64,000 nt of DNA, taken from contig JAUNIB010000001.1 of NCBI GenBank assembly GCA_030523645.1, forward strand, positions 558,001 through 622,000, read 5' to 3'. The DNA comes from Selenomonadaceae bacterium (lineage in GTDB: Bacteria; Bacillota; Negativicutes; Selenomonadales; Selenomonadaceae). Numbering within the stretch: the first letter of the stretch is position 1; each line of letters opens with the position of its first letter. Positions 1 through 64,000 of this stretch are shown here, one piece after another. A program made the position numbers and the translations under genes. Under the pieces are notes generated by a model, which saw only the letters and a list, made by a program, of their open reading frames with translations, was not told the origin of the DNA and searched no databases.

Positions 1-1066
1 TCTGCTGCCGTTTTTCCTGAAGTGCCTTATTATCTTCAGTGTATTCGTTTACAGCGTTCTTACCGGCGGCAACTGCCTCTTCTTTTTGCTTTTCTTCCGC
101 GGAATAACGCTCAAGTGTCTCTTCGTCGTTACGCCGCTGCTCATCAAGCAGTCGAAGGTCGCCTTCCTTATCCTTGATTGTTTCAGAAAGGGTCAGCAGC
201 TCATTTCCGATGGCAGATAAGTCATTTTCTAAAGTGAGAACTCTTTGACTCAGTTCTTGTTTTTCTGCTTCAGCCTTTGCCAGCTCAGCAGTTACAGAAA
301 CTTCAGCGTCATTTTTAGCCAGAAGCTTATTCTTTCCGGTGGATATTTCCTGCTGTTCCCGTTCATAGCGCTCAAGCAGGCCTGTAATTTTTGCTTTGTC
401 CCGCTCCCCTGACAATTCATTGTATTGCCTGGTTTTTTCAGCTTCAATCTTCAGCGGTTCAAGCTGGGTATCAATTTCCCGTAATATGTCATTAACGCGG
501 GTTAGATTATTCTGTGTGTTCTCCAGTTTTCTGGAAGCTTCCTTGCGATTTGTTCGGAACTTTGTTATACCGGCTGCCTCTTCAAAGAAAAGACGGCGCT
601 CCTCCGGTTTACTGTTAAGTATCTCATCAATCTTGTTCTGACCGATGATGCTTATTCCTTCACGGCCGATACCGGTATCGGCCAGCAAAAGATGTATATC
701 CTTCAACCGACAAGGTACTTTGTTAATATAGCACTCGCTCTCCCCGGAACGGAAAAGACGCCTGGTAATAATAACCTCAGAATAATCTACAGGCAGTCTT
801 GCATCATCATTTGAAAAATAAAGTGATACCTCAGCAACGCCAAGCTGTCTGCGCTCTTTACTGCCGGTAAAAATTATATCCTCAGTCTTTAAGCCTCTGA
901 GATTGCGAACGTTCTGCTCACCAAGAACCCAGCGAATAGCATCTGTAATATTACTTTTTCCGCTGCCATTTGGGCCAACGATAGCAGTAACTCCCTTATC
1001 AAAATCTACTTCAATCTTATCAGCAAAGGACTTAAATCCGTATGCTGTCAAGCGTTTAAGTTGCAA
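1..1066 (-). CDS. smc: Chromosome segregation protein SMC, N-terminal part (runs off the window)
   Basis: Condensin ATPase that organises and segregates the chromosome. The first ~355 residues are present. The start reads MQLKRLTAYGFKSFADKI, followed by a Walker A loop GPNGSGKSN near residues 32-40 and the Q-loop region (GIGREGISIIGQ) near residue 150, then a long charged, heptad-like coiled coil rich in E, K and Q that is still continuing at base 1. The hinge, second coil and C-terminal Walker B head lie outside. A TTG start at 1066-1064 fits: an in-frame TAG lies two codons upstream and an AAAGGTG ribosome site sits about 6 bases before it. This start only 30 bp after the UPF0104 gene suggests co-transcription. 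Identification is firm. Confidence 0.95.
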   Translation of the reverse strand, partial: MQLKRLTAYGFKSFADKIEVDFDKGVTAIVGPNGSGKSNITDAIRWVLGEQNVRNLRGLKTEDIIFTGSKERRQLGVAEVSLYFSNDDARLPVDYSEVIITRRLFRSGESECYINKVPCRLKDIHLLLADTGIGREGISIIGQNKIDEILNSKPEERRLFFEEAAGITKFRTNRKEASRKLENTQNNLTRVNDILREIDTQLEPLKIEAEKTRQYNELSGERDKAKITGLLERYEREQQEISTGKNKLLAKNDAEVSVTAELAKAEAEKQELSQRVLTLENDLSAIGNELLTLSETIKDKEGDLRLLDEQRRNDEETLERYSAEEKQKEEAVAAGKNAVNEYTEDNKALQEKRQQ

Positions 1067-1096
1067 CAGCTACACCTTTTCTAAAATCGTATACAA

Positions 1097-2083
1097 TCAG
1101 TCTGTTTGTTTATTTATAAAGTTCTCGCCGAATAACTTAACTGTATAAAAGAGACCAATTAAAAACGGCAAATACTCAGAAATAATCCGCCATGCTACTG
1201 CTAATATACCGACAGTTCCGGCCGGAACGAGATTCTTAAACAATAAGACAAAGCCGCCTTCGGCTACTCCGCTGCCTCCAGGAGTGGGGGTAAAATACAG
1301 CAGCATATTCAGGAAGAACATCCGGCCCATTACCATCAACCAGTCCGCGTCATCCACGCCAAGCCCATACATAAGGCATGGCAAAATAGCGTAGAGGAAA
1401 AACAATGAAATACCGGATTCCAGACAAATAAGAACCATCATTAAAGGCGACTTTTTCAGCAGTCTGGTTGCTTCTTTTATTTCCTGAAAGAGTTCCAGCA
1501 GCTGGTGTCCGCGGTGAACCGGCAGCGCCTTAGCAATCTTTACAATCAGACGGGCAAATAAATGATACTTAATAATTACCCACAACCCGATGGTCGATAG
1601 TAATAATGCTGATGCAGTAAAAATTATAGCATTATCAGATAGTACAGGAATAATTTTACTGTCGTATAAAAAAATAAACGGAGTTGTTAATAACAGGAAC
1701 GCAATCGTCATAAGGGTCTTACCCAAGATTACTGCTGTTGCTTTGCCTGTTGGAACGCCAAACTTTTTTAAGAAAAGCATCTGGGCCACTGCACCGCCGG
1801 TCGCACCGGGAGTCAGCAAAGCCAAAAAATAGTTTCCGAATACGACCTGCATTGCCTGACGCAGTGAAATTTTTTCCCCGGAAATCCCCAAAATATGCAT
1901 CAATCTGGTTCCGTCAAGCAACAATCCTATGCTGGTGGAACCAAGAGCCAATAAAACACCTACGGGCTTGAAAACAGTGAGATTTGCCAGAGTGTTAATA
2001 TCAACAGTAAAATATATTACCAAGCCTGATATCAAAAGCAAAAGCGTTACAATAAACGCCAGTCGCCGATGAAATTTGTTCAT
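1097..2083 (-). CDS. UPF0104 / lysylphosphatidylglycerol synthase-like transmembrane protein
   Basis: A 328-residue polytopic membrane protein with about eight hydrophobic segments. The stretch NYFLALLTPGATGGAVAQM near residues 90-108 and a later TPTPGGSGVAEGGF near 265-280 match the conserved glycine/proline motifs of the UPF0104 (YbhN, flippase-like, MprF transmembrane) family. Members are thought to move or present lipids, but it lacks the soluble aminoacyl-transferase domain of MprF, so lysyl-PG synthesis is not implied. It precedes smc by 30 bp and follows a 160 bp gap after folE2, so it probably has its own promoter. The substrate cannot be told from sequence. Confidence 0.8.
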   Translation of the reverse strand: MNKFHRRLAFIVTLLLLISGLVIYFTVDINTLANLTVFKPVGVLLALGSTSIGLLLDGTRLMHILGISGEKISLRQAMQVVFGNYFLALLTPGATGGAVAQMLFLKKFGVPTGKATAVILGKTLMTIAFLLLTTPFIFLYDSKIIPVLSDNAIIFTASALLLSTIGLWVIIKYHLFARLIVKIAKALPVHRGHQLLELFQEIKEATRLLKKSPLMMVLICLESGISLFFLYAILPCLMYGLGVDDADWLMVMGRMFFLNMLLYFTPTPGGSGVAEGGFVLLFKNLVPAGTVGILAVAWRIISEYLPFLIGLFYTVKLFGENFINKQTD

Positions 2084-2154
2084 TAATGAACTCCTTACGG
2101 TTGATAAAATATTAAGAAAGGTTATTTACACGCACACAACCTCATTATAATAAT

Positions 2155-2196
2155 AATGCCAATATGAAAAATTGTAAAGTCTTTCATATTGGCATT
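2155..2196. repeat. Perfect 15-bp inverted repeat between folE2 and the UPF0104 gene
   Basis: AATGCCAATATGAAA at 2155-2169 is exactly complementary to 2182-2196, with a 12-base loop. Neither side has a proper T run (minus side continues ATTATTATAAT), so it is not a textbook terminator, although its place after folE2 makes a terminator role plausible. A TATAAT lies just downstream on the minus strand. It could instead be an operator. Confidence 0.5.
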
Positions 2197-2243
2197 GCCT
2201 TTTCTTATGGAATTTTCAGGTACCAGAAATCAATCAGCAGTCA

Positions 2244-3032
2244 TTATTCTGCCGATTCTTCGTGAGCAGCATAAGCATTGTGGTTATGAATGGATTCATA
2301 GTTCTCGCATTCAACCCGAAAATAGCTTTGTCCGTCCAAGCCGCGCAGAGCAATGACAAGATCCCGCAGTATGTCCTCGACGAACTTTGGATTGTCAAAG
2401 GCAGCTTCGGTTACAAACTTTTCGTCGACCCGTTTCAGCAATGGATAGACCGGGCAGGAAGCCTGATCTTCCATAAGCTTTACTAAGTCCTCAATAAAGA
2501 TGCATTCCTTGTCATCCTTAAAGCGAATAGTGACGGACATTTTTCCTCTCTGATTATGGGCTCCATAATCAGAGATTTCTTTGCTGCAGGGACAAAGAGA
2601 AGTATACGGCACATCGACTTCCAAAGTAAACACAAATCGACCGTTCCTTGCAAGCTCTCCGATGAATTTGCAGTCCACATCCAGCAAAGACTCTTTTCCG
2701 CTGACCGGTGCCGTCTTTCTGATGAAATACTTAAATCCAAGCGTCAAAAGTGCCGAATCAGCATCCAAATGTTCAATAGCCTGTTTCAGAATGTCTTCCA
2801 TTTCCTTTTCGGCTATGGGCTTAGTACTCCATTCACTCAAAATCTCCATAAAGCGGCTCATGTGAGTACCCTTCAAATGACGGGGCAGTGCTACGGTAAA
2901 CTGTATATCAGCCAAAACTGTCTGATAGCCGCCCTCTTTTGTTTTTATCTGAAAGGGCAGCTTAGCATCCTTTATTCCCACCCGCTGTATGGCGATTCCT
3001 CTGGTATCAGGGGTATTTTGAATATCTTTCAT
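2244..3032 (-). CDS. folE2: GTP cyclohydrolase FolE2 (type IB)
   Basis: Converts GTP to dihydroneopterin triphosphate, the first step of both folate and queuosine synthesis. At 262 residues it has the usual length of the type IB enzyme, which is unrelated in sequence to zinc-dependent FolE. The diagnostic motif LCPCSKEISDYGAHNQRG near residues 147-164 holds the metal-binding cysteine and the conserved His/Gln/Arg residues. It starts 3 bp after queC, with AAGGTG spanning the queC stop as ribosome site. The queC pairing suggests that its product feeds 7-deazaguanine (queuosine) synthesis; queD and queE are not in the window. A folate role is equally possible. Confidence 0.93.
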   Translation of the reverse strand: MKDIQNTPDTRGIAIQRVGIKDAKLPFQIKTKEGGYQTVLADIQFTVALPRHLKGTHMSRFMEILSEWSTKPIAEKEMEDILKQAIEHLDADSALLTLGFKYFIRKTAPVSGKESLLDVDCKFIGELARNGRFVFTLEVDVPYTSLCPCSKEISDYGAHNQRGKMSVTIRFKDDKECIFIEDLVKLMEDQASCPVYPLLKRVDEKFVTEAAFDNPKFVEDILRDLVIALRGLDGQSYFRVECENYESIHNHNAYAAHEESAE

Positions 3033-3035
3033 GAA

Positions 3036-3722
3036 TTACACCTTGATTTCGTATTCTATTGGGTCCGGAACTCCGGCAGCATTGAATCCCTCAAGCCGCA
3101 AAAGGCAGCTGTCGCAAACGCCGCAGGCTTTCTCCCCGCCCTTGTAGCAGCTGTGGGTATACTGAAGCGGAGCACCGAGTTTTACACCAAGCTGTACGAT
3201 TTCTTTTTTTGAGAGATTCTGAAGAGGAGTCTCTATTTTTATTCTGACGCCCTTTACAGCAGTTGCCGTAGTAGCATAGTCAGCCATCATCTGAAATTTC
3301 TCGATAAACTCCGGTCGACAATCTGGATAACCGGAATAGTCCACAGAATTCACACCTATAAAAATATGATTTGCCCCCACTACCTCGGCATATCCCATAG
3401 CATAGCTGAGAAAAATCAGATTTCTTGCCGGTACATAAGTAACAGGCACATCTTCCCGGCCTGTATCTCCGTCCGGTACATCTATAGAATCATCGGTAAG
3501 AGCACTGCCGCCGATGAGATTCATATTTGTATCGATGATAAGGTGTCTCTTGACCTTGTAGTATTCTGCTACCTTTTTTGCACCTTCCAGCTCTATGTTA
3601 TGACGCTGGTGATAGTCAAAGCTTATAGGATAAAGCTCATAGCCCAAACTATCAGCTACCGCCATACAGGTAGTGGAATCAAGTCCGCCGGATAGAAGTA
3701 TGACTGCCTTCTCCATTTTCAT
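3036..3722 (-). CDS. queC: 7-cyano-7-deazaguanine (preQ0) synthase QueC
   Basis: ATP-dependent enzyme turning 7-carboxy-7-deazaguanine and ammonia into preQ0, a precursor of queuosine in tRNA. The N-terminus carries the PP-loop SGGLDSTT near residues 11-18, and the C-terminus the zinc-binding cysteines in CYKGGEKACGVCDSC. Length (228 aa) is normal. There are two possible ATGs, at 3722 and 3716; AGAGGGG upstream suits 3722 at short spacing or 3716 at longer spacing. It lies 9 bp after rpe and 3 bp before folE2 on the same strand. No preQ1 riboswitch is visible, since the gene sits inside an operon. Confidence 0.95.
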   Translation of the reverse strand: MKMEKAVILLSGGLDSTTCMAVADSLGYELYPISFDYHQRHNIELEGAKKVAEYYKVKRHLIIDTNMNLIGGSALTDDSIDVPDGDTGREDVPVTYVPARNLIFLSYAMGYAEVVGANHIFIGVNSVDYSGYPDCRPEFIEKFQMMADYATTATAVKGVRIKIETPLQNLSKKEIVQLGVKLGAPLQYTHSCYKGGEKACGVCDSCLLRLEGFNAAGVPDPIEYEIKV

Positions 3723-3731
3723 ATTCCCCTC

Positions 3732-4391
3732 TTAACGCAGTGATTCAATCGCTGCCGGAATATCATCGGCACCGTATATGTATGAACCGGCAACCAGAAC
3801 ATCAGCACCGGCAGAAACAACCAGCTTAGCTGTATCTGGCTTTATTCCGCCGTCGATTTCAATTTCAGCATTGCTTCCCTTAGCATCAATCATTTCCCGC
3901 AGGCGTTTTACCTTATCAACCATAGACGGGATGAATTTCTGTCCGCCATAGCCGGGGTTGACAGTCATTATAAGAATTAAATCTACATCATTTATCAATT
4001 CCTCAACTGCCGACAGCGGTGTTGCCGGATTGAGGGATACGCCGGCTTTTTTTCCAAGTGCATGTATTGCCTGAACGATGCGATGAGCGTGAACGGCTGC
4101 CTCAATGTGAAAGGTAATAATGTCAGCACCGGCAGCAGCAAATGATTCAATCTGAGTTTCCGGATGATTGACCATCAGATGAACATCAAAGACCTTATCC
4201 GTCACTTTCCTCAAACTTTTTACGACATCTGAACCGATGGTAATATTCGGCACAAAGCTGCCGTCCATAACATCAATGTGAATGTATTCCGCACCACCGT
4301 CATCTACTTTCTTTACATCCTGTCCAAGAGACGCAAAATCTGCGGAAAGTATAGACGGAGCAATTTTTACCTGTCTTTTACTATCAGCCAT
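3732..4391 (-). CDS. rpe: Ribulose-phosphate 3-epimerase
   Basis: Interconverts ribulose 5-phosphate and xylulose 5-phosphate in the pentose phosphate pathway. The 219-residue TIM barrel shows PSILSADFASLG near residue 13, HIDVMDGSFVPNIT near 37 (metal-binding His and Asp), VHLMVNHPE near 70, NPGYGGQKF near 144 and DGGIKPDT near 178 (catalytic Asp). The ATG overlaps the rsgA stop by 8 bases (ATGGCTGA), with GGAGG inside rsgA as ribosome site, so translation is probably coupled. The prkC-rsgA-rpe order is common in Firmicutes. Confidence 0.96.
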   Translation of the reverse strand: MADSKRQVKIAPSILSADFASLGQDVKKVDDGGAEYIHIDVMDGSFVPNITIGSDVVKSLRKVTDKVFDVHLMVNHPETQIESFAAAGADIITFHIEAAVHAHRIVQAIHALGKKAGVSLNPATPLSAVEELINDVDLILIMTVNPGYGGQKFIPSMVDKVKRLREMIDAKGSNAEIEIDGGIKPDTAKLVVSAGADVLVAGSYIYGADDIPAAIESLR

Positions 4392-5334
4392 TACTCTTCC
4401 TCCATTTGTACTTTTTGTTTTTCTCTAGCTGTTCATTTATATCATTCAAAATTGAAAGATACGAGGTATAACGAATATTATCGATTTCTCCTGTCTCTAC
4501 AGCCGACTTAACTCCGCAATCGGAAGTCCTTTCATGCTGATGGAGACAACCTCTGTATCGGCAATCGCTTATATGCTTTCTGAATTCCGGAAAATAGCCT
4601 GCCAGCTCCACCGGTTCGATTTCCGTAAGGTCGAGGGAGCTGAAGCCTGGGGTATCAACGATATAGCCGCCAACTTTGACAGGCATTAATCGGGCAAGCC
4701 GTGTGGTATGTTTGCCGCGTTGGATTTTATCACTCAGTCCCCCGGTTGCCAAATCAAGTTCCCCGTCTATCGCATTGCCAAGTGAAGATTTTCCGACACC
4801 TGACGGACCTGCAAAAACTGATATAGAATCAATCAGTTTGTTTCTCAGCTCATCGATATTTGCAGAATTAATTGCAGAAAGCAGAAGGACTTCATAACCA
4901 ATACGCTCATATCGCTCTTTCAGCTGCAGAAGAACATCTTCATCAACCAGGTCAATCTTATTAAAACAGATTGTCACCTCTTTGATACCCGACCATTCTG
5001 CCAGCACCAGAAATCTGTCCACTAGCAAAGGATGCGGATCAGGCTCCTTTGCAGCAAAAACGAGAAATGCCTTGTCGATATTTGCTACCATGGGTCGCCG
5101 CATCAAACTTCTTCTAGGCAGGAGCTTTTCAATAACTCCGCTGCCGTCAGGCAGGAGCGTGTATTCGACTTTATCACCGATGGTAACGATTTCCCTGTTT
5201 TTCTTAAAGACACCTCTAAGTTTACACGATATAGGCGGTTTGTCAGTTATTTCAAATCTGTCCCCATCAAGCTGTGGGACAATATAGTAAAAGCTGTTTT
5301 GAGTGCGAATAACGGTACCAATCGAACCCGTCAT
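4384..5334 (-). CDS. rsgA: Ribosome small-subunit maturation GTPase RsgA
   Basis: Circularly permuted GTPase that helps late assembly of the 30S subunit. The order is an N-terminal OB fold, then NKID (G4) near residue 120, GPSGVGKSSLGN (G1) near 178 and DTPGF (G3) near 228, followed by a zinc motif in CRYRGCLHQHERTSDC. The ATG at 5334 is preferred over an upstream in-frame one at 5358: AAAGGG in the tail of prkC lies about 8 bases before 5334, and this choice leaves a 4 bp gap instead of a 20 bp overlap. It sits between the PASTA kinase and rpe. Confidence 0.95.
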   Translation of the reverse strand: MTGSIGTVIRTQNSFYYIVPQLDGDRFEITDKPPISCKLRGVFKKNREIVTIGDKVEYTLLPDGSGVIEKLLPRRSLMRRPMVANIDKAFLVFAAKEPDPHPLLVDRFLVLAEWSGIKEVTICFNKIDLVDEDVLLQLKERYERIGYEVLLLSAINSANIDELRNKLIDSISVFAGPSGVGKSSLGNAIDGELDLATGGLSDKIQRGKHTTRLARLMPVKVGGYIVDTPGFSSLDLTEIEPVELAGYFPEFRKHISDCRYRGCLHQHERTSDCGVKSAVETGEIDNIRYTSYLSILNDINEQLEKNKKYKWRKSNG

Positions 5335-5338
5335 AGCT

Positions 5339-7048
5339 TCACCCTTTCTTTTTTCCATCCTTGCCTTTTATTACCGGATTATTGGCGTTATCTTTTGCAG
5401 CCTTGGCAACAACAATATTTACCTCGGTTCCTTCCGGGACTTCTCTGCCGCTGGGAGGATCCTGAGAAATTACAAGACCGGGCTTGTTCTTGCTTTCCTT
5501 CTCAGTAACAGTACCAAGCTTTAATTTTTTGCTGATAAGGGTTGCTTCTGCCAAGTCGGACATCTGACCAATCACTTTAGGAACGGCCACAATCTGCAGC
5601 TCAGGCTTACTGATTGTCAGATCTACCTTAGATCCCTTAAGAATCTGCGACTTTGCCTTAGGCTCCTGCTCGAGGACATTTCCGGCTTCACCCTTCTTTG
5701 ACTTCTCATAGACATTGCCGATTTTTAAGCCAACCTTTTGAAGCTTCGTCTGAGCATCACGACGAGATAAGCCAATGACATCCGGCATTTCTACCATTTC
5801 CCCGCCGTCAGAAACCGTGAGAACAATGTTTCTGTCCTGCTTAACCCTCCGGCCTGCTTCCGGCTCCTGAAAGATTACCTCTCCCGGTTTCTTATCTGCG
5901 TTAAAAACCTTTTTTACCGAAACACGAAGCTTTTCACTCTCAATTATTTTTTTTGCGTCAGCAATTTGCTTCCCTACAACATTTGGCACATCTACTTCAG
6001 CAACGACCCAGAATTTACCAAGCATGAGGTAGGTACCGGCAAAGAAACCGCCGGTCAGCAGAATAAGTACTGCTGCGACAATTGCCAACTTCTGATAAAG
6101 CGGTCTGCCTGCTGCATTTTCCTCATTATCTGCACCGCTTTTTGCAAGCAGTTCGGCGTCAGCCCGAGAAAGGACACGAGTAACATCATCAATGTCTTCG
6201 TCTCCGCTGTTATAAAGCTCATCCTCGGCCTTGTTTATTAGTTCTACCAGCTCATTTGCGTCCGGTCGGCGCTCCACCTCTTTTTCCAGCGCTCTGGCAG
6301 CTATCGCTTCAACAACTGCCGGAATTTCCGGATGCTCCTTTCGTATTGACGGCATCTCCTCCTCCAGATGCTTTAGTGCAATACTTACAGATGTTTCACC
6401 GGTAAAAGGCAGCTTACCGCAGAGTAATTCATAGAAAACAACACCCAGTGAATAAACATCCGTTTTAGGAGTTATAGCCAATCCCTGTGCCTGCTCCGGT
6501 GAGAAATAATGAACTGAGCCGACTACATCTCCGGTGAAGGACATTGTAGCAGAGCTTATGGCCCTTGCAATACCAAAATCGGCTACTTTCACCTGACCGT
6601 CAGTAGCAACCAGAATATTATGAGGTTTGATATCACAGTGAACGATATTATTTGAATGTGCATGAGCCAAAGCCCTTGCTATATCCTTCACTATTCTCAG
6701 GGATTCACGAACATTTAGGCTTTTATTCACCTGCAGCTTGTTCTTCAATGTCTCCCGGGAAACATATTCCATTACGATATAGTGGAGTCCGTCAGTCTCC
6801 CCGACATCATATATGCTGACAATATTCGGATGAGACAAGCCAGCGGCTCTCTGAGCTTCCTTATTGAATCTCTCGATAAAATCAGAATCGGAAGCAAGAG
6901 AATCACGCAGTATCTTAATAGCAACAATGCGGTTGAGTACCATATCTCTGGCCTTGTATACCTCGGCCATTCCACCGCCGCCGACCTTTTCCAGAAGCTT
7001 GTATCTTCCGTCAAGCACAGTACCTTCCTGTTTTGTCATATCATTCAT
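5339..7048 (-). CDS. prkC: Serine/threonine protein kinase with three PASTA domains
   Basis: Membrane kinase of the PrkC/PknB family, which senses cell-wall fragments and tunes growth and division. Residues ~14-275 form the kinase: glycine loop KVGGGGMAEVY, lysine in VAIKIL, catalytic HCDIKPHN, DFGIA, and a SPEQ activation segment. One transmembrane segment lies near residues 325-350, followed by three extracellular PASTA repeats (about 360-425, 426-492 and 493-560), each with a P-x-V-[IV]-G motif. The catalytic loop reads HCD, not HRD, so it is a non-RD kinase. The start ATG is preceded by GGGGAG. It follows the phosphatase by 19 bp and the FHA protein is just before that, forming a phospho-signalling set. 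Confidence 0.96.
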   Translation of the reverse strand: MNDMTKQEGTVLDGRYKLLEKVGGGGMAEVYKARDMVLNRIVAIKILRDSLASDSDFIERFNKEAQRAAGLSHPNIVSIYDVGETDGLHYIVMEYVSRETLKNKLQVNKSLNVRESLRIVKDIARALAHAHSNNIVHCDIKPHNILVATDGQVKVADFGIARAISSATMSFTGDVVGSVHYFSPEQAQGLAITPKTDVYSLGVVFYELLCGKLPFTGETSVSIALKHLEEEMPSIRKEHPEIPAVVEAIAARALEKEVERRPDANELVELINKAEDELYNSGDEDIDDVTRVLSRADAELLAKSGADNEENAAGRPLYQKLAIVAAVLILLTGGFFAGTYLMLGKFWVVAEVDVPNVVGKQIADAKKIIESEKLRVSVKKVFNADKKPGEVIFQEPEAGRRVKQDRNIVLTVSDGGEMVEMPDVIGLSRRDAQTKLQKVGLKIGNVYEKSKKGEAGNVLEQEPKAKSQILKGSKVDLTISKPELQIVAVPKVIGQMSDLAEATLISKKLKLGTVTEKESKNKPGLVISQDPPSGREVPEGTEVNIVVAKAAKDNANNPVIKGKDGKKKG

Positions 7049-7067
7049 AACTCACTGCTCCCCTTAC

Positions 7068-7817
7068 TCAGCAGTATCCTGCAACCGTGACAACTATTGC
7101 GGTAACATTATCCCTTGATCCAAAGTTCAAGGCTGCTCTTACCAGTGTTTTAGCCTCAGCTTCAGAAGCGGAATCATTTAACAAATCACACATGGCGGAC
7201 TCTGACAATGCACCGCTAAGTCCATCCGTACAGAGAACAAGTTTGTCTCCGTTTTCTATGTTGAAGCTCCCTGTGTCAGCAAAAACAACATTGTCAACGC
7301 CTATCGCCCTTGTGAGCATATTAGCACTTGCATTCTTTGCCGCATCAGCAGGAGTAGCCTCTCCCCTGTCAACAAGCAGGTTGGCGTAGGTGTGGTCTTT
7401 GGTAATCTGATTCAGCTTTCCGGCATGCAGGTGATATAGTTTACTGTCGCCGACATGGGCCCAATAAACCGTATCTCCTTCTATGTGACACAAAGTTGCC
7501 GTTGTCCCCATCCCTTGTTTATCCTGACTTTTTCCAGCCTCTTCAACAACAATCCTGTTTGCCTGCGTTATAACTTGCTTCAGGGACAGCTCCGTAATAT
7601 TTGCTTCACCGGTCAACTGTTCTTTGGCAGTATCCGTGAGTATTCTGCTTGCCACTTCACCTGCAGCATAACCGCCCATGCCATCAGCTATAACAAATGT
7701 TGACGGTTCTACCACGACAAAGCTGTCTTCGTTCTCTTTTCTGACCGGCCCGATATCCGTATCAGCGGACCAGACCAATTTATGCTGCTGCTTTTTGGAA
7801 ATGTCTTCAATAGCCAA
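7068..7817 (-). CDS. stp: PP2C-family serine/threonine phosphatase (Stp/PrpC)
   Basis: Metal-dependent phosphatase that reverses phosphorylation by the neighbouring PASTA kinase. It has 249 residues. The motifs are DIGPVRKENEDSF near residues 21-33, VIADGMGGYAAGE near 42-54 (metal-binding Asp and Gly), GTTAT near 103, HVGDSKLY near 120 and LCTDGLSG near 195, with GSRDNVTAIV at the end. The TTG at 7817 is the likely start, with a GGGGTGG ribosome site 8 bases before it; there is no ATG nearby in frame. The phosphatase-kinase order is typical of Firmicutes. Confidence 0.95.
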   Translation of the reverse strand: MAIEDISKKQQHKLVWSADTDIGPVRKENEDSFVVVEPSTFVIADGMGGYAAGEVASRILTDTAKEQLTGEANITELSLKQVITQANRIVVEEAGKSQDKQGMGTTATLCHIEGDTVYWAHVGDSKLYHLHAGKLNQITKDHTYANLLVDRGEATPADAAKNASANMLTRAIGVDNVVFADTGSFNIENGDKLVLCTDGLSGALSESAMCDLLNDSASEAEAKTLVRAALNFGSRDNVTAIVVTVAGYC

Positions 7818-7846
7818 CTTCTATGCCACCCCCTATCATACCGTAA

Positions 7847-8578
7847 TCAGATATTGTCTGATTCTTCCCTGAGTCTATATATCAGCTTTGTCTGCCCAAA
7901 GAGAATCTCATCACCGATATTCAGTCGATGGCTTTCAATCTTATCACCGTTTACATAGGTACCATTCAGGCTGTCTGCATCATATATGACATGACGATGC
8001 TTTTCGTACAGTATGTAACTGTGCAGTCTTGAGATTGTATTATCTTCCAGACAAACATCGTTCTTTTCCTGCCTGCCTATATAAAGCTTATCTTCTCCTA
8101 CAAGCCATTTTCTGTCTTCATCCGTAGATAACACAAGCTGTGCCACAATGTGCTTAACCCGGCGGGTTATCGGTAATGTGTAATCAGACTTTTCAACAAT
8201 CACCGTATCAGTAGACATTGATAGAACAGACTTCTTTTCTTCCGCATACATTGAACTGATTTTGCATTTTCCTTCCGGGATTTCACTGTCACCCTTTATG
8301 ATGACAGCAATTTTATCATCAATGTAAATGTCCAACTCAACAGCCTGCTTCTTAATAAACGACAACAAGTTATCGATTGTTCTTCGCGTGGCAAAGGCGC
8401 CGTAGTCCTCTGCAGACAAAAGGACAGTATAATTGTTCGGAACCCTTGTACCCTGAACTCCCTTTTTTCTCCGCTTTTTCAGCTCTGACAACAGGGCTTT
8501 TTTTATTTTTTCCTCCGTCAGCTTTGTGCTTCTTTTCAATAAAGCACCTGGGTTCAGTTCACGGGAAAACAATTTCAT
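7847..8578 (-). CDS. FhaA-like protein (DUF3662 + FHA domain)
   Basis: Cytoplasmic phosphothreonine-reading adaptor. The N-terminal ~115 residues (KKALLSELKKRRKKGVQGTR, then VPNNYTVLLSAEDY) resemble the DUF3662 domain of actinobacterial FhaA. A C-terminal FHA domain (about residues 150-235) has YIGRQEKNDVCLEDNTISRLH and a later DSLNGTYVNG, which hold the phosphopeptide-binding Arg, Ser and Asn. The ATG at 8578 is preferred over an in-frame TTG/GTG just upstream, because GGTGAT lies at good distance. It is 30 bp upstream of the phosphatase and kinase; a likely partner of phosphorylated kinase or wall proteins (inference). Confidence 0.85.
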   Translation of the reverse strand: MKLFSRELNPGALLKRSTKLTEEKIKKALLSELKKRRKKGVQGTRVPNNYTVLLSAEDYGAFATRRTIDNLLSFIKKQAVELDIYIDDKIAVIIKGDSEIPEGKCKISSMYAEEKKSVLSMSTDTVIVEKSDYTLPITRRVKHIVAQLVLSTDEDRKWLVGEDKLYIGRQEKNDVCLEDNTISRLHSYILYEKHRHVIYDADSLNGTYVNGDKIESHRLNIGDEILFGQTKLIYRLREESDNI

Positions 8579-8596
8579 ACTTATCACCAATAAAAG

Positions 8597-10048
8597 TCAT
8601 TCATTATTATTAAGTCGCGAGATAACATAACGCGAAGGATGGATGGCGCCGGTTGCAGTCTGCTTAATTTTTGTATGCAGTTCACGGGCAAGGTCATTCA
8701 GCATACCGGTTCGTGTCAGCACGGGGGCTACGGTATCATGAACCTCAACCTCATACCCGAAATCGGCATGATTTGTTTTTTCTACTTCTCTTATATCCCG
8801 GCTAATTCTAATTCCTACGGTTACCGGAGAAGAAACCTGACCGGTACCTCCGCAGCAAGGACAATCGGAATAATTTGTTCCGGCATAATTTCTCCGGGAC
8901 TTTTTCCGAGTAATCTCGACCAGTCCTAGATTAGTCATGCCGACAATAGTAGTCTTGACACGATCCTTATCTGCAAGCTGTCTCAGCTTATCAAGGAGCA
9001 TATCATTATGCTCCTTTGATTCCATATCGATGAAATCTACGACAATTATTCCACCTATATCGCGGAGTCTAAGCTGTCTGATAATTTCCTCTGCTGCCTC
9101 CAGATTAACCCGCAGCAAAGTATCTTCAAGAGATAAACCGGCTCCGACGTTTTTTCCGCTGTTTACATCAATGACAGTCATTGCTTCTGTGCGGTCAATA
9201 ACAATTTCTGCCCCAGACTGCAGAGAAACATTCCTAGAATAAATTCGACCTATTTCATCTTCCAGCCCATACTCATTGAAGATTTGCCTTCCCCTTTCAT
9301 ACAGGTGCAGCAATCTCTTTTTGTCTGGTGCTATAAAATCCAGCAGCCCCCTCAATCTTAGGTAGCTTTCATTATCATTTGTAACTATCTCATCAATGTC
9401 TTCGTCAATGATGTCTCTTATGACTCTGACGACTATATCCGCATCTCGGTATACCAGTGCCGGCGCGCTCATAACCTTGTATTGCGTGCAAATAGTTTCC
9501 CATAATTGAGTCAGCTTAGACAGCTCTTCAACAAATGATTCCTCTGATTGAATTGCTGCTGCCGTTCTGATTACCAGTCCCATATTAGGCGGCAAATGCT
9601 TCTCCGCTATTGTCTTCAGCCGCGTCCTTGTCTCTTCATCCTTAATTCTATGAGAGATTCCGATATAATCTGAAGTCGGCATCAAAACAAGAGAATGTCC
9701 CGGTAGAGTAATCCGCATAGTACCCTTAGGGCCCTTGCTTCCGGAAGCATCCTTTTCAATCTGAAGAATTATATCCTGACCAATATGGAACTTGCTGTTG
9801 GCTGACATCTGCCTTAATGATTCAGGCAGTTCACCGTTGCCGATATAAAGGAAAGCATTCTTACCGGATCCAATGTCTACAAAAGCTGCAGACATCCCCG
9901 GCAAAACATTCTGTATTCTGCCCTTATAAATATTACCAACTAAGGGGGCGAGGACAGACCGTTCTATATCAAGTTTTGTCAAAACTCCTTCTTCGGTTAC
10001 CGCCACTCTGGTTTCTTCCGGCATGGAGTCAATGATTACTTTCTTCAT
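8597..10048 (-). CDS. rng: Ribonuclease E/G family endoribonuclease
   Basis: Single-strand-specific endonuclease for rRNA processing and mRNA decay. It has 483 residues. An S1-type domain near residues 35-125 (GNIYKGRIQNVLPGMSAAFV) is followed by the DNase I-like catalytic core with VIDVNSGKNVG near residue 290 and IVVDFIDM near 338 (the two catalytic aspartates), then the zinc-link CPCCGGTG near 412. It is RNase G length, without the long C-terminal scaffold of RNase E. It starts 1 bp after the TIGR03936-type gene and ends 18 bp before the FHA gene. The L21/L27 genes that often follow it are not here. Confidence 0.94.
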   Translation of the reverse strand: MKKVIIDSMPEETRVAVTEEGVLTKLDIERSVLAPLVGNIYKGRIQNVLPGMSAAFVDIGSGKNAFLYIGNGELPESLRQMSANSKFHIGQDIILQIEKDASGSKGPKGTMRITLPGHSLVLMPTSDYIGISHRIKDEETRTRLKTIAEKHLPPNMGLVIRTAAAIQSEESFVEELSKLTQLWETICTQYKVMSAPALVYRDADIVVRVIRDIIDEDIDEIVTNDNESYLRLRGLLDFIAPDKKRLLHLYERGRQIFNEYGLEDEIGRIYSRNVSLQSGAEIVIDRTEAMTVIDVNSGKNVGAGLSLEDTLLRVNLEAAEEIIRQLRLRDIGGIIVVDFIDMESKEHNDMLLDKLRQLADKDRVKTTIVGMTNLGLVEITRKKSRRNYAGTNYSDCPCCGGTGQVSSPVTVGIRISRDIREVEKTNHADFGYEVEVHDTVAPVLTRTGMLNDLARELHTKIKQTATGAIHPSRYVISRLNNNE

Positions 10049-10049
10049 T

Positions 10050-10742
10050 TTATACCCAATCAGTTAAAGGTCGATTTTTGAACAGAACGGCTTGACGATG
10101 AATCAAAGCATTTTCCTTGTCAATCGGCAATTGAAAATCCTCCTGAAGCAGCTGAAGGATTTCTCCTGCCTTAACGCTTCCGGCGGGAGTAATCCTGATA
10201 TTCATCGACATCTTTAAGGATTGTCCGCTTACTTCATAGTAAATCGGTTGAGGCAAATACTGTTTTACATCAAAAACCTGATGCTTCTTAGGAGTTATAC
10301 GCTGATAAATTACCTCAGCTGAATCAGCAAATTTTTTGAGTGCTTCGTCAGCCTTATTGCTTACGGCCCCGTCACAGTTCAGCGGAACATCGATTTGATA
10401 TACAGCCATATCCGGTTGAGCTTTTCTGGTTGGACGATTGATATCCACTTTTTTTACCTTCAGCAGCTTAACCCCATTGGGAAGCTGCGGCTTTAACCGC
10501 GCGGCTATTTCCTGGGCAGGCAGCTCCTCAGTCAGTTCAACATCCATGTATTCGGCATCACTTGTTACTCCCAATGCTAATGCAGCCAGAAAAGTCATCT
10601 TCATGTGAGGATTAAATCCCTCAGAATAGTTTACAGGCAGCTTTGCTCTCAATATTGCTCTGCGAATAACCTCAGCATAATCAAGGTGGGAAATGAAACG
10701 AAGTTCCTCACCTTTAGTGAGACCCATGCGGTACTTTATCAT
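10050..10742 (-). CDS. DUF2344 radical-SAM-linked protein (TIGR03936 type)
   Basis: About 230 residues with the N-terminal signature GEELRFISHLDYAEVIRRA and then LPVNYSEGFNPHMKM, which mark the DUF2344/TIGR03936 family. Members are nearly always next to, or fused with, the large radical SAM protein found just upstream here, and often sit beside RNase E/G. The function is unknown. The ATG at 10742 forms an ATGA overlap with the stop of the upstream gene and has GGGGGAC 6 bases before it, so a longer in-frame start at 10757 is unlikely. It lies 1 bp upstream of rng. Confidence 0.88.
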   Translation of the reverse strand: MIKYRMGLTKGEELRFISHLDYAEVIRRAILRAKLPVNYSEGFNPHMKMTFLAALALGVTSDAEYMDVELTEELPAQEIAARLKPQLPNGVKLLKVKKVDINRPTRKAQPDMAVYQIDVPLNCDGAVSNKADEALKKFADSAEVIYQRITPKKHQVFDVKQYLPQPIYYEVSGQSLKMSMNIRITPAGSVKAGEILQLLQEDFQLPIDKENALIHRQAVLFKNRPLTDWV

Positions 10743-12598
10743 TTCTTTGTCCCCCAATCAATAACATCTACCCCAAGGTTAGGGCAAATGCCACAGGCAT
10801 TACAGGGACCACGCCGGCAGTCTCCTGTCAGCTTTCCCTCAATTGCTTTTTTGTATTCGCGAAGCAGGAAGGATTTATCAACACCGGGAGTTGTGTGTTC
10901 CCAGGGAAGCGGCTCATCAAAATCACGAGTTCTTGTATTGTACTCGTTTGCATCTATTCCGGTGACGGCAAACGCCTTTTGCCATGCCTCGTCATTAAAC
11001 AAGTCAGTCCAACCGTCGAATTTGGCTCCGGCCTTCCACGCTTCATATATTAAGCGTGAAAGCTTTCTGTCACCGCGTGCCAATACGCCTTCCAAAAGGC
11101 TTACCTTGGCTTCGTGGTATGTATATCGAATAGACTTGTCGGTAATATGTTCTTTCAGCAGCTGCTGTTTCCTATGGAATTCTTCCATAGTATTCTGACC
11201 AAACCACTGGAAAGGAGTAAACGGCTTAGGAACGAAACAGGAAACGCTTATTGTGACCTTTACTCCTCTGCGGCCCTTTATCTCCTGATATAAATCAACG
11301 GCCCGCTTTGCAAGTTTTGCAATGCCAATGATGTCCTCGTCAGTTTCCGTCGGCAGTCCCATCATAAAATACAGCTTGACACTTTTCCAGCCTTGACGGT
11401 ATGCAGCTGACAAGGACTTTATAAGATCATCCTCTGTTACGCCCTTGTTAATTACATCCCGCATACGCTGAGTGCCAGCTTCGGGAGCAAAGGTAAGACT
11501 GCTCTTCCTGACTTCCTGCAGCTTTTCCGCCAAATCGACGGAGAAGCTGTCTATACGCAGAGACGGCAATGAAAAGCTGATTTTCTCTTTGCCGAGTGTA
11601 GCAATGAATTCTTCTACCAACGGACGCAGGCAGGAATAATCAGCCGAACTTAAAGATGTCAATGACATTTCACTATAGCCGGTTGAATCGACAAGCTTTC
11701 GTGCCAGTGTCTTAAGCCGCTCCATGCTCCGTTCTCGTACAGGTCTGTAGGCTATACCTGCCTGACAGAAACGACAACCTCTGGTGCAGCCTCTGAAAAG
11801 TTCAAGCATAATCCGGTTATGAACTATGTCAAGATACGGTACTACCGGTTTTTCGTGAAATTCTACCGAATCCATATCGGCAATCACGCGCTTATTTACG
11901 ATAGCCGGAACGGTACTGTCCATAGGTTTCAAAGAACAGAATCGGTCATTTTCATCCCGTGTTTCAATGTAAAGAGAGGGTACATAGATTCCCGGAATAG
12001 CTCCAACAATCCGCAGATACTCTGCTCTCCCTCCCGGTTTACCGGCTTTCTTCCAACGAATAAAAGCTTCAGCCACTTCTCCAATTACTTCTTCGCCTTC
12101 ACCGACTATAAAGAAATCAAAAAAATCCGCCAAAGGCTCTGTATTATATACACAGGGGCCTCCGCCTACGATAAACGGATCATTTTCCTCTCTTTCCTTC
12201 GTCCAAACAGCAATTCCGCTGAGATCCAGCATATTGATTATGTTGGTATATATCATCTCATACTGTACGGAAAAACCCAGAAAGTCAAACTCCTTTATCG
12301 GAGTCTTGCTTTCCAGCGAAAACAGCGGGATGTTCTTTTCCCGCATCTTTTCTTCCATATCGGTCCACGGCGCATAAACTCGTTCAGCCGCAGTATCTTT
12401 TCTATTATTCAACACCTCGTAAATAATCTTCAAACCGAGGTTTGACATACCAACTTCATAAACATCCGGAAGCGATAAAGCAAAAGTACAATCTACGGAG
12501 CCATGCTCCTTGACGACCTGATTCCATTCGTTGCCTGTATATCGGCCAGGCTTTGATACAGACTGCAATATATCGGGAGTTAATACAACTTTTGACAA
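10739..12598 (-). CDS. Large B12-binding-type radical SAM protein (TIGR03960 type)
   Basis: A 619-residue radical SAM protein. The N-terminal ~200 residues (LPDVYEVGMSNLGLKIIYE; IVGGGPCVYNTEPLADFFDF) resemble a B12-binding Rossmann domain without the canonical DxHxxG. The radical SAM core starts at LELFRGCTRGCRFCQAG near residue 262, whose CX3CX2C binds the 4Fe-4S cluster. A cysteine-rich tail CRRGPCNACGIC lies near residue 600 and could bind another cluster or metal. The reaction is unknown. The TTG at 12598 is the likely start (GGAGG about 10 bases upstream), and a 17-base palindrome spans it. It ends in an ATGA overlap with the DUF2344 gene. Confidence 0.88.
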   Translation of the reverse strand: MSKVVLTPDILQSVSKPGRYTGNEWNQVVKEHGSVDCTFALSLPDVYEVGMSNLGLKIIYEVLNNRKDTAAERVYAPWTDMEEKMREKNIPLFSLESKTPIKEFDFLGFSVQYEMIYTNIINMLDLSGIAVWTKEREENDPFIVGGGPCVYNTEPLADFFDFFIVGEGEEVIGEVAEAFIRWKKAGKPGGRAEYLRIVGAIPGIYVPSLYIETRDENDRFCSLKPMDSTVPAIVNKRVIADMDSVEFHEKPVVPYLDIVHNRIMLELFRGCTRGCRFCQAGIAYRPVRERSMERLKTLARKLVDSTGYSEMSLTSLSSADYSCLRPLVEEFIATLGKEKISFSLPSLRIDSFSVDLAEKLQEVRKSSLTFAPEAGTQRMRDVINKGVTEDDLIKSLSAAYRQGWKSVKLYFMMGLPTETDEDIIGIAKLAKRAVDLYQEIKGRRGVKVTISVSCFVPKPFTPFQWFGQNTMEEFHRKQQLLKEHITDKSIRYTYHEAKVSLLEGVLARGDRKLSRLIYEAWKAGAKFDGWTDLFNDEAWQKAFAVTGIDANEYNTRTRDFDEPLPWEHTTPGVDKSFLLREYKKAIEGKLTGDCRRGPCNACGICPNLGVDVIDWGTKK

Positions 12599-12607
12599 TT
12601 TGTCAAA
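12591..12607. repeat. 17-base palindrome covering the TIGR03960-type start codon
   Basis: TTTGACAATTTGTCAAA is a perfect palindrome around a central base and includes the TTG start at 12598-12596. As RNA it could fold on the start codon next to the GGAGG site; as DNA it could be an operator. Which applies is not known. Confidence 0.45.
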
Positions 12608-12626
12608 TCCTCCGTTTCATTTACTC

Positions 12627-13733
12627 TTATTCAAACATTGACCGCTGCTTTCGCATCTGAATGTTCAGCAGCAAACCAACCGCCATAATATTCGTAGTCA
12701 ATGAACTGACACCGTAGCTCATCAGCGGCAGCGGTATGCCGGTAACTGGCATGATTCCCAATGTCATTCCAACATTTACAAGCACATGGAACGCCAGCAT
12801 AGAGCTTATGCCGACAGCCAGCAGCTTACCGAAATTATCACTGGCCTCGATAGCAGTTTTTACACCCTGCCACAGCAAAACCAGGTACAGCAAAAGCAGA
12901 AATGCACAGCCTACGAAGCCTAATTCCTCGCCTACAACCGCGAAAATAAAATCAGTATGATTCTCAGGCAGGAAATTAAGCTGACTCTGCGTTCCTTCAA
13001 AAAGCCCTTTTCCGAACAGCATTCCCGACCCGATTGCAATTTTTGACTGAATAATATGGTATCCGGATCCAAGCGGATCAATATTAGGGTCAAGGAAAAC
13101 CATAATACGAGTCTTCTGGTAATCCTTCAGCACATGCCACAGTAACGGCATAGATGCAACGCCAACGCCGAAAAGACTGAACAGTAGCTTGATATTTACA
13201 CCGGCAGCAAATATCATACCCAGAAAAATCGCAAAAAAGACGAGCGATGTTCCTAAATCCGGCTGCTTCATTACCAGCAGAAACGGAACACCGACATAGG
13301 CTGCAACAGGAAACAAATCATATATCGTTTCAAGTTTACCGATTTTGTCCTCCAGCATGGCCGCAAGTGAAACTATAATCAAAAGCTTCGAAAACTCAGA
13401 CGGCTGCAGAGTAATAGGCCCAAGCTGAATCCAGCGTTGTGCGCCTAGGGCCGAATGACCGAAAAGCATAACTGCCAAAAGCAAAACCAAATTGAATATA
13501 TATAATGCGTTGCCGTATCGCTGCAACATCTTGTAGTCAAAATTAATAAGAAAAAAAACCACAGCAATATTTACTACTGCAAAAATGCCCTGTCGCTGGA
13601 CATACCAAAAGCGTTGACTGCTTTCGTCATTTATGTGTGTTGCACTGCCGATTATTACCAGGCTCATAATGATAATTCCCAATGCGGCAATTATAAGGGG
13701 AAAGTCCAGCCTTTTTAACCAGCGATTATTCAT
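12627..13733 (-). CDS. rodA: Rod-shape peptidoglycan glycosyltransferase RodA (SEDS family)
   Basis: Polymerises lipid II into glycan strands of the lateral wall together with a class B PBP. It has 368 residues and about ten membrane segments. SEDS features are visible: QRWIQLGPITLQPSEFSKL near residue 100, VMKQPDLGTSLV near 155 with the conserved Asp-Leu-Gly, LPENHTDFIFAVVGEELGF near 255 and the closing TGIPLPLMSYGVSSL near 325. RodA is favoured over FtsW by length and the IPLPLMSYG end. It is the first gene of the 13.7-2.2 kb cluster and begins only 28 bp after a strong terminator. A PBP2 gene is not in the window. Confidence 0.93.
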   Translation of the reverse strand: MNNRWLKRLDFPLIIAALGIIIMSLVIIGSATHINDESSQRFWYVQRQGIFAVVNIAVVFFLINFDYKMLQRYGNALYIFNLVLLLAVMLFGHSALGAQRWIQLGPITLQPSEFSKLLIIVSLAAMLEDKIGKLETIYDLFPVAAYVGVPFLLVMKQPDLGTSLVFFAIFLGMIFAAGVNIKLLFSLFGVGVASMPLLWHVLKDYQKTRIMVFLDPNIDPLGSGYHIIQSKIAIGSGMLFGKGLFEGTQSQLNFLPENHTDFIFAVVGEELGFVGCAFLLLLYLVLLWQGVKTAIEASDNFGKLLAVGISSMLAFHVLVNVGMTLGIMPVTGIPLPLMSYGVSSLTTNIMAVGLLLNIQMRKQRSMFE

Positions 13734-13760
13734 CTTAACATACCTGCTCTATATTGTCCC

Positions 13761-13804
13761 AAAAAACGATGAAGCGGGCGGAGTCACCCCCGCCCTGATT
13801 CATC
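13761..13804 (-). terminator. Rho-independent terminator after fhs
   Basis: On the minus strand, GATGAA pairs with TTCATC and GGGCGG with CCGCCC, with a short GGTGACT loop, followed by G and six T. It closes the polyprenyl-synthase-to-fhs operon. rodA starts only 28 bp beyond the T run. Confidence 0.9.
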
Positions 13805-13816
13805 ATTAATTTTTTA

Positions 13817-15484
13817 TCAGAAAAGTCCTGTAATGATACCCTTTTCGTCAATATCCATATTCTCGGCTGCAGGCTTCTTGGGAAGTCCGGGCATCGTCAG
13901 AATATTTCCGGTAAGAGCAACAATAAATCCTGCACCTGCAGAAATCTTCAGCTCTCTTACGGTGATATTAAATCCGCTGGGGCGTCCAACCTTAGTTTCA
14001 TCATCACTCAGTGAATACTGGGTCTTGGCCATGCATACCGGCATCTTGTCAAAGCCGAGGTCTTCAATCTCTTTAAGCTGCTTCTTGGCATCTGCCGTGA
14101 ATACAACGCCGTCGGCGCCGTAGATATTCTTGGCAATAGCTCCAATCTTTTCCGGTATAGTCTGATTAACATCGTACATGAACTTGAAGTTTTTCGGCTT
14201 CTCAATAGCAGCTTCGACCTTCTTAGCCAGCTCTACGCCGCCTTCGCCGCCCTTAGCCCATACCTCGGACAAGGCAACCTCTGCGCCCATATCGTTGCAC
14301 ATCTTCTCCACGAGAACAATCTCTTCCGGGGTATCTGTCGGGAAAGCATTAAGTGCCACAACAGCCGGCAGACCGAAAGCCTGAATATTCTCGATGTGCT
14401 TGGTAAGATTTGCCATACCCTTTTTGAGGGCTTCCATATCAATCTTGTCCAGTTCCTTCTTACCGAGGCCGCCGTGCATCTTAAGAGCACGAACGGTAGC
14501 AACAATAACAACAGCATCAGGATTGAAGCCGGCAAACCGACACTTGATATCAAGGAACTTCTCAGCACCGAGGTCAGCACCGAAGCCAGCCTCTGTTACA
14601 ACATAATCGGCAAACTTAAGAGCAAACTTAGTTGCCATAACGCTGTTGCAACCATGAGCAATATTGGCAAAGGGGCCGCCGTGGATGAAGGCCGGAGTTC
14701 CTTCCAAAGTCTGAACAAGATTCGGCTTAATTGCATCCTTGAAGAGAAGGGTCAATGCACCGGTAACATTAAGCTCGGACGCACGAATAGCCCGACCGGA
14801 ACGGTCATAGGCTACAACGATTTTGCCTAGACGCTCCTTCATATCTTCCAGACCGGAAGACAGGCACAAAATTGCCATCATTTCGGAGGCAACGGTAATA
14901 TCGAAACCGGTTTCGCGAGGAACACCGTGAGCCTTACCGCCCATGCCGATGACGACATGACGAAGTGCACGGTCATTCAGGTCAAGAACTCGCTTCCATA
15001 CAATGCGGCGAACATCAATATCAAGAGCATTTCCTTGCTGAATGTGGTTGTCAATTACAGCTGCTAGAAGATTATGTGCAGTAGTAATTGCATGGAAGTC
15101 GCCGGTGAAATGCAGGTTGATATCCTCCATGGGAACAACCTGAGCGTAGCCGCCGCCTGCAGCACCGCCTTTCATGCCGAAGCAGGGACCAAGGGACGGC
15201 TCACGAAGGGCAACTGCAACATTCTTCCCCAAAACATGAAGAGCATCAGCCAAACCAACGCTGGTGGTGGTTTTTCCTTCACCTGCAGAGGTGGGGTTGA
15301 TAGCCGTCACAAGAATGAGCTTGCCGTTCTTTTTCTCTTTTACACGCTCAAAAGCACTGAGGGTAATTTTAGCTTTGTATTTACCGTACTGCTCGATTTC
15401 ATCATTGGTAAGACCGAGTTTCTCAGCGATTTCACCGATAGGACGGATGACCGCTTCCTGTGCGATTTCTACATCTGTTTTCAT
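13817..15484 (-). CDS. fhs: Formate-tetrahydrofolate ligase
   Basis: Joins formate and tetrahydrofolate, using ATP, to give 10-formyl-THF. It has 555 residues, as usual for the monofunctional bacterial enzyme. The ATP loop [15 protein letters not shown] lies near residues 64-78, with [19 protein letters not shown] near 93-111 and [11 protein letters not shown] near 126. It follows folD by 25 bp; together the two link formate to methylene-THF, as in fermentative anaerobes. It ends the operon just before the terminator at 13761-13804. Confidence 0.97.
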
Positions 15485-15509
15485 AGTCCTTTTCCCTCCA
15501 AATTAATTA

Positions 15510-16376
15510 TCAGATTTCACCGGCCTGCAGCTTTGCGGCCTTTACAGTATTAGCCATCAGCATAGCAATAGTCAGAAGGCCGACACCGCCGGGTACGGGA
15601 GTAATGGCACCGGCCACTTCCTTTACCGCCTCGAAGTCAACATCGCCCACCAGCTTCTTCGGCTCAATGCGATTAATGCCGACATCAATGACGGTAGCAC
15701 CGGGCTTCACCATATCAGCCTTTACAAATAGAGGTTTACCTACAGCTGCTACGATAACATCAGCCTGTCGGCATACTTCTGCAAGATTCCTGGTATGAGA
15801 ATGGCACACGGTAACGGTTGCACTCTTCGCCAGCAGCAGGTTCATCATCGGCTTACCGACAATGTTGCTGCGGCCGATTACAACAGCATTTGCTCCATCA
15901 AGAGGAATATCGGCAAGTTCAAGCATACGCACGCAGCCGGCGGGAGTACAGGGAACCAAAGATTCCTGACCTGTAACAAGGCGTCCAACATTTACCGGAT
16001 GGAAGCCATCAACATCCTTCATGGGGTCAATCCTATTCAGTACCTCAGACTCATAAGGCTGAAGTGCCTTCGGAAGAGGAAGCTGAACAAGGATACCGCT
16101 GATTTTCTTATCCTCATTAAGAGCATCAATCTTGCTGAGGAGTTCATCCTTTGAGGTATCGGCAGGCAGCGCTATCATCTCTGAATGGAAACCGAGCTCT
16201 TCACAAGCCTTGTTCTTGTTGCGAACATAAACCTGGGAAGCAGGGTCTTCACCGACGATAATTACCGCCAAACCCGGCATAAAACCGTGCTTGTCCTTAA
16301 AGGCCAATGCTTCTTCTTTCGCCGCTTCCTTTATTTTAGCGGCAAATTCTTTTCCGGAAAGAATTCTTGCTGACAT
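15510..16376 (-). CDS. folD: Methylene-THF dehydrogenase / methenyl-THF cyclohydrolase FolD
   Basis: Bifunctional NADP-dependent enzyme interconverting methylene- and 10-formyl-THF. It has 288 residues. [13 protein letters not shown] near residue 50 includes the catalytic Lys; QLPLPKAL near 100 and DVDGFHPVN near 122 bind folate, and [10 protein letters not shown] near 165 is the cofactor loop. The C-terminal signature reads PGGVGLLT where most family members have PGGVGPMT, so the usual Pro is Leu; this may be a lineage trait. It is 25 bp upstream of fhs and 25 bp downstream of the ubiA-type gene. Confidence 0.96.
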
Positions 16377-16401
16377 AAACCTTCAACCTCTCTTTTCAAA
16401 A

Positions 16402-17259
16402 TTATAAGTAATTTGCATAAGTAAATATTAACATGGCAGCAGCAACAATACCATTGCGCATGAAATATACCTGAGTCAGCCAGGAAAAATCCCGTTCATC
16501 TGTTATATAGTGCTGATATACCAAAGTACAGGCCGCTACAGCAATGCCTATGAAGTACCAGTAATTCAGATTGAGCCTGACACCAAGCCAGCAAAAGGTC
16601 AAAATGGACATCAGATGCCCGATTGCAGCCAATCGGAAAGCATTGACAGCCCCGACCGAAACAGCCATAGAATGCAGACCCTGACTAATGTCAAACTCTA
16701 TATCCTGAGCACCATAAATCACATCAAAGGAACCTATCCACAGACCGACAGCCGAACAAAGCAATATCAAATCAAAGTCGATGCTTCCTCCGGCAGCCAT
16801 CCAGCCTCCGGCCGGAGCCATGGCAATAGCAACACCCAAAACAGCATGGCACCAGCATGTTATGCGTTTCATAAACGGATAAATAACCGACGGCAGTGCA
16901 GCGATAGGCAAAAGTTTAAGACAAATGTCAGGAAGCTGCATAACGGAATAAAGCATGACCAACGCACAAAGCGCAATAAATATCACTGCGTCCCTTTTGG
17001 TTAAAGCACCTGTTACCATCGGCCGTCTTGTGAACCTCGGATGGACTTTATCGTATTTGAAATCAACCAAATTGTCAAGAGCCAGAGCGGCACAGCGAGC
17101 ACCTGTAAGCGCCATGGCAACCCACAGCAATGTCAGCCAACCGGGATGTCCTCCCGATGCCATCAGCGCCCCTGTAAAGGCAAAGGGCAAATCAAAAATA
17201 GTGTGATGAATTGCGACATTCTGTATGTGGGCACGGAGAAGCCTTATTATTTCAGTCAA
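16402..17259 (-). CDS. UbiA-family prenyltransferase, probably of the menaquinone pathway
   Basis: Membrane aromatic prenyltransferase of 285 residues with about eight membrane segments. DNLVDFKYDKVHPRFTRRP near residue 67 and DVIYGAQDIEFDISQG near 193 are the two Asp-rich metal/diphosphate motifs of the UbiA superfamily. The TTG at 17259 fits best: GGAAGGAG lies 7 bases before it and its TTGACTGA overlaps the ubiD stop, whereas a longer in-frame start would overlap ubiD by 56 bp. Next to a UbiD-type decarboxylase and a polyprenyl diphosphate synthase, it is likely to act as MqnP of the futalosine menaquinone route (inference). Confidence 0.85.
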   Translation of the reverse strand: MTEIIRLLRAHIQNVAIHHTIFDLPFAFTGALMASGGHPGWLTLLWVAMALTGARCAALALDNLVDFKYDKVHPRFTRRPMVTGALTKRDAVIFIALCALVMLYSVMQLPDICLKLLPIAALPSVIYPFMKRITCWCHAVLGVAIAMAPAGGWMAAGGSIDFDLILLCSAVGLWIGSFDVIYGAQDIEFDISQGLHSMAVSVGAVNAFRLAAIGHLMSILTFCWLGVRLNLNYWYFIGIAVAACTLVYQHYITDERDFSWLTQVYFMRNGIVAAAMLIFTYANYL

Positions 17260-18709
17260 GGCCCAGCTCCTTCCATTTCTCATCCACATTGCGCTTAACG
17301 ATTTCACTCATCGATATCTCGTCAGGCCACTCCCGTGTATGCCCCTCTTCCGGCCATGTCTTTGTTGCATCAATGCCGAGCTTCGTTCCCCACTTTGCCA
17401 TCGGCGAAGAATGGTCTAATACATCAAGCGGGCCATCAACCATTACAAGGTCGTGCTTTGCATCAATATTATTGAATACACGCCACCATACTTCCTTCTC
17501 ATCCTGAACATCAACATGCTCATCAACGACGATAATCATCTTTGTGAACATCATCTGCCCCATTCCCCAAATGGACTGCATTACCTTCTTCGCCTGCTGG
17601 GGATAGGTCTTCTTGATAGAAACCATGGCACAGTTGTGGAATACACCGGTAAGCGGCAGGTTTATATCAACAATTTCCGGTATAATCTGCTGAAGAATCG
17701 GCAGGAATATCCTCTCCGTTGCCTTAGCAATGTAGCAGTCTTCCATTGGCGGACGGCCAACGATAGTCGCAGAATAAATGGGATTCTTTCTATGAGTTAT
17801 ACAGGTGATATGGAATACAGGATAATCATCGGCCAAGGAATAATAACCGGTATGGTCACCAAAGGGACCCTCCCGGCGAACTTCTCCAGCCTCTACATAT
17901 CCTTCCAAAACAATCTCGCTGGTTGCCGGGACCTCAATGTCCACGGTTACACACTTGGTGAGCTCGACCGATTTATGTCTGAGGAAGCCTGCAAAAACCA
18001 TTTCATCCACATCCCGCGGCAGCGGCGCAGTTGCTGCGTAGGTCAATGCAGGGTCGGTACCGATGGCAACCGCTACTTCCATACGCTTATTTCCGGATGA
18101 CACCGTATCACGGAAATTATCAGCACCGTTTTTATGAATGTGCCAATGCATACCGGTTGTTTTTTTGTCATATTTCTGAAGACGATACATTCCCACATTT
18201 CGTTTACCGGTGGCAGGATTTTTTGTAAATACAAGAGGGAGGGTAATAAACGGCCCGCCATCCTGCGGCCAGCATCTAAGAATCGGGAACTTATCCAAAT
18301 CCGGGTCTCTTTCAATAACTTCCTGACAGGGAGCGTTCTTTACATACTTAGGGAAATTAATCGCTCTTTTAATCATAGGAATTATCGAAATAACATCCAT
18401 TTTATTCTGGAGAGAGATATAAGGCAGCCTCAGCATGGTGCGAATTTCATCTGCTACATCGTCAATCCTATTGACTCCCAAAGCCATTGCCATGCGTTCC
18501 ATACTGCCAAAGGCATTTATCAAAACCGGCACATCATAACCGATTACATTTTCAAAAAGAAGTGCAACATTTCCTGCACCCTCACGCTTGGAAATGCGGT
18601 CGGTAATCTCAGTTATTTCCAGATCACAGCTTACCGGAGTCTTTATTCGCTTCAACAACCCACGCTTTTCCAACTCGGCAGCAAACTCTCTTAAGTCCTT
18701 GTAAGCCAT
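17252..18709 (-). CDS. UbiD-family decarboxylase, probably of the menaquinone pathway
   Basis: Prenylated-FMN-dependent aromatic decarboxylase of 485 residues. ENVIGYDVPVLINAFGS near residue 53, GDHTGYYSLADDYPVF near 280 and ATIVGRPPMEDCYIAKATE near 310 are hallmark stretches; the last includes conserved acidic residues. The match to the menaquinone decarboxylase type and its overlap with a UbiA-type gene suggest MqnL. The UbiX-type flavin prenyltransferase it needs is not in the window and must be elsewhere. It starts 6 bp after tatC, with GAGAAAGTGAGA as a weak ribosome site. Confidence 0.88.
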   Translation of the reverse strand: MAYKDLREFAAELEKRGLLKRIKTPVSCDLEITEITDRISKREGAGNVALLFENVIGYDVPVLINAFGSMERMAMALGVNRIDDVADEIRTMLRLPYISLQNKMDVISIIPMIKRAINFPKYVKNAPCQEVIERDPDLDKFPILRCWPQDGGPFITLPLVFTKNPATGKRNVGMYRLQKYDKKTTGMHWHIHKNGADNFRDTVSSGNKRMEVAVAIGTDPALTYAATAPLPRDVDEMVFAGFLRHKSVELTKCVTVDIEVPATSEIVLEGYVEAGEVRREGPFGDHTGYYSLADDYPVFHITCITHRKNPIYSATIVGRPPMEDCYIAKATERIFLPILQQIIPEIVDINLPLTGVFHNCAMVSIKKTYPQQAKKVMQSIWGMGQMMFTKMIIVVDEHVDVQDEKEVWWRVFNNIDAKHDLVMVDGPLDVLDHSSPMAKWGTKLGIDATKTWPEEGHTREWPDEISMSEIVKRNVDEKWKELGLD

Positions 18710-18715
18710 TCTATC

Positions 18716-19555
18716 TCACTTTCTCAGAATAAATTTTACGATGACATAACTCAGCTCATATAAGATAATCATGGGAAGCGCTATCATAGTCTGAGTAAAT
18801 ATGTCTGGGGTCGGAGTAATGATTGCTCCGATTACAAAGGAGAAAAATATAACATAACGCTGTTTTTCTCCAAGAAACTTCGATGTAAGTAAACCGAGCT
18901 TGGCCGCAATTACAATTACCAGCGGCAGCTCAAATACAAATCCGAAGGGCAAAATAAATGAAAATAGAAAATCAAAATACCGGGCCACCGAAAACATCGG
19001 CAGTAAAGTATCGCTGCCAAATCCTCCAAAAAATTTTAATGCAGCCGGCATTACCAGGAAAAAGGAAAACGCCAACCCGGACAGGAAGAGGATTACAGAT
19101 GACGGAACAATTACAGCTGCTATATAGCGTTCTTTGATGGTCAGTGCCGGCAAAACAAAACACCATAACTGGTAAAACACCACCGGCAATGCAAGAATAA
19201 AGCCGCAGCAGATAGATACCTTCAAGTAAGTAAAGAAGGCTTCAGACGGCTGAAGATAATAAAGTTTTCCAACCGGCTCGGAAATAAAAGACATTATTTC
19301 TTCTATGAAGAAATAACAAATCCCGCTGCATATTACAATAGCAGCGATTGAGCGAATCAGACGCCAGCGCAGCTCCTCAAGATGCGCAAGAAGGGACATG
19401 CTGCCGTCATCATTGTCTTCTTCATCCGCCGAATCATCACTTTCTTCGGAAGAATAATTCAATGAACTTTGTTCCTGAGACTCTTCTGCTTCTTCCACTT
19501 CCGAAGTCAGGACGCGGTCAGAACTTTCCTGCTTATCTTTTCGTTCCTCAGGCAT
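18716..19555 (-). CDS. tatC: Twin-arginine translocase subunit TatC with acidic N-terminal extension
   Basis: Receptor subunit of the Tat system for folded proteins. The TatC core begins near residue 53 with [18 protein letters not shown], the conserved cytoplasmic start, and has six membrane segments; FELPLVIV near residue 195 is also typical. Before it stands an extra ~52 residues, extremely rich in Glu, Asp and Ser. An internal ATG at the core start would give a normal TatC, but the 19555 start overlaps tatA by 8 bases and the stretch stays open and biased, so the extension may be real. Operon order is tatA-tatC-ubiD. Confidence 0.93.
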
Positions 19556-19751
19556 CTTCCTTCACTTCGCTCTTGCTCTCAGATTTTTCGGCTTTTGCAG
19601 GCTTTGATTCAGTAATGTCTGAAGTTGCTTTCTTAAACTCATTGATTCCTTTGCCAAGGGCTCTGCCAACCTCAGGAAGCTTGCCTGGGCCAAATACGAC
19701 AAGACCGATTATAAGAATAAGAATAAGTTCTGGAACTCCAATGCCAAACAT
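19548..19751 (-). CDS. tatA: Twin-arginine translocase pore subunit TatA
   Basis: A 67-residue protein with one N-terminal membrane helix ([20 protein letters not shown]) followed by an amphipathic helix ([16 protein letters not shown]) and a charged tail, the classic TatA layout including the FGPGKLP hinge. The ATG at 19751 is chosen over a TTG three codons upstream because AAGGAG lies 9 bases before it. It overlaps tatC by 8 bases. TatB is not present, as in many Firmicutes, where one TatA-like protein suffices. Confidence 0.94.
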
Positions 19752-19771
19752 ATTTAACAACTCCTTGTATA

Positions 19772-20743
19772 TCAGAAATTTCTTCTCAAGATGTAATCAG
19801 CAAGTGATTCAAAAGACTTTCTCAATTCCGAATCGCATTCTTCAGGAATGGACGCCTTCGCCTGTCTTATGAACTCCTGAACTTTTTTCCGGGAGAAATC
19901 CACACCGCCGCTTTCTCTGACTATTGTTATAGCTTCCGCCAGCTCCGACTCCGACATTTCCGGATTGGAAACGATAGCTGTCAGCTTTTCCCTATCGGAT
20001 GAATTATTAAGGGCATATATCACAGGAAGAGTAATAACTCCCTGCCTTATATCACTTCCTGCCGGTTTTCCTATAGACGCATCGGTTCCGGTTATATCAA
20101 GAAGGTCGTCTGTTATCTGGAAGGCCATGCCGAGATTATAGCCGAAGTCATGCATCTGCCGAGCCATCTTCGGTCCTACGCCTTCTACCATCGCTCCGGT
20201 TTCACAGCACACAGCCATAAACTCTGCCGTTTTGCGTTCAATCTGCCGGTAATATTCATCAGCGTCTTCAGGAATCTTGTACAATGATGAATCCTGCTGA
20301 ATTTCTCCTACAGTTAAGAGTTTCACCAAGTCTGCCAGCTTCAGACCGACCTCCCGCGGATATTCTTTATCCCCGATTAATCCAAACACACTGGCAAACA
20401 GATAGTCACCGGCCAATACTGCCACATGATTGCCGAATCTTGCGTTGGCTGTTTCTTTTCCTCTTCGCAGGCCTGAATTATCTATGACATCATCATGTAT
20501 AAGAGAGGCTACATGAGTAATTTCCAACGCTGCTGCCAGCGGCACTAAATCATCATAATTATCTTTGCCGGACAAACGGGCCGACAGCAGAAAAAGTGCC
20601 GGACGCAGCCTTTTTCCACCGGCACCGATAAGACGACTGCCAATATCTGACAGCATCGGCAGAGGTGTATTGGATACATTTTGCAGACAGACCTCTACTG
20701 CATCAAGTTCTTTTTTTATTGGAGAATACGATTCAGATAGCAA
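19772..20743 (-). CDS. Polyprenyl diphosphate synthase (long-chain trans type)
   Basis: Extends isoprenoid diphosphates to the quinone side chain. It has about 323 residues. The first Asp-rich motif is [15 protein letters not shown] near residue 83 and the second [11 protein letters not shown] near 212, with GGKRLRP near 45. It is likely a heptaprenyl- or octaprenyl-type synthase, but chain length cannot be read safely. The TTG at 20743 has AGGTGAT 4-6 bases upstream and is preferred over a GTG at 20752, which would sit inside that site. First gene of an operon with tatAC, ubiD-like, ubiA-like, folD and fhs. Confidence 0.9.
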
Positions 20744-20874
20744 AATAATCACCTAAAAAGCAAATTTGAAAAATTTACACTTACCCTAATTTGAAAATAA
20801 TTCTAGCTTATACTTAACTTTTCCTGCCTCACCGAAAGATTTTATAAAAAAACCTTCATTTTTTCCATAGATAC

Positions 20875-20904
20875 TTGTAAAAGAATACAGTATAAATCTA
20901 TAAT
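20875..20904 (+). promoter_or_regulatory. Promoter of deoD
   Basis: TTGTAA at 20875-20880 and TATAAT at 20899-20904 are 18 bases apart, about 45 bases before the deoD start. They match a housekeeping sigma promoter well. The divergent polyprenyl synthase promoter must lie in the same 200 bp region but is not clear by eye. Confidence 0.7.
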
Positions 20905-20948
20905 AAAAACATGAAATTTTACAGTTAATTGCGAAAGAAGGTAATACT

Positions 20949-21653
20949 ATGGGATGGCATATTTCCGGAGAGCCCGGCGAGGTCGCAGAACGCATCCTGC
21001 TGCCTGGTGATCCTCTCAGAGCAAAACACGCAGCCGAAGCATTCCTTACTGATGTTAAGCAGTTTAATTCCACAAGAAACATTCTCGGCTATACAGGTTT
21101 GTACAAGGGCGAAAGAGTGTCCGTCATGGGAACCGGTATGGGAATGCCCTCGATATCAATTTATGTCAACGAATTGATAAAAGACTATGGCGTAAAGCGT
21201 CTCGTACGAGTCGGCACCTGCGGGGCAATGCAGGAAAGCATCAAGGTTCGTGATGTTGTAATCGCTCAGGCCTGTACCACCGATTCATCCATGATTAATA
21301 ACACCTTCGGCCCATCTATCACCTTCGCCCCGACGGCAGACTTCGCTTTCCTTGAGCAGGCTGTTGCCGTTGCCAGAGAAAACGGCATCACTGTTCATGT
21401 CGGAAATGTTCTATCACAGGACAGGCTGTATGATGACGAGATTGATCTGACTAAGCTGCAGAAATATGGTGTTTTGGCTGCCGAAATGGAGGCTGCTGCT
21501 CTCTATCTCCTTGCCTCCAAATATCATGTACAGGGGCTTGCTCTCTTTACCGTCAGCAATCATTTAATAACCGGCGAAGAGACAACACCGGAGGAAAGAA
21601 CCACCACCTTTGACGACATGCTGCGAATCGCCTTCGAAGCTGCAATTCGCTGA
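20949..21653 (+). CDS. deoD: Purine-nucleoside phosphorylase DeoD
   Basis: Hexameric-type phosphorylase cleaving purine nucleosides to base and ribose 1-phosphate for salvage. It has 234 residues. Phosphate- and ribose-binding stretches include LLPGDPLRAKH near residue 17, GTGMGMPSISIY near 61, RVGTCGAM near 84 and EMEAAALY near 179; the catalytic Asp lies in the usual SNHLITGE-type loop region near 203. GAAAGAAGG is a good ribosome site. Monocistronic, with its own promoter and terminator. The xpt and permease genes elsewhere in the window belong to the same salvage route. Confidence 0.96.
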   Translation: MGWHISGEPGEVAERILLPGDPLRAKHAAEAFLTDVKQFNSTRNILGYTGLYKGERVSVMGTGMGMPSISIYVNELIKDYGVKRLVRVGTCGAMQESIKVRDVVIAQACTTDSSMINNTFGPSITFAPTADFAFLEQAVAVARENGITVHVGNVLSQDRLYDDEIDLTKLQKYGVLAAEMEAAALYLLASKYHVQGLALFTVSNHLITGEETTPEERTTTFDDMLRIAFEAAIR

Positions 21654-21669
21654 ATACTCTATAACGCAG

Positions 21670-21720
21670 CAGCGGCTGTAATGTTCCGTACAGGTACATT
21701 GCAGCCGCTGTTTTCTATTA
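21670..21720 (+). terminator. Terminator after deoD
   Basis: CAGCGGCTG at 21670-21678 pairs with CAGCCGCTG at 21702-21710, extended by AATGT/ACATT, and is followed by TTTTCTATTATT. It separates deoD from the convergent cation efflux gene. Confidence 0.88.
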
Positions 21721-22893
21721 TTATTGATATGGATGGTCAAGATGAATGGAAGCCGTATACGGGCTGAATCTGTTCAGCAGCTCCTCAAAAATCATGCCTT
21801 TTAGCCTTTCATCATTTATTTTATATCCATGAGGAACCATTATCTCAAAACACATCTTTTTCTGTTCGCCCTCGGACTCGGTAAGCCGAAAATCATGCAG
21901 CGATAATCTGCTGTCAATATTTCTGATGATTTCATTGACCGCCCTCTGGCAGATTTTTTCCTCGGTATTATCAAGGTCAACCGGGTCCATGTGAATAATT
22001 ACTTCTACTCCCAGCTCCTCATTTATTCTTTTCTCCAGAGCATCAACAATATCGTGCGCTGTTACCATATCATAGTCTGCAGAAATCTCAGCATGAAGTG
22101 TTGCAAAAGAATGGTTCGGGCCGTAGCTGTGAATGACAAGATCGTGATAACCCAAAATATCATTGTTCTGTTTTACAATTTCATCAATTCTGTCCGTCAG
22201 TTCTTCATCAGGATTGGTACCGAGCAAAGGCTTGAGCGTGTCATCAGCGGCATGATAGCCGGTAAGCAGAATGAACAGAGCTACAACCATTCCGGCATAA
22301 CCGTCAATGTTGTATCCGCCGCAATAGAAAACGATAATACTCAGCAGTACGCCGCTGGTAGAAATGCAATCGGAAAAGCTGTCTGTCGCCGCAGCTCTGA
22401 TTGCTACGGAATCAATCCTATTGCCAATAGTCTTATAGAAATAGCCGAGCCACAGCTTAGCCAGAATAGAAACGGCAAGACCGCCTATTACTACGATATC
22501 TACATTGATATCCACAGGAGAAACAATGCGGTGATAAGACTCCTCCGCCGTCTTAAATCCAACAACAATGATTATTGCCGCCAGGAAAAGGCCGGTAAGG
22601 TATTCTATACGACCATGGCCGTATGGATGTTCGTCATCAGCCGGCTTTGCCGCAAAGCGAAAGCCCAGAATCGTCACAAGAGATACACCGGCGTCAGATA
22701 AATTATTGATAGCATCAGCAATTATTGCCACAGATTCGGTAATTAGGCCCAAACTGAGCTTTAGGGCAAACAGCAGAAAGTTTACAACAATTCCGACTGA
22801 TCCGGTAAACTGTCCTACCTTCTTTCGGTCATCGGGATTATCACCCTTTGGCATCCTTCCCCCAAAGCAGCGATATAGCAGCATATCTGTCAT
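21721..22893 (-). CDS. Cation diffusion facilitator (CDF) family metal efflux protein
   Basis: Proton-coupled exporter of divalent metals of about 390 residues. Six membrane helices cover roughly residues 28-220; IADAINNLSDAGVSL near 60 and ATDSFSDCISTSGVLL near 170 carry the metal-site Asp/Asn residues of helices 2 and 5. The DEHPYGHGRIEYL motif near 88 is typical. The cytoplasmic domain is long (~170 residues) and contains a second ferredoxin-like piece, as in the MamM/FieF-like YdfM/YeaB group of Firmicutes. The start has AAGGAGG. The metal (Mn, Fe or Zn) is not predictable. Confidence 0.9.
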   Translation of the reverse strand: MTDMLLYRCFGGRMPKGDNPDDRKKVGQFTGSVGIVVNFLLFALKLSLGLITESVAIIADAINNLSDAGVSLVTILGFRFAAKPADDEHPYGHGRIEYLTGLFLAAIIIVVGFKTAEESYHRIVSPVDINVDIVVIGGLAVSILAKLWLGYFYKTIGNRIDSVAIRAAATDSFSDCISTSGVLLSIIVFYCGGYNIDGYAGMVVALFILLTGYHAADDTLKPLLGTNPDEELTDRIDEIVKQNNDILGYHDLVIHSYGPNHSFATLHAEISADYDMVTAHDIVDALEKRINEELGVEVIIHMDPVDLDNTEEKICQRAVNEIIRNIDSRLSLHDFRLTESEGEQKKMCFEIMVPHGYKINDERLKGMIFEELLNRFSPYTASIHLDHPYQ

Positions 22894-23000
22894 TTTATCC
22901 TCCTTATGGTGTCGTCGTCATATTTTCAGCACAGAGTTAATCATAATTGATAATGAAAAAGAAATTGAAAATAATTATTCATACCCGTAAAAGCACGAGA

Positions 23001-23024
23001 AGCGCTTGCATAACAGCAAGCGCT
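23001..23024 (-). terminator. Hairpin after uvrA, possible terminator
   Basis: AGCGCTTGC and GCAAGCGCT form a perfect 9 bp stem with a 6-base loop, 69 bp after the uvrA stop. On the minus strand it is followed by TCTCGTGCTTTT, a poor T run, so termination may be weak. Confidence 0.5.
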
Positions 23025-23092
23025 CCATCAGATAAAAGAATACACTATTAATTTAATATTGGCAAGCAAAACCTGAAAATAAATAACAGCTA

Positions 23093-25915
23093 TCAATGGC
23101 GTTTCTTCAGGAACGGCTTGAGAAAATGACCGGTATATGACTGCTTCACCTTGGAGATTTCCTCCGGTGTACCGGTACATACCACTGTACCGCCGCCATC
23201 TCCTCCCTCCGGTCCAAGGTCGATGATATAATCAGCAGATTTAATCACATCAAGATTATGCTCAATGACAACTACAGTATCTCCTGCATCAACCAGCCTC
23301 TGCAAAATGACAAGCAGACGAGAAATATCATCGGTATGGAGACCGGTAGTCGGTTCATCGAGGATGTACAGGGTTTTACCGGTTGATCTCCTCGACAGTT
23401 CGGAAGCCAGTTTTACCCGCTGCGCCTCACCGCCAGAAAGAGTGGTTGCCGGCTGACCAAGCCTGATATAGCCGAGACCGACATCGTGAATCGTCTGAAG
23501 TTTTCTGGCAATCACCGGGATATTAGCAAAGAATTCCAAGGCCTCATCGATAGTCATGTTCAGGACATCGGATATGCTCTTTCCCTTGTATTTTGCCTCA
23601 AGGGTTTCCCGATTATACCTTGCACCGTGACATACCTCACAAGGAACATAAACATCCGGCAGAAAGTGCATTTCAATCTTTATTATGCCGTCACCTCTGC
23701 AGGCTTCACACCTGCCGCCTTTGACATTAAAGCTGAATCTTCCCGGCTTATATCCCCGCATTTTTGCCTCCGGTGTTTTGCTGAACAAATCACGGATAGC
23801 ATCAAATAAACCTGTATAAGTAGCCGGGTTTGATCTTGGGGTACGGCCAATCGGCGACTGGTCTACATCTATTATCTTATCTATATTTCCCAAGCCGACA
23901 ATTTCATCATGTTTTCCCGGCCTCCCTTTTGTCCTGTACAGTCTGGCCGCCACTCCCTTAAAGAGTATTTCATTGACCAGCGTACTCTTGCCGGAACCTG
24001 AAACACCGGTAACAACGGTAAATACTCCCAAAGGAAATTTAACATTTACTTTTTTCAGATTGTTCTCCGCTGCCCCAATTATTTCCAAAGCTTTTCCATT
24101 GCCTGTCCTGCGAGTCTCGGGCACGGGAATCCATTTTCTTCCCGAAAGATACTGACCGGTAATAGACTCCGGTGAAGCTGAAATCTCTTCTGCCGTACCT
24201 TGAGCTACGACTCTTCCGCCATGCTCTCCTGCTCCCGGCCCAATATCAATAATCTGATCTGCCGTTCTCATTGTGTCCTCGTCATGCTCTACCACAATGA
24301 GAGTATTGCCCAAATCGCGCAGACGGCATAAAGCCTCCAGCAGTCTGTTATTGTCCCTCTGATGAAGACCTATACTGGGTTCATCGAGAATGTACAATAC
24401 GCCCATCAGACCTGAGCCAATCTGAGTGGCTAGTCTGATACGCTGAGCCTCTCCGCCGGAGAGTGTCCCTGCGGAACGACTCAAAGTAAGATAGTCAAGC
24501 CCCACATGAGACAGGAAACCAAGTCTTGCCTTTATCTCCTTGAGAATCTGAACCGCAATCTTCCTTTCCCGCTCAGATAAATCAAGCTTCTCAAAAAACG
24601 GCAGTGATTCTCTGACTGAAAGAGAAGTTACCTGATGAATATTCTTTCCTCCCACAGTCACCGCAAGAGTTTCCGGCTTCAGCCTTGCTCCGCTGCATAC
24701 CGGGCATGGAGTTTCTGTCATGTATTGTTCGTAGCTTTCCCGCATTTCATCTGAGGTCGTCTCCTTGTACCTGCGTTCAAGCAAATTCATTACGCCTTCA
24801 AAGTAAACATGATGCGTTCTGACTTCTCCAAACATATTTTCATACTCGAAGTCCACCATCTCTCTTGAACCGTAAAGGAGGGAATTTCTCAGCGAATCCG
24901 GCAGCTCATTCCACGGTGTCTCCAACCTTTGTTTATGCTTGTACAGCATTGCACCTATCTGACACATTGCATAGGAGGCAAGGTTTTTCGACAATGGGGC
25001 AAAGGCTCCTTCGGCAACACTTTTTGTCGGATCGGGAACCACAAGGCTCTCATCAAACTTCATATTGCTTCCCAAACCGCTGCATTGAGGACAGGCACCG
25101 TAGGGACTGTTAAATGAAAACATTCGCGGAGCTATCTCCGGCAAGCTTATTCCACAGTCTACACAGGCAAAATTCTGACTGAACATCAGGGTTTCTCCAT
25201 CCACAATGTCAACATAGACTACGCCGCCGCCGATTTTCAGCGCCGTTTCCACAGAATCAGCCAATCGTTCTCTTATGTCCTCACGAATTGCAAGGCGATC
25301 GACAATTACTTCGATGGTATGTTTCTTGTTCTTATCGAGATTTATATCATCGTTTATGTCGTATATCTCTCCGTCTATTCGTATGCGTACATAGCCGTCC
25401 CGTCGGATTTCTGCCAGCGTATTGCGATGTTCTCCCTTTTTCCCCCTTACCACCTGTGCGATTATGTATATCTTCGTCCGCTCAGGAAGTTTCAGTATCT
25501 GATCAAGCATCTGGTCAAGGGACTGCTGCGTTATCGCCTTGCCGCACTTCGGGCAGTGGGGATGTCCCGCTCTGGCAAACAAAAGACGGAGGTAGTCGTA
25601 TATCTCCGTCACTGTTCCTACCGTTGAACGAGGATTGTGACTGGTAGTTTTTTGGTCTATAGATATAGCCGGTGACAACCCCTCTATATAGTCAACATCA
25701 GGCTTATCCATCTGACCGAGAAACTGTCTTGCGTATGACGAAAGAGATTCCACATATCTCCTTTGTCCTTCGGCATATATTGTATCAAAGGCCAAAGATG
25801 ACTTTCCCGATCCGGACAATCCTGTCACTACTACCAGCTTGTCTCTGGGAATTTTAAGACTTATGTTTTTCAGGTTATGAGCTCTGGCGCCTTTTATTTT
25901 TATAAAATTATCCAT
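23093..25915 (-). CDS. uvrA: Excinuclease ABC subunit A
   Basis: DNA-damage sensor of nucleotide excision repair. The 940 residues include two ABC ATPase cassettes: Walker [10 protein letters not shown] near 33 and GVSGSGKST near 640, signatures [12 protein letters not shown] near 488 and [12 protein letters not shown] near 828. Zinc-binding cysteines are seen in [24 protein letters not shown] and CEACRGDG. It starts 4 bp after the PaaK-like gene, so both share transcription. I see no clear LexA box just upstream, because the gene is internal to an operon; uvrB is not in the window. Confidence 0.98.
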
Positions 25916-25919
25916 ATTC

Positions 25920-26726
25920 CTACCATTCTGTCTTCAAGCCAATTAACGGCAGCGTAACCGCATCAGTATCCGTGAGGATGATTCCGTCATCGACACGCCT
26001 TATAAGCAAACCATCACGCGGTACATACTCACCGTTCTCCGACCTGTAAAAATCTATAAGAGCTGTTGTGAATGAAAGAGAAACAATCTCGTAAAGCGGA
26101 ACACCGAGCCGCTCCTCGTATGCGGCAAGGTTTCTTTTTACATCCTTCCGACAACCCTCAGATATTATTATAGCACGAAACAATGTTTCTAAATGATTAT
26201 TGTCACCTTCCGGAAAATATTTTTCCAAAGCTGAAGAATGAAAGACAATCGTGTCCGCTCCCATACTTTTGAGCAACAGTCTCTTTTCCCGCCAATCTGC
26301 ATTTTCCGGCAGATAGAAAACATTGGCCCCAAGCATTGACAAGGCCAAGTAGATTTCGCTGTTTTCCATCGATGAAAGACCATCAAGCGCTACAATCGAA
26401 GATCTGTTAACACCTTTATCAGCCAGATATGTCTTTGTTCTTTCAACATCGGCAGAAGTCTCATGAGCGGACCTTGCCTTCAGAAAACGGTGGTTTTGAT
26501 AAACGGCCGTACAGATTTCTGCCACAGCACTCATCGGAATTGTAATAAGATCAAAAAATGATTTCTGTATATATTCTTCACATTTGATAACCGGAAGCTC
26601 AACATCATTATCCGATTCAATAAAGCTTTCGACAGAAAATCCATGTTCATCATACCATGCTTTATAAAAGGGACTTCTCTCGTAGGCCCAGCAAAGACTC
26701 TTTTTGAGGCTCTCGTTAATTTTCAT
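25920..26726 (-). CDS. Uncharacterised protein resembling a shortened PaaK/LuxE adenylate-forming enzyme
   Basis: A 268-residue soluble protein. The start ([20 protein letters not shown]) is like the N-terminus of phenylacetate-CoA ligases, and the middle ([20 protein letters not shown], then [20 protein letters not shown]) follows the order of that fold. The usual ATP-binding Ser/Thr/Gly-rich loop and the C-terminal acyl-adenylate lysine domain are missing, and the length is about 60% of a full enzyme. It may be a non-catalytic relative or use a changed site. It lies 4 bp before uvrA and directly after the cheR terminator. Function unknown. Confidence 0.6.
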
Positions 26727-26739
26727 CTTTACAACACCT

Positions 26740-26766
26740 AAAAAAAGGGAGGGCGATGCCCTCCCT
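26740..26766 (-). terminator. Terminator after cheR
   Basis: AGGGAGGGC and GCCCTCCCT form a perfect 9 bp stem with loop ATC on the minus strand, followed by seven T. The next gene starts only 14 bp further, leaving no room for a separate promoter, so read-through or a promoter inside cheR must serve uvrA. Confidence 0.9.
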
Positions 26767-26788
26767 GAATAACTCTATAATATTATTT

Positions 26789-27574
26789 TTACGCCAAAGG
26801 TTTCTGATAAAAGAAGGGCTTATAGCTGGTATAACCAAGTTTACGGAAGTTCAATATTGCCTCGGTAGCACCGACAAAGAGAATTCCACCAGGCTTCAGA
26901 GCCTTAAGGAAGTTGCTGTAAAGCTGATCCTTCGCCTGCTCGGTGAAATAAATAACAACATTGCGGCAAAGAATGAGGTCAAAATTTGACTCAAAAGGAT
27001 CCTTCAGCAGATTATGACGCTTAAACTCAATGGAGGACTTTATTTCTCTCTTAACAGCGTACTTGCCGTCATTCTTATCAAAATACTTTGCCAAGCGGGC
27101 CGGTGTTACTGCCTTCAGCTCATTTTCGGTATAGACACCGGCACGGGCCTTTGCCAGGATTTCGATATCCAGGTCACTGGCCAGAATACGATGATTCTTA
27201 CCGGGAGTAAGCTCTCTCATAATCATAGACAAGGAATAAGGCTCAGCACCGATAGAACATCCGGCACTCCATATATTCAGTTTAGGTGAACGCTTCAAGA
27301 GATACGGTATAATATCCGTCTCCAAAAGATTGAATTTCTCCGGAGTTCTGAAGAATTCAGATACGTTAATGGTAAGATACTCGATAAAAGCAGCAAAATC
27401 ATCTTTATCCTTGCAGCATTCATCAAAATATCCGGCAAATGAATTAAAGCCGTTGCGAGTTACAAGATTCTGAATACGGCGTTTCATCTGAGCCTCTTTA
27501 TAGAGGTCAAGGTCAATGCCGGTTTTAGCCTTCAGCTTATTCTTAAATAAGCCCCAATCCTGATCATCCATCAT
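26789..27574 (-). CDS. cheR: CheR-type chemoreceptor protein methyltransferase
   Basis: Transfers methyl groups from SAM to glutamates of chemoreceptors. It has 261 residues. The N-terminal helical CheR domain covers ~1-75, and the catalytic domain follows, with IWSAGCSIGAEPYSLSM near residue 99 (SAM-binding loop), ASDLDIEIL near 129 and LILCRNVVIYFTE near 200. The start ATG has a GGGGGG run about 9 bases upstream. No receptor or cheB gene is adjacent, so this is an orphan cheR. CheX-type genes lie 30 kb away in the window. Confidence 0.94.
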   Translation of the reverse strand: MMDDQDWGLFKNKLKAKTGIDLDLYKEAQMKRRIQNLVTRNGFNSFAGYFDECCKDKDDFAAFIEYLTINVSEFFRTPEKFNLLETDIIPYLLKRSPKLNIWSAGCSIGAEPYSLSMIMRELTPGKNHRILASDLDIEILAKARAGVYTENELKAVTPARLAKYFDKNDGKYAVKREIKSSIEFKRHNLLKDPFESNFDLILCRNVVIYFTEQAKDQLYSNFLKALKPGGILFVGATEAILNFRKLGYTSYKPFFYQKPLA

Positions 27575-27728
27575 TTTTGATTTCCCCCCGTTGTGGAAAA
27601 TTTATTAAACATAAAGTCGCATACAAAAGACAAACTATATATCTAAAATTATTCGCTAAAAATCTGCCAAATCCTCTAAAAGATTTCTAATAATTTTATT
27701 TAGGACATAAATCCCAATAATTCAATCA

Positions 27729-28982
27729 TTAATCTTCGACATAATGACTGAAACTGCCAATAACAATGTCCGGTTGTGCTTCTTTCAGAGCATTCATAAA
27801 ACGGGCAGTACCGATTGCATCACTCTGGGCTTCCGGCATTGTTCTTAAAAACCAATCCGGATCGATATTCAGATTTCTCATCTGAATCATCTGGACCGGA
27901 AGTTCTTTCAGAAAATCCTGCCAGGCAGCTACTTCTTCTGCCCGGTCATTGAAGCCTGGGAAATATAAGAGGTTCAGCGAAACATACACATCATGCTCCA
28001 AAGCATATCTGATACTTTCCTTTACCGCAGACAGCTCGTAGGAGCATCGATAATAGGCTTTGTAGGAATCGGGTCTGGCACTTATAATACTGACCCTCAT
28101 TGAATTAAGACCGGCATCCACAATCTTCTTAATACCGGCAGTAAAGCCGCCGTTAGTATTTATGTTAATTTGTCCTTTGTCGGTCTTTTCCCGTATAGCT
28201 TTTATACCATCGGCAATATTATCCGCCGAGAGTGAAGGCTCTCCCTCACAGCCCTGACCAAAGCTGACAATACCTTCCGGCGCAACAGTCAGATGATATA
28301 CACCGATTTCTGCAATCTCCTTCGCCGTGGGTCGAAACTTAATTCTGCTCTGGGGCGACGGACAGCATTCTGCCGGCTGCAGCGATATGCAGCCGAGACA
28401 TTTTGCATTGCAGACAGGTGAGGCCGGTATTCCCGCCTCCCAACGATGATAAAAAAGGTTTTCCGCAGTCTGGCAGTGCCAAGTCAAAGCACAATTCGAT
28501 AAATGCTCAACCAGACGATTCCCTGCCAAATCTTTTTTTACCTTCTTAACTAGCTTAGTAAGATTCTTTGTGTTGTAATGTTCCGGATTCCACTTGTCAT
28601 TCTGTTCATCTGTGTGAATGGCCGCAACATACAGTTCGTCATTATATACGGCTACAGCCGTATAGCCATACAATGGCAGCGGCTTTGATGAATCCTCGTT
28701 TTCTGAGTCAATCCGATAAGCCGGTACATGAGTTCTCGTATAACCTGGAGGAATAATAGCAGCAACGGCAAGACCGGCAACAGGCAGTACCTCTCCGTCA
28801 GAAGAACAGCCTACAGCCTGACGACCGGGCATGAACATCAAGTCCGAGCCGGGAGGCAAAGGAATAAGGTCTTCCGGCTTAAGTATAATCTCCTGACTGC
28901 CGATTCGTCCCATTGCACCGAGGCCGGGAATATCAAGAATATTTCCTTCCTCGTCTGCGTATAAAGCTGTTACCTCACTCAT
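27729..28982 (-). CDS. Uncharacterised radical SAM protein
   Basis: A 417-residue protein. The ~195-residue N-terminal domain (GTPx-free, PGLGAMGRIGSQEIILKPED early on, YGYTAVAVYNDELYVAAI near 105) is not one I recognise. The radical SAM core begins at PVCNAKCLGCISLQP near 193, a standard CX3CX2C cluster site, followed by a further CCPSP. GCEGEPSL near 243 is the glycine-rich SAM stretch and NINTNGGFT follows. The start overlaps the end of pth by 8 bases, so the two are translationally coupled. Substrate unknown; a NifB/MoaA-like or protein-modifying role cannot be told apart. Confidence 0.8.
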   Translation of the reverse strand: MSEVTALYADEEGNILDIPGLGAMGRIGSQEIILKPEDLIPLPPGSDLMFMPGRQAVGCSSDGEVLPVAGLAVAAIIPPGYTRTHVPAYRIDSENEDSSKPLPLYGYTAVAVYNDELYVAAIHTDEQNDKWNPEHYNTKNLTKLVKKVKKDLAGNRLVEHLSNCALTWHCQTAENLFYHRWEAGIPASPVCNAKCLGCISLQPAECCPSPQSRIKFRPTAKEIAEIGVYHLTVAPEGIVSFGQGCEGEPSLSADNIADGIKAIREKTDKGQININTNGGFTAGIKKIVDAGLNSMRVSIISARPDSYKAYYRCSYELSAVKESIRYALEHDVYVSLNLLYFPGFNDRAEEVAAWQDFLKELPVQMIQMRNLNIDPDWFLRTMPEAQSDAIGTARFMNALKEAQPDIVIGSFSHYVED

Positions 28983-29598
28983 TCTTTTCTCCTGCCTGTT
29001 CTTTTTTCCAGGCTCCCTTTTCCTTCTTTTGTTTTTTGGGATTGTACTTGTTCATTGCAAAATCTACACCGTCGGACACCATACACTCTACTGCCGGCAA
29101 CAGGTACTTGATGGATTCATCTACCAAGGGCCTCTGTTCCTCATTAAAAACGGCCAACACATGGTTTATGACAGTCCAACCAGGTAAAGGTCTGCCTATA
29201 CCGATTCGTATTCTTGCAAAATTCTCATCCGGCAAGTGCTGCAGCAGTGACTTTATTCCGTTATGACCACCGGCACTGCCTTTTTTTCTGATTCTTACGG
29301 TTCCCACCGGGATATCCATATCGTCATGAGCCACCATGATGTCATCGGTACTCAGCTTATACCAGTTCATCAGCGGACCTACAGCCTCTCCGCTGAGATT
29401 CATGTAGGTCAGAGGCTTCACGAGAATAATTTTTTCCGCTCCCAGACGAGATTCGGCTACCAGCGCCTTATCCCGTTCCTTCCAGCCCGCCGCCGTACCA
29501 AGTCTTTCAGCCAAAGCATCTACAAGCATCCAGCCTACATTATGCTTCGTGTTTTCATATTCCTTGCCGGGATTACCCAGCCCTACTATCATTTTCAT
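28975..29598 (-). CDS. pth: Peptidyl-tRNA hydrolase
   Basis: Releases peptides from peptidyl-tRNA that dropped off ribosomes. It has 207 residues. VGLGNPGKEYENTKHNVGW near residue 5 includes the catalytic His and Asn; HDDMDIPVG near 90 and KGSAGGHNGIKSL near 106 complete the site. The lysine/glutamate-rich last 25 residues extend past the usual end. It is 12 bp after uppP and overlaps the radical SAM gene. Confidence 0.97.
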   Translation of the reverse strand: MKMIVGLGNPGKEYENTKHNVGWMLVDALAERLGTAAGWKERDKALVAESRLGAEKIILVKPLTYMNLSGEAVGPLMNWYKLSTDDIMVAHDDMDIPVGTVRIRKKGSAGGHNGIKSLLQHLPDENFARIRIGIGRPLPGWTVINHVLAVFNEEQRPLVDESIKYLLPAVECMVSDGVDFAMNKYNPKKQKKEKGAWKKEQAGEKNE

Positions 29599-29610
29599 AT
29601 CTGAATACCA

Positions 29611-30435
29611 TCAAAATACAAGACAAATCAAAACGATAATACCAAGTGCTATACGATAGTATCCGAATGCCTTAAAGTCGTTCTTCTTTATGTACTTGAG
29701 AAGACACTTAATAGACAAAACAGAAACTACAAAAGCAACAACCATTCCCAACAGAAGAATAATCAGCTCTGTCATAGAAAATGAGAAGCCAAACTTTACA
29801 AGCTTCAGCAGACTGGCGCCAAACATTACCGGAATAGCTAAAAAGAAAGTGAACTCTGTCACAACAATTCTCGAAACGCCGCACAGGATACCGCCGAGAA
29901 TAGTCGAGCCGGATCTCGATGTTCCCGGCACAAGGGACAATACCTGGAAGCAGCCAATCATCATCGCTGTTTTGTAGTCAAGATCATCCAAAGATGTAAT
30001 GCGGGGAACTCTGTTTTTGTTGCGGTTTTCAACCACAATAAAGAGTATGCCGTACAGTATCAGCGTGGAAGCTACAACTCCGGCAGTCATAAAATGCTGC
30101 TCCATATACTTATTAAAGGAGAGTCCTATAACAGCAGCCGGAAGAGTAGCCGCAATGACCTTGAACCAAAGAACCATCGTCTTCTTCCTTTCGCTGCGGT
30201 TTTTGCCGGCCGCCCACGGATTCAGACGATTAAAGTTCATTACAACTACGGAAAGTATTGCGCCCAGCTGAATAACCACCAGGAACATATCCTTAAATTT
30301 CTGTGACACCTGCAGTGTCACAATCTCATCCACCAATATCATGTGGCCGGTACTGCTGATAGGCAGCCACTCTGTTACGCCTTCTACAATACCCAGTATT
30401 ATGACCTTAAAAATCTCAGCTATAGTCAGTTCCAT
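29611..30435 (-). CDS. uppP: Undecaprenyl-diphosphatase UppP/BacA
   Basis: Recycles the lipid carrier undecaprenyl diphosphate to the monophosphate for wall synthesis. It is a 274-residue membrane protein with about eight helices. [19 protein letters not shown] near residue 15 is the first catalytic motif (Glu and Ser/Thr/His) and [10 protein letters not shown] near 172 the second. It stands between a polysaccharide deacetylase (32 bp upstream) and pth, consistent with an envelope-linked operon. Confidence 0.96.
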
Positions 30436-30466
30436 TTTTCCCTCTTCATTCTTTGCATATACTTAA

Positions 30467-31264
30467 TCAGCTTTTAATCCAGCCAAATCTTTCAAAAGTC
30501 GGTACATACTGAAGCCTGTCGACAAAATCCTCATAAGTCATGGCAGTGCGGAAAACCGGCAGCCTCTCAATAGCATAAAGATTCGTCATCGCATCAACAT
30601 TTCCGTATTTTATTGTAAAAGCCCCCTTGTATCCACACTCACGAACTATTCCGGCAATGTGCAGGTTATATGTTCCTGTTGGATAGGCAATATACTCGGG
30701 GGACTTGCCCAAAATCTCCTCGATTCTTTTCTTTGAATCGACTAATTCCGTGCGGAGCTTCTCATCGCTCAGCTCTGTCATAGAATTATGATTGACAGTG
30801 TGCGACTCTATGTCGATAACCCCGCTGTCCTGCATCTCCTTAGCCATATCCCAGGTCAAGTACTGCGGTATTTTTCGGTCAAGGAACGAGGTTATAACAA
30901 ATATAACTCCGGTAAAGCCGTACTTTGCCAAAATCGGATAAGCATTGGTGTAATTATCCCGATATCCATCGTCAAAGGTAATTACCAACGGTTTTTCCGG
31001 CAAATCAACCTGTTCTCCCGCCAGAGCCTTTCTCATCTGCTCCAGAGAGATTGTCTGAAATCCCTGATCCTTCAGATACGCCATCTGATCGTCAAAATCG
31101 CTTGGCGGTACCGACAGCGAATGCAAAACATCATCGACTTTGTGATAATTCAAAATAACAATTTTTTTCGCATTCTCACAGTCAGCCGCAGAAATCCCTG
31201 CATCGCACTGGCTGCCGAAGGACAGAAAGAATAAAAATGCAAAAATGCACATAATTTTTTTCAA
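30467..31264 (-). CDS. Exported polysaccharide deacetylase (NodB family)
   Basis: Removes N-acetyl groups from wall or exopolysaccharide sugars. It has 265 residues with a signal peptide (MKKIMCIFAFLFFLSF, cut near CDA). The NodB domain shows VITFDDGYRDNY near residue 96 (catalytic and metal Asp), a SHTVNHNS motif near 157 with two metal-binding His, and an AYPTGTYN stretch near 198. The TTG at 31264 is the likely start, with GAGG 8 bases before. The target could be peptidoglycan or a glucosamine polymer such as PNAG. Its promoter is at 31300-31328. Confidence 0.9.
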   Translation of the reverse strand: MKKIMCIFAFLFFLSFGSQCDAGISAADCENAKKIVILNYHKVDDVLHSLSVPPSDFDDQMAYLKDQGFQTISLEQMRKALAGEQVDLPEKPLVITFDDGYRDNYTNAYPILAKYGFTGVIFVITSFLDRKIPQYLTWDMAKEMQDSGVIDIESHTVNHNSMTELSDEKLRTELVDSKKRIEEILGKSPEYIAYPTGTYNLHIAGIVRECGYKGAFTIKYGNVDAMTNLYAIERLPVFRTAMTYEDFVDRLQYVPTFERFGWIKS

Positions 31265-31299
31265 AGTTTTATCCTCACTACCTACAAAGATACTACATG

Positions 31300-31328
31300 A
31301 TTTTAATCCCCCTGTGCTTTTCCGTCAA
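31300..31328 (-). promoter_or_regulatory. Promoter of the deacetylase-uppP-pth operon
   Basis: On the minus strand TTGACG (31328-31323) and TAAAAT (31305-31300) are 17 bases apart. It faces away from the xpt promoter, with the two -35 hexamers only 11 bp apart. Confidence 0.75.
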
Positions 31329-31339
31329 CCACAAAATTA

Positions 31340-31368
31340 TTGGCATAGACTATTAAAAGTTGTATAAT
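31340..31368 (+). promoter_or_regulatory. Promoter of xpt
   Basis: TTGGCA (31340-31345) and a perfect TATAAT (31363-31368) are 17 bases apart. Transcription should start near 31375, leaving only ~35 bases before the ATG, too short for a guanine riboswitch. Confidence 0.85.
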
Positions 31369-31409
31369 TGAAAAACTTAATAAAAACACCTCAAGGGGAG
31401 ATTCCGTCA

Positions 31410-31985
31410 ATGAAACTGCTGCATGAAAAGATCCGCCGGGATGGTGTAGTAAAGCCGGGAAACATCTTAAAGGTTGACAGCTTTCTAAACCATCAGCTTG
31501 ATGTCATGTTCCTCGATAAGATGAGCGAGGAATTCTACCGTCGCTTTAAGGATGAGAACATTACCAAAATTCTCACTATAGAAGCTTCCGGCATAGCTAT
31601 TGCCAGCCTTACCGGACTGCATTTCCAAGTCCCGGTTGTTTTTGCTAAGAAATCAAAGAGCATCAATCTGGATGGGGATATGTATGTCACTAAGGTTGAA
31701 TCCTTCACCCACAAGAATGTAAATAATGTAATCGTAGCAAAAAAATTCCTCAATGCTCGGGACAGAGTCCTCATCCTTGATGATTTTCTTGCAACCGGCA
31801 ATGCCTTAATTGGTCTGATTTCTCTTGTTGAGGGAGCCGGTGCTGCTGTTGCCGGCATCGGTATTGCCATTGAAAAGGGATTCCAGGACGGCGGCAAACG
31901 AATTCGTGAGGCCGGATATCGTCTTGAATCATTGGCAATAATCGACAGTATGAACGGTGAAACCGGCGAAATAACATTTCGTTGA
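31410..31985 (+). CDS. xpt: Xanthine phosphoribosyltransferase
   Basis: Salvages xanthine to XMP using PRPP. It has 191 residues. [12 protein letters not shown] near residue 20 and [12 protein letters not shown] near 74 are typical for Xpt, and [13 protein letters not shown] near 120 is the PRPP-binding loop. The ATG at 31410 is clearly the start: AAGGGGAG lies 9 bases upstream, while an in-frame TTG at 31368 lies within the -10 box. It is followed 18 bp later by a purine permease, the usual xpt-pbuX pair. Confidence 0.95.
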
Positions 31986-32003
31986 ATTTTAAGGAGGTAG
32001 GTC

Positions 32004-33314
32004 ATGTCCAATGCAAATACCAACTCAGGTGAACTTTATCTGCTCGATGGCAAAATAAGTACCGCGCAGGCAGTTCCCTTTGGTCTTCAGCATATATTAG
32101 CAATGTTTGTACCGAACATTGCTCCAATCTTTATCGTAGGCAGTGCCTGCAAGCTTGCTCCCAATGAACTTGCATTTCTTATTCAGGCTGCCATGATAAT
32201 TGCCGGTATAGGAACCATGATACAGGTTTTCCCCATAGGACCGATAGGCAGCAGACTCCCTATCGTCATGGGTATCAGCTTCACCTTCGTCTCTTGTGCC
32301 TGTGTCATCGGTGCTCAGTATGGATATAATGGACTGATTGGTGCTGTTATCGCCGGCGGTATTATAGAGGGTATTCTTGGTCTCACTTCAAAATTCTGGC
32401 TTAAATATATTACTCGTACCATTTCAGCCTGTGTTGTTACCTGCATAGGTTTTTCCCTCTTGCCGATAGGCGCAGCGTCCTTTGGCGGCGGTTTCGGTGC
32501 CAAGGATTTCGGTTCGGTGAACAATCTCATCGTAGGCAGTATCACCTTAATCTCCTGCCTTACCTTTACGGTAAAGGCTCATGGCATCTACAGACAGCTT
32601 TCCGTATTATTTGGTCTCACAGTTGGTTACATTACCGCTATTTGCATGGGAATGGTAAACTTTGACCTCATAAAAAAGGCTGATATTATAGCCTTGCCCC
32701 ATGTTCTCCCCTTTGCTCCGGAATTCAACCTTAATGCTATTATTGCCATCACCTTGATTTTCATGGTTTCTGCCACTGAGACAATCGGCGATACCTCCGC
32801 TGTAACTATTTCAGGTCTTAACCGTCAGGTAAAGGAATCTGAGCTTTCCGGTTCTGTAGTATGTGACGGTTTCGTCAGTGCACTGTCCGGCATTTTCGGT
32901 TGTCTTCCCATTACCTCTTTCAGTCAAAATGTTGGTCTTATAGCCATGACTCATGTAGTTAACCGCCGGGTTATTGCTGCCGGTGCCGGAATAATGATTA
33001 TTGCAGGTCTATTCCCTATCATCGGTGCTGTACTCGCCACTCTGCCCGAGCCGGTACTTGGCGGCTGTACCATTATGATGTTCGGCAACATCGTAATCAG
33101 CGGTATGAGTATGATGAAGGCCGACGGACTCAGTGCCAGAAATATTACCATCGCGGCACTTTCTCTTAGCATCGGTCTTGGATTTACTTCTATGCCGAAG
33201 CTTTTCGACGCATTCCCTGCCCTCTTTAAGACAGTTTTCGCCGAAAACTGTGTAGCTGTAGTATTCTTAGTTGCAATGATTCTTCATATTACACTGCCTA
33301 AGGATATGGATTGA
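32004..33314 (+). CDS. pbuX: Nucleobase:cation symporter, probably xanthine permease (NCS2 family)
   Basis: Inner-membrane purine uptake protein of 436 residues with about 13-14 membrane segments. QHILAMFVPNIAPIF near residue 29, the ATE-type motif in VSATETIGDT near 253 and SFSQNVGLIAMTHVVNR near 300 are NCS2 hallmarks. The neighbouring xpt indicates xanthine, although uric acid or uracil cannot be excluded. AAGGAGG gives strong translation, and the operon closes with the terminator at 33328. Confidence 0.93.
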   Translation: MSNANTNSGELYLLDGKISTAQAVPFGLQHILAMFVPNIAPIFIVGSACKLAPNELAFLIQAAMIIAGIGTMIQVFPIGPIGSRLPIVMGISFTFVSCACVIGAQYGYNGLIGAVIAGGIIEGILGLTSKFWLKYITRTISACVVTCIGFSLLPIGAASFGGGFGAKDFGSVNNLIVGSITLISCLTFTVKAHGIYRQLSVLFGLTVGYITAICMGMVNFDLIKKADIIALPHVLPFAPEFNLNAIIAITLIFMVSATETIGDTSAVTISGLNRQVKESELSGSVVCDGFVSALSGIFGCLPITSFSQNVGLIAMTHVVNRRVIAAGAGIMIIAGLFPIIGAVLATLPEPVLGGCTIMMFGNIVISGMSMMKADGLSARNITIAALSLSIGLGFTSMPKLFDAFPALFKTVFAENCVAVVFLVAMILHITLPKDMD

Positions 33315-33327
33315 CCGGAAATTGCAA

Positions 33328-33359
33328 GAGGCTGTTGCTAAAAGCAACAGCCTCTTTTT
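33328..33359 (+). terminator. Terminator after the purine permease
   Basis: GAGGCTGTTGCT and AGCAACAGCCTC form a 12 bp stem with an AAA loop, followed by five T. Strong and well placed 14 bp after the stop. Confidence 0.95.
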
Positions 33360-33365
33360 AATGCC

Positions 33366-34583
33366 TTATTCATATCTCAATGCTTCAATTGGGTCGAGCA
33401 GAGCTGCCTTTCTGGCCGGGTAGATGCCGAAGAAAAGACCGATGCCCACCGAGAAGCTGAAGGAAAGGAGTATCGGCGAGAGGGTTATGACGGTATTAAA
33501 GCCGCCGAACTTTGCAATCATCACCGAAGCAAAGCAGCCAAAGGCAATACCGATAAGACCTCCTATAACGCCGATGACAACAGACTCTATTAGGAACTGG
33601 GTCATAATCGCCTTGAAGGTTGCACCGAGGGCTTTTCTTATGCCGATTTCCCTCGTCCGCTCCGTGACGGATACCATCATAATGTTCATGATGCCTATGC
33701 CGCCAACCAGCAATGATATAGCCGCTACACTGCCCAGGAACAGGGTAAGCATACTGGTTGTCTCGTTTACCGTTTCCATAAGGCTCGTCATATTTCTTAC
33801 ATTGAAGTCATCCTCTTTGCCAAGCGTTATTCTATGACGCTGGCGCATCAATGCTTCAATATCGCCCTGAACAAGATTCATTTTGTCCTGAGAAGATACC
33901 TGAACATTTACCGACTGAACATAGGTTATGCCCAACAGCCTTTCCATAGCTGTTGTAAGCGGAATGATAACTATATCATCCTGATCCTGTCCCATGGAGG
34001 ACTGACCCTTGCTCTCAAGGACACCGATGACTTTGTAGGGTTGATTATTGACACGAATATTAAGACCAACCGGATTCTTATTGCCATACAGGTTGCTGGC
34101 TACGGTAGTACCGATGACAGCCACACGCTGACGCTTTGTCAGGTCGCTCTGGCTGATGAATGAACCTGCGGACACGGCCAGGGAACGAATAGACATATAT
34201 TCTGGGGTAACACCGTATACGGTAGTATTCCAGTTCTGATTGCCGTTGACTACCTGAAAGGAACGCTGCACAGTCGGAGAAACATAATCAATGTTTTTTA
34301 CTTTGGATTTGATTGCCACAGCATCTTCGTATTTCAGAGTGGTACGGGAACCGGCTGCCGAGCGAACACCGCCGGTATTGGAACTGCCGGGCATGACAAT
34401 AAGCATATTGCTGCCGAGGCTGGCGATAGAATTCGTAATATTCTGTTTGACGCCAAGTCCTACAGAAACCATTGCTATTACGGCGCCGACACCGATGATA
34501 ATGCCCAGCATGGTCAGAATAGACCTTAGCTTATTGGCAGTTAATGCATTGAGGGCAATGCGCACGCTTTCTTTGAAAAGCAT
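33366..34583 (-). CDS. MacB-type ABC transporter permease
   Basis: FtsX-family permease of 405 residues. Four membrane segments are seen: one near residues 15-45 (ILTMLGIIIGVGAVIAM) and three at the C-terminus, framing a ~230-residue periplasmic MacB domain (KYEDAVAIKSKVKNIDYVSP). TREIGIRKALGATFKAI near 310 is the coupling helix. In E. coli MacB this is fused to the ATPase; here the ATPase is the separate gene 19 bp upstream. It is the last gene of a tolC-macA-ATPase-permease operon and probably exports peptides, toxins or drugs. Confidence 0.9.
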   Translation of the reverse strand: MLFKESVRIALNALTANKLRSILTMLGIIIGVGAVIAMVSVGLGVKQNITNSIASLGSNMLIVMPGSSNTGGVRSAAGSRTTLKYEDAVAIKSKVKNIDYVSPTVQRSFQVVNGNQNWNTTVYGVTPEYMSIRSLAVSAGSFISQSDLTKRQRVAVIGTTVASNLYGNKNPVGLNIRVNNQPYKVIGVLESKGQSSMGQDQDDIVIIPLTTAMERLLGITYVQSVNVQVSSQDKMNLVQGDIEALMRQRHRITLGKEDDFNVRNMTSLMETVNETTSMLTLFLGSVAAISLLVGGIGIMNIMMVSVTERTREIGIRKALGATFKAIMTQFLIESVVIGVIGGLIGIAFGCFASVMIAKFGGFNTVITLSPILLSFSFSVGIGLFFGIYPARKAALLDPIEALRYE

Positions 34584-34602
34584 ATACTTCCCTCCCTTAT
34601 CT

Positions 34603-35355
34603 TTAGACTACATCCATCTGGACGCCTTTGCCGGCATCCTTTGTAATTTTCCCGTCACGAACAAGGAGCTGGCGAGTCGCACAGGCAGCTATCTCCGGTT
34701 CATGCGTTACGAGAATAATGGTCTTTCCCTGACTGTTAAGCCCCTCGAAAATCTCCATTATCTCTTTTGTTGACTTCGTATCAAGATTTCCTGTCGGTTC
34801 GTCAGCCATGATAATCTTTGGCTCATTTACCAGTGCTCTGGCTATTGCCACACGCTGACGCTGACCGCCTGACAACTCATTTGGCTGATGATATGCCCGG
34901 TCAGCCAAGCCTACGGCCTCCAGATAGTGCATAGCTCTTTCCTGTCGCTCCTTGCCGCTTACGCCGGAGTATACCAGCGGAAGAGCTACATTGTCCAAAG
35001 CGCTTATGCGGCTCAGGAGATTGAAGTTCTGAAAAACGAAGCCTATCTTTTGATTGCGGGTTATGGCCAGCTCATCATCACTGAGAGAGGCTACCTCTTC
35101 TCCGTTCAGCTTGTATGAGCCCACCGTCGGCCGATCAAGGCAGCCGAGTATATTCATCAGAGTAGATTTACCGGAGCCGGAGGGTCCCATGAGGGCAACG
35201 AACTGACCTCGATAAATATCAGTGGTTATTCCGTCGAGAGCTGCTACTTCCTGATCTCCAACCTGATAGAGCTTTTTAATTCCTTTCAGCTCTATTGTTT
35301 TCTCCGCATCATCGGAGACTGTGCTGCTTCCGACTTTGGTATCAATCTCAGTCAT
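34603..35355 (-). CDS. MacB/LolD-type ABC transporter ATPase
   Basis: Energy subunit of the export system, 250 residues. Walker [10 protein letters not shown] lies near residue 56, the Q loop in [13 protein letters not shown] near 104, signature [12 protein letters not shown] near 160, Walker [13 protein letters not shown] near 180 and the H loop VTHEP near 215. The N-terminal ~22 residues are an extra Thr/Ser/Asp-rich leader. AGGTGAG precedes the ATG. Its neighbours are macA (16 bp upstream) and the permease. Confidence 0.94.
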
Positions 35356-35370
35356 TTTCTCACCTCCGAT

Positions 35371-36525
35371 TTACATGCGCGGCGCTCCGCCTGCGGGCCC
35401 GCGCTTTCCGCCCATGCCCATCATGCCGCCTTTTTGTCCGCCGCCGCTTTTGGCACCGGCAGCCTTATAGGTATTGGAGACTTTTTCTCCCTCATTTACA
35501 CCATCAACGATTTCCACATAGTCATCGCTGTATATTCCGGTCTTTACCGGACGCTCTTCCGTACTGCCATCACCTTTGACGACAAGGACATAAGAGCCGT
35601 TGGCATTTGTCTTCAAAGAGGCTATAGGGACGGCAACCGCACCTTTCTTCTCAGATGTCTTTACCTCGACTCTGGCGGTCATACCCGGAAGCAAATCATT
35701 ATTGGGGTCCTCTACATCCAGTGTGACGAAGTAATAGATAACACTGGCAGAGGAGGCACTGGATGAGCCGCCTGTAGAAGTATCCCAGCTGTTGGTAACA
35801 TCGGTCTGAGAAATCCCGGATACCTTAGCCTTGAATTTCTTATCGGTATAGGCATCGACAGTAAATTCTGCCGTCTGGCCGACCTTTACGCTACCGATAT
35901 CGGTTTCGTCAATCTTGGCCTTTATCTGCTTGCTTGACAGGTCAGCAATTCGCATGATTACAGTCGGGTTATTATTTCCCTGTACAGCCATGGTACCGGG
36001 AGTAAGAGGCTCACCTACAATAACGCCGTCCATGGGAGCTGTAATAATCGTCTCTGCCAAGTCGGACTGAGTAACCTCCAATGAGCTGCGGGCTGTGTTG
36101 TAGTTCAGCACAGCATCTTCATACTGCTCCTGACTATTGGCACCGATACTGTATAAGTATGCAACACGATCATATTTTGCCTTGGCATTTTCCACCTTGT
36201 ACTGAGCCTGTTCCGCCTTTGCCTCATAGTCCTTTCCGTCAAGAGTGGCAATGGTCTGACCCGCTTTTACTTCCTGATTTTCCTTTACAAGAACGCTCTT
36301 TATGCGGGCGGTTATCTTCGATGAAACCTCAACGGAATGTACCGGCTTTATCGTTCCGGTGGCACTTACGGTAGATTTCAAATCCACCTTTATAACCTTC
36401 GTCGTCTCAATCTTGGCGGCATCCTTTGCTGCCTGAGAAGAGCTGTACCAATACCATCCGCCGCCTATGCAGCCGGCGGCAATCAATACACCGGCAGTAA
36501 TCTTTGCAATGGTTTTATTGTTCAT
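35371..36525 (-). CDS. macA: MacA-type periplasmic adaptor (membrane fusion protein)
   Basis: Links the ABC exporter to TolC. It has 384 residues, an N-terminal membrane anchor (ITAGVLIAAGCIGGGWYW), a split biotinyl-lipoyl-type domain (SATGTIKPVHSVEVSSKI; AGQTIATLDGKDY), a short coiled hairpin near 95-150 and the barrel domain with ITAPMDGVIVGEPLTPGTM. The tail after residue ~355 is glycine- and methionine-rich (GGGQKGGMMGMGGKRGP). The ATG at 36525 has GGAGG before it and overlaps tolC by 11 bp. The tail might bind metal or be disordered. Confidence 0.92.
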   Translation of the reverse strand: MNNKTIAKITAGVLIAAGCIGGGWYWYSSSQAAKDAAKIETTKVIKVDLKSTVSATGTIKPVHSVEVSSKITARIKSVLVKENQEVKAGQTIATLDGKDYEAKAEQAQYKVENAKAKYDRVAYLYSIGANSQEQYEDAVLNYNTARSSLEVTQSDLAETIITAPMDGVIVGEPLTPGTMAVQGNNNPTVIMRIADLSSKQIKAKIDETDIGSVKVGQTAEFTVDAYTDKKFKAKVSGISQTDVTNSWDTSTGGSSSASSASVIYYFVTLDVEDPNNDLLPGMTARVEVKTSEKKGAVAVPIASLKTNANGSYVLVVKGDGSTEERPVKTGIYSDDYVEIVDGVNEGEKVSNTYKAAGAKSGGGQKGGMMGMGGKRGPAGGAPRM

Positions 36526-37900
36526 GCTCTTCTGCCTCCTTTGCCTTTTCCTGTGCGGCTTTTTCAGCCAATTCCTCAGCCTGTCTTGCCAGAGCTTCTT
36601 CAGCAGTCTCACCGAGGGAAAGACCCATCTCGTATTCTACGGCCGCTCTGCCTCGGGAATAGTCATATTTCGCACTGATATCATTAAGCTGTGCGGTAAC
36701 AAGGGCGACCTGAGCATCAAGAACATCCAGCATCAAGCCCTCGCCGGCCTTGTACTTCTCGGTAGCTATATAGTAGTCTTCCTGGGCTCTTGTTACAGCT
36801 ACCTGAGTGGTGCGGAGGCGTTTTTCCGCTTCACGCATATCAAGGTAGGCCGTCTGGAAAGAGAGGTCTGCGTTCTCAAGGTCCCGCTTCAGGGTAAGCT
36901 CTGCTTTTTCGTAGCCTGCTCTTGCCTTTTCAACAGCGGCATGAGTGACGCCGCCATCGAAAATATTCCATGATGCAGATACGCCGGCCTCGTAATTGCT
37001 CCCACTTGTATGAGGTCTCGGCTGATAGCGCTCGTTTCCGCCTATACCGGCAGATACAGTAATGTGCGGGTAGTAATCTGCCTTAGCACTTCTGATTGCG
37101 TATTTCTGCTGCTTTACCTTGTACTGGTCTACAACGATATCCTTCCTGTTTTCAAGTGCGTAGGAGAGACAGGTCTCCAGCTCGGGGGTAAATACCACAT
37201 AATTGAAGTCTTCAGTCAGCACCAATTCCTCATCCTGGGGAAGTCCTAATAGAGTTTTCAGCTGCTTAATGCTTATAGCGTATTTATTCTGCGCCCTTAT
37301 CAGGTCCTGCTCGGCATTTGACAGCTCAACCTCAGAGCGGAGAACATCTATCTTTGCTTTGCTTCCGGCTGCAAAAAGCTGCTGAACATTAGTAAGATGT
37401 GCCCTATAGCTATTTACCGATTGATTTCCTACATCAACAGTCTGCTTCCATTCCAGCACATCATAGTATGACTGGATAACCTTCAATCTGGTATTCTCTC
37501 TGGCTCTCTCTGTTTCCAGCCTGGCAATCTTCACTCCCAGCTTGCCGCTGGAGATATTAGCTTCATTCTTGCCGGCAGTGAAGAGAGGAAAGCTCACCGA
37601 TGCACTGGCTGAGCCGCTTCTGGTCTGCTCGTCATCTGTGTTCTTTTTATTCAGGCCCAAATTGCCCTTACCGGAGATAGTTATACTATTTCGGCCTCTT
37701 GCGGCTTTCAAGTCTGCCCGTGCAGATTTTTCACCGGTAGCCGTTATTGCCAAATCTGTATTTTGTGCCAAGGCCATATCAACAGCCTGCTGTATGGACA
37801 GCTCTGCTGCCTCAGTGATGCTTGTCACACCGAAAATGAAGGGGGCTATAACAGCTCCGGCTGTAATTGCTTTTACCTTATTGAGAATTGATTTTTTCAT
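36515..37900 (-). CDS. tolC: TolC-family outer-membrane efflux channel
   Basis: Outer-membrane channel protein of 461 residues, direct evidence of a diderm envelope. The signal peptide (KAITAGAVIAPFIFGVTSITEAAE) is followed by two OEP repeats rich in Ala, Gln and Glu; YYDVLEWKQTVDV near 150 and SWNIFDGGVTHAAVEKARAGY near 310 are typical. The last ~28 residues form a charged Glu/Ala tail that extends past the channel. ATG 37900 is preferred to an in-frame GTG three codons earlier. First gene of the operon with macA, ATPase and permease. Confidence 0.92.
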   Translation of the reverse strand: MKKSILNKVKAITAGAVIAPFIFGVTSITEAAELSIQQAVDMALAQNTDLAITATGEKSARADLKAARGRNSITISGKGNLGLNKKNTDDEQTRSGSASASVSFPLFTAGKNEANISSGKLGVKIARLETERARENTRLKVIQSYYDVLEWKQTVDVGNQSVNSYRAHLTNVQQLFAAGSKAKIDVLRSEVELSNAEQDLIRAQNKYAISIKQLKTLLGLPQDEELVLTEDFNYVVFTPELETCLSYALENRKDIVVDQYKVKQQKYAIRSAKADYYPHITVSAGIGGNERYQPRPHTSGSNYEAGVSASWNIFDGGVTHAAVEKARAGYEKAELTLKRDLENADLSFQTAYLDMREAEKRLRTTQVAVTRAQEDYYIATEKYKAGEGLMLDVLDAQVALVTAQLNDISAKYDYSRGRAAVEYEMGLSLGETAEEALARQAEELAEKAAQEKAKEAEEHEQ

Positions 37901-37955
37901 TTCTATCACATCCCATTTCTTAATGAGGCTTAGCCCCTTATAATTAGCAGCTTAA

Positions 37956-37984
37956 ATTATATACTCATTTACTATCCTTAGCAA
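37956..37984 (-). promoter_or_regulatory. Promoter of the tolC-macA-ABC operon
   Basis: On the minus strand TTGCTA (37984-37979) and TATAAT (37961-37956) are 17 bases apart, about 55 bases before the tolC ATG. The rest of the 260 bp gap to the divergent TSUP gene shows only AT-rich sequence. Confidence 0.7.
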
Positions 37985-38161
37985 TTTTTTGTTTAACTAT
38001 GTTATACACCGCTATTATGAGATTGCCATTAGAAAAATATTTATTTTTTCTAAAATATGATATTTCTTCCGATTTACTACTTTTTGTAAAGTTTATCTGT
38101 AACCTTCATCCAAAAAGTGATACAATACCCTCGTTAATAAACTACCAAAGAGGTTAAGTAA

Positions 38162-38923
38162 ATGGATATAGATTTTCTTGGCTTGTTAACCCCGTTTAAT
38201 GAGCGGCTTGGTCCGATGGGGGCCATCTTTTTAGCTTCATTTCTCCAGTCCATTACTGGCTTCGGTCTCATGCTGACAGCTTCACCGCTGCTGATGATTT
38301 TTTACGATGCCAAATTTACCGTTCAGATTCTTATTTATCTCGGACTTATTTCCAACTTTATTCAAACCACGATGCTCTGGCGCACTGCGAAGTATGATTT
38401 GATTTTTTTCATGATAACCGGTGCGGTCTGCGGTCAGCCCCTTGGTTTCAAATTGTACCAATTTGTTACTTCCGATCATCTGAAGATTTTCATCAGTGTA
38501 ATTCTTCTCTGTTTTCTTGTAATAAGCCACTTCGGACATCTTCATTTTTCACAGAGACCTCGAAATGCCTTTATTGCCGGTCTTTTATCGGGCATTATGG
38601 CTACCAGCGTAAGTATGGCCGGGCCTCCTCTTATTCTTTATTTCGCCAACGCACAATTGTCGAGGGTTGAACTTCGTTCTACCTGCGTTCTGTACTTTTT
38701 CCTTGTCCAGATGTGCTCTATGGCCATCTTTGTGTTCAATGGCGGAACTAATATGATGGCCGCCGGGACAGAGTTCTTCTATATGCTGCCGGGGCTTTTC
38801 GCCGGACTTTTCTTCGGTCAGATTGCATTCAAGCACACATCGCCAAAGTTTTTCCGTTTTCTCCTCTTTGGAATGCTGTACTATATCTGCTTCCAGTCCC
38901 TTTATACAGCCCTTATAAAATAA
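38162..38923 (+). CDS. TSUP-family (TauE/SafE) membrane transporter
   Basis: Anion transporter-like membrane protein of 253 residues with about eight membrane segments, in two repeats: GPMGAIFLASFLQSITGFG near residue 17 and a second one near 130-145 (GLLSGIMATSVSMAGPPLIL), both typical of TauE/SafE proteins thought to move sulfite, sulfonates or other sulfur/carbon anions. AGAGG precedes the ATG. It points away from tolC; nothing in the context fixes the substrate. Confidence 0.88.
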   Translation: MDIDFLGLLTPFNERLGPMGAIFLASFLQSITGFGLMLTASPLLMIFYDAKFTVQILIYLGLISNFIQTTMLWRTAKYDLIFFMITGAVCGQPLGFKLYQFVTSDHLKIFISVILLCFLVISHFGHLHFSQRPRNAFIAGLLSGIMATSVSMAGPPLILYFANAQLSRVELRSTCVLYFFLVQMCSMAIFVFNGGTNMMAAGTEFFYMLPGLFAGLFFGQIAFKHTSPKFFRFLLFGMLYYICFQSLYTALIK

Positions 38924-38931
38924 ACTTTTCA

Positions 38932-38960
38932 TTGACTATCAGGCATTTCAATAGTAAAAT
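38932..38960 (+). promoter_or_regulatory. Candidate promoter ahead of the corA leader
   Basis: TTGACT (38932-38937) and TAAAAT (38955-38960) are exactly 17 bases apart, 9 bp after the TSUP stop. RNA would begin near 38967 and run through ~340 bases of leader before corA. The next hairpin with a T run begins right at this point, which leaves some doubt. Confidence 0.6.
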
Positions 38961-38963
38961 TTA

Positions 38964-39000
38964 CCAGGCGGAGAAATCCGCTTGGTTTTCTTTTGCTTTT
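38964..39000 (+). terminator. Hairpin with T tract after the TSUP gene
   Basis: CCAGGCGGA pairs with TCCGCTTGG (9 bp, one G-U) around a GAAA loop, followed by TTTTCTTTTGCTTTTTT. It reads as a terminator of the TSUP gene, 40 bp past its stop, but its stem falls at the predicted start of the corA leader. Confidence 0.65.
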
Positions 39001-39023
39001 TTCAGGGCGACTGCCCCTAAATT

Positions 39024-39171
39024 ACACGGAAAGGACGGTGAGGATAATGGACGGTGACCATCCTAATTTATGCGGCTCTTCTGACTATCGATCGAGACAC
39101 TGCAACGAACAACTGATTACCACCATTATTACAAATGAAATAGCTGCCGTCACTTTCCCACCGTACTGTGT
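39024..39171 (+). promoter_or_regulatory. Candidate structured leader RNA (magnesium-sensor-like) upstream of corA
   Basis: Four complementary pairs nest in order: ACAC 39024-39027 with GTGT 39168-39171, ACGGTG 39035-39040 with CACCGT 39159-39164, GTGAC 39054-39058 with GTCAC 39149-39153 and GCGGC 39072-39076 with GCTGC 39143-39147 (one G-U). A local hairpin ATGG/CCAT at 39047-39061 competes with this. The size (~148 nt), a GGTGAGG at the 5' side and the place before a magnesium channel recall the M-box, but M-box core motifs such as GCTAAAGCTC are absent. A terminator follows at 39200. It could be a divergent M-box, a new RNA, or chance pairing over a short ORF. Confidence 0.4.
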
Positions 39172-39196
39172 CTATTCCTGTACAATAGGGATTTAG
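39047..39196 (+). CDS. Possible 49-residue leader peptide before corA
   Basis: An ATG at 39047 opens 49 codons (MDGDHPNLCGSSDY at the start) with four cysteines and ends in TAG four bases before the terminator stem. GGTGAGG lies only 3 bases before the ATG and AAAGGA 11 bases before it, so the ribosome site is imperfect. No family is recognised. It coincides with the candidate structured RNA, so it may be non-coding; a Mg-responsive leader peptide like CorL of Salmonella is another reading. Confidence 0.25.
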   Translation: MDGDHPNLCGSSDYRSRHCNEQLITTIITNEIAAVTFPPYCVYSCTIGI

Positions 39197-39199
39197 TTT

Positions 39200-39246
39200 T
39201 GCTGACCGTTTTGTTTTATTGTGTCTTTCTGTCAGCAGGCTTTTTT
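39200..39246 (+). terminator. Terminator-like hairpin in the corA leader
   Basis: TGCTGAC (39200-39206) pairs with GTCAGCA (39231-39237) across a 24-base T-rich loop, followed by GGC and six T. It lies 63 bases before corA, in the place where a riboswitch terminator would act. Confidence 0.6.
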
Positions 39247-39308
39247 GTTATCCATCATTGATGGGCATATTTTGACGGCATGCATTTTCTGGAAAGGAGC
39301 TTTCCATC

Positions 39309-40262
39309 ATGCTGAAAATTTATCGCTCATTGGAAAGTGGACCGCTGGAAGAGCTTAGCCTGAAGACTCTCCAAAAAGGCGCCTGGATAAACATCATCGA
39401 CCCTACTCCCTATGAGCTGAAAGTAATCGGCAACCTTACAGCGGTAGAGCCGGACTTTCTTCGTTCCGCACTTGATGATGAAGAGCGGTCACATATTGAT
39501 GTCGAAGACAACTCTGTGATGATTTTGACCAATGTCCCGGTCATGCGCACTAATGTAAGCTATGATACCCTGCCTTTGGCTATAATCATCAGTGACGAGT
39601 ATATAATCACCGTTTGCTTGGAAGAGACGCCGGTAATTTCTGAGTTCAACGAGTCAACGGCCAGGACCTTCAGGACCTTCAAAAAGACTCGTTTTCTTTT
39701 CCAAATCCTGTACAAATCGGCAACCTTCTACCTCCGTTATCTTCGTCAGATAAACAAGCTGTCCGACGAGGTCGAGCTGATGCTTCGTGACCAGATGCGC
39801 AATCAGGATATCCTGCGTCTTTTGGAGCTGCAGAAGGGTCTTACTTACTTCAACGCTTCCCTGCGTTCCAATGCGGCTGTTCTCGATAAGCTGCTGAGAC
39901 TCTGCAACAGTCCGACTACAGGCTCTCCTCTCAAGATGTACGAAGAGGACGAGGATCTGCTGGAAGATGTCATCATTGAGAACAAGCAGGCTCGGGAAAT
40001 GGTAGAGATGTACAGTCAGATTTTGGCCCGGCTTGCCGATACCTTCTCTTCCATAATTTCAAACAATCAGAATCTGGTCATGAAGTTCTTGGCTGCCATG
40101 ACCATTATATTGGCTATACCCACATTGATTTCCAGCTTCTTTGGAATGAATGTTGCAGTACCTTTCGCCGAAGTTCCGGAGGCATTTGCCATGATTTCCT
40201 TTATTGCCTTTGGTATTGCAGGTTTTGCCGGCTATTATCTCTGGCGTCGGAATATGTTCTGA
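39309..40262 (+). CDS. corA: CorA-family magnesium transporter
   Basis: Pentameric Mg2+ (or Co2+/Ni2+) channel of the inner membrane. It has 317 residues. A large cytoplasmic funnel domain (about 1-255) is followed by two C-terminal membrane helices; the first ends in the signature SSFFGMNVAVPF near residue 275, and the second is close to the end (FIAFGIAGFAGYYLWRR). GGAAAGGAGC is a strong ribosome site. A ~340-base leader with structure and a terminator precedes it, so regulation by magnesium is likely (inference). Confidence 0.96.
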   Translation: MLKIYRSLESGPLEELSLKTLQKGAWINIIDPTPYELKVIGNLTAVEPDFLRSALDDEERSHIDVEDNSVMILTNVPVMRTNVSYDTLPLAIIISDEYIITVCLEETPVISEFNESTARTFRTFKKTRFLFQILYKSATFYLRYLRQINKLSDEVELMLRDQMRNQDILRLLELQKGLTYFNASLRSNAAVLDKLLRLCNSPTTGSPLKMYEEDEDLLEDVIIENKQAREMVEMYSQILARLADTFSSIISNNQNLVMKFLAAMTIILAIPTLISSFFGMNVAVPFAEVPEAFAMISFIAFGIAGFAGYYLWRRNMF

Positions 40263-40300
40263 CGAGATTCCGAAGTTGATTTTTGAAGGGAGCAATGACA

Positions 40301-40534
40301 ATGCGCCCCACTATGGCTCAGGCTCAGCTAAAAGATGGGTTTATTTACGGTGACAATGTAAATAGCGAATATGTCTATATGCCGGCCGGAGAAATCGGCG
40401 TATCAAATCCTATTTGTGTCTATGAGCACAACGGTGTTTGCAGGGATGTGGATTTTGCGGAAGCGGAAAAGCTCATTACGCTTCGCAGTCTTAAGGTCAC
40501 ATCTCATCCCTCTCTCGGAAACCGTTCCTGTTAG
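40301..40534 (+). CDS. Small protein of unknown function downstream of corA
   Basis: A 77-residue ORF, 38 bp after corA and before a terminator, so likely co-transcribed. The ATG at 40301 has AAGGGAG 8 bases upstream; earlier in-frame starts sit in or on that site. The sequence is soluble and mixed (LKDGFIYGDNVNSEYVYMPA; VYEHNGVCRDVDFAEAEKL), with two cysteines and no membrane segment or known motif. Codon use is like its neighbours. I do not recognise it; a link with metal homeostasis is only suggested by position. Confidence 0.6.
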   Translation: MRPTMAQAQLKDGFIYGDNVNSEYVYMPAGEIGVSNPICVYEHNGVCRDVDFAEAEKLITLRSLKVTSHPSLGNRSC

Positions 40535-40554
40535 ATTAAGAATCCTTATATCTC

Positions 40555-40585
40555 CCCCGCAATTTTCGTGATTGCGGGGATTTTT
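40555..40585 (+). terminator. Terminator after the corA operon
   Basis: CCCCGCAAT (40555-40563) pairs with ATTGCGGGG (40571-40579) around TTTTCGTG, followed by A and five T. Clear rho-independent form. Confidence 0.92.
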
Positions 40586-40619
40586 ACAAGCTAGCTTTAG
40601 CAGAAAAGAGGTTATTATC

Positions 40620-41330
40620 GTGAAAAGCTTCATGGGATTTTCTAAGGTTTTGACTTCTGTTTTTTGTGGTTCACTGCTGCTGGTTTCCTCACCGGCAAGC
40701 CATGCATCAGCGGCTCCACAGGCCCATCCGGTTGTAATCGTCACCGGCTCCGGAGTATCATCCGCTGCGCCGGATACCGCTAATATCTCTTTGGGAGTTA
40801 CAACCAGAGCAGATGATACTACAGCAGCCTCTATCGAGAACGCTGCTGTAACGGCTCAGGTAAGAGCGGCAGTCAGTTCTCTTGGGATAAAGAATTCTGA
40901 CATACAGACAAGCCACTATAATTGCTACCCTGAGTACGGTACTGACGGTAAGGTAGTCGGTTACAGGGTATCCAATACACTCGCGGTTACCGTCAGGGAT
41001 TTTCAAACTATAAACAAGGTAATCGATGACAGCCTAAAAGCCGGTGCAACCGAGGTGTCCGGGCTCTCTTTTTCCCTAAGCGATACCTCAAAGCTGCGGA
41101 GCGTTGCAATTAAAGCAGCTATAGCCGACGCAAAGGAGAAGGCCGAAATCATCGCCGCTTCCCTTGGAAAATCAATCATCGGTATTCAGACAATTACCGA
41201 AAGCTCCTCCGATACGCCCCGAAGATACGGCAATGCTATGCTAATGAAAACTGCAGCGGCCGATACCCATATCGATGGCGGAGAGCTTGATTACAATGCC
41301 ACGGTCACCATTCACTATTACATCGATTAA
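40620..41330 (+). CDS. SIMPL-domain (DUF541) exported protein
   Basis: Periplasmic or surface protein of ~236 residues. An N-terminal signal (SVFCGSLLLVSSPASHASA) is followed by the SIMPL/DUF541 domain (VIVTGSGVSSAAPDTANISLGV; later LGIKNSDIQTSHYNCYPEY and YRVSNTLAVTVRD). The GTG at 40620 is the likely start with AGAGG 8-10 bases before it; a longer in-frame start falls inside the upstream terminator. The family function is poorly known, with oxidative-stress and envelope roles proposed. It is 14 bp before an acyltransferase. Confidence 0.88.
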   Translation: MKSFMGFSKVLTSVFCGSLLLVSSPASHASAAPQAHPVVIVTGSGVSSAAPDTANISLGVTTRADDTTAASIENAAVTAQVRAAVSSLGIKNSDIQTSHYNCYPEYGTDGKVVGYRVSNTLAVTVRDFQTINKVIDDSLKAGATEVSGLSFSLSDTSKLRSVAIKAAIADAKEKAEIIAASLGKSIIGIQTITESSSDTPRRYGNAMLMKTAAADTHIDGGELDYNATVTIHYYID

Positions 41331-41344
41331 ACAGCGAGGGAAAC

Positions 41345-42466
41345 TTGAGTAACACAAACAATAAAGAGCGGCTTCCTGAACTGGAGCTGATCAGAGGTAT
41401 TTCAATGTTGGGGGTCATCGGTATCCATATCGGGTCCCAATACTTGATGAACCCTACCCCTAACATCCATCTTGTTGCCTTATTTGAGATACTCACCAGA
41501 TTTTCAGTTCCCATATTTTTCTTTGTATCTGCCTTCGGTTTGTTCTGGCGGCGTGATTTAGATGAGCCGGTCAATTATCGAAGTTTCTACCTGCGCCGGG
41601 CAAAATCGGTTCTTGTGCCTTATCTTTTCTGGTCATTTTTCTATATTTTCCACTATACTGTTCTATACAGAAGTACGATGCTTCTTCATGTGAGGGAAAT
41701 CGTTAAGTATCTCATATTTGGGTTTGGCTCATATCAGCTTTACTTCATGGTCATCCTCATGTGGTTTTACCTGCTGATGCCGCTATGGATTCCCATCGTC
41801 AAGAGGCTCACTGTTCGCCGCCTTGCCGTACTTCTGATAGTTCAGATTGCCTTTGACTACTGGTCGTGCTTCATTCTGAAGCCTGCTTCCTTTGCAAACC
41901 CATACATCAGTTACCTGATTGCCCAGAGGCTGAATTACTGGGTACTCCATTACTTCTTCATTTTCCTTACCGGAGCCTATTGTGCTGTTCATTGGCAGGA
42001 ATTCAAGGCATTTATCGAAAGCCGTCTCCGTCCTCTTACGGTATTCTTCCTAGTCGGCGGCTGCGGTTTGCTCGCTCACTACTATTACCTGATAAAATTT
42101 TCCGGCTATCGTCCGGAATGGGCTATTAATGTTGCCCAGCAGCTTAGCCCCATCGGTATTCTTTACACGCTTGCTTCTTCCCTGTTCTTCTTCTCATGGT
42201 TCAGAGATAAAAACCTCCCTGCGCCATTGAGCAGGATTTTAGGGATTTGCGGTTATCATTCCTATTTTGCTTATCTTTTCCATCCGATAATGATTACCTA
42301 TGTTGGCTTTGTAATAGCCGGGTTAGGTCATGTTTACACCGCCCCTGTTATCATCTGCTATTATCTGGCTGTTGCTGCTGGCTCTGTATTAGTCGGTTCC
42401 TGCCTGAGAAAGATTGGCCGCAGGTATCCGCTTATCAATGAGCTTACCATCGGTACCGCTAAATAA
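41345..42466 (+). CDS. Acyltransferase family 3 membrane protein
   Basis: A 373-residue protein with about ten membrane helices. ELELIRGISMLGVIGIHIGS near residues 12-31 contains the conserved Arg and catalytic His of the Acyltransferase_3 family, and RRAKSVLVPYLFWSF near 77 is the second typical stretch. Such enzymes O-acetylate or succinylate surface sugars, lipids or wall. TTG 41345 is the likely start with GAGGG before it, 14 bp after the SIMPL gene. The substrate is not predictable. Confidence 0.88.
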   Translation: MSNTNNKERLPELELIRGISMLGVIGIHIGSQYLMNPTPNIHLVALFEILTRFSVPIFFFVSAFGLFWRRDLDEPVNYRSFYLRRAKSVLVPYLFWSFFYIFHYTVLYRSTMLLHVREIVKYLIFGFGSYQLYFMVILMWFYLLMPLWIPIVKRLTVRRLAVLLIVQIAFDYWSCFILKPASFANPYISYLIAQRLNYWVLHYFFIFLTGAYCAVHWQEFKAFIESRLRPLTVFFLVGGCGLLAHYYYLIKFSGYRPEWAINVAQQLSPIGILYTLASSLFFFSWFRDKNLPAPLSRILGICGYHSYFAYLFHPIMITYVGFVIAGLGHVYTAPVIICYYLAVAAGSVLVGSCLRKIGRRYPLINELTIGTAK

Positions 42467-42540
42467 TCCGCTATACCACAATACACCGATGTTACAGTCG
42501 GTATTTATCAAATAAAACACAAATAAGAGAGGTTTTAGCA

Positions 42541-43062
42541 ATGTCAAATTCAAAGTCTGTTATTGTAGTCGTGGATATGCAGAACGATTTTATTACCGGC
42601 TCCCTCGGTACCGCCGAAGCAGTTGGAATCGTCCCGGCCGTTGAAAAATTCATCAAAGAGGCAAAAGAAAACGGTATCCCTCTTATTTTCACCAGAGACA
42701 CTCATCCGGTTGATTATCTTAATACTTCCGAAGGCAAAAAGCTTCCGGTAGAGCACTGCATCAAAGGCACCAAGGGTTGGGAAATCTGCCCTGAGCTCCT
42801 TCCCTACACTGAAAACAGCCTTATAATTGACAAACCGACCTTTGGCTCTCCGTCACTTGCCGAAGCAGTAAAAGACTACGATGATATTAAGCTTCTCGGT
42901 CTCTGCACCGGTATCTGCGTACTCAGCAATGCAATTCTTCTGAAGGCTTTCTATCCCGAAAAGAACATCTCCGTCGAAAGCAGTCTTTCTGCCTGCGTCA
43001 ACCCGGAGACTCACAAGACGGCACTTGCCGCTATGGGACTTTGCCAGATTGACATTATCTGA
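42541..43062 (+). CDS. Isochorismatase-type cysteine hydrolase, possibly nicotinamidase
   Basis: A 173-residue hydrolase. VVVDMQNDFITGSLGT near residues 9-24 carries the catalytic Asp, and LLGLCTGICVLSNA near 117-130 the nucleophilic Cys of CTGICV, after the usual cis-peptide region; the Lys lies in IDKPTFGS near 97. FTRDTHPVDYL near 50 supplies metal or substrate residues, resembling nicotinamidases (PncA), but the H-x-D-H zinc set is incomplete by eye, so a general amidase role stays open. Ends before a bidirectional terminator. Confidence 0.82.
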   Translation: MSNSKSVIVVVDMQNDFITGSLGTAEAVGIVPAVEKFIKEAKENGIPLIFTRDTHPVDYLNTSEGKKLPVEHCIKGTKGWEICPELLPYTENSLIIDKPTFGSPSLAEAVKDYDDIKLLGLCTGICVLSNAILLKAFYPEKNISVESSLSACVNPETHKTALAAMGLCQIDII

Positions 43063-43083
43063 TAACCGGTAAAATTCAAAATA

Positions 43084-43145
43084 AAAAGACGGCGGCTGCA
43101 GGATTAATTCCTGTAACCACCGTCTTTTGTTTTTCAAGTTCTCAA
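43084..43145. terminator. Bidirectional terminator between the hydrolase and metQ
   Basis: AAAAGACGG and CCGTCTTTT (43084-43092 and 43130-43138) form the outer stem, with CAGGA/TCCTG inside. It is followed by T runs on both strands (TTTTGTTTTT on plus, TTTTTATTTTG on minus), serving both convergent genes. Confidence 0.9.
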
Positions 43146-43146
43146 A

Positions 43147-43986
43147 TTAGAAGGTCGGGACAACTGCACCCTTGTACTTCTCCTGGAAGAACTTCTTTGC
43201 ATCCGGGCTCTGGAGAGCTTTGCAGAGAGCAACGATTTCCGGGCGCTTCTCATCACCGGCGCGTACAGCCACGATGTTTACATAGGGGCTGGAAGCATCT
43301 TCAATAACGATAGCATCCTTGGTCGGAACGAGGTTAGCCTGCATAGCAAAGTTGGTGTTGATAACAGCAGCATCAACATCATCAAGGGAACGGGGAACCT
43401 GAGCAGCCTCGAGCTCCTGAATCTTCAGGTTCTTCGGGTTCTCAGCGATATCCTGAACGGTAACATCAACAGCAGTCTTCTTCAGCTTGATAACGCCAGC
43501 ACGCTGGAGAAGGAGAAGAGCACGGCCGCCGTTGGTGGGGTCATTCGGAATTGCAACGGAAGCACCGTTCTTCAGCTCATCAAGCTTCTTAATCTTGCGG
43601 GAGTATACGCCCATCGGCTCGATATGAACACCGGCAGCGCTTACGAGCTTAACATTCTTATGCTCTTTGGTGAAGTTCTCGAGGTACGGGAGATGCTGGA
43701 AGTAGTTTGCATCCAGCTCCTTGTCGTTGGTAGCAAGGTTCGGCTGAACATAGTCGCTGAACTCTACGACAGTCAACTCAATACCTTCCTTAGCCAGCAG
43801 CGGCTTAATAGCATTGAGTACTTCGGCATGGGGTACGGGGGTAGCACCGACTTTGAGCTTTGCTTTCTGCTCGGTCTTCTGAGCCGGCTTTGCGTCCTGC
43901 TTCTTATCTGCGCCGCCACCGCCGCAGCCGGCAGTTGCTAAAGCAAGAATAAGAAGAGAAGTAAGAAAAAGATAGATTTTCTTCAT
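43147..43986 (-). CDS. metQ: Methionine ABC transporter substrate-binding lipoprotein
   Basis: Binds methionine for MetNI. It has 279 residues. The signal peptide ends in a lipobox (ATAGC near residue 21), so it is lipid-anchored. The NlpA fold features KVGATPVPHAEVLNAIKP near 46, DANYFQHLPYLENF near 96, EPMGVYSRKIK near 127 and IPNDPTNGGRALLLL near 148. It is the last gene of metK-metN-metI-metQ, 53 bp after metI, under the upstream SAM riboswitch. Confidence 0.96.
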   Translation of the reverse strand: MKKIYLFLTSLLILALATAGCGGGGADKKQDAKPAQKTEQKAKLKVGATPVPHAEVLNAIKPLLAKEGIELTVVEFSDYVQPNLATNDKELDANYFQHLPYLENFTKEHKNVKLVSAAGVHIEPMGVYSRKIKKLDELKNGASVAIPNDPTNGGRALLLLQRAGVIKLKKTAVDVTVQDIAENPKNLKIQELEAAQVPRSLDDVDAAVINTNFAMQANLVPTKDAIVIEDASSPYVNIVAVRAGDEKRPEIVALCKALQSPDAKKFFQEKYKGAVVPTF

Positions 43987-44039
43987 GGGTATTCCTCCTC
44001 AATTAAATATATTATCCTCTTATGGGGATAACTGCGTAA

Positions 44040-44693
44040 TTATCTCTTGTTCAAGCTGGCAGCCAGACGATTGCCAAGGAACTGAACAAGCTGTACCAAA
44101 ACAATGAGAACAACAACTGTTGCTACCATTATTTCGGGACGGAATCTCTGATAGCCGTATCGAATAGCCAAGTCACCAAGGCCGCCGCCGCCGATCGCAC
44201 CAGCCATTGCCGATTCACCAACGAGAGCAATAACAACGGTAGTAAGCTGGGCTACGATGGAGGGCATAGCCTCCGGAAGCAGCACACGGCGAATAATCTG
44301 ACTGCTGGTTGCACCCATGGAACGAGCTGCCTCAATGATACCATCCGGTACCTCCATGAGAGATGTTTCGACCTGACGGCCGATGAAGGGAACCGAGGCC
44401 AGTACGAGAGGTACCATCGCTGCTGTAGTACCAATGGAGGTACCGACTATCATACGGGTAAATGGTATGATGGAAACCATCAGTATGATAAAGGGGATCG
44501 AGCGGACAGCATTAACTATCAAGCCTACCAGTTTATTGACCGGCTTACATTCAAGAATGCCGCCCTTGTTTGTAATGTAAAGCAGCACACCCAATGGTAT
44601 GCCCAAAAGGCTGGAGAAAAACATGGATATGGCTACCATGTAGACAGTTTCTCCGAGAGCCTTCGCCAACAGAGCAAACATATCACTTGACAT
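44040..44693 (-). CDS. metI: Methionine ABC transporter permease
   Basis: Membrane subunit for methionine uptake, 217 residues with five membrane segments. EAARSMGATSSQIIRRVLLPEAMP near 130-153 is the EAA loop that contacts MetN. The ATG at 44693 is chosen over a TTG two codons upstream: GGAGGTGG lies 6 bases before it. It overlaps the metN end by 11 bp. GAIGGGGLGDLAIRYGYQRF near 178 is typical for MetI. Confidence 0.96.
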   Translation of the reverse strand: MSSDMFALLAKALGETVYMVAISMFFSSLLGIPLGVLLYITNKGGILECKPVNKLVGLIVNAVRSIPFIILMVSIIPFTRMIVGTSIGTTAAMVPLVLASVPFIGRQVETSLMEVPDGIIEAARSMGATSSQIIRRVLLPEAMPSIVAQLTTVVIALVGESAMAGAIGGGGLGDLAIRYGYQRFRPEIMVATVVVLIVLVQLVQFLGNRLAASLNKR

Positions 44694-45720
44694 AGCCAAC
44701 CACCTCCACCATCAAATCTCTGCCTTTCAGGTATTCCAACAGTGACTTAACGGTAGAATCGTCACCTGTAATACCAATCAGCATACGGCCAAAGGGTGTA
44801 GACTGGATTTCTCCTACCATTCCGTAGAGAATGGAAACATCGGCATCAAATTTGCGAATCATCGTTGAAAGAACCGGTTCATCTGCAGAATTGCCAATGA
44901 AGGTCAGCCATATCAATAGCTGTGCTCCGCTGACAGGCTCCTGACTGATTTCCCTGTCCTTTAGGTCGCCCGGCAATTCACGGCTGAGAATTACGCCGGT
45001 AAACTGCTTTGTTATCTCCTGCTGCGGATTGGTGAATACCTCAAGCACCTGACCGCACTCCGCGACAACACCGTCGGACAACACTGCCACCCGGTCGCAG
45101 ATGTCGGTAATAACTGCCATTTCATGAGTTATTACTACGACAGTCAATCCCATCTTCTTATTGATGTCCTTTATAAGAGACAGAATTGCCTTCGTCGTCT
45201 GCGGGTCAAGGGCACTGGTTGCTTCATCGCAAAGGAGGACCTTCGGGTCATTGGCCAGCGCACGAGCAATGCCAACACGCTGCTTCTGGCCGCCTGAGAG
45301 CTGAGCAGGATAATTATCCGCCTTGTCGGACAGACCTACCAGCTCAAGGAGCGGAAGAACCTTTTCGCGAATTTTATCTTCAGGGGTGTTGGACAATCTC
45401 AGCGGAAAAGCAACATTATCGTAGACCGTAGCAGAGGACAGCAGATTGAAATGCTGAAATATCATGGCGATGGATTTTCTAACCTCTCTGAGCTGAGACT
45501 CAGACATGGCAGTTAAATCCTTGCCATCAACAATCACCTGTCCGCTGGTTGGTTTTTCCAGCATATTGATACAGCGTACAAGAGTGGATTTTCCGGCACC
45601 GGATAATCCCACGATGCCGAAAATCTCTCCAGGCTCTATATGAAGATCTACGCCTTTAATTGCTTCTACAGGACCATTAGGGCCCTGAAAGGTCTTCTTT
45701 ATATTTGAAAGTCGAATCAT
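44683..45720 (-). CDS. metN: Methionine ABC transporter ATPase
   Basis: Energy subunit, 345 residues. Walker A GLSGAGKST lies near residue 38, signature LSGGQKQRVGIA near 140, Walker B VLLCDEATSALD near 160 and the H loop ITHEM near 197. The C-terminal ~95 residues form an ACT-like NIL domain, which binds methionine and inhibits transport when it is plentiful. It is 27 bp after metK and overlaps metI. Confidence 0.97.
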   Translation of the reverse strand: MIRLSNIKKTFQGPNGPVEAIKGVDLHIEPGEIFGIVGLSGAGKSTLVRCINMLEKPTSGQVIVDGKDLTAMSESQLREVRKSIAMIFQHFNLLSSATVYDNVAFPLRLSNTPEDKIREKVLPLLELVGLSDKADNYPAQLSGGQKQRVGIARALANDPKVLLCDEATSALDPQTTKAILSLIKDINKKMGLTVVVITHEMAVITDICDRVAVLSDGVVAECGQVLEVFTNPQQEITKQFTGVILSRELPGDLKDREISQEPVSGAQLLIWLTFIGNSADEPVLSTMIRKFDADVSILYGMVGEIQSTPFGRMLIGITGDDSTVKSLLEYLKGRDLMVEVVGYVK

Positions 45721-45747
45721 CTAAAAGCCTTCTAAAATGAACTATTA

Positions 45748-46944
45748 TTACAAGCCGGCCTGCTGGCGGAGAGCCTCTGCCTTATCGGTACGCTCCCAGG
45801 GAAGGTCAACATCGGTACGACCGAAGTGACCGTAGGCAGCAGTCTGCTTGTAAATCGGACGACGGAGGTCGAGGGTCTTAATGATACCGGCCGGACGTAG
45901 GTCGAAGTTTGCCTTTACCAGCTCGCGAATCTTAGCCTCATCAACCTTGGCAGTACCAAAGGTTTCTACGAAGATGGATACCGGCTGTGCTACACCGATA
46001 GCATAGGCCAGCTCAATCTCACAGCGGTCGGCAAGACCTGCTGCTACAACATTCTTTGCCACATAGCGGGCAGCGTATGCAGCGGAGCGGTCTACCTTCG
46101 TGGGATCCTTGCCGCTGAAGGCACCGCCGCCGTGACGAGCCATGCCGCCGTAGGTATCAACGATAATCTTGCGGCCGGTCAGACCGGAGTCACCCTGGGG
46201 ACCGCCGATTACGAAGTTGCCGGTCGGATTGATGAAATACTTGGTCTCATCGTTCAGGAACTCAGCCGGAACAACAGCCTTGATGACATACTCAATCATA
46301 TCCTGACGAATCTGAGCCTGAGTAACCTCCGGGGAATGCTGGGTGGAGATTACGATGGTATCAATAGCTACAGGCTTGCCGTTCTCATCATAAGCGACAG
46401 TAACCTGAGTCTTTCCGTCCGGACGGAGGTAAGGGAGAGTACCGTTCTTGCGTACCTCAGCCAGACGACGGCTGAGCTTGTGAGCAAGAGCAATCGGCAG
46501 CGGCATATACTCAGGAGTTTCGTTGGTTGCATAACCAAACATCATGCCCTGGTCGCCGGCACCGATATCACTGCTTTCTTCAGCAGCATGCTCCTCACCG
46601 TCACGAGCTTCAAGAGCCTTGTTTACACCGATAGCAATATCGGCAGACTGCTCATCGATAGAAACAAGCACTGCGCAGGTCTTGCAGTCAAAGCCGTAGT
46701 TTGCATCGGTGTAACCGATTTCTTCTACAGTCTTACGAATGATGTTGGGGATGTCCACATAGCATTCGGTAGAAATCTCACCTACAACATGAACCTGTCC
46801 GGTGGTAACAAGAGTCTCGCAGGCAACGCGGCCGGCGGGATCCTGTGCCAGAATTGCATCAAGAATGCTGTCGGAAATCTGGTCAGCCATTTTATCGGGA
46901 TGACCTTCAGTTACAGATTCCGAAGTGAAAAGAATCTTTTCCAT
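45748..46944 (-). CDS. metK: S-adenosylmethionine synthetase
   Basis: Makes SAM from methionine and ATP. It has 398 residues. [20 protein letters not shown] near 7, [12 protein letters not shown] near 127 and [19 protein letters not shown] near 269 are the catalytic signatures. AAGGAGG precedes the ATG. The gene is led by a SAM-I riboswitch (47027-47165), so SAM shuts off its own synthesis and the co-transcribed methionine uptake genes. Confidence 0.98.
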
Positions 46945-47026
46945 TTTTCCTCCTTTTAATTAAAACGAACAATGCGAATACAAAATCATACTGCTCTGAG
47001 AGATAGTATTGTACATTTCATCCAAT

Positions 47027-47165
47027 AAAAAAACTCTCCACAGGGAGAGCTCATCAATCTCTCATCTTATCTCCGGCTCACGCCTTCAACAGGAATTGGC
47101 ACCGTTGCAGTAATGCATGGTTGCCGCAGCTTCACTGGGCCAGTCCCTCCACTGCTCTTGATGAG
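47027..47165 (-). promoter_or_regulatory. SAM-I (S-box) riboswitch with terminator
   Basis: Read on the minus strand. P1 is formed by CTCATC (47165-47160) and GATGAG (47066-47061). Inside are the S-box core stretches AGAGCAGTGGAGGGACTGG, then GCGGCAACC and GGTGCCAATTCC, in the usual order and spacing. The expression platform follows: CTCTCC (47049-47044) and GGAGAG (47039-47034) make a terminator with seven T. GAGAG at the end of P1 can pair instead with CTCTC, giving an antiterminator when SAM is low. It leads metK-metNIQ. Confidence 0.95.
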
Positions 47166-47222
47166 TTCAAGCTGCCCTCATGCACAGGCATTGGGCAACT
47201 CCTCTATATTCGCTTTTCGCTT

Positions 47223-47251
47223 AGTATATAGCAATAGACAAATAAAGTCAA
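47223..47251 (-). promoter_or_regulatory. Promoter of the SAM riboswitch-metK operon
   Basis: TTGACT (47251-47246) and TATACT (47228-47223) are 17 bases apart on the minus strand. The -35 hexamer overlaps the lgt stop codon (47250-47248). RNA should start near 47216, ~50 bases before P1. Confidence 0.85.
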
Positions 47252-48069
47252 TCGCTATTTTCACTTTTGTCCCCGCACATCTCGGTTTCTCTGCTGTCGT
47301 AGCTTCCGGTATATTGGAGATATATAAATATGAGTGCAGCCGCACTGAAGGAGACTACACTGGTCATTTGCGCTGATTTGAATAATCCAAACACCAGCTC
47401 GTTGTAATCACCGCGCAGGTATTCAAGGAAAAATCTAGCCACAGAGTACAGCATAATATACAGCATGAATACCTGACCACGCTTATGAGCAACTGACACG
47501 CGGTAAATTAAAAGGAGAGCAAAAATCACAAAGTCAAGCTGTCCCTCCCAGACCTCGGCCGGCCACAGGGGCTGTCTGCCGTAAGTCTGAAAGGCCAGTG
47601 TCGTGTCCGGATATACAATACCAAAGCTGCTGCCCGTAGGAGCACCGAAGGCATCACCGTTCAGCAGATTTGCACAGCGACCAAGTCCCTGTCCAAGAAT
47701 AACACCGGGACATATAATATCCGCTAGGGCCCACACATCAATATTGTGCCTGATGGCATAGATTATTCCCGCAGCAGCACCAAAAACGAGTCCGCCCTGT
47801 ATAGCCATACCGCCTTGCCACACATTCAGGATTTCGGATAAATGGTTGTGGTAATAGCCCCAATCAAAGAAGAATACATCCCACAGGCGCGCACCAAGTA
47901 TACCGGCCAAACCGCAGTAGATTCCCATATCAATTATATGCTCATGCCACCGACCATCCTGCCGGGCCAAAAAATAGGCTACACCGGTTCCCAGCATAAT
48001 CGAAAGGCTGAGAACAAGGCCATAAGCCCTGATAGGGAAATCTCCGATAAAAAACAGGTACTGATGCAT
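47248..48069 (-). CDS. lgt: Prolipoprotein diacylglyceryl transferase Lgt, with an active-site substitution
   Basis: Attaches diacylglycerol to lipoprotein cysteines in the inner membrane. It has 273 residues and about seven membrane segments. IRAYGLVLSLSIML near residue 13, WQGGMAIQGGLVFGAAAG near 82-100 and GQGLGRCANLLNGDAFG near 127 match the family. In E. coli and B. subtilis the second motif has a His before GGL that is important for activity (H103 in E. coli); here it is Gln. Either this lineage uses Gln or activity differs. It is preceded by coaBC and a weak hairpin. Confidence 0.92.
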   Translation of the reverse strand: MHQYLFFIGDFPIRAYGLVLSLSIMLGTGVAYFLARQDGRWHEHIIDMGIYCGLAGILGARLWDVFFFDWGYYHNHLSEILNVWQGGMAIQGGLVFGAAAGIIYAIRHNIDVWALADIICPGVILGQGLGRCANLLNGDAFGAPTGSSFGIVYPDTTLAFQTYGRQPLWPAEVWEGQLDFVIFALLLIYRVSVAHKRGQVFMLYIMLYSVARFFLEYLRGDYNELVFGLFKSAQMTSVVSFSAAALIFIYLQYTGSYDSRETEMCGDKSENSD

Positions 48070-48093
48070 ACTTCTTCCCTTCTATGTGAAGAA

Positions 48094-48116
48094 GAGGCTG
48101 TTATACAAACAGCCTC
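48094..48116 (-). terminator. Weak hairpin between coaBC and lgt
   Basis: GAGGCTGTT and AACAGCCTC form a 9 bp stem with a 5-base loop, followed on the minus strand by TTCTTCAC, a poor T run. Partial termination before lgt is possible; lgt then starts 24 bases on. Confidence 0.5.
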
Positions 48117-48124
48117 CCGTAATC

Positions 48125-49324
48125 TTATTTCAATTTAGCTTCTGCCCTGTCCATAATAATTGCGGACAGCTCCCGTTTAGTCATTAGAGGAAGTTCCTCA
48201 ACCGATCCGTCACGGGAAAGAATCTTTATAATGTTTGTATCGCCCTGGAACCCTGCCCCGGGCTTTGATACATCATTAGCTACAATGAAGTCCAGATTCT
48301 TCTTCTCAAGCTTTGATTGAGCATACTGAAGAAGATTCTGCGTCTCAGCTGCGAAACCAACCAAAACCTGATTTGATTTCTTTAGTCCGCCGAGTTCCTT
48401 CAAAATATCCGGATTCCGCTCCAGTTCAATAACGAAGTCATCGTCAGTCTTTTTAATTTTATTTGCTGCCACCGTCTTCGGACGATAGTCGGCTACAGCC
48501 GCTGCCTTGATGATAATGTCGGCATCATCAAAATCAGCCAATACGGCTTCCCGCATCTGACGGGTAGTATCAACCTTAACGAACTTCGCTAAGCCTACCG
48601 GAGGCTCAACTGCCGCCTGTCCGGAAACAAGAACTACCTCTGCACCTCTGGCTGCTGCCTCTGCTGCGATAGCATAGCCCTGACGGCCGCTGGAATGATT
48701 AGCTATAAAACGAATGGGGTCGAGTGGTTCAATCGTTCCACCGGCAGTTACCAGAACCTTCTTACCGGCAAGGCTCTGCTTAACGGCGAAAATCTTCTCC
48801 ACCGCTTCCACAACATCAACCGGTTCAGGCAGTCTTCCGGCTCCTACAGCCCCGCAGGCCAGTACTCCGGAGGCCGGTTCAATAATTCTTGCACCCTTGG
48901 CCTTCAGGGAGGCGATATGTCCTTGGGTGGCAGGATGATTGAACATATTGGTGTTCATAGCCGGTGAATATACCACTATGGCCTTGGTTGCCAGCAGCAT
49001 TGTACTGAGGAAATCGTCTGCTATACCGACATCGGCCTTAGCCAAAATATTCGCCGTAGCAGGTGCAACCAGAACCAGATCTGCCCACTCGGCTAGAGAT
49101 ATATGAGCCACGCTGTAATGCTGTATTTCCGCCCACATATCGCTGGTGACCGGTTGACCGGTAATTTCTCTGAAAGTAAGCTCGGTGACAAATTTCTTTG
49201 CCTCTTCAGTCATGACGACACGAACGACAGCACCGGCTTTTTTGAGGCGGCTGGCAATCTCAACGGCCTTATAGGCAGCGATTCCGCCGGTAACGCCTAA
49301 GATAATTTTCTTATCTTTTAACAT
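48125..49324 (-). CDS. coaBC: Bifunctional phosphopantothenoylcysteine decarboxylase/synthetase
   Basis: Two steps of coenzyme A synthesis. It has 399 residues. The N-terminal flavin decarboxylase (CoaC) shows VTGGIAAYKAVEIASRL near 9, VAPATANILAK near 85 and SPAMNTNMF near 118, with the catalytic Cys in GVLACGAVGAGRLPEP near 154. The CoaB half starts near 190 (VLVTAGGTIEPLDPIRFIAN) and shows AAVADYRPK near 285. It follows rpoZ by 17 bp. Confidence 0.97.
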   Translation of the reverse strand: MLKDKKIILGVTGGIAAYKAVEIASRLKKAGAVVRVVMTEEAKKFVTELTFREITGQPVTSDMWAEIQHYSVAHISLAEWADLVLVAPATANILAKADVGIADDFLSTMLLATKAIVVYSPAMNTNMFNHPATQGHIASLKAKGARIIEPASGVLACGAVGAGRLPEPVDVVEAVEKIFAVKQSLAGKKVLVTAGGTIEPLDPIRFIANHSSGRQGYAIAAEAAARGAEVVLVSGQAAVEPPVGLAKFVKVDTTRQMREAVLADFDDADIIIKAAAVADYRPKTVAANKIKKTDDDFVIELERNPDILKELGGLKKSNQVLVGFAAETQNLLQYAQSKLEKKNLDFIVANDVSKPGAGFQGDTNIIKILSRDGSVEELPLMTKRELSAIIMDRAEAKLK

Positions 49325-49341
49325 AAAACTTTACCTGCTGA

Positions 49342-49563
49342 TCAGACATTAAGCTCCTTGGAGCGTTTGAATGTAATCTTACCCTCGGCAATTTCTTCCA
49401 ATGCATTGGTAACATTCTTGTTTGAACGCATATTCTCATCACTCTTAAGGATGCTCTCATCCTCCATGAGCTGACGAGCTCTCTTGGCAGCAAGCACAAC
49501 GAGTGCATAGCGGCTGTCCATTTTCTTCAAAAGAGTGTTGATAGAGGGAGTGACCATATCCAT
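49342..49563 (-). CDS. rpoZ: RNA polymerase omega subunit
   Basis: Small subunit that helps assemble RNA polymerase, 73 residues. MDSRYALVVLAAKRARQL near 15-32 is the hallmark, followed by NVTNALEEIAEGKITF. Several ATGs lie close together; AAAGGTTGAT resembles a full Shine-Dalgarno and lies 7 bases before the ATG at 49563, which is preferred over those at 49572-49575. The gmk-rpoZ-coaBC order is standard in Firmicutes. Confidence 0.94.
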   Translation of the reverse strand: MDMVTPSINTLLKKMDSRYALVVLAAKRARQLMEDESILKSDENMRSNKNVTNALEEIAEGKITFKRSKELNV

Positions 49564-49628
49564 AAATGGCATCAACCTTTCTTAAATATTCTCTCGTGAA
49601 CGGGCATTGCCTGTCACTATAAAAACAA

Positions 49629-50237
49629 TTACAGCCCTGCTATCTTATCAAGCAGATCCTGATTGTTGGCTACTTTAGCATGCTCTGCAGTGAGAATGGC
49701 ATCTATCGTATCGACTGCATCCTTCACCACTTCATTTACTACAACATAGCGATATTTCTTCGCTGCGTTCACTTCGCCACGAGCTGAATCCAGTCGGCGC
49801 AGTATAACTTCTTCGCTGTCTGTTCCCCGGGTGCGGAGTCTCCGCTCAAGCTCCTCCATAGAAGGCGGAAGCAGGAAAACATAGATGCCGTCGGGCATTT
49901 TCTCCATTACATTCAGAGCACCCTGGGTATCTATTTCCAACAAAATATCCTGCCCCTCATTGAGAAATTTATCAACAGGAGCCTTTGGCGTACCATAATA
50001 ATTTCCGTAGACATCAGCCCATTCAAGCAGGCCTCCGTCTTCTATCAGCTTCTCAAAGCTTTCACGACTGTGGAAAAAGTACTGCACGCCATCCTGCTCC
50101 CCAGCTCGCGGACTGCGAGTGGTAGCAGATATCGAATATCTCAAGGACGACCGCTTCTTCAGAAGTTCTGCACAGACGGTTCCTTTGCCGGTGCCGGAAG
50201 CGCCGGAAACGACAATAAGGCATCCCTTACGCTTCAT
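49629..50237 (-). CDS. gmk: Guanylate kinase
   Basis: Converts GMP to GDP with ATP. It has 202 residues. The P-loop GASGTGKGTV lies near residue 12, followed by YSISATTRSPRAGEQDGVQY near 36 and LEWADVYGNYYGTP near 71, all typical. An upstream in-frame extension is not real: the ATG at 50237 has AAAGGATGAT before it, giving an 11 bp overlap with the remA-like gene. Between remA-like and rpoZ, as in many Firmicutes. Confidence 0.96.
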   Translation of the reverse strand: MKRKGCLIVVSGASGTGKGTVCAELLKKRSSLRYSISATTRSPRAGEQDGVQYFFHSRESFEKLIEDGGLLEWADVYGNYYGTPKAPVDKFLNEGQDILLEIDTQGALNVMEKMPDGIYVFLLPPSMEELERRLRTRGTDSEEVILRRLDSARGEVNAAKKYRYVVVNEVVKDAVDTIDAILTAEHAKVANNQDLLDKIAGL

Positions 50238-50511
50238 CTTCATCATCCTTTCCAAAATCATCCATACTGCCATTAACACGGCGGGCAATGGTCTCAGGAA
50301 GTAATGAGGACAACACAATCTGACCGCTGTCCATAACAATAACCGATCGGCAGCGCCTGCCGGCGGTTGCATCTATCAGGTTGCTGCCTTGACTGTCACG
50401 GGCATCCTGGACCAGTCTTTTGGCCGGAGCCGAGCCGGGAGCGACAATCGCCACAAATTTTCCGGCATTGGCCACATTTCCCAGACCGATACTAATCAGC
50501 TTGGTGTCCAT
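50227..50511 (-). CDS. remA: RemA-like DNA-binding regulator (DUF370)
   Basis: A 94-residue protein of the RemA/DUF370 family, which in B. subtilis forms an oligomeric ring that binds DNA and activates matrix genes. ISIGLGNVANAGKFVAIVAP near residues 6-25 and LIDATAGRRCRSVIVMDSG near 45-63 are the family signatures. The C-terminus is short and acidic. It stands between yicC and gmk, the same place as in Firmicutes genomes. Whether it controls biofilm here is unknown. Confidence 0.9.
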   Translation of the reverse strand: MDTKLISIGLGNVANAGKFVAIVAPGSAPAKRLVQDARDSQGSNLIDATAGRRCRSVIVMDSGQIVLSSLLPETIARRVNGSMDDFGKDDEDEA

Positions 50512-50523
50512 TCGTATTCCTTC

Positions 50524-51411
50524 TTATTCTATGTTCTGAATCTGCTCACGCAGCTTCTCAATCTCACTCTTTACCTGAACAGCCAGCTCAGATACCTCTA
50601 TATCGGGAGATTTTGAAGTTGTGGTATTGATTTCCCTGTTCATTTCCTGAATGAGGAAGTCCAGCTTTCGTCCAACAGGTTCATTTTCCTCAATAATATT
50701 CCTGAACTGTTTTATATGACTCCGAAGCCGCACAAACTCCTCAGTGTAGTCAACCCGGTCAGCGTACAGAGCAACCTCCTGAACGACTCTCTGTTCACTC
50801 TGCTGGTCATCGGAAGGCTTAACGCCAACTTCCTCCAACACCTTTGTCAAACGCTGACGGTAATGCTCTACCATGCGGGGAGCCAAAGCCTCCAGACGGT
50901 CTACAACCGAAGCCAGGAAATCCAGCCGCTGAGAGAAGTCGGCCGCAATATTGGCTCCTTCCTTCTCCCGCATCCCGACAAACTTTTCCATAGCCTGAGT
51001 CAAGGCAGCGATTAGAACCTCTTCGCAGCCTTCAAGCTCATCAGCCGCTTCATCCACAATAAGAACATCAGGATACTTTGCCAAATCCATAACATTCTTT
51101 ATCGGTGCCAGACCGGCAGCGACAGCCAGCTCATCGAGTCCCTTTTTATAGGCAAGAGCAAGCTTCGTATCAACAGAAATTGCTTTTTCCTTCAGACGCT
51201 TGTCACTGTATGCCACGGAAACAGAAAGCTTACCTCGGGAAGCAAATTCTTTAATCTTCTTTTTTATAACATCGTCAAAGCGATTGAGAACATAAGGCAT
51301 CCTGACATCGATATCCAGATACCTCTGATTAACAGCCTTCACCTCAATGTGAAAGCGATAGCTTTCAGTCTCGGCATCGCCGGCACCAAAGCCTGTCATG
51401 CTGCGAAGCAT
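50524..51411 (-). CDS. yicC: YicC-family endoribonuclease
   Basis: A 295-residue protein with the N-terminal YicC_N signature SMTGFGAGDAETESYRFHI (residues 4-22) and VNQRYLDIDVRMPY, and the C-terminal DUF1732 (RLRSHIKQFRNIIEENEPV; KLDFLIQEMNREINT). YicC proteins are reported to act as RNases affecting small RNA decay. Upstream of remA-like and gmk as usual. Confidence 0.93.
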   Translation of the reverse strand: MLRSMTGFGAGDAETESYRFHIEVKAVNQRYLDIDVRMPYVLNRFDDVIKKKIKEFASRGKLSVSVAYSDKRLKEKAISVDTKLALAYKKGLDELAVAAGLAPIKNVMDLAKYPDVLIVDEAADELEGCEEVLIAALTQAMEKFVGMREKEGANIAADFSQRLDFLASVVDRLEALAPRMVEHYRQRLTKVLEEVGVKPSDDQQSEQRVVQEVALYADRVDYTEEFVRLRSHIKQFRNIIEENEPVGRKLDFLIQEMNREINTTTSKSPDIEVSELAVQVKSEIEKLREQIQNIE

Positions 51412-51436
51412 TAGCTCTCCCCCATTCGGGTATTCA

Positions 51437-52303
51437 TTAAATGTTCAAAACGCCTTCAAAAACCTTTACGGCCGGACCGGTCATATAAAGGTGATTATCC
51501 TCACGCCACTCAAGCTGCAGGATTCCGCCGTCCAGCTCTATCTCAGCGCTCTTTCCGGTGCGTCCCTCAAGAACAGCGGCCGTCATTACAGCACAGCTGC
51601 CCGTTCCGCAGGCTAATGTCATGGCAGCGCCTCGCTCCCAGACACGCATACGGATGTGACTGTCATCTCTGACATAGCAAAAATGGGTATTCGTCTTAGC
51701 CGGGAAAGCAGGATGTACCTCAAAATTCCGACCGAATGTCTCAATGAGGTCACAATCCTCCTCACTGTCCATAAAGACAACAGCATGAGGGTTTCCCATG
51801 GATACACAGGTCATCTTAAATTCCCTGCCGTCTACGGTAATAGACTGACGGACAACCTTGTCATCACCATAGCCGGACACCGGAATGGCCGGCCCATTGA
51901 GAATAGGCTCACCCATATCAACCGTGACGCTCTCAACAGCACCATCTTTGACATTAATCTTCGGTATAATTATTCCGGCACCGGTTTCTACTCTGAATTT
52001 ATCTTTATCAGTCAAACCAGCTTCATAGGCCAACTTGGCAAACATTCTGGTGCCGTTTCCGCACATCTCGGCCTCACTGCCGTCGGAATTAATTATCCTC
52101 ATGCGGAAATCGTTTGCATCAGCGTCACGCGGCGGCAGTATCAAAATCACGCCATCGGCTCCGACGCCGAAATGACGGTCACAAAGCTTCACAGCCAACT
52201 GACTCATATCATATTTATCAGCGAGTTCGTCCTTCATGTCTATGAAAAAAACGAAATCATTGCCGCAGCCATGCCATTTTGTAAATGCCAATCCCTTTGG
52301 CAT
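51437..52303 (-). CDS. dapF: Diaminopimelate epimerase
   Basis: Makes meso-diaminopimelate for lysine and peptidoglycan. It has 288 residues. FTKWHGCGNDF near residue 7, MCGNGTRMFAKLA near 80 and TLACGTGSCAVMTAA near 222 include the two catalytic cysteines. The ATG at 52303 is chosen since GGAGGCGAT precedes it; an in-frame ATG five codons earlier sits on that site. 25 bp before yicC on the same strand. Confidence 0.96.
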   Translation of the reverse strand: MPKGLAFTKWHGCGNDFVFFIDMKDELADKYDMSQLAVKLCDRHFGVGADGVILILPPRDADANDFRMRIINSDGSEAEMCGNGTRMFAKLAYEAGLTDKDKFRVETGAGIIIPKINVKDGAVESVTVDMGEPILNGPAIPVSGYGDDKVVRQSITVDGREFKMTCVSMGNPHAVVFMDSEEDCDLIETFGRNFEVHPAFPAKTNTHFCYVRDDSHIRMRVWERGAAMTLACGTGSCAVMTAAVLEGRTGKSAEIELDGGILQLEWREDNHLYMTGPAVKVFEGVLNI

Positions 52304-52340
52304 AGCAATCGCCTCCATTATTCAAATGGATAAGCTGTCA

Positions 52341-53942
<1,602 letters not shown>

Positions 53943-53946
53943 TTAA

Positions 53947-54309
53947 TTAGGCCTCCTGCTCGCTCTTTTCTGCTTCACTGCGACGGGTTCTCTTCTTTGT
54001 CGTACCGGTTTCCTTACCGGACTTTGCGGCAGTATGGGTACGCTTCGGCTCTGCCGGAAGCCACTCGCTGAGGCCCCACATAGACTTTCCTTCCTCATTG
54101 CGTCCCACATAGCTGAAACGGCTGTCCATATTAATCAGAGTGTACACCTCAGAAATAGTATTAGAAAGCGACTGGACAGGCTTATGGCGCTTCTCGATTA
54201 CATCCAGTACAAGATCCTTGTAGTAAATCGGCTCACCCTTCTCCGTAAGAATATAGTAAGCGACATCCACATCAGAGCATCGTGTAAAGTCTTTTTCCTT
54301 TGTTGCCAT
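53947..54309 (-). CDS. rpoE: RNA polymerase delta-like protein with HARE-HTH domain
   Basis: About 120 residues. The N-terminal ~75 residues form a HARE-HTH domain (SDVDVAYYILTEKGEPIYYK; LSNTISEVYTLINMDSRFSY; GLSEW), as in the delta subunit of Gram-positive RNA polymerase. The tail is basic (KRTHTAAKSGKETGTTKKRT), not acidic as in the classical delta of B. subtilis, so function may differ. The ATG at 54309 has AAGGGG upstream; a longer in-frame reading overlaps argS and is rejected. It is directly before pyrG. Confidence 0.82.
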   Translation of the reverse strand: MATKEKDFTRCSDVDVAYYILTEKGEPIYYKDLVLDVIEKRHKPVQSLSNTISEVYTLINMDSRFSYVGRNEEGKSMWGLSEWLPAEPKRTHTAAKSGKETGTTKKRTRRSEAEKSEQEA

Positions 54310-54341
54310 TTTCTTTCCCCTTCCTGTTTTATGCGTTCTGA

Positions 54342-55997
54342 TTACATCTTTTCCGGTGCTGAAATACCAAGAACTGCCAGCGCCAACCGAATCACACGCT
54401 GAGCAGCGCCGCACAGGGCCAGCCTGGCCTTTGCCAGTTCTGGCTCAATACCCATGCAGCGGCACTGATTATAGAAGCTGTGGAAAGCTCCTGCCAAATC
54501 ATATACATATCGAGCTATTCTCTGAGGCGCATAATCCGCGGCTGCCCGCTCCAGCTCCTCAGGATACTCTGCAATCTTCTTTATGAGGTCGATTTCTTTT
54601 TCTTCAGTCAGCAGTGACAAATCCGGTACTGCGCTTGTATCAATTCCCATCTCTGCTGCCTGACGGAATATGCTGGCAATACGAGCATGAGCATACTGTA
54701 CATAGTAAACCGGATTATCATTGGACTGAGATTTTGCGAGATTGATATCGAAATCAAGCTGACTGTCCAAAGAACGCATAATGAAGAAATAACGGGCTGC
54801 ATCTGTTCCGACTTCCTCAATGAGTTCTTCGAGAGTAACACTCTGTCCGGTACGCTTTGACATCTTTACCAGCTCACCGTCACGATAAAGGCTTACCATT
54901 TGCAGGAGCAGTACTTTCAGATTGTCAGGATTGTAGCCGAACATTGAAAGAGAAGCCTTGACTCTTGCAATGTAACCATGGTGGTCGGCACCCCAGATAT
55001 TAATAACCTTGCCAAATCCACGCTGGAACTTGTTTCTATGGTATGCAATATCTGCAGCAAGATAAGTCGGCACTCCGTTATCCCTTATTACAACGCGATC
55101 CTTGTCATCGCCGTAAGCGGTAGACTTCAGCCAAAGAGCGCCGTCTTTCTCGTAAATGTCGCCGGTCTTCTTCAGTGCTTCTACCGCATCCTTTATTGCA
55201 TCGGGATGAAGTGTCCGCTCACTGAACCATACATCAAAATCTACATTGAAAGCTTTAAGATCCCGCTTAAGGCAAGCCAGCTTTTCCTGCAGGGCAATTT
55301 CCTTCAGCGCCGCTATACGCTCGCTCTCCTCCATATTGAGGTACTTGTCACCATCACGGTCCTTAATAATCTGCGCGGTATCAATGATATCCGCTCCGCG
55401 GTAACCGTCCTCGGGAACCTGAGCATCAACGCCAAACAGCTGAAGATAACGGGCATTCACAGACTCAGCCAGATGATCAATCTGATTACCGGCATCGTTG
55501 ATATAATACTCACTCTCTACCGGATAGCCTGCAGCCCGCAGAAGGTTAACGAGAGCAGATCCGCTTGCAGCGCCTCGGCCGTGACCAACATGAAGGAGGC
55601 CGGTTGGGTTTGCACTGACATATTCTACCTGTATCTTATCAACATTTTTCATCGGCAGCTGACCGAAATCATCACCCTTGGCGATGATAGCTGCCAGATT
55701 GTCGTAAAGCACATTGCCCTTCAGGTAAAAATTGATAAAGCCGGGACCGGCTATAACTGTATGATCAACAAAATCCGCAGAAAGATTTCCCGTGATGGCC
55801 TCGGCAATGTCCCGTGGCTTCTTGCGGAAAACCCTTGCCGACTGCATAGCCACATTAGTAGCGAAGTCACCGAGCTCCTTCTTGGGCGGTACTTCCAACA
55901 CAAAAGAGGGCAGTTCTCCCTCCGGCAGAACGCCTGCTGCCTGAGCTGTTTTTACAGCGTTATTTATCGCTTGAGTAAGCTGTTCCTTGACATCCAA
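54342..55997 (-). CDS. argS: Arginyl-tRNA synthetase
   Basis: Charges tRNA-Arg. It has 551 residues. HVGHGRGAASGS near 128 is the HIGH-type motif and LVKMSKRTGQSVTL near 372 the KMSKS-type motif; the N-terminal ADD-1 and C-terminal DALR-type helical regions are present. TTG 55997 is the likely start, with GGGAGG 9 bases before. First gene of the housekeeping series, with two promoter candidates upstream. No T-box is visible. Confidence 0.97.
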   Translation of the reverse strand: MDVKEQLTQAINNAVKTAQAAGVLPEGELPSFVLEVPPKKELGDFATNVAMQSARVFRKKPRDIAEAITGNLSADFVDHTVIAGPGFINFYLKGNVLYDNLAAIIAKGDDFGQLPMKNVDKIQVEYVSANPTGLLHVGHGRGAASGSALVNLLRAAGYPVESEYYINDAGNQIDHLAESVNARYLQLFGVDAQVPEDGYRGADIIDTAQIIKDRDGDKYLNMEESERIAALKEIALQEKLACLKRDLKAFNVDFDVWFSERTLHPDAIKDAVEALKKTGDIYEKDGALWLKSTAYGDDKDRVVIRDNGVPTYLAADIAYHRNKFQRGFGKVINIWGADHHGYIARVKASLSMFGYNPDNLKVLLLQMVSLYRDGELVKMSKRTGQSVTLEELIEEVGTDAARYFFIMRSLDSQLDFDINLAKSQSNDNPVYYVQYAHARIASIFRQAAEMGIDTSAVPDLSLLTEEKEIDLIKKIAEYPEELERAAADYAPQRIARYVYDLAGAFHSFYNQCRCMGIEPELAKARLALCGAAQRVIRLALAVLGISAPEKM

Positions 55998-56021
55998 AAT
56001 TTATTTCCTCCCGAAATTCAC

Positions 56022-56059
56022 AATATATCTATTTTATCAAAATGACTCAATAATCACAA
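56022..56059 (-). promoter_or_regulatory. Two overlapping promoters of the argS operon
   Basis: On the minus strand TTGTGA (56059-56054) and TAAAAT (56036-56031) are 17 apart, and TTGAGT (56050-56045) and TATATT (56027-56022) are also 17 apart. They overlap by 9 bases, so RNA could start at two points ~9 bases apart, near 56024 and 56015. Confidence 0.65.
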
Positions 56060-56125
56060 CATTTTTGTAACTCAAACGCTCAAAAAAATCATAAACCGAT
56101 TAATTTGCACCGGATATTATAAACG

Positions 56126-56152
56126 CAAAAAGGCACCGCTCCGCGATGCCTT
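56126..56152 (-). terminator. Terminator after cheX
   Basis: AAGGCATCGC pairs with GCGGTGCCTT (10 bp, one G-U) around GGA, followed by TTT and GCG. Only 9 bp after the cheX stop, it closes the receiver-CheX operon. Confidence 0.88.
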
Positions 56153-56161
56153 CATTGGCTT

Positions 56162-56620
56162 TTAATTTATGGCGATGTTCAACTCAATTATGTGTCCGTC
56201 AATATCCATTTCCACAAACAGGAAACTGTCACTGCTTATGCGAATCTGGAAATTTTCGCCGATGGTCAGACTCGGAGTAGAAATGTCAACATCGTAGCCC
56301 ATTCCTGCTAAGCTGGTAGCAGCATTTGCCGTCAACATATTACTCATTTCTGAAATTGCGCTCTGAGCCATCTCGTCAAAAGACTCTACAGGCATACCCA
56401 TCATCATGGTAGAGGCGATGAACTTCGCTGTATCTTCTGACATATTGTAGGCAACATTTCCGTGAATCTGCTTGGTAAAGCCAACCAGAACGGAAACACC
56501 TAAGCTCGTTGCCGTCATATTCTTGACGCCCATTTTTGCGCGTTTCGGCATTGGAAAGCCCAGCATAGGCATAACCGCAACGATCGCATCAATGAACGGA
56601 TTTACAAGCTTTGCATCCAT
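56162..56620 (-). CDS. CheX-family protein (probable CheY-P phosphatase)
   Basis: A 152-residue protein of the CheX/CheC/FliY family, which removes phosphate from response regulators. MAQSAISEMSNMLTANAAT near 85-103 contains the S-x3-E-x2-N catalytic motif. The N-terminus (FIDAIVAVMPMLG) and SVLVGFTKQIHGNVAY match the fold. Stand-alone, 3 bp after the receiver-CheX fusion and in the same operon. It is likely to act on the fused receiver or on the divergent HD-GYP regulator (inference). Confidence 0.85.
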   Translation of the reverse strand: MDAKLVNPFIDAIVAVMPMLGFPMPKRAKMGVKNMTATSLGVSVLVGFTKQIHGNVAYNMSEDTAKFIASTMMMGMPVESFDEMAQSAISEMSNMLTANAATSLAGMGYDVDISTPSLTIGENFQIRISSDSFLFVEMDIDGHIIELNIAIN

Positions 56621-56623
56621 GCG

Positions 56624-57484
56624 TTATTTCTCCTCTGCAAATCCCATTTCTATGTACATCGTTCCAAATGCACTAACGCACTTTGTACGGAATGCTTTGA
56701 GTTTTGCACCGGCCATTTTCACATTTGAGCCAGCAATTATACCCGGCGTTGTTATGCGCAGCTCTTTGTCCTTCACCTGATTGTTTATCATAGATACACC
56801 GCGGCCGACAATAATATTCGTTGCCTCCTGCAGTGTCTCCATAGCAGTTGCATCGTCCATCTGACTTTCCTTTTTGTTGAGGAATGCCGAGGTAAACTTA
56901 TACAAGGTTTTCTGATCCATGTGGATTACAACGCGGCCATGAGGCTCACCGGTGAGTCCGATTAGAGCTGCAATGCCGTTAAGCAGGAGCGAATCATCCT
57001 CCACAGCTTCAGCATACTGCAGGCATTCCTGTCCAGTAAAGCCGATGAGTGTTTCTGTAAAAGCCTTGTTAAATGCCGGCACATAAGTATCCTTAAATGC
57101 ATTCACATTGACCGGGCCGCGTGAGCACAGCTTTGTCAATGCTTCCAAAAGATCGTTAATCCGCACCGGTTTCTGAATAAAATCGTTAATACCAACCTGC
57201 TTGCCCTGTTCAATCAGGCTTTCATCCCGCATGGTGCTAATCATAACGACCCGAACATCATTATCTATCTTTTTCAGCTGTTTGGTGCACTCAATACCGT
57301 TGGCATCCGGCAGGTTCATATCCATAGTAACAGCCGCAGGACGATAACGCTCAAACATCTCAACTGCCTCAGCAGCAGTACGAGCTGTCGCCACGACCTC
57401 AAAATTTGTCTTTGCCAGTAAATCCGAAAGAATGGCACAGCTGATGCGAGAGTCATCAACTACCATTACTCTGATTTTTTCCAT
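56624..57484 (-). CDS. Response regulator with CheX-like output domain
   Basis: A 286-residue fusion. The receiver domain (~1-120) has VMVVDDSRISCAILSDLL with the acidic pocket, the phospho-Asp in AVTMDMNLPDANG near 55, and STMRDESL and QKPVRINDL (conserved Thr/Ser and Lys). Residues ~135-280 form a CheX-like domain with TAMETLQEATNIIVGRGVS near 217-235, which keeps an E-x3-E-x2-N motif. Such a protein could dephosphorylate itself or a partner. First gene of the operon; promoter not clear. Confidence 0.85.
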   Translation of the reverse strand: MEKIRVMVVDDSRISCAILSDLLAKTNFEVVATARTAAEAVEMFERYRPAAVTMDMNLPDANGIECTKQLKKIDNDVRVVMISTMRDESLIEQGKQVGINDFIQKPVRINDLLEALTKLCSRGPVNVNAFKDTYVPAFNKAFTETLIGFTGQECLQYAEAVEDDSLLLNGIAALIGLTGEPHGRVVIHMDQKTLYKFTSAFLNKKESQMDDATAMETLQEATNIIVGRGVSMINNQVKDKELRITTPGIIAGSNVKMAGAKLKAFRTKCVSAFGTMYIEMGFAEEK

Positions 57485-57679
57485 TTCGTTACCACCCCAA
57501 GTAGAGTATTTAACTTTTAGTGAATAGTATACAAAATTTTTATATTTTTCTCAATAGCCTTTTGGCGAAATTAATGATTAAAAAAAGAGAAATCATCCAC
57601 CGGCAGATATTTGATAAATCCAGCGGCCAATATTTGTTCTTGCGCTCCATTATGATAATTTTTCACAAATATTCATAAG

Positions 57680-57713
57680 GGTATTTACTAATACCATTAG
57701 GGAGATTTATAAT
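57680..57713 (+). promoter_or_regulatory. Promoter of the HD-GYP gene with an inverted repeat
   Basis: TTTACT (57684-57689) and TATAAT (57708-57713) are 18 bases apart. The -35 lies within GGTATT-TACT-AATACC (57680-57695), a perfect 6 bp inverted repeat that could be a regulator site. The remaining ~200 bp back to the divergent gene is AT-rich and shows nothing else clear. Confidence 0.6.
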
Positions 57714-57773
57714 CAAAGTGCTGATTTTACAAATTCATTCCAACACAATGTTGATACCAAGGAAGTGGATAGT

Positions 57774-58862
57774 ATGGACACCATACTAATCGTTGATGAT
57801 TCACGGATGAACCGGACAATACTCCGAAATGTTTTCGACAAGAAATACCGGATTATCGAGGCAGGAGACGGAGAGGAAGCGATTCAGCTGATTGACAGCT
57901 GCCATGAATTTCTTTCGTTGGTCTTTCTCGATCTTGTGATGCCGAAGAAAAGCGGTATAGAGGTTCTGCAGCACATTTGTGACACCGGCATGCGCGACAT
58001 ACTGCCGGCGATTATGATTACAGGCGACACTGGGACAGAGAGCGCTGTCGAGGCATACGAGTACGGAGCCGCCGATTTTGTACACAAGCCCTTCGATGCA
58101 AAAATCATTATGCATCGTGCCGAAAACGTGATGGAGCTGTACCGTCGCCGCCGTGATATTGAAAAGGAGCTGGACGAAAGAACGAAAGCGCTGCGAATGA
58201 GCAGAGCAAAGCTGGAAAAAACAAACGATTTTCTCGTAAATGCCCTTGGTTCCGTAGTTGGCTTCCGAAGTCTTGAATCAGGGAATCATATAAAAAGAGT
58301 CAGCTGCTTCACGAAAATATTACTCAATTATGTCAGGAAGGAATTTCCGAAGTATGGCCTAACCCACGGAAAAATCAATACCATCGTTACCGCCTCACTG
58401 CTGCATGATGTAGGCAAAATCGGTATCCCTGACAGCATTCTGAACAAACCCGGCCGCCTGACACCGGAAGAATTTGAAATTATGAAGAGCCATTCCTCTG
58501 TCGGATGTGAAATTCTGGAATGCTTCAAGATGGATGACTATGAGGAAAAAACAGAACAATCCGGACTTAACTTTTACCGCTGCTGCTATGAAATCTGCCG
58601 CTGGCACCATGAGAAAGCCGACGGAAGAGGCTATCCCGACGGTCTGAAGGGAGACGAAATCCCCATTTGGTCACATGCTGTCGCCGTGGCCGACTGCTTC
58701 GACGCGCTTGCTTCCAAACGAGTTTACAAGCCGGCTTTTGGTCTTGAGGAAGCCCACCGAATGATACTGAACGGCGAATGCGGTCAATTCTCCGATGATC
58801 TCATGCACTGCTTCGCTTTGGCAAAGCAGGATTTATTCGATGTTTTCAAGCAAATCCAATAG
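57774..58862 (+). CDS. Receiver + HD-GYP domain regulator (c-di-GMP phosphodiesterase)
   Basis: A 362-residue two-domain regulator. The receiver (~1-125) shows ILIVDDSRMNRTIL, phospho-Asp in VFLDLVMPKKSG near 52 and VHKPFDAKII. A short coiled linker (KALRMSRAKLEKTNDFLV) leads to HD-GYP (~165-345), with SLLHDVGKIGIPD near 210 (metal His/Asp), CRWHHEKADGRGYPDGLKG near 281 (GYP motif intact), so c-di-GMP hydrolysis is expected. The ATG at 57774 has AAGGAAG 8 bases before. Divergent from the two CheX genes. Confidence 0.93.
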   Translation: MDTILIVDDSRMNRTILRNVFDKKYRIIEAGDGEEAIQLIDSCHEFLSLVFLDLVMPKKSGIEVLQHICDTGMRDILPAIMITGDTGTESAVEAYEYGAADFVHKPFDAKIIMHRAENVMELYRRRRDIEKELDERTKALRMSRAKLEKTNDFLVNALGSVVGFRSLESGNHIKRVSCFTKILLNYVRKEFPKYGLTHGKINTIVTASLLHDVGKIGIPDSILNKPGRLTPEEFEIMKSHSSVGCEILECFKMDDYEEKTEQSGLNFYRCCYEICRWHHEKADGRGYPDGLKGDEIPIWSHAVAVADCFDALASKRVYKPAFGLEEAHRMILNGECGQFSDDLMHCFALAKQDLFDVFKQIQ

Positions 58863-58914
58863 CATTTTCCATCCATCACCTTAAAGAATATTCCAACTAT
58901 TTCAGATAATGCGT

Positions 58915-58972
58915 CCCCCTTCGTCAAACCGACAGCCAATACCTGCCGTGTCTGCCGAAGGGGGATTTCTTT
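58915..58972 (+). terminator. Terminator after the HD-GYP gene
   Basis: CCCCCTTCG (58915-58923) pairs with CGAAGGGGG (58956-58964), with a 32-base loop, followed by ATTTCTTTAG. The T run is modest. The long loop contains a shorter internal pairing. Confidence 0.75.
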
Positions 58973-59017
58973 AGTTTATCGGTCAGTTGTCTATATTATC
59001 TGTCAAAGCCTTTGTCA

Positions 59018-59257
59018 TCATTTGGTCTCATACTTTTCAAATCTGAAGCTTTGAACCGCATCAGGATACTTCTCTCTGTCTACAGGGCTCATAAACATTT
59101 CAATCGGTCTTGCATAGCAAAGGCCCTCACCGTATAATGCCTTGTACACCACAAGACGCTCGCCTGTCTCGGAGTGAACAGCAACGCACTTTATCTCGTA
59201 GCGATTACCCTTAAAATGCATCCATACTTCTCCGGCTTTCGGTTCTTCTCTCAGCAT
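59018..59257 (-). CDS. DUF1653 family small protein
   Basis: A 79-residue protein. GEVWMHFKGNRYEIKCVAVH near residues 9-28 and VYKALYGEGLCYARPIEMF near 38-56 match DUF1653, small soluble proteins of unknown function. The ATG at 59257 has GGGGAGG 7 bases before it, better than an upstream in-frame start. It stands alone between two genes facing away on plus. Confidence 0.88.
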   Translation of the reverse strand: MLREEPKAGEVWMHFKGNRYEIKCVAVHSETGERLVVYKALYGEGLCYARPIEMFMSPVDREKYPDAVQSFRFEKYETK

Positions 59258-59458
59258 TTGTCTGCCTCCCCGCAAATAATTTCTTAATCCTGCTTTGTTG
59301 ATCTTAACATATAATCATACAGTCAGGAAATCACCTTGCCGTCAATTCTGTGATGTCAGCTTTTTTGTGGAAATCAATCACATCAAAGCTGCTGCTCTAG
59401 CGAAATTATCTCATTTGTTATATAATTGTTGGCGAAAACTTTACTTGGAGGGATTTTT

Positions 59459-60943
59459 TTGAACGATTCAACCTATATTATTTTTGCCTTTGTGCTTTAC
59501 CTTGGAGCAATGATGGCTATCGGAGTACTTTACTACAAAAAGACCTCGAATATGTCAGATTACATCCTCGGAAACAGACAGCTTGGTGCCTGGATTATTT
59601 CCATGAGTGCCGAGGCTTCGGATATGAGCGGATGGATGCTCATGGGTCTCCCCGGTTATGCTTATGTTGCCGGATTCAATGCCGGCTGGATTGGTCTCGG
59701 ACTTGCCATCGGCACACTTCTCAACTGGCAGTTTGTCGCCAGTCGTCTTCGCAATTACACTGAGCTGGCAAACAATTCACTGACGCTGCCGGATTTCTTT
59801 CAAAATCGTTTTAAGGATACCAGCAACTTCCTGCGAGTCATTCCGGCCATTTTCATCCTCATCTTCTTTGTTATTTACACTTCCTCCGGCTTCGTTGCCG
59901 GCGGCAAGCTCTTTGAAACGATTTTCCATCTCCCCTATGAGTATTCCCTGTTCCTCGGTGCTTTCGTTGTAGTCTTTTACACCTTTGTCGGCGGTTTTAC
60001 CGCTGTTTGCACCACGGACTTCATCATGGGTCTGATGATGTTCGGTGCCATCCTCGTAGTTCCTACCATGGCGGCTCTTTCTCTCGGCGGTATCCCCGAA
60101 ACCGCCTCCATGATTTTCACGGCTCATCCCACCTTCTTCGAGCCTCTTATCAAGCCGGACGGCTCCACTCTCTCCATGATTGAATTTGTCTCCCTCATGG
60201 GCTGGGGGCTCGGCTATTTCGGTCAGCCCCATATTCTTGTTCGATTCATGGCTATCAGCTCCGCTAAAGAGATTAAGCCCGCCATGAACATCGCAATGAC
60301 CTGGGTCGCCATCTCCTTGACCGCAGCCGTCATCGTCGGTATGGTCGGCAGCGTCTATCTGACCGAACCGCTCACCGGCACCAACGCAGAGACCGTATTC
60401 CTCGTAATGACTCACCGCCTCTTTAATCCTTTCGCAGCCGGTATTGTTCTCAGTGCCGTTCTCGCCGCTATCATGAGTACAGCTTCCTCGCAGCTCCTTG
60501 TTGCTGCTTCCGCCATTGCTCAGGATTTTTACGCCGCAATCATCAAAAAGAATGCCGGCGAAGGTGAACTTGTCTGGGTCGGCCGCTTCTCTGTTTTGGC
60601 CATCGCACTCATGTCCCTTGTTCTCGGTCTCAACCCCAACAGCTACATTCTCGATATGGTTGCCTATGCCTGGGCCGGATTCGGTGCGGCCTTCGGGCCG
60701 ATTACTCTCGCGGCTCTCTTCTGGCGCCGCACAACGAGAAACGGTGCCATCGCCGGTATCATTGTCGGCGGTATAACCGTCCTTGTATGGAAGCAGCTCG
60801 CTCTCTTCGGACTCTATGAGCTGGTTCCTGGCTTCATCTTCTCCTCTATTGCCATCGTCATTGTAAGTCTTATGGACAAAGCTCCTTCCAAAGATATTAC
60901 CGATGTCTTTGACAAGATGGTTGCTATGGGCAAAAACCAGTAA
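59459..60943 (+). CDS. putP: Sodium:solute symporter, PutP-type (proline)
   Basis: Na+-coupled uptake protein of 494 residues with about 12-13 membrane segments. ILGNRQLGAWIISMSAEASDMSGW near residues 34-57, GWGLGYFGQPHILVRFMAI near 254 and STASSQLLVAASAIAQDFY near 340 match PutP, including the conserved Na+/Pro-site residues. The TTG at 59459 is preferred, with GGAGGG 6 bases before it; an upstream in-frame TTG at 59426 overlaps a TATAAT (59421-59426) that is probably the -10 box. No other proline gene is near. Confidence 0.92.
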   Translation: MNDSTYIIFAFVLYLGAMMAIGVLYYKKTSNMSDYILGNRQLGAWIISMSAEASDMSGWMLMGLPGYAYVAGFNAGWIGLGLAIGTLLNWQFVASRLRNYTELANNSLTLPDFFQNRFKDTSNFLRVIPAIFILIFFVIYTSSGFVAGGKLFETIFHLPYEYSLFLGAFVVVFYTFVGGFTAVCTTDFIMGLMMFGAILVVPTMAALSLGGIPETASMIFTAHPTFFEPLIKPDGSTLSMIEFVSLMGWGLGYFGQPHILVRFMAISSAKEIKPAMNIAMTWVAISLTAAVIVGMVGSVYLTEPLTGTNAETVFLVMTHRLFNPFAAGIVLSAVLAAIMSTASSQLLVAASAIAQDFYAAIIKKNAGEGELVWVGRFSVLAIALMSLVLGLNPNSYILDMVAYAWAGFGAAFGPITLAALFWRRTTRNGAIAGIIVGGITVLVWKQLALFGLYELVPGFIFSSIAIVIVSLMDKAPSKDITDVFDKMVAMGKNQ

Positions 60944-60979
60944 GATACTGATAAATGCTATAATCATGCCCCTTTTGCC

Positions 60980-61008
60980 TTGACACTCATTGGTTACGCT
61001 GATATAAT
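60980..61008 (+). promoter_or_regulatory. Consensus promoter of tRNA-Ser
   Basis: A perfect TTGACA (60980-60985) and a perfect TATAAT (61003-61008), 17 bases apart, lie 12 bases before the tRNA. This is the best promoter match in the window. Confidence 0.93.
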
Positions 61009-61019
61009 GTCGAATGTTT

Positions 61020-61108
<89 letters not shown>

Positions 61109-61122
61109 TAACGAATATCCTG

Positions 61123-61152
61123 CTGCACGGAATTTATTCCGTGCAGTTTTTT
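61123..61152 (+). terminator. Terminator after tRNA-Ser
   Basis: CTGCACGGAA and TTCCGTGCAG form a perfect 10 bp stem with a 4-base loop, followed by six T. Confidence 0.96.
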
Positions 61153-61165
61153 ATGCATTACACAG

Positions 61166-61212
61166 AAAAGGGACTGTCTGCCCGATGAAAATCATCAAGC
61201 TGACAGTCCCTT
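61166..61212 (-). terminator. Terminator after the zinc transport operon
   Basis: AAGGGACTGTC (61168-61178) and GACAGTCCCTT (61202-61212) form an 11 bp stem. On the minus strand it is followed by TTTCTG, and its 3' end lies 18 bp after the zinc-ribbon gene. The loop includes GATGA/TCATC. Confidence 0.85.
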
Positions 61213-61229
61213 CTTATTTTATCCCTTAT

Positions 61230-61565
61230 TCAATTATCCGCTTTCAGCTGGACCCGGCAATGCGGGCAGAAGGTGAAACTTGCCGGAACACTTTTGCCGC
61301 AGTTGGGGCAGAAGCTCTGCTCGTTTACCGTAACCTCCCGGCTCCCCTGACGGCGATATACATTATCCACTGTGTCAGCCGCGTCAAATCTCTTGGGAAG
61401 ATTTTTCGGTCTGCCGAAGAAGAAATAGGCAACTCCCATTATAGGAATAAACAAAGTTGCTATCGTCCCAAAAAACATGGGGCCGGCGCTGAGTCCCCTC
61501 TTTTCTGCATCCCTTTTAACAAGATACGCACAAAGGACAGAGAAAACGATTGACAGCAAAGCCAT
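61230..61565 (-). CDS. Small membrane protein with a C-terminal zinc ribbon
   Basis: A 111-residue protein with two membrane segments (MALLSIVFSVLCAYLVKRDA; FGTIATLFIPIMGVAYFFFG) and a zinc-ribbon end CPNCGKSVPASFTFCPHC near 89-106, two CxxC knuckles. The ATG at 61565 is preceded by AAAGGAGG. It follows the ABC permease by 16 bp in the zinc-type operon, so a role in metal transport or sensing is suggested by place only; I do not recognise the family. Confidence 0.75.
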   Translation of the reverse strand: MALLSIVFSVLCAYLVKRDAEKRGLSAGPMFFGTIATLFIPIMGVAYFFFGRPKNLPKRFDAADTVDNVYRRQGSREVTVNEQSFCPNCGKSVPASFTFCPHCRVQLKADN

Positions 61566-61581
61566 TATTATTCCTCCTTTA

Positions 61582-62427
61582 TCATCTGACAAAATAAGGT
61601 TTTAACAAAAGCGTTATGAAATAGCACACCGCGGCAATGAGTACCACAGTTGCTCCCACGGCCATATTAAAATAATAGGCAACAATCAATCCGCTGACCC
61701 CGGAAATAATAGAAATCAGAACGGAAATCAAATGGTATCTCTTCACATCCCAGGTAACATTTCTTGCCGCCGCGCCCGGCAGGACAAGCAGCGAATTAAT
61801 GACCAGAATGCCTACCCACTGAATAGACACAGCTACAACTACTGCCACCAGAGAGGCAAAGCAGCTCTCGATAAAGAACGACTTTATTCCGCGGCTGCGG
61901 GCAAAGGCCGCATTTATGGATATGAGAAGCAGCGAGTTGAACAGAATACTCCAGGCTATGACCACAGCGACAAAGACAAAGGCCAGTGCCGCAATTTCTT
62001 CCTGACGGATGCTCAGTACATCGCCGATAAGGTAGGACGAAAACTTATTGAAGCTGCCGCCTCTGGACATAATCATCAAACCGATTGCCACAGCCATTGC
62101 AGAGAAAACACCGATGACTGTGTCGGTAGAGGCGTTGCTCCGCTGCTTCATGTAAGTGATAAAAACCGCAAAAATTATTGAGAAAACAATCAGGGAAGCA
62201 AGCGGTGAGCCGGAGCCCAGCAGGACACCTACGGCAATACCGGAAAAGGCACCGTGTCCCAAGGAATCGGCAAAAAATGCCATCCTGTTCGATACCACCA
62301 TAGTTGACAGCAGACCAAAAAGCGGCGCTACCAGCAGAATAGCCAGAAAGGCATTCTTCATAAAGGAATAGCTCAGCCAGTCGAAGGGCAAGACCGCATC
62401 CAGGAGAGTATAGACGAAATCCATCAT
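61582..62427 (-). CDS. znuB: Zinc/manganese-type ABC transporter permease
   Basis: Membrane subunit of the ABC-3 family (ZnuB/MntB), 281 residues with about eight membrane segments. NRMAFFADSLGHGAFSGIAVG near 47-67 and GILVINSLLVLPGAAARN near 206-223 are family marks. It overlaps the ATPase stop by 4 bp. Metal choice between zinc and manganese is not certain; a substrate-binding protein gene is not next to it. Confidence 0.9.
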   Translation of the reverse strand: MMDFVYTLLDAVLPFDWLSYSFMKNAFLAILLVAPLFGLLSTMVVSNRMAFFADSLGHGAFSGIAVGVLLGSGSPLASLIVFSIIFAVFITYMKQRSNASTDTVIGVFSAMAVAIGLMIMSRGGSFNKFSSYLIGDVLSIRQEEIAALAFVFVAVVIAWSILFNSLLLISINAAFARSRGIKSFFIESCFASLVAVVVAVSIQWVGILVINSLLVLPGAAARNVTWDVKRYHLISVLISIISGVSGLIVAYYFNMAVGATVVLIAAVCYFITLLLKPYFVR

Positions 62428-63257
62428 TCATCTCCTCCATGCTTGACAGGCACATAAACCGGCGGATCATAATTATCATCGGGGACATGAATCTCCCCGA
62501 AAATTTCCTTTACCCTTTCATCGGAAAAAACCTGTCGCGGAGTACCGGAGGTCGCCTTGCCGTCACGAAGGAACAACACCTTGTCAGCATTGCTTGCTAC
62601 CAGCTCCAAATCGTGACTCACGAGAAGGATTGCCATATCTTCCGTTTCTCTCAGATTGTCAAGAATTTCATAAAACAATGTCAGTCCGTTGTGGTCAACA
62701 CCGGATACCGGCTCATCCAAAATCAGAAGCTCCGGCAGCGGGTCAAGAGCAAGGGCCAGCAGTACGCGCTGAAGCTCTCCTCCGGACAAAGCCCCCAGCC
62801 GTCTGTCCACCAGGCCCTCGGCCCGAACTCTGGACAAATCATTCAATATCCGACCCCGAAGCTTCCCCGCCCCCATCAGCCAGACAGGCCGGTTTGTCAA
62901 GGCGGCCATAAAGAAGTCCTCAACAGTAGTAGGGGCACTGACATCGAACCGCAAATACTGAGGAACATAGCCTATTCGCGGTCTTGCTGCCTTTCGTCCG
63001 TCACCGGACACATAGCTTATCTTCCCCGTATGGGGAATTTCGCCGAGAATCGCTCTTATAAGAGTTGACTTTCCTGCCCCGTTGGGTCCTATCACAGCAG
63101 TAAGCTGACCGCAATGGATATGTGCATTTATATTGGAAATGACATCCATATCCGCATAGGCTACCGAGAAGTCTTCAATCTTAGTACAGCAAAATCTCTG
63201 GCAGCAGCCGTCACCGTCAATATGAGGCGGCTTGTGATGAAAAATTGAACGAAGCAA
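62424..63257 (-). CDS. znuC: Zinc-type ABC transporter ATPase with Cys/His-rich N-terminus
   Basis: Energy subunit of a metal importer, 277 residues. It has Walker A GPNGAGKST near 57, signature LSGGELQRVLLA near 160, Walker B LLILDEPVSGVD near 177 and H loop VSHDL near 213. The first ~25 residues are rich in Cys and His (HHKPPH, then CCQRFCC), a possible metal-sensing site. TTG 63257 is the likely start, with AAAGGAG 8-9 bases before it. It overlaps the permease by 4 bp. Confidence 0.9.
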   Translation of the reverse strand: MLRSIFHHKPPHIDGDGCCQRFCCTKIEDFSVAYADMDVISNINAHIHCGQLTAVIGPNGAGKSTLIRAILGEIPHTGKISYVSGDGRKAARPRIGYVPQYLRFDVSAPTTVEDFFMAALTNRPVWLMGAGKLRGRILNDLSRVRAEGLVDRRLGALSGGELQRVLLALALDPLPELLILDEPVSGVDHNGLTLFYEILDNLRETEDMAILLVSHDLELVASNADKVLFLRDGKATSGTPRQVFSDERVKEIFGEIHVPDDNYDPPVYVPVKHGGDE

Positions 63258-63328
63258 TCCTCTGCTCCTTTCATAGTATTCTTGAAAGACTAAAACTCAA
63301 TTAAACAAAAATTAAAATCTGATAAAGC

Positions 63329-64000
63329 TTATTTCCGAAGGCTGTTGAAGGCCCGGCAGCCCCAGACCGTCACTACCGCAAGATAAACAACAAGAATAGC
63401 CACCGATACATACTCAAAGGGCTGACCGAGCGATATAGCCCGCAATGTAACGCTTGTATGGGTAAGAGGCAGAGCCTCAATAACCAGTCTCAGAAAATCC
63501 GGCATTGTTCTGGTGGAAAAGAAGGTACCGCAGAGAAATGACATGGGCAAAAGCACATAGGTATTAATCTGTCCCATTTTCTCATAAGTAGAAAGGTACA
63601 TGGAAGCCAGGAAACCAATCCCGGCAAAAATACCGCAATTCACCACAACAACCAGCCAAAACCACAAAGATGTAGTGACATGAGCTCCGAATGCAAAGGC
63701 CAGCGCCACAATAATCAGGGAAGAAATCAGTCCGCGAAGGACTGCTGCCAGCATCTTGCCGATAACATAAGCCGGCGGCCAAATCGGTGCAACAATGTAT
63801 TCCTCAAGGCTCTTGTGATAAACTCGCTCCGCATGAACCGGAGTGACACTGTTAAAGCTTATGTTCATAGAATTCAGTGCCAATATGCCCGGCACCAGAA
63901 AATCCAGATAGCTGACACCGGGTATGGTCTCGATACTGCGGCCCAGACCCCAGCCAAAAGCAACCATATAAAGCATTGGAGCAATCATACGGCTGATAAT
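63329..64000 (-). CDS. ABC-2 type transporter permease (N-terminus outside the window)
   Basis: Export permease of the ABC-2 (NodJ/DrrB-like) kind. At least 223 residues are visible with about five membrane segments; MIAPMLYMVAFGWGLGRSIE leads to VSYLDFLVPGILALNSMN, typical of the family, and FLCGTFFSTRTMPDFLRLVI is near residue 170. The reading frame stays open to the last base, so the true start lies beyond 64000. The ATPase partner is probably upstream. It ends 70 bp before the zinc operon. Confidence 0.88.
   Translation of the reverse strand: MISRMIAPMLYMVAFGWGLGRSIETIPGVSYLDFLVPGILALNSMNISFNSVTPVHAERVYHKSLEEYIVAPIWPPAYVIGKMLAAVLRGLISSLIIVALAFAFGAHVTTSLWFWLVVVVNCGIFAGIGFLASMYLSTYEKMGQINTYVLLPMSFLCGTFFSTRTMPDFLRLVIEALPLTHTSVTLRAISLGQPFEYVSVAILVVYLAVVTVWGCRAFNSLRK

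What the first reader, a model, noticed from the sequence alone, without database searches (positions are those of the whole stretch)
38932..39308. Structured leader of corA: M-box-like RNA, new riboswitch, or leader peptide
A well-spaced promoter (TTGACT-17-TAAAAT) precedes ~340 bases of leader. Within 39024-39171 four short complementary pairs nest in order (ACAC/GTGT, ACGGTG/CACCGT, GTGAC/GTCAC, GCGGC/GCTGC), while a local ATGG/CCAT hairpin competes. A terminator-like hairpin with six T lies 63 bases before corA. The size, the GGTGAGG at the 5' side and the target gene recall the M-box, but its core motifs are missing. The same bases hold an open frame of 49 codons. So it could be a divergent magnesium riboswitch, an undescribed RNA class, or a CorL-like leader peptide.
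Basis: partly seen in the sequence, partly recalled or inferred. Interest (0 to 1): 0.65.

Follow-up and report, generated by a model that had tools for sequence, protein, structure and literature searches.

The report
Acidic leader peptide controlling corA
Upstream of a magnesium-transporter gene (corA) lies a short conserved 'sensor' reading frame that begins Met-Asp-x-Asp-x-Pro and sits inside switchable RNA hairpins; it recurs at corA across most families of one bacterial class and probably reports low magnesium through how well the ribosome survives those first codons.

Summary
It holds a leader-peptide gene (39047-39196, 49 codons here, MDGDHPNLC...). Under a fixed rule its start recurs upstream of corA in 91 of 121 Negativicutes upstream regions examined, spanning 17 families. 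The N-terminus is conserved as protein: Asp/Glu at codon 2 always, a second acidic residue and Pro nearly always; codons vary synonymously, with an in-frame 3-nt indel. The rest of the ORF is conserved as RNA. Three consecutive, mutually exclusive helices were found: 1:2 (leader SD/AUG with ORF body), 2:3 (ORF body with the segment before corA's SD), 3:4 (that segment with corA's SD). Cognate pairings beat non-cognate ones (p=1.7e-6, 2.6e-8, 1.2e-6); control combinations do not. This is an attenuator laid out like Salmonella mgtQ, with an MgtL/MgtQ-like ribosome-destabilising N-terminus but no detected homology. Best model: in low Mg2+ ribosomes drop off at the acidic/Pro codons, region 1 stays occupied, 2:3 forms and corA's SD opens; efficient translation favours 3:4. 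Mg2+ sensing is inferred, not shown. The window's own copy is divergent, with ~100 extra bases.

The parts
38932..38960 (+). Sigma-70-type promoter TTGACT-17-TAAAAT of the leader-corA transcript (predicted)
   Evidence: Read directly; similar TTGAC-N16..19-[TGA]ANNNT upstream of 49/91 homologous leaders vs 2.6 expected in shuffles.
39029..39060 (+). Region 1: leader Shine-Dalgarno (GGTGAGG 39037-39043), start codon and first codons; can pair with region 2
   Evidence: Conserved at 83-93% identity in 6 other genera by blastn, all upstream of corA; 1:2 cognate signal p=1.7e-6 over 39 groups; window alone 81/2000 shuffles as good.
39047..39196 (+). Leader-peptide gene, 49 codons: MDGDHPNLCGSSDYRSRHCNEQLITTIITNEIAAVTFPPYCVYSCTIGI; acidic/Pro N-terminus MDGDHP at 39047-39064
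   Evidence: ORF; homologous leaders in 91/121 corA upstream regions in 17 families; synonymous codon pattern and frame openness; no Pfam or NCBIfam match.
39142..39152 (+). Region 2 core (AGCTGCCGTCA) within the leader ORF; pairs with region 3 or, as part of the 39120-39165 arm, with region 1
   Evidence: Folds; class-wide 2:3 cognate test p=2.6e-8; covariation on 16 other-family leaders.
39200..39246 (+). Terminator-like hairpin (TGCTGAC/GTCAGCA, six T), in the ~100 extra bases this copy has between leader stop and corA
   Evidence: Read directly; single copy in the genome; no counterpart in leaders of usual length.
39273..39283 (+). Region 3 (TGACGGCATGC): complement of region 2, upstream of corA's SD
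   Evidence: 2:3 duplex -24.2 kcal/mol, 44/2000 shuffles as good; class-wide test.
39290..39306 (+). Region 4: corA SD (AAGGAG 39294-39299), here inside a local hairpin TGGAAAG-GAG-CTTTCCA
   Evidence: Fold; in relatives region 3 pairs with the SD, 3:4 p=1.2e-6; in the window 3:4 alone is not significant (295/2000).
39309..40262 (+). corA: CorA-like divalent metal-ion transporter, 317 aa, GMN motif
   Evidence: Pfam PF01544 E=8.2e-49; below the TIGR00383 equivalog cut-off (105 vs 200.75 bits); orthologs in 174/189 family genomes.

Best explanation
It is a leader-peptide (uORF) attenuator of corA. The ORF's first ~6 codons encode an acidic, proline-containing N-terminus (M-D-x-D-x-P or M-D-D-x-P) that is expected to destabilise the translating ribosome, more so when free Mg2+ is low. 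The transcript has four segments: 1 = leader SD/start; 2 = 3' part of the leader ORF; 3 = the stretch just before corA's SD; 4 = corA's SD. If ribosomes initiate and drop off early (low Mg2+), segment 1 is kept occupied, 2 is free to pair with 3, and corA's SD is exposed (ON). If ribosomes elongate efficiently through segment 2 (high Mg2+), or none initiate so that 1:2 forms, segment 3 pairs with the SD (3:4) and corA translation falls (OFF). Shown by computation: the conserved translated N-terminus, its corA-only occurrence in the genomes of the class that were scanned, and the three mutually exclusive conserved helices. Inferred: that Mg2+ is the signal, that drop-off is the sensing step, and the ON/OFF polarity. 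In the window's copy the 3:4 step is weak and a terminator-like hairpin may add transcriptional control.
For: Leader start conserved upstream of corA in Selenomonadaceae genera and in 16 further Negativicutes families. A looser pattern in 150 class genomes gave 27 hits, all at positions just upstream of corA. Peptide-level selection: codon 2 is GAC/GAT in 48 and GAA/GAG in 3 of 51 distinct heads; codon 4 is GAC/GAT in 30/31 of the six-residue type; Pro uses all four codons; codon 3 comes and goes as an in-frame indel; frame 0 is open >=24 codons in 48/48 representatives vs 12/48 and 2/48 for the other frames. RNA: cognate duplexes 2:3, 1:2 and 3:4 beat non-cognate (p=2.6e-8, 1.7e-6, 1.2e-6) while 1:3, 1:4 and 2:4 do not; 2:3 covariation (4 of 9 pairs with double changes, 0/500 shuffles). 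Placing a ribosome on the first codons in silico raises 2:3 (0.13 to 0.31), lowers 3:4 and opens corA's SD (0.31 to 0.37, p=8.5e-5), and more than a ribosome on region 2 does (p=0.003). Precedents: mgtQ Asp2/Glu5 with 1:2+3:4 versus 2:3 releasing the mgtB RBS (PMC8092293); MgtL EPDP drop-off at low Mg2+ (PMC11282234); E. coli corL (PMC11552253).
Against: No expression, ribosome or Mg2+ data exist here. The simulated change in SD accessibility is small, and a ribosome at the stop codon is not distinguishable from an early one (p=0.30). In the window itself 3:4 is not significant and the intervening ~100 nt is atypical. CorA falls below the NCBI corA equivalog cut-off, so the transported ion is not certain. 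Part of the codon 4-6 conservation could come from a local hairpin with the leader SD (GGTG/CACC). Most genomes of genus g12 and six other families have corA with no leader detected by the rule. The leader rule was written after looking at the sequences, so 91/121 is descriptive, not a blind test.
Confidence: 0.66

Rival explanations
1. Leader-peptide attenuator as above, but the signal is not Mg2+: another translation stress (charged tRNA level, EF-P or ABC-F activity, an antibiotic) or another metal is read by the first codons.
For: Anatomy alone does not name the signal; CorA-like proteins can carry Co2+, Ni2+ or Zn2+ (established knowledge) and this one is below the corA equivalog cut-off.
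Against: No run of codons for one amino acid; residue 5 varies (His, Arg, Leu, Ile, Tyr, Pro, Gly) while the acidic residues stay, which fits ribosome destabilisation rather than tRNA sensing; the target is a CorA-family transporter and acidic N-termini are tied to Mg2+ in MgtL/MgtQ (PMC8092293, PMC11282234).
Confidence: 0.17
2. RNA-only riboswitch (divergent M-box or new aptamer) in which the ORF is incidental.
For: RNA helices are conserved and covary; the ORF body is conserved as RNA rather than as peptide, since the GGGGAA element sits in different frames (inspection).
Against: Synonymous pattern, in-frame indel and open frame; no M-box hit although M-boxes are found elsewhere in related genomes; no Rfam family in the homologous leaders tested apart from tRNA/tmRNA at the edges.
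Confidence: 0.06
3. Transcription attenuation dominates: leader translation controls the 39200-39246 terminator or Rho, as in enterobacterial corL/mgtL.
For: Terminator-like hairpin in the window; Rho-dependent corL precedent (PMC11552253).
Against: The hairpin lies in bases absent from the usual ~120-150-nt leaders; the conserved class-wide signal is on corA's SD (3:4); weak terminator features.
Confidence: 0.11

Closest known systems
mgtQ uORF of the Salmonella mgtC-mgtB intergenic region (PMC8092293)
   Same: Short ORF with acidic residues in the first five codons, before a Mg2+ transporter gene; helices 1:2+3:4 versus 2:3, with 3:4 hiding the transporter's RBS.
   Different: mgtQ is 8 aa and lies inside an operon before P-type ATPase mgtB in enterobacteria; here 24-51 aa as a rule, in the 5' leader of corA in Negativicutes; no sequence relation seen.
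MgtL leader peptide of mgtA in E. coli/Salmonella (PMC11282234; PMC11552253)
   Same: Acidic/Pro N-terminus (EPDP) tied to Mg2+-dependent ribosome drop-off; alternative leader folds.
   Different: mgtA is controlled by Rho-dependent termination; here the conserved output is occlusion of corA's SD.
CorL leader peptide of enterobacterial corA (PMC11552253)
   Same: uORF in the 5' region of corA whose translation opposes corA expression.
   Different: CorL is poorer in acidic/Pro residues, has a UUG start in E. coli and acts through Rho; no similarity reported or detected.
M-box Mg2+ riboswitch (Rfam RF00380)
   Same: Leader RNA of Mg2+-transporter genes in Firmicutes.
   Different: No match at E<=10; true M-boxes occur elsewhere in related genomes.

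Membership tests
M-box riboswitch RF00380 | Covariance-model match at the gathering score | tested here: not met
   positive control in 11/41 related genomes and in B. subtilis and L. lactis.
Leader-peptide (uORF) attenuators | Conserved translated short ORF with SD upstream of one target gene | tested here: met
   Conservation and codon pattern. Translation itself was not measured.
Leader-peptide (uORF) attenuators | Mutually exclusive helices linking the ORF to the target's expression platform | tested here: met
   in the window copy 3:4 is weak.
IRD-type Mg2+-sensing leaders (MgtL/MgtQ class, functional) | Acidic residues (with Pro) in the first codons | tested here: met
   Asp/Glu at codon 2 in all 51 distinct heads; second acidic residue and Pro in nearly all.
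IRD-type Mg2+-sensing leaders (MgtL/MgtQ class, functional) | Mg2+- and bL31-dependent ribosome drop-off at those codons | not testable with these tools
   Needs toeprinting or reporter assays.
MgtL / MgtQ / CorL by homology | Sequence homology of peptide or leader RNA | tested here: inconclusive
   No Rfam match and no Pfam/NCBIfam match for the peptide; peptides this short carry little signal.
CorA Mg2+ transporter (target gene) | PF01544 match and GMN motif | tested here: met
   FFGMN in the translation.
CorA Mg2+ transporter (target gene) | NCBIfam TIGR00383 equivalog cut-off | tested here: not met
   105 vs 200.75 bits.

The most novel reading that the evidence does not exclude
An independently evolved Mg2+ sensor based on ribosome destabilisation by a nascent acidic/Pro N-terminus, ancestral to most Negativicutes, which controls corA by SD occlusion: the enterobacterial mgtQ logic re-invented in another phylum and for another transporter class.
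Probability: 0.55. Interest if true: 0.8.

Novelty: new variant of a known kind. Interest (0 to 1): 0.66.

Why it matters
Mg2+ sensing through intrinsic ribosome destabilisation is described in the papers read here only for enterobacterial mgtL/mgtQ. A conserved, corA-specific leader in most of a class of diderm Firmicutes would suggest that the ribosome itself is a recurrent Mg2+ sensor. It would also give a defined target for a direct test (Asp codons, 2:3/3:4 compensatory mutants) outside enterobacteria, and explain how CorA, often called constitutive, is regulated there.

Tried and rejected
M-box or other Rfam RNA: rejected. Extra bases as a repeat copy: the 39165-39275 stretch is single-copy in the genome. 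Leader outside the class: the pattern in 299 phylum genomes gave only the window plus 4 hits outside the class; they read MDWDRPQ (83 codons to a stop), MDQDKPF (50 codons) and two frames still open at the end of the locus (MDHDQPQ, MDEDGP); they were not examined for corA and are taken as chance. RNAalifold on a MAFFT alignment of 32 Selenomonadaceae leaders found no long-range helix, probably because loop lengths misalign; the cognate/non-cognate duplex test avoided this. A ribosome parked at the stop codon did not lower SD accessibility relative to an early ribosome (p=0.30), so the OFF state is attributed to transit through region 2 and to refolding, not to a parked ribosome; the region-2 positions were tried after that negative result. 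Literature searches in the open-access library found no description of this leader; subscription papers were not searchable.

Full report
Observation. The listed elements are in the sequence: TTGACT-17-TAAAAT at 38932-38960, the four complementary pairs, the terminator-like hairpin with six T ending 63 bases before corA, and the 49-codon frame 39047-39196. The drawn nested fold scores -13.1 kcal/mol against an MFE of -36.0 and the segment is only mildly more stable than shuffles (z -2.0). cmscan of 38900-39330 at E<=10 gives no M-box; the same model finds M-boxes at other loci in 11 of 41 related genomes.

Conservation. Bases 39000-39200 searched against 60 relatives matched six other genera of the family over just 30-42 nt, the leader SD plus start; each of these matches lies upstream of a corA ortholog. 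Reading frames show why: the conserved stretch is an SD (AAGG..GGTGAGG) followed by ATG-GAY-(NNN)-GAY-CAY-CCN, i.e. M-D-(x)-D-H-P, opening an ORF of mostly 24-51 codons that usually ends 30-80 nt before corA. Of 81 Selenomonadaceae upstream regions 38 fit the strict motif, and most others have looser versions (MEGDHP, MDADHP, MDGHP, MDEHP, MDEYPE, MDDTPLQPEP, MDAGPEP). Forty upstream regions from other Negativicutes families show M-D-V/A/I-D-R/H/L/I-P-S in most. With one fixed rule, written after this inspection, 91 of 121 have the leader, in 17 families; six families show no leader by that rule, nor do the genus g12 regions that were fetched. A strict pattern scan of 84,980 species' genomes gave 49 hits, with Selenomonas, Mitsuokella, Schwartzia, Propionispira, Megamonas-labelled and related Selenomonadaceae or Veillonellaceae titles; 45 were directly confirmed before corA. 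A looser pattern in 150 class genomes hit 27 times, always just upstream of corA. In 299 phylum genomes it found the window plus four hits outside the class, judged to be chance and not checked for corA.

Peptide-level selection. Over 51 distinct heads, codon 2 is Asp (GAC 28, GAT 20) or Glu (3); the second acidic codon likewise alternates GAC/GAT; Pro uses CCT, CCC, CCA and CCG; codon 3 is an in-frame presence/absence; GTG replaces ATG twice. Frame 0 is open for at least 24 codons in 48 of 48 genus/family representatives, against 12 and 2 for the other frames. In lineages that lack the GGTG/CACC complementarity around the start (MDDTP, MDAGPEP) the acidic/Pro character remains, so that local hairpin does not explain it. 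The ORF body, by contrast, is conserved as RNA: the GGGGAA element falls in different frames in different lineages (inspection).

RNA switch. For 86 leaders in 39 groups, duplex energies of a leader's own segments were compared with segments taken from other groups. 2:3, 1:2 and 3:4 are better for cognate pairs (mean -26.1 vs -17.8, p=2.6e-8; -20.6 vs -16.3, p=1.7e-6; -13.9 vs -11.1, p=1.2e-6); 1:3, 1:4 and 2:4 show nothing (p=0.55, 0.77, 0.23). RNAalifold on 16 other-family leaders predicts only 2:3, with double changes in 4 of 5 pairs; a 9-bp version has 85% of cells paired and four pairs with double changes, reached by 0 of 500 shuffles. In silico, a ribosome on the first codons shifts region 3 from region 4 to region 2 and raises corA SD accessibility (0.31 to 0.37, p=8.5e-5 against no ribosome; p=0.003 and 0.014 against ribosomes on region 2). 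The effect is modest, and a ribosome at the stop codon could not be told apart from an early one (p=0.30).

Mechanism. Anatomy and precedent fit Salmonella mgtQ, where Asp2/Glu5 cause ribosome destabilisation and 2:3 releases an mgtB RBS otherwise hidden in 3:4 (PMC8092293), and MgtL, where EPDP causes drop-off in low Mg2+ (PMC11282234). The inferred chain is: low Mg2+, drop-off at the Asp/Pro codons, region 1 occupied, 2:3 formed, SD open. Each signal step is inference. The target is a CorA-family protein (PF01544, GMN motif) but below the NCBI corA equivalog cut-off, so Mg2+ as substrate is likely rather than certain.

The window's copy. It keeps regions 1, 2 and 3 (1:2: 81/2000 shuffles as good; 2:3: 44/2000), but has about 100 extra bases with the terminator-like hairpin, and corA's SD sits in its own small hairpin (39290-39306) rather than clearly pairing with region 3 (295/2000). 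Other lineages (G165, G208, G065, G092, G245) also carry extra bases there. The extra stretch has no second copy in the genome.

Novelty. No paper in the searched open-access library describes this leader. It is a new leader-peptide family and a new variant of a known kind of control, not a new kind.

Noticed in passing
window 47059-47167 (minus): SAM riboswitch (RF00162, 76.6 bits).
   Followed up: no
window 38963-38998: GC-rich hairpin CCAGGCGGA-GAAA-TCCGCTTGG followed by a T-rich run, right at the predicted corA transcription start; probably the terminator of the upstream TauE/SafE-family gene (38162-38923) overlapping the corA promoter.
   Followed up: no
leader codons 6-7 in alignment A1: CTAG is invariant at nucleotide level in 16 leaders from other families although the residues differ (Pro-Ser, Ser-Arg, Pro-Arg); unexplained by either peptide or helices.
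   Followed up: no
L020 (G173) and L023 (G030): The leader ORF has no stop before corA and overlaps its start by 26 nt, which could couple the two translations.
   Followed up: no
genus g12 and families f15, f25, f28, f4, f29, f20: corA present without a leader detected by the rule; in several the promoter-like -10 lies just before corA, suggesting loss of the leader.
   Followed up: partly
window 39309-40262: The CorA protein is far below the NCBI corA equivalog cut-off (105 vs 200.75 bits), so this class-wide CorA may be a distinct subfamily.
   Followed up: partly
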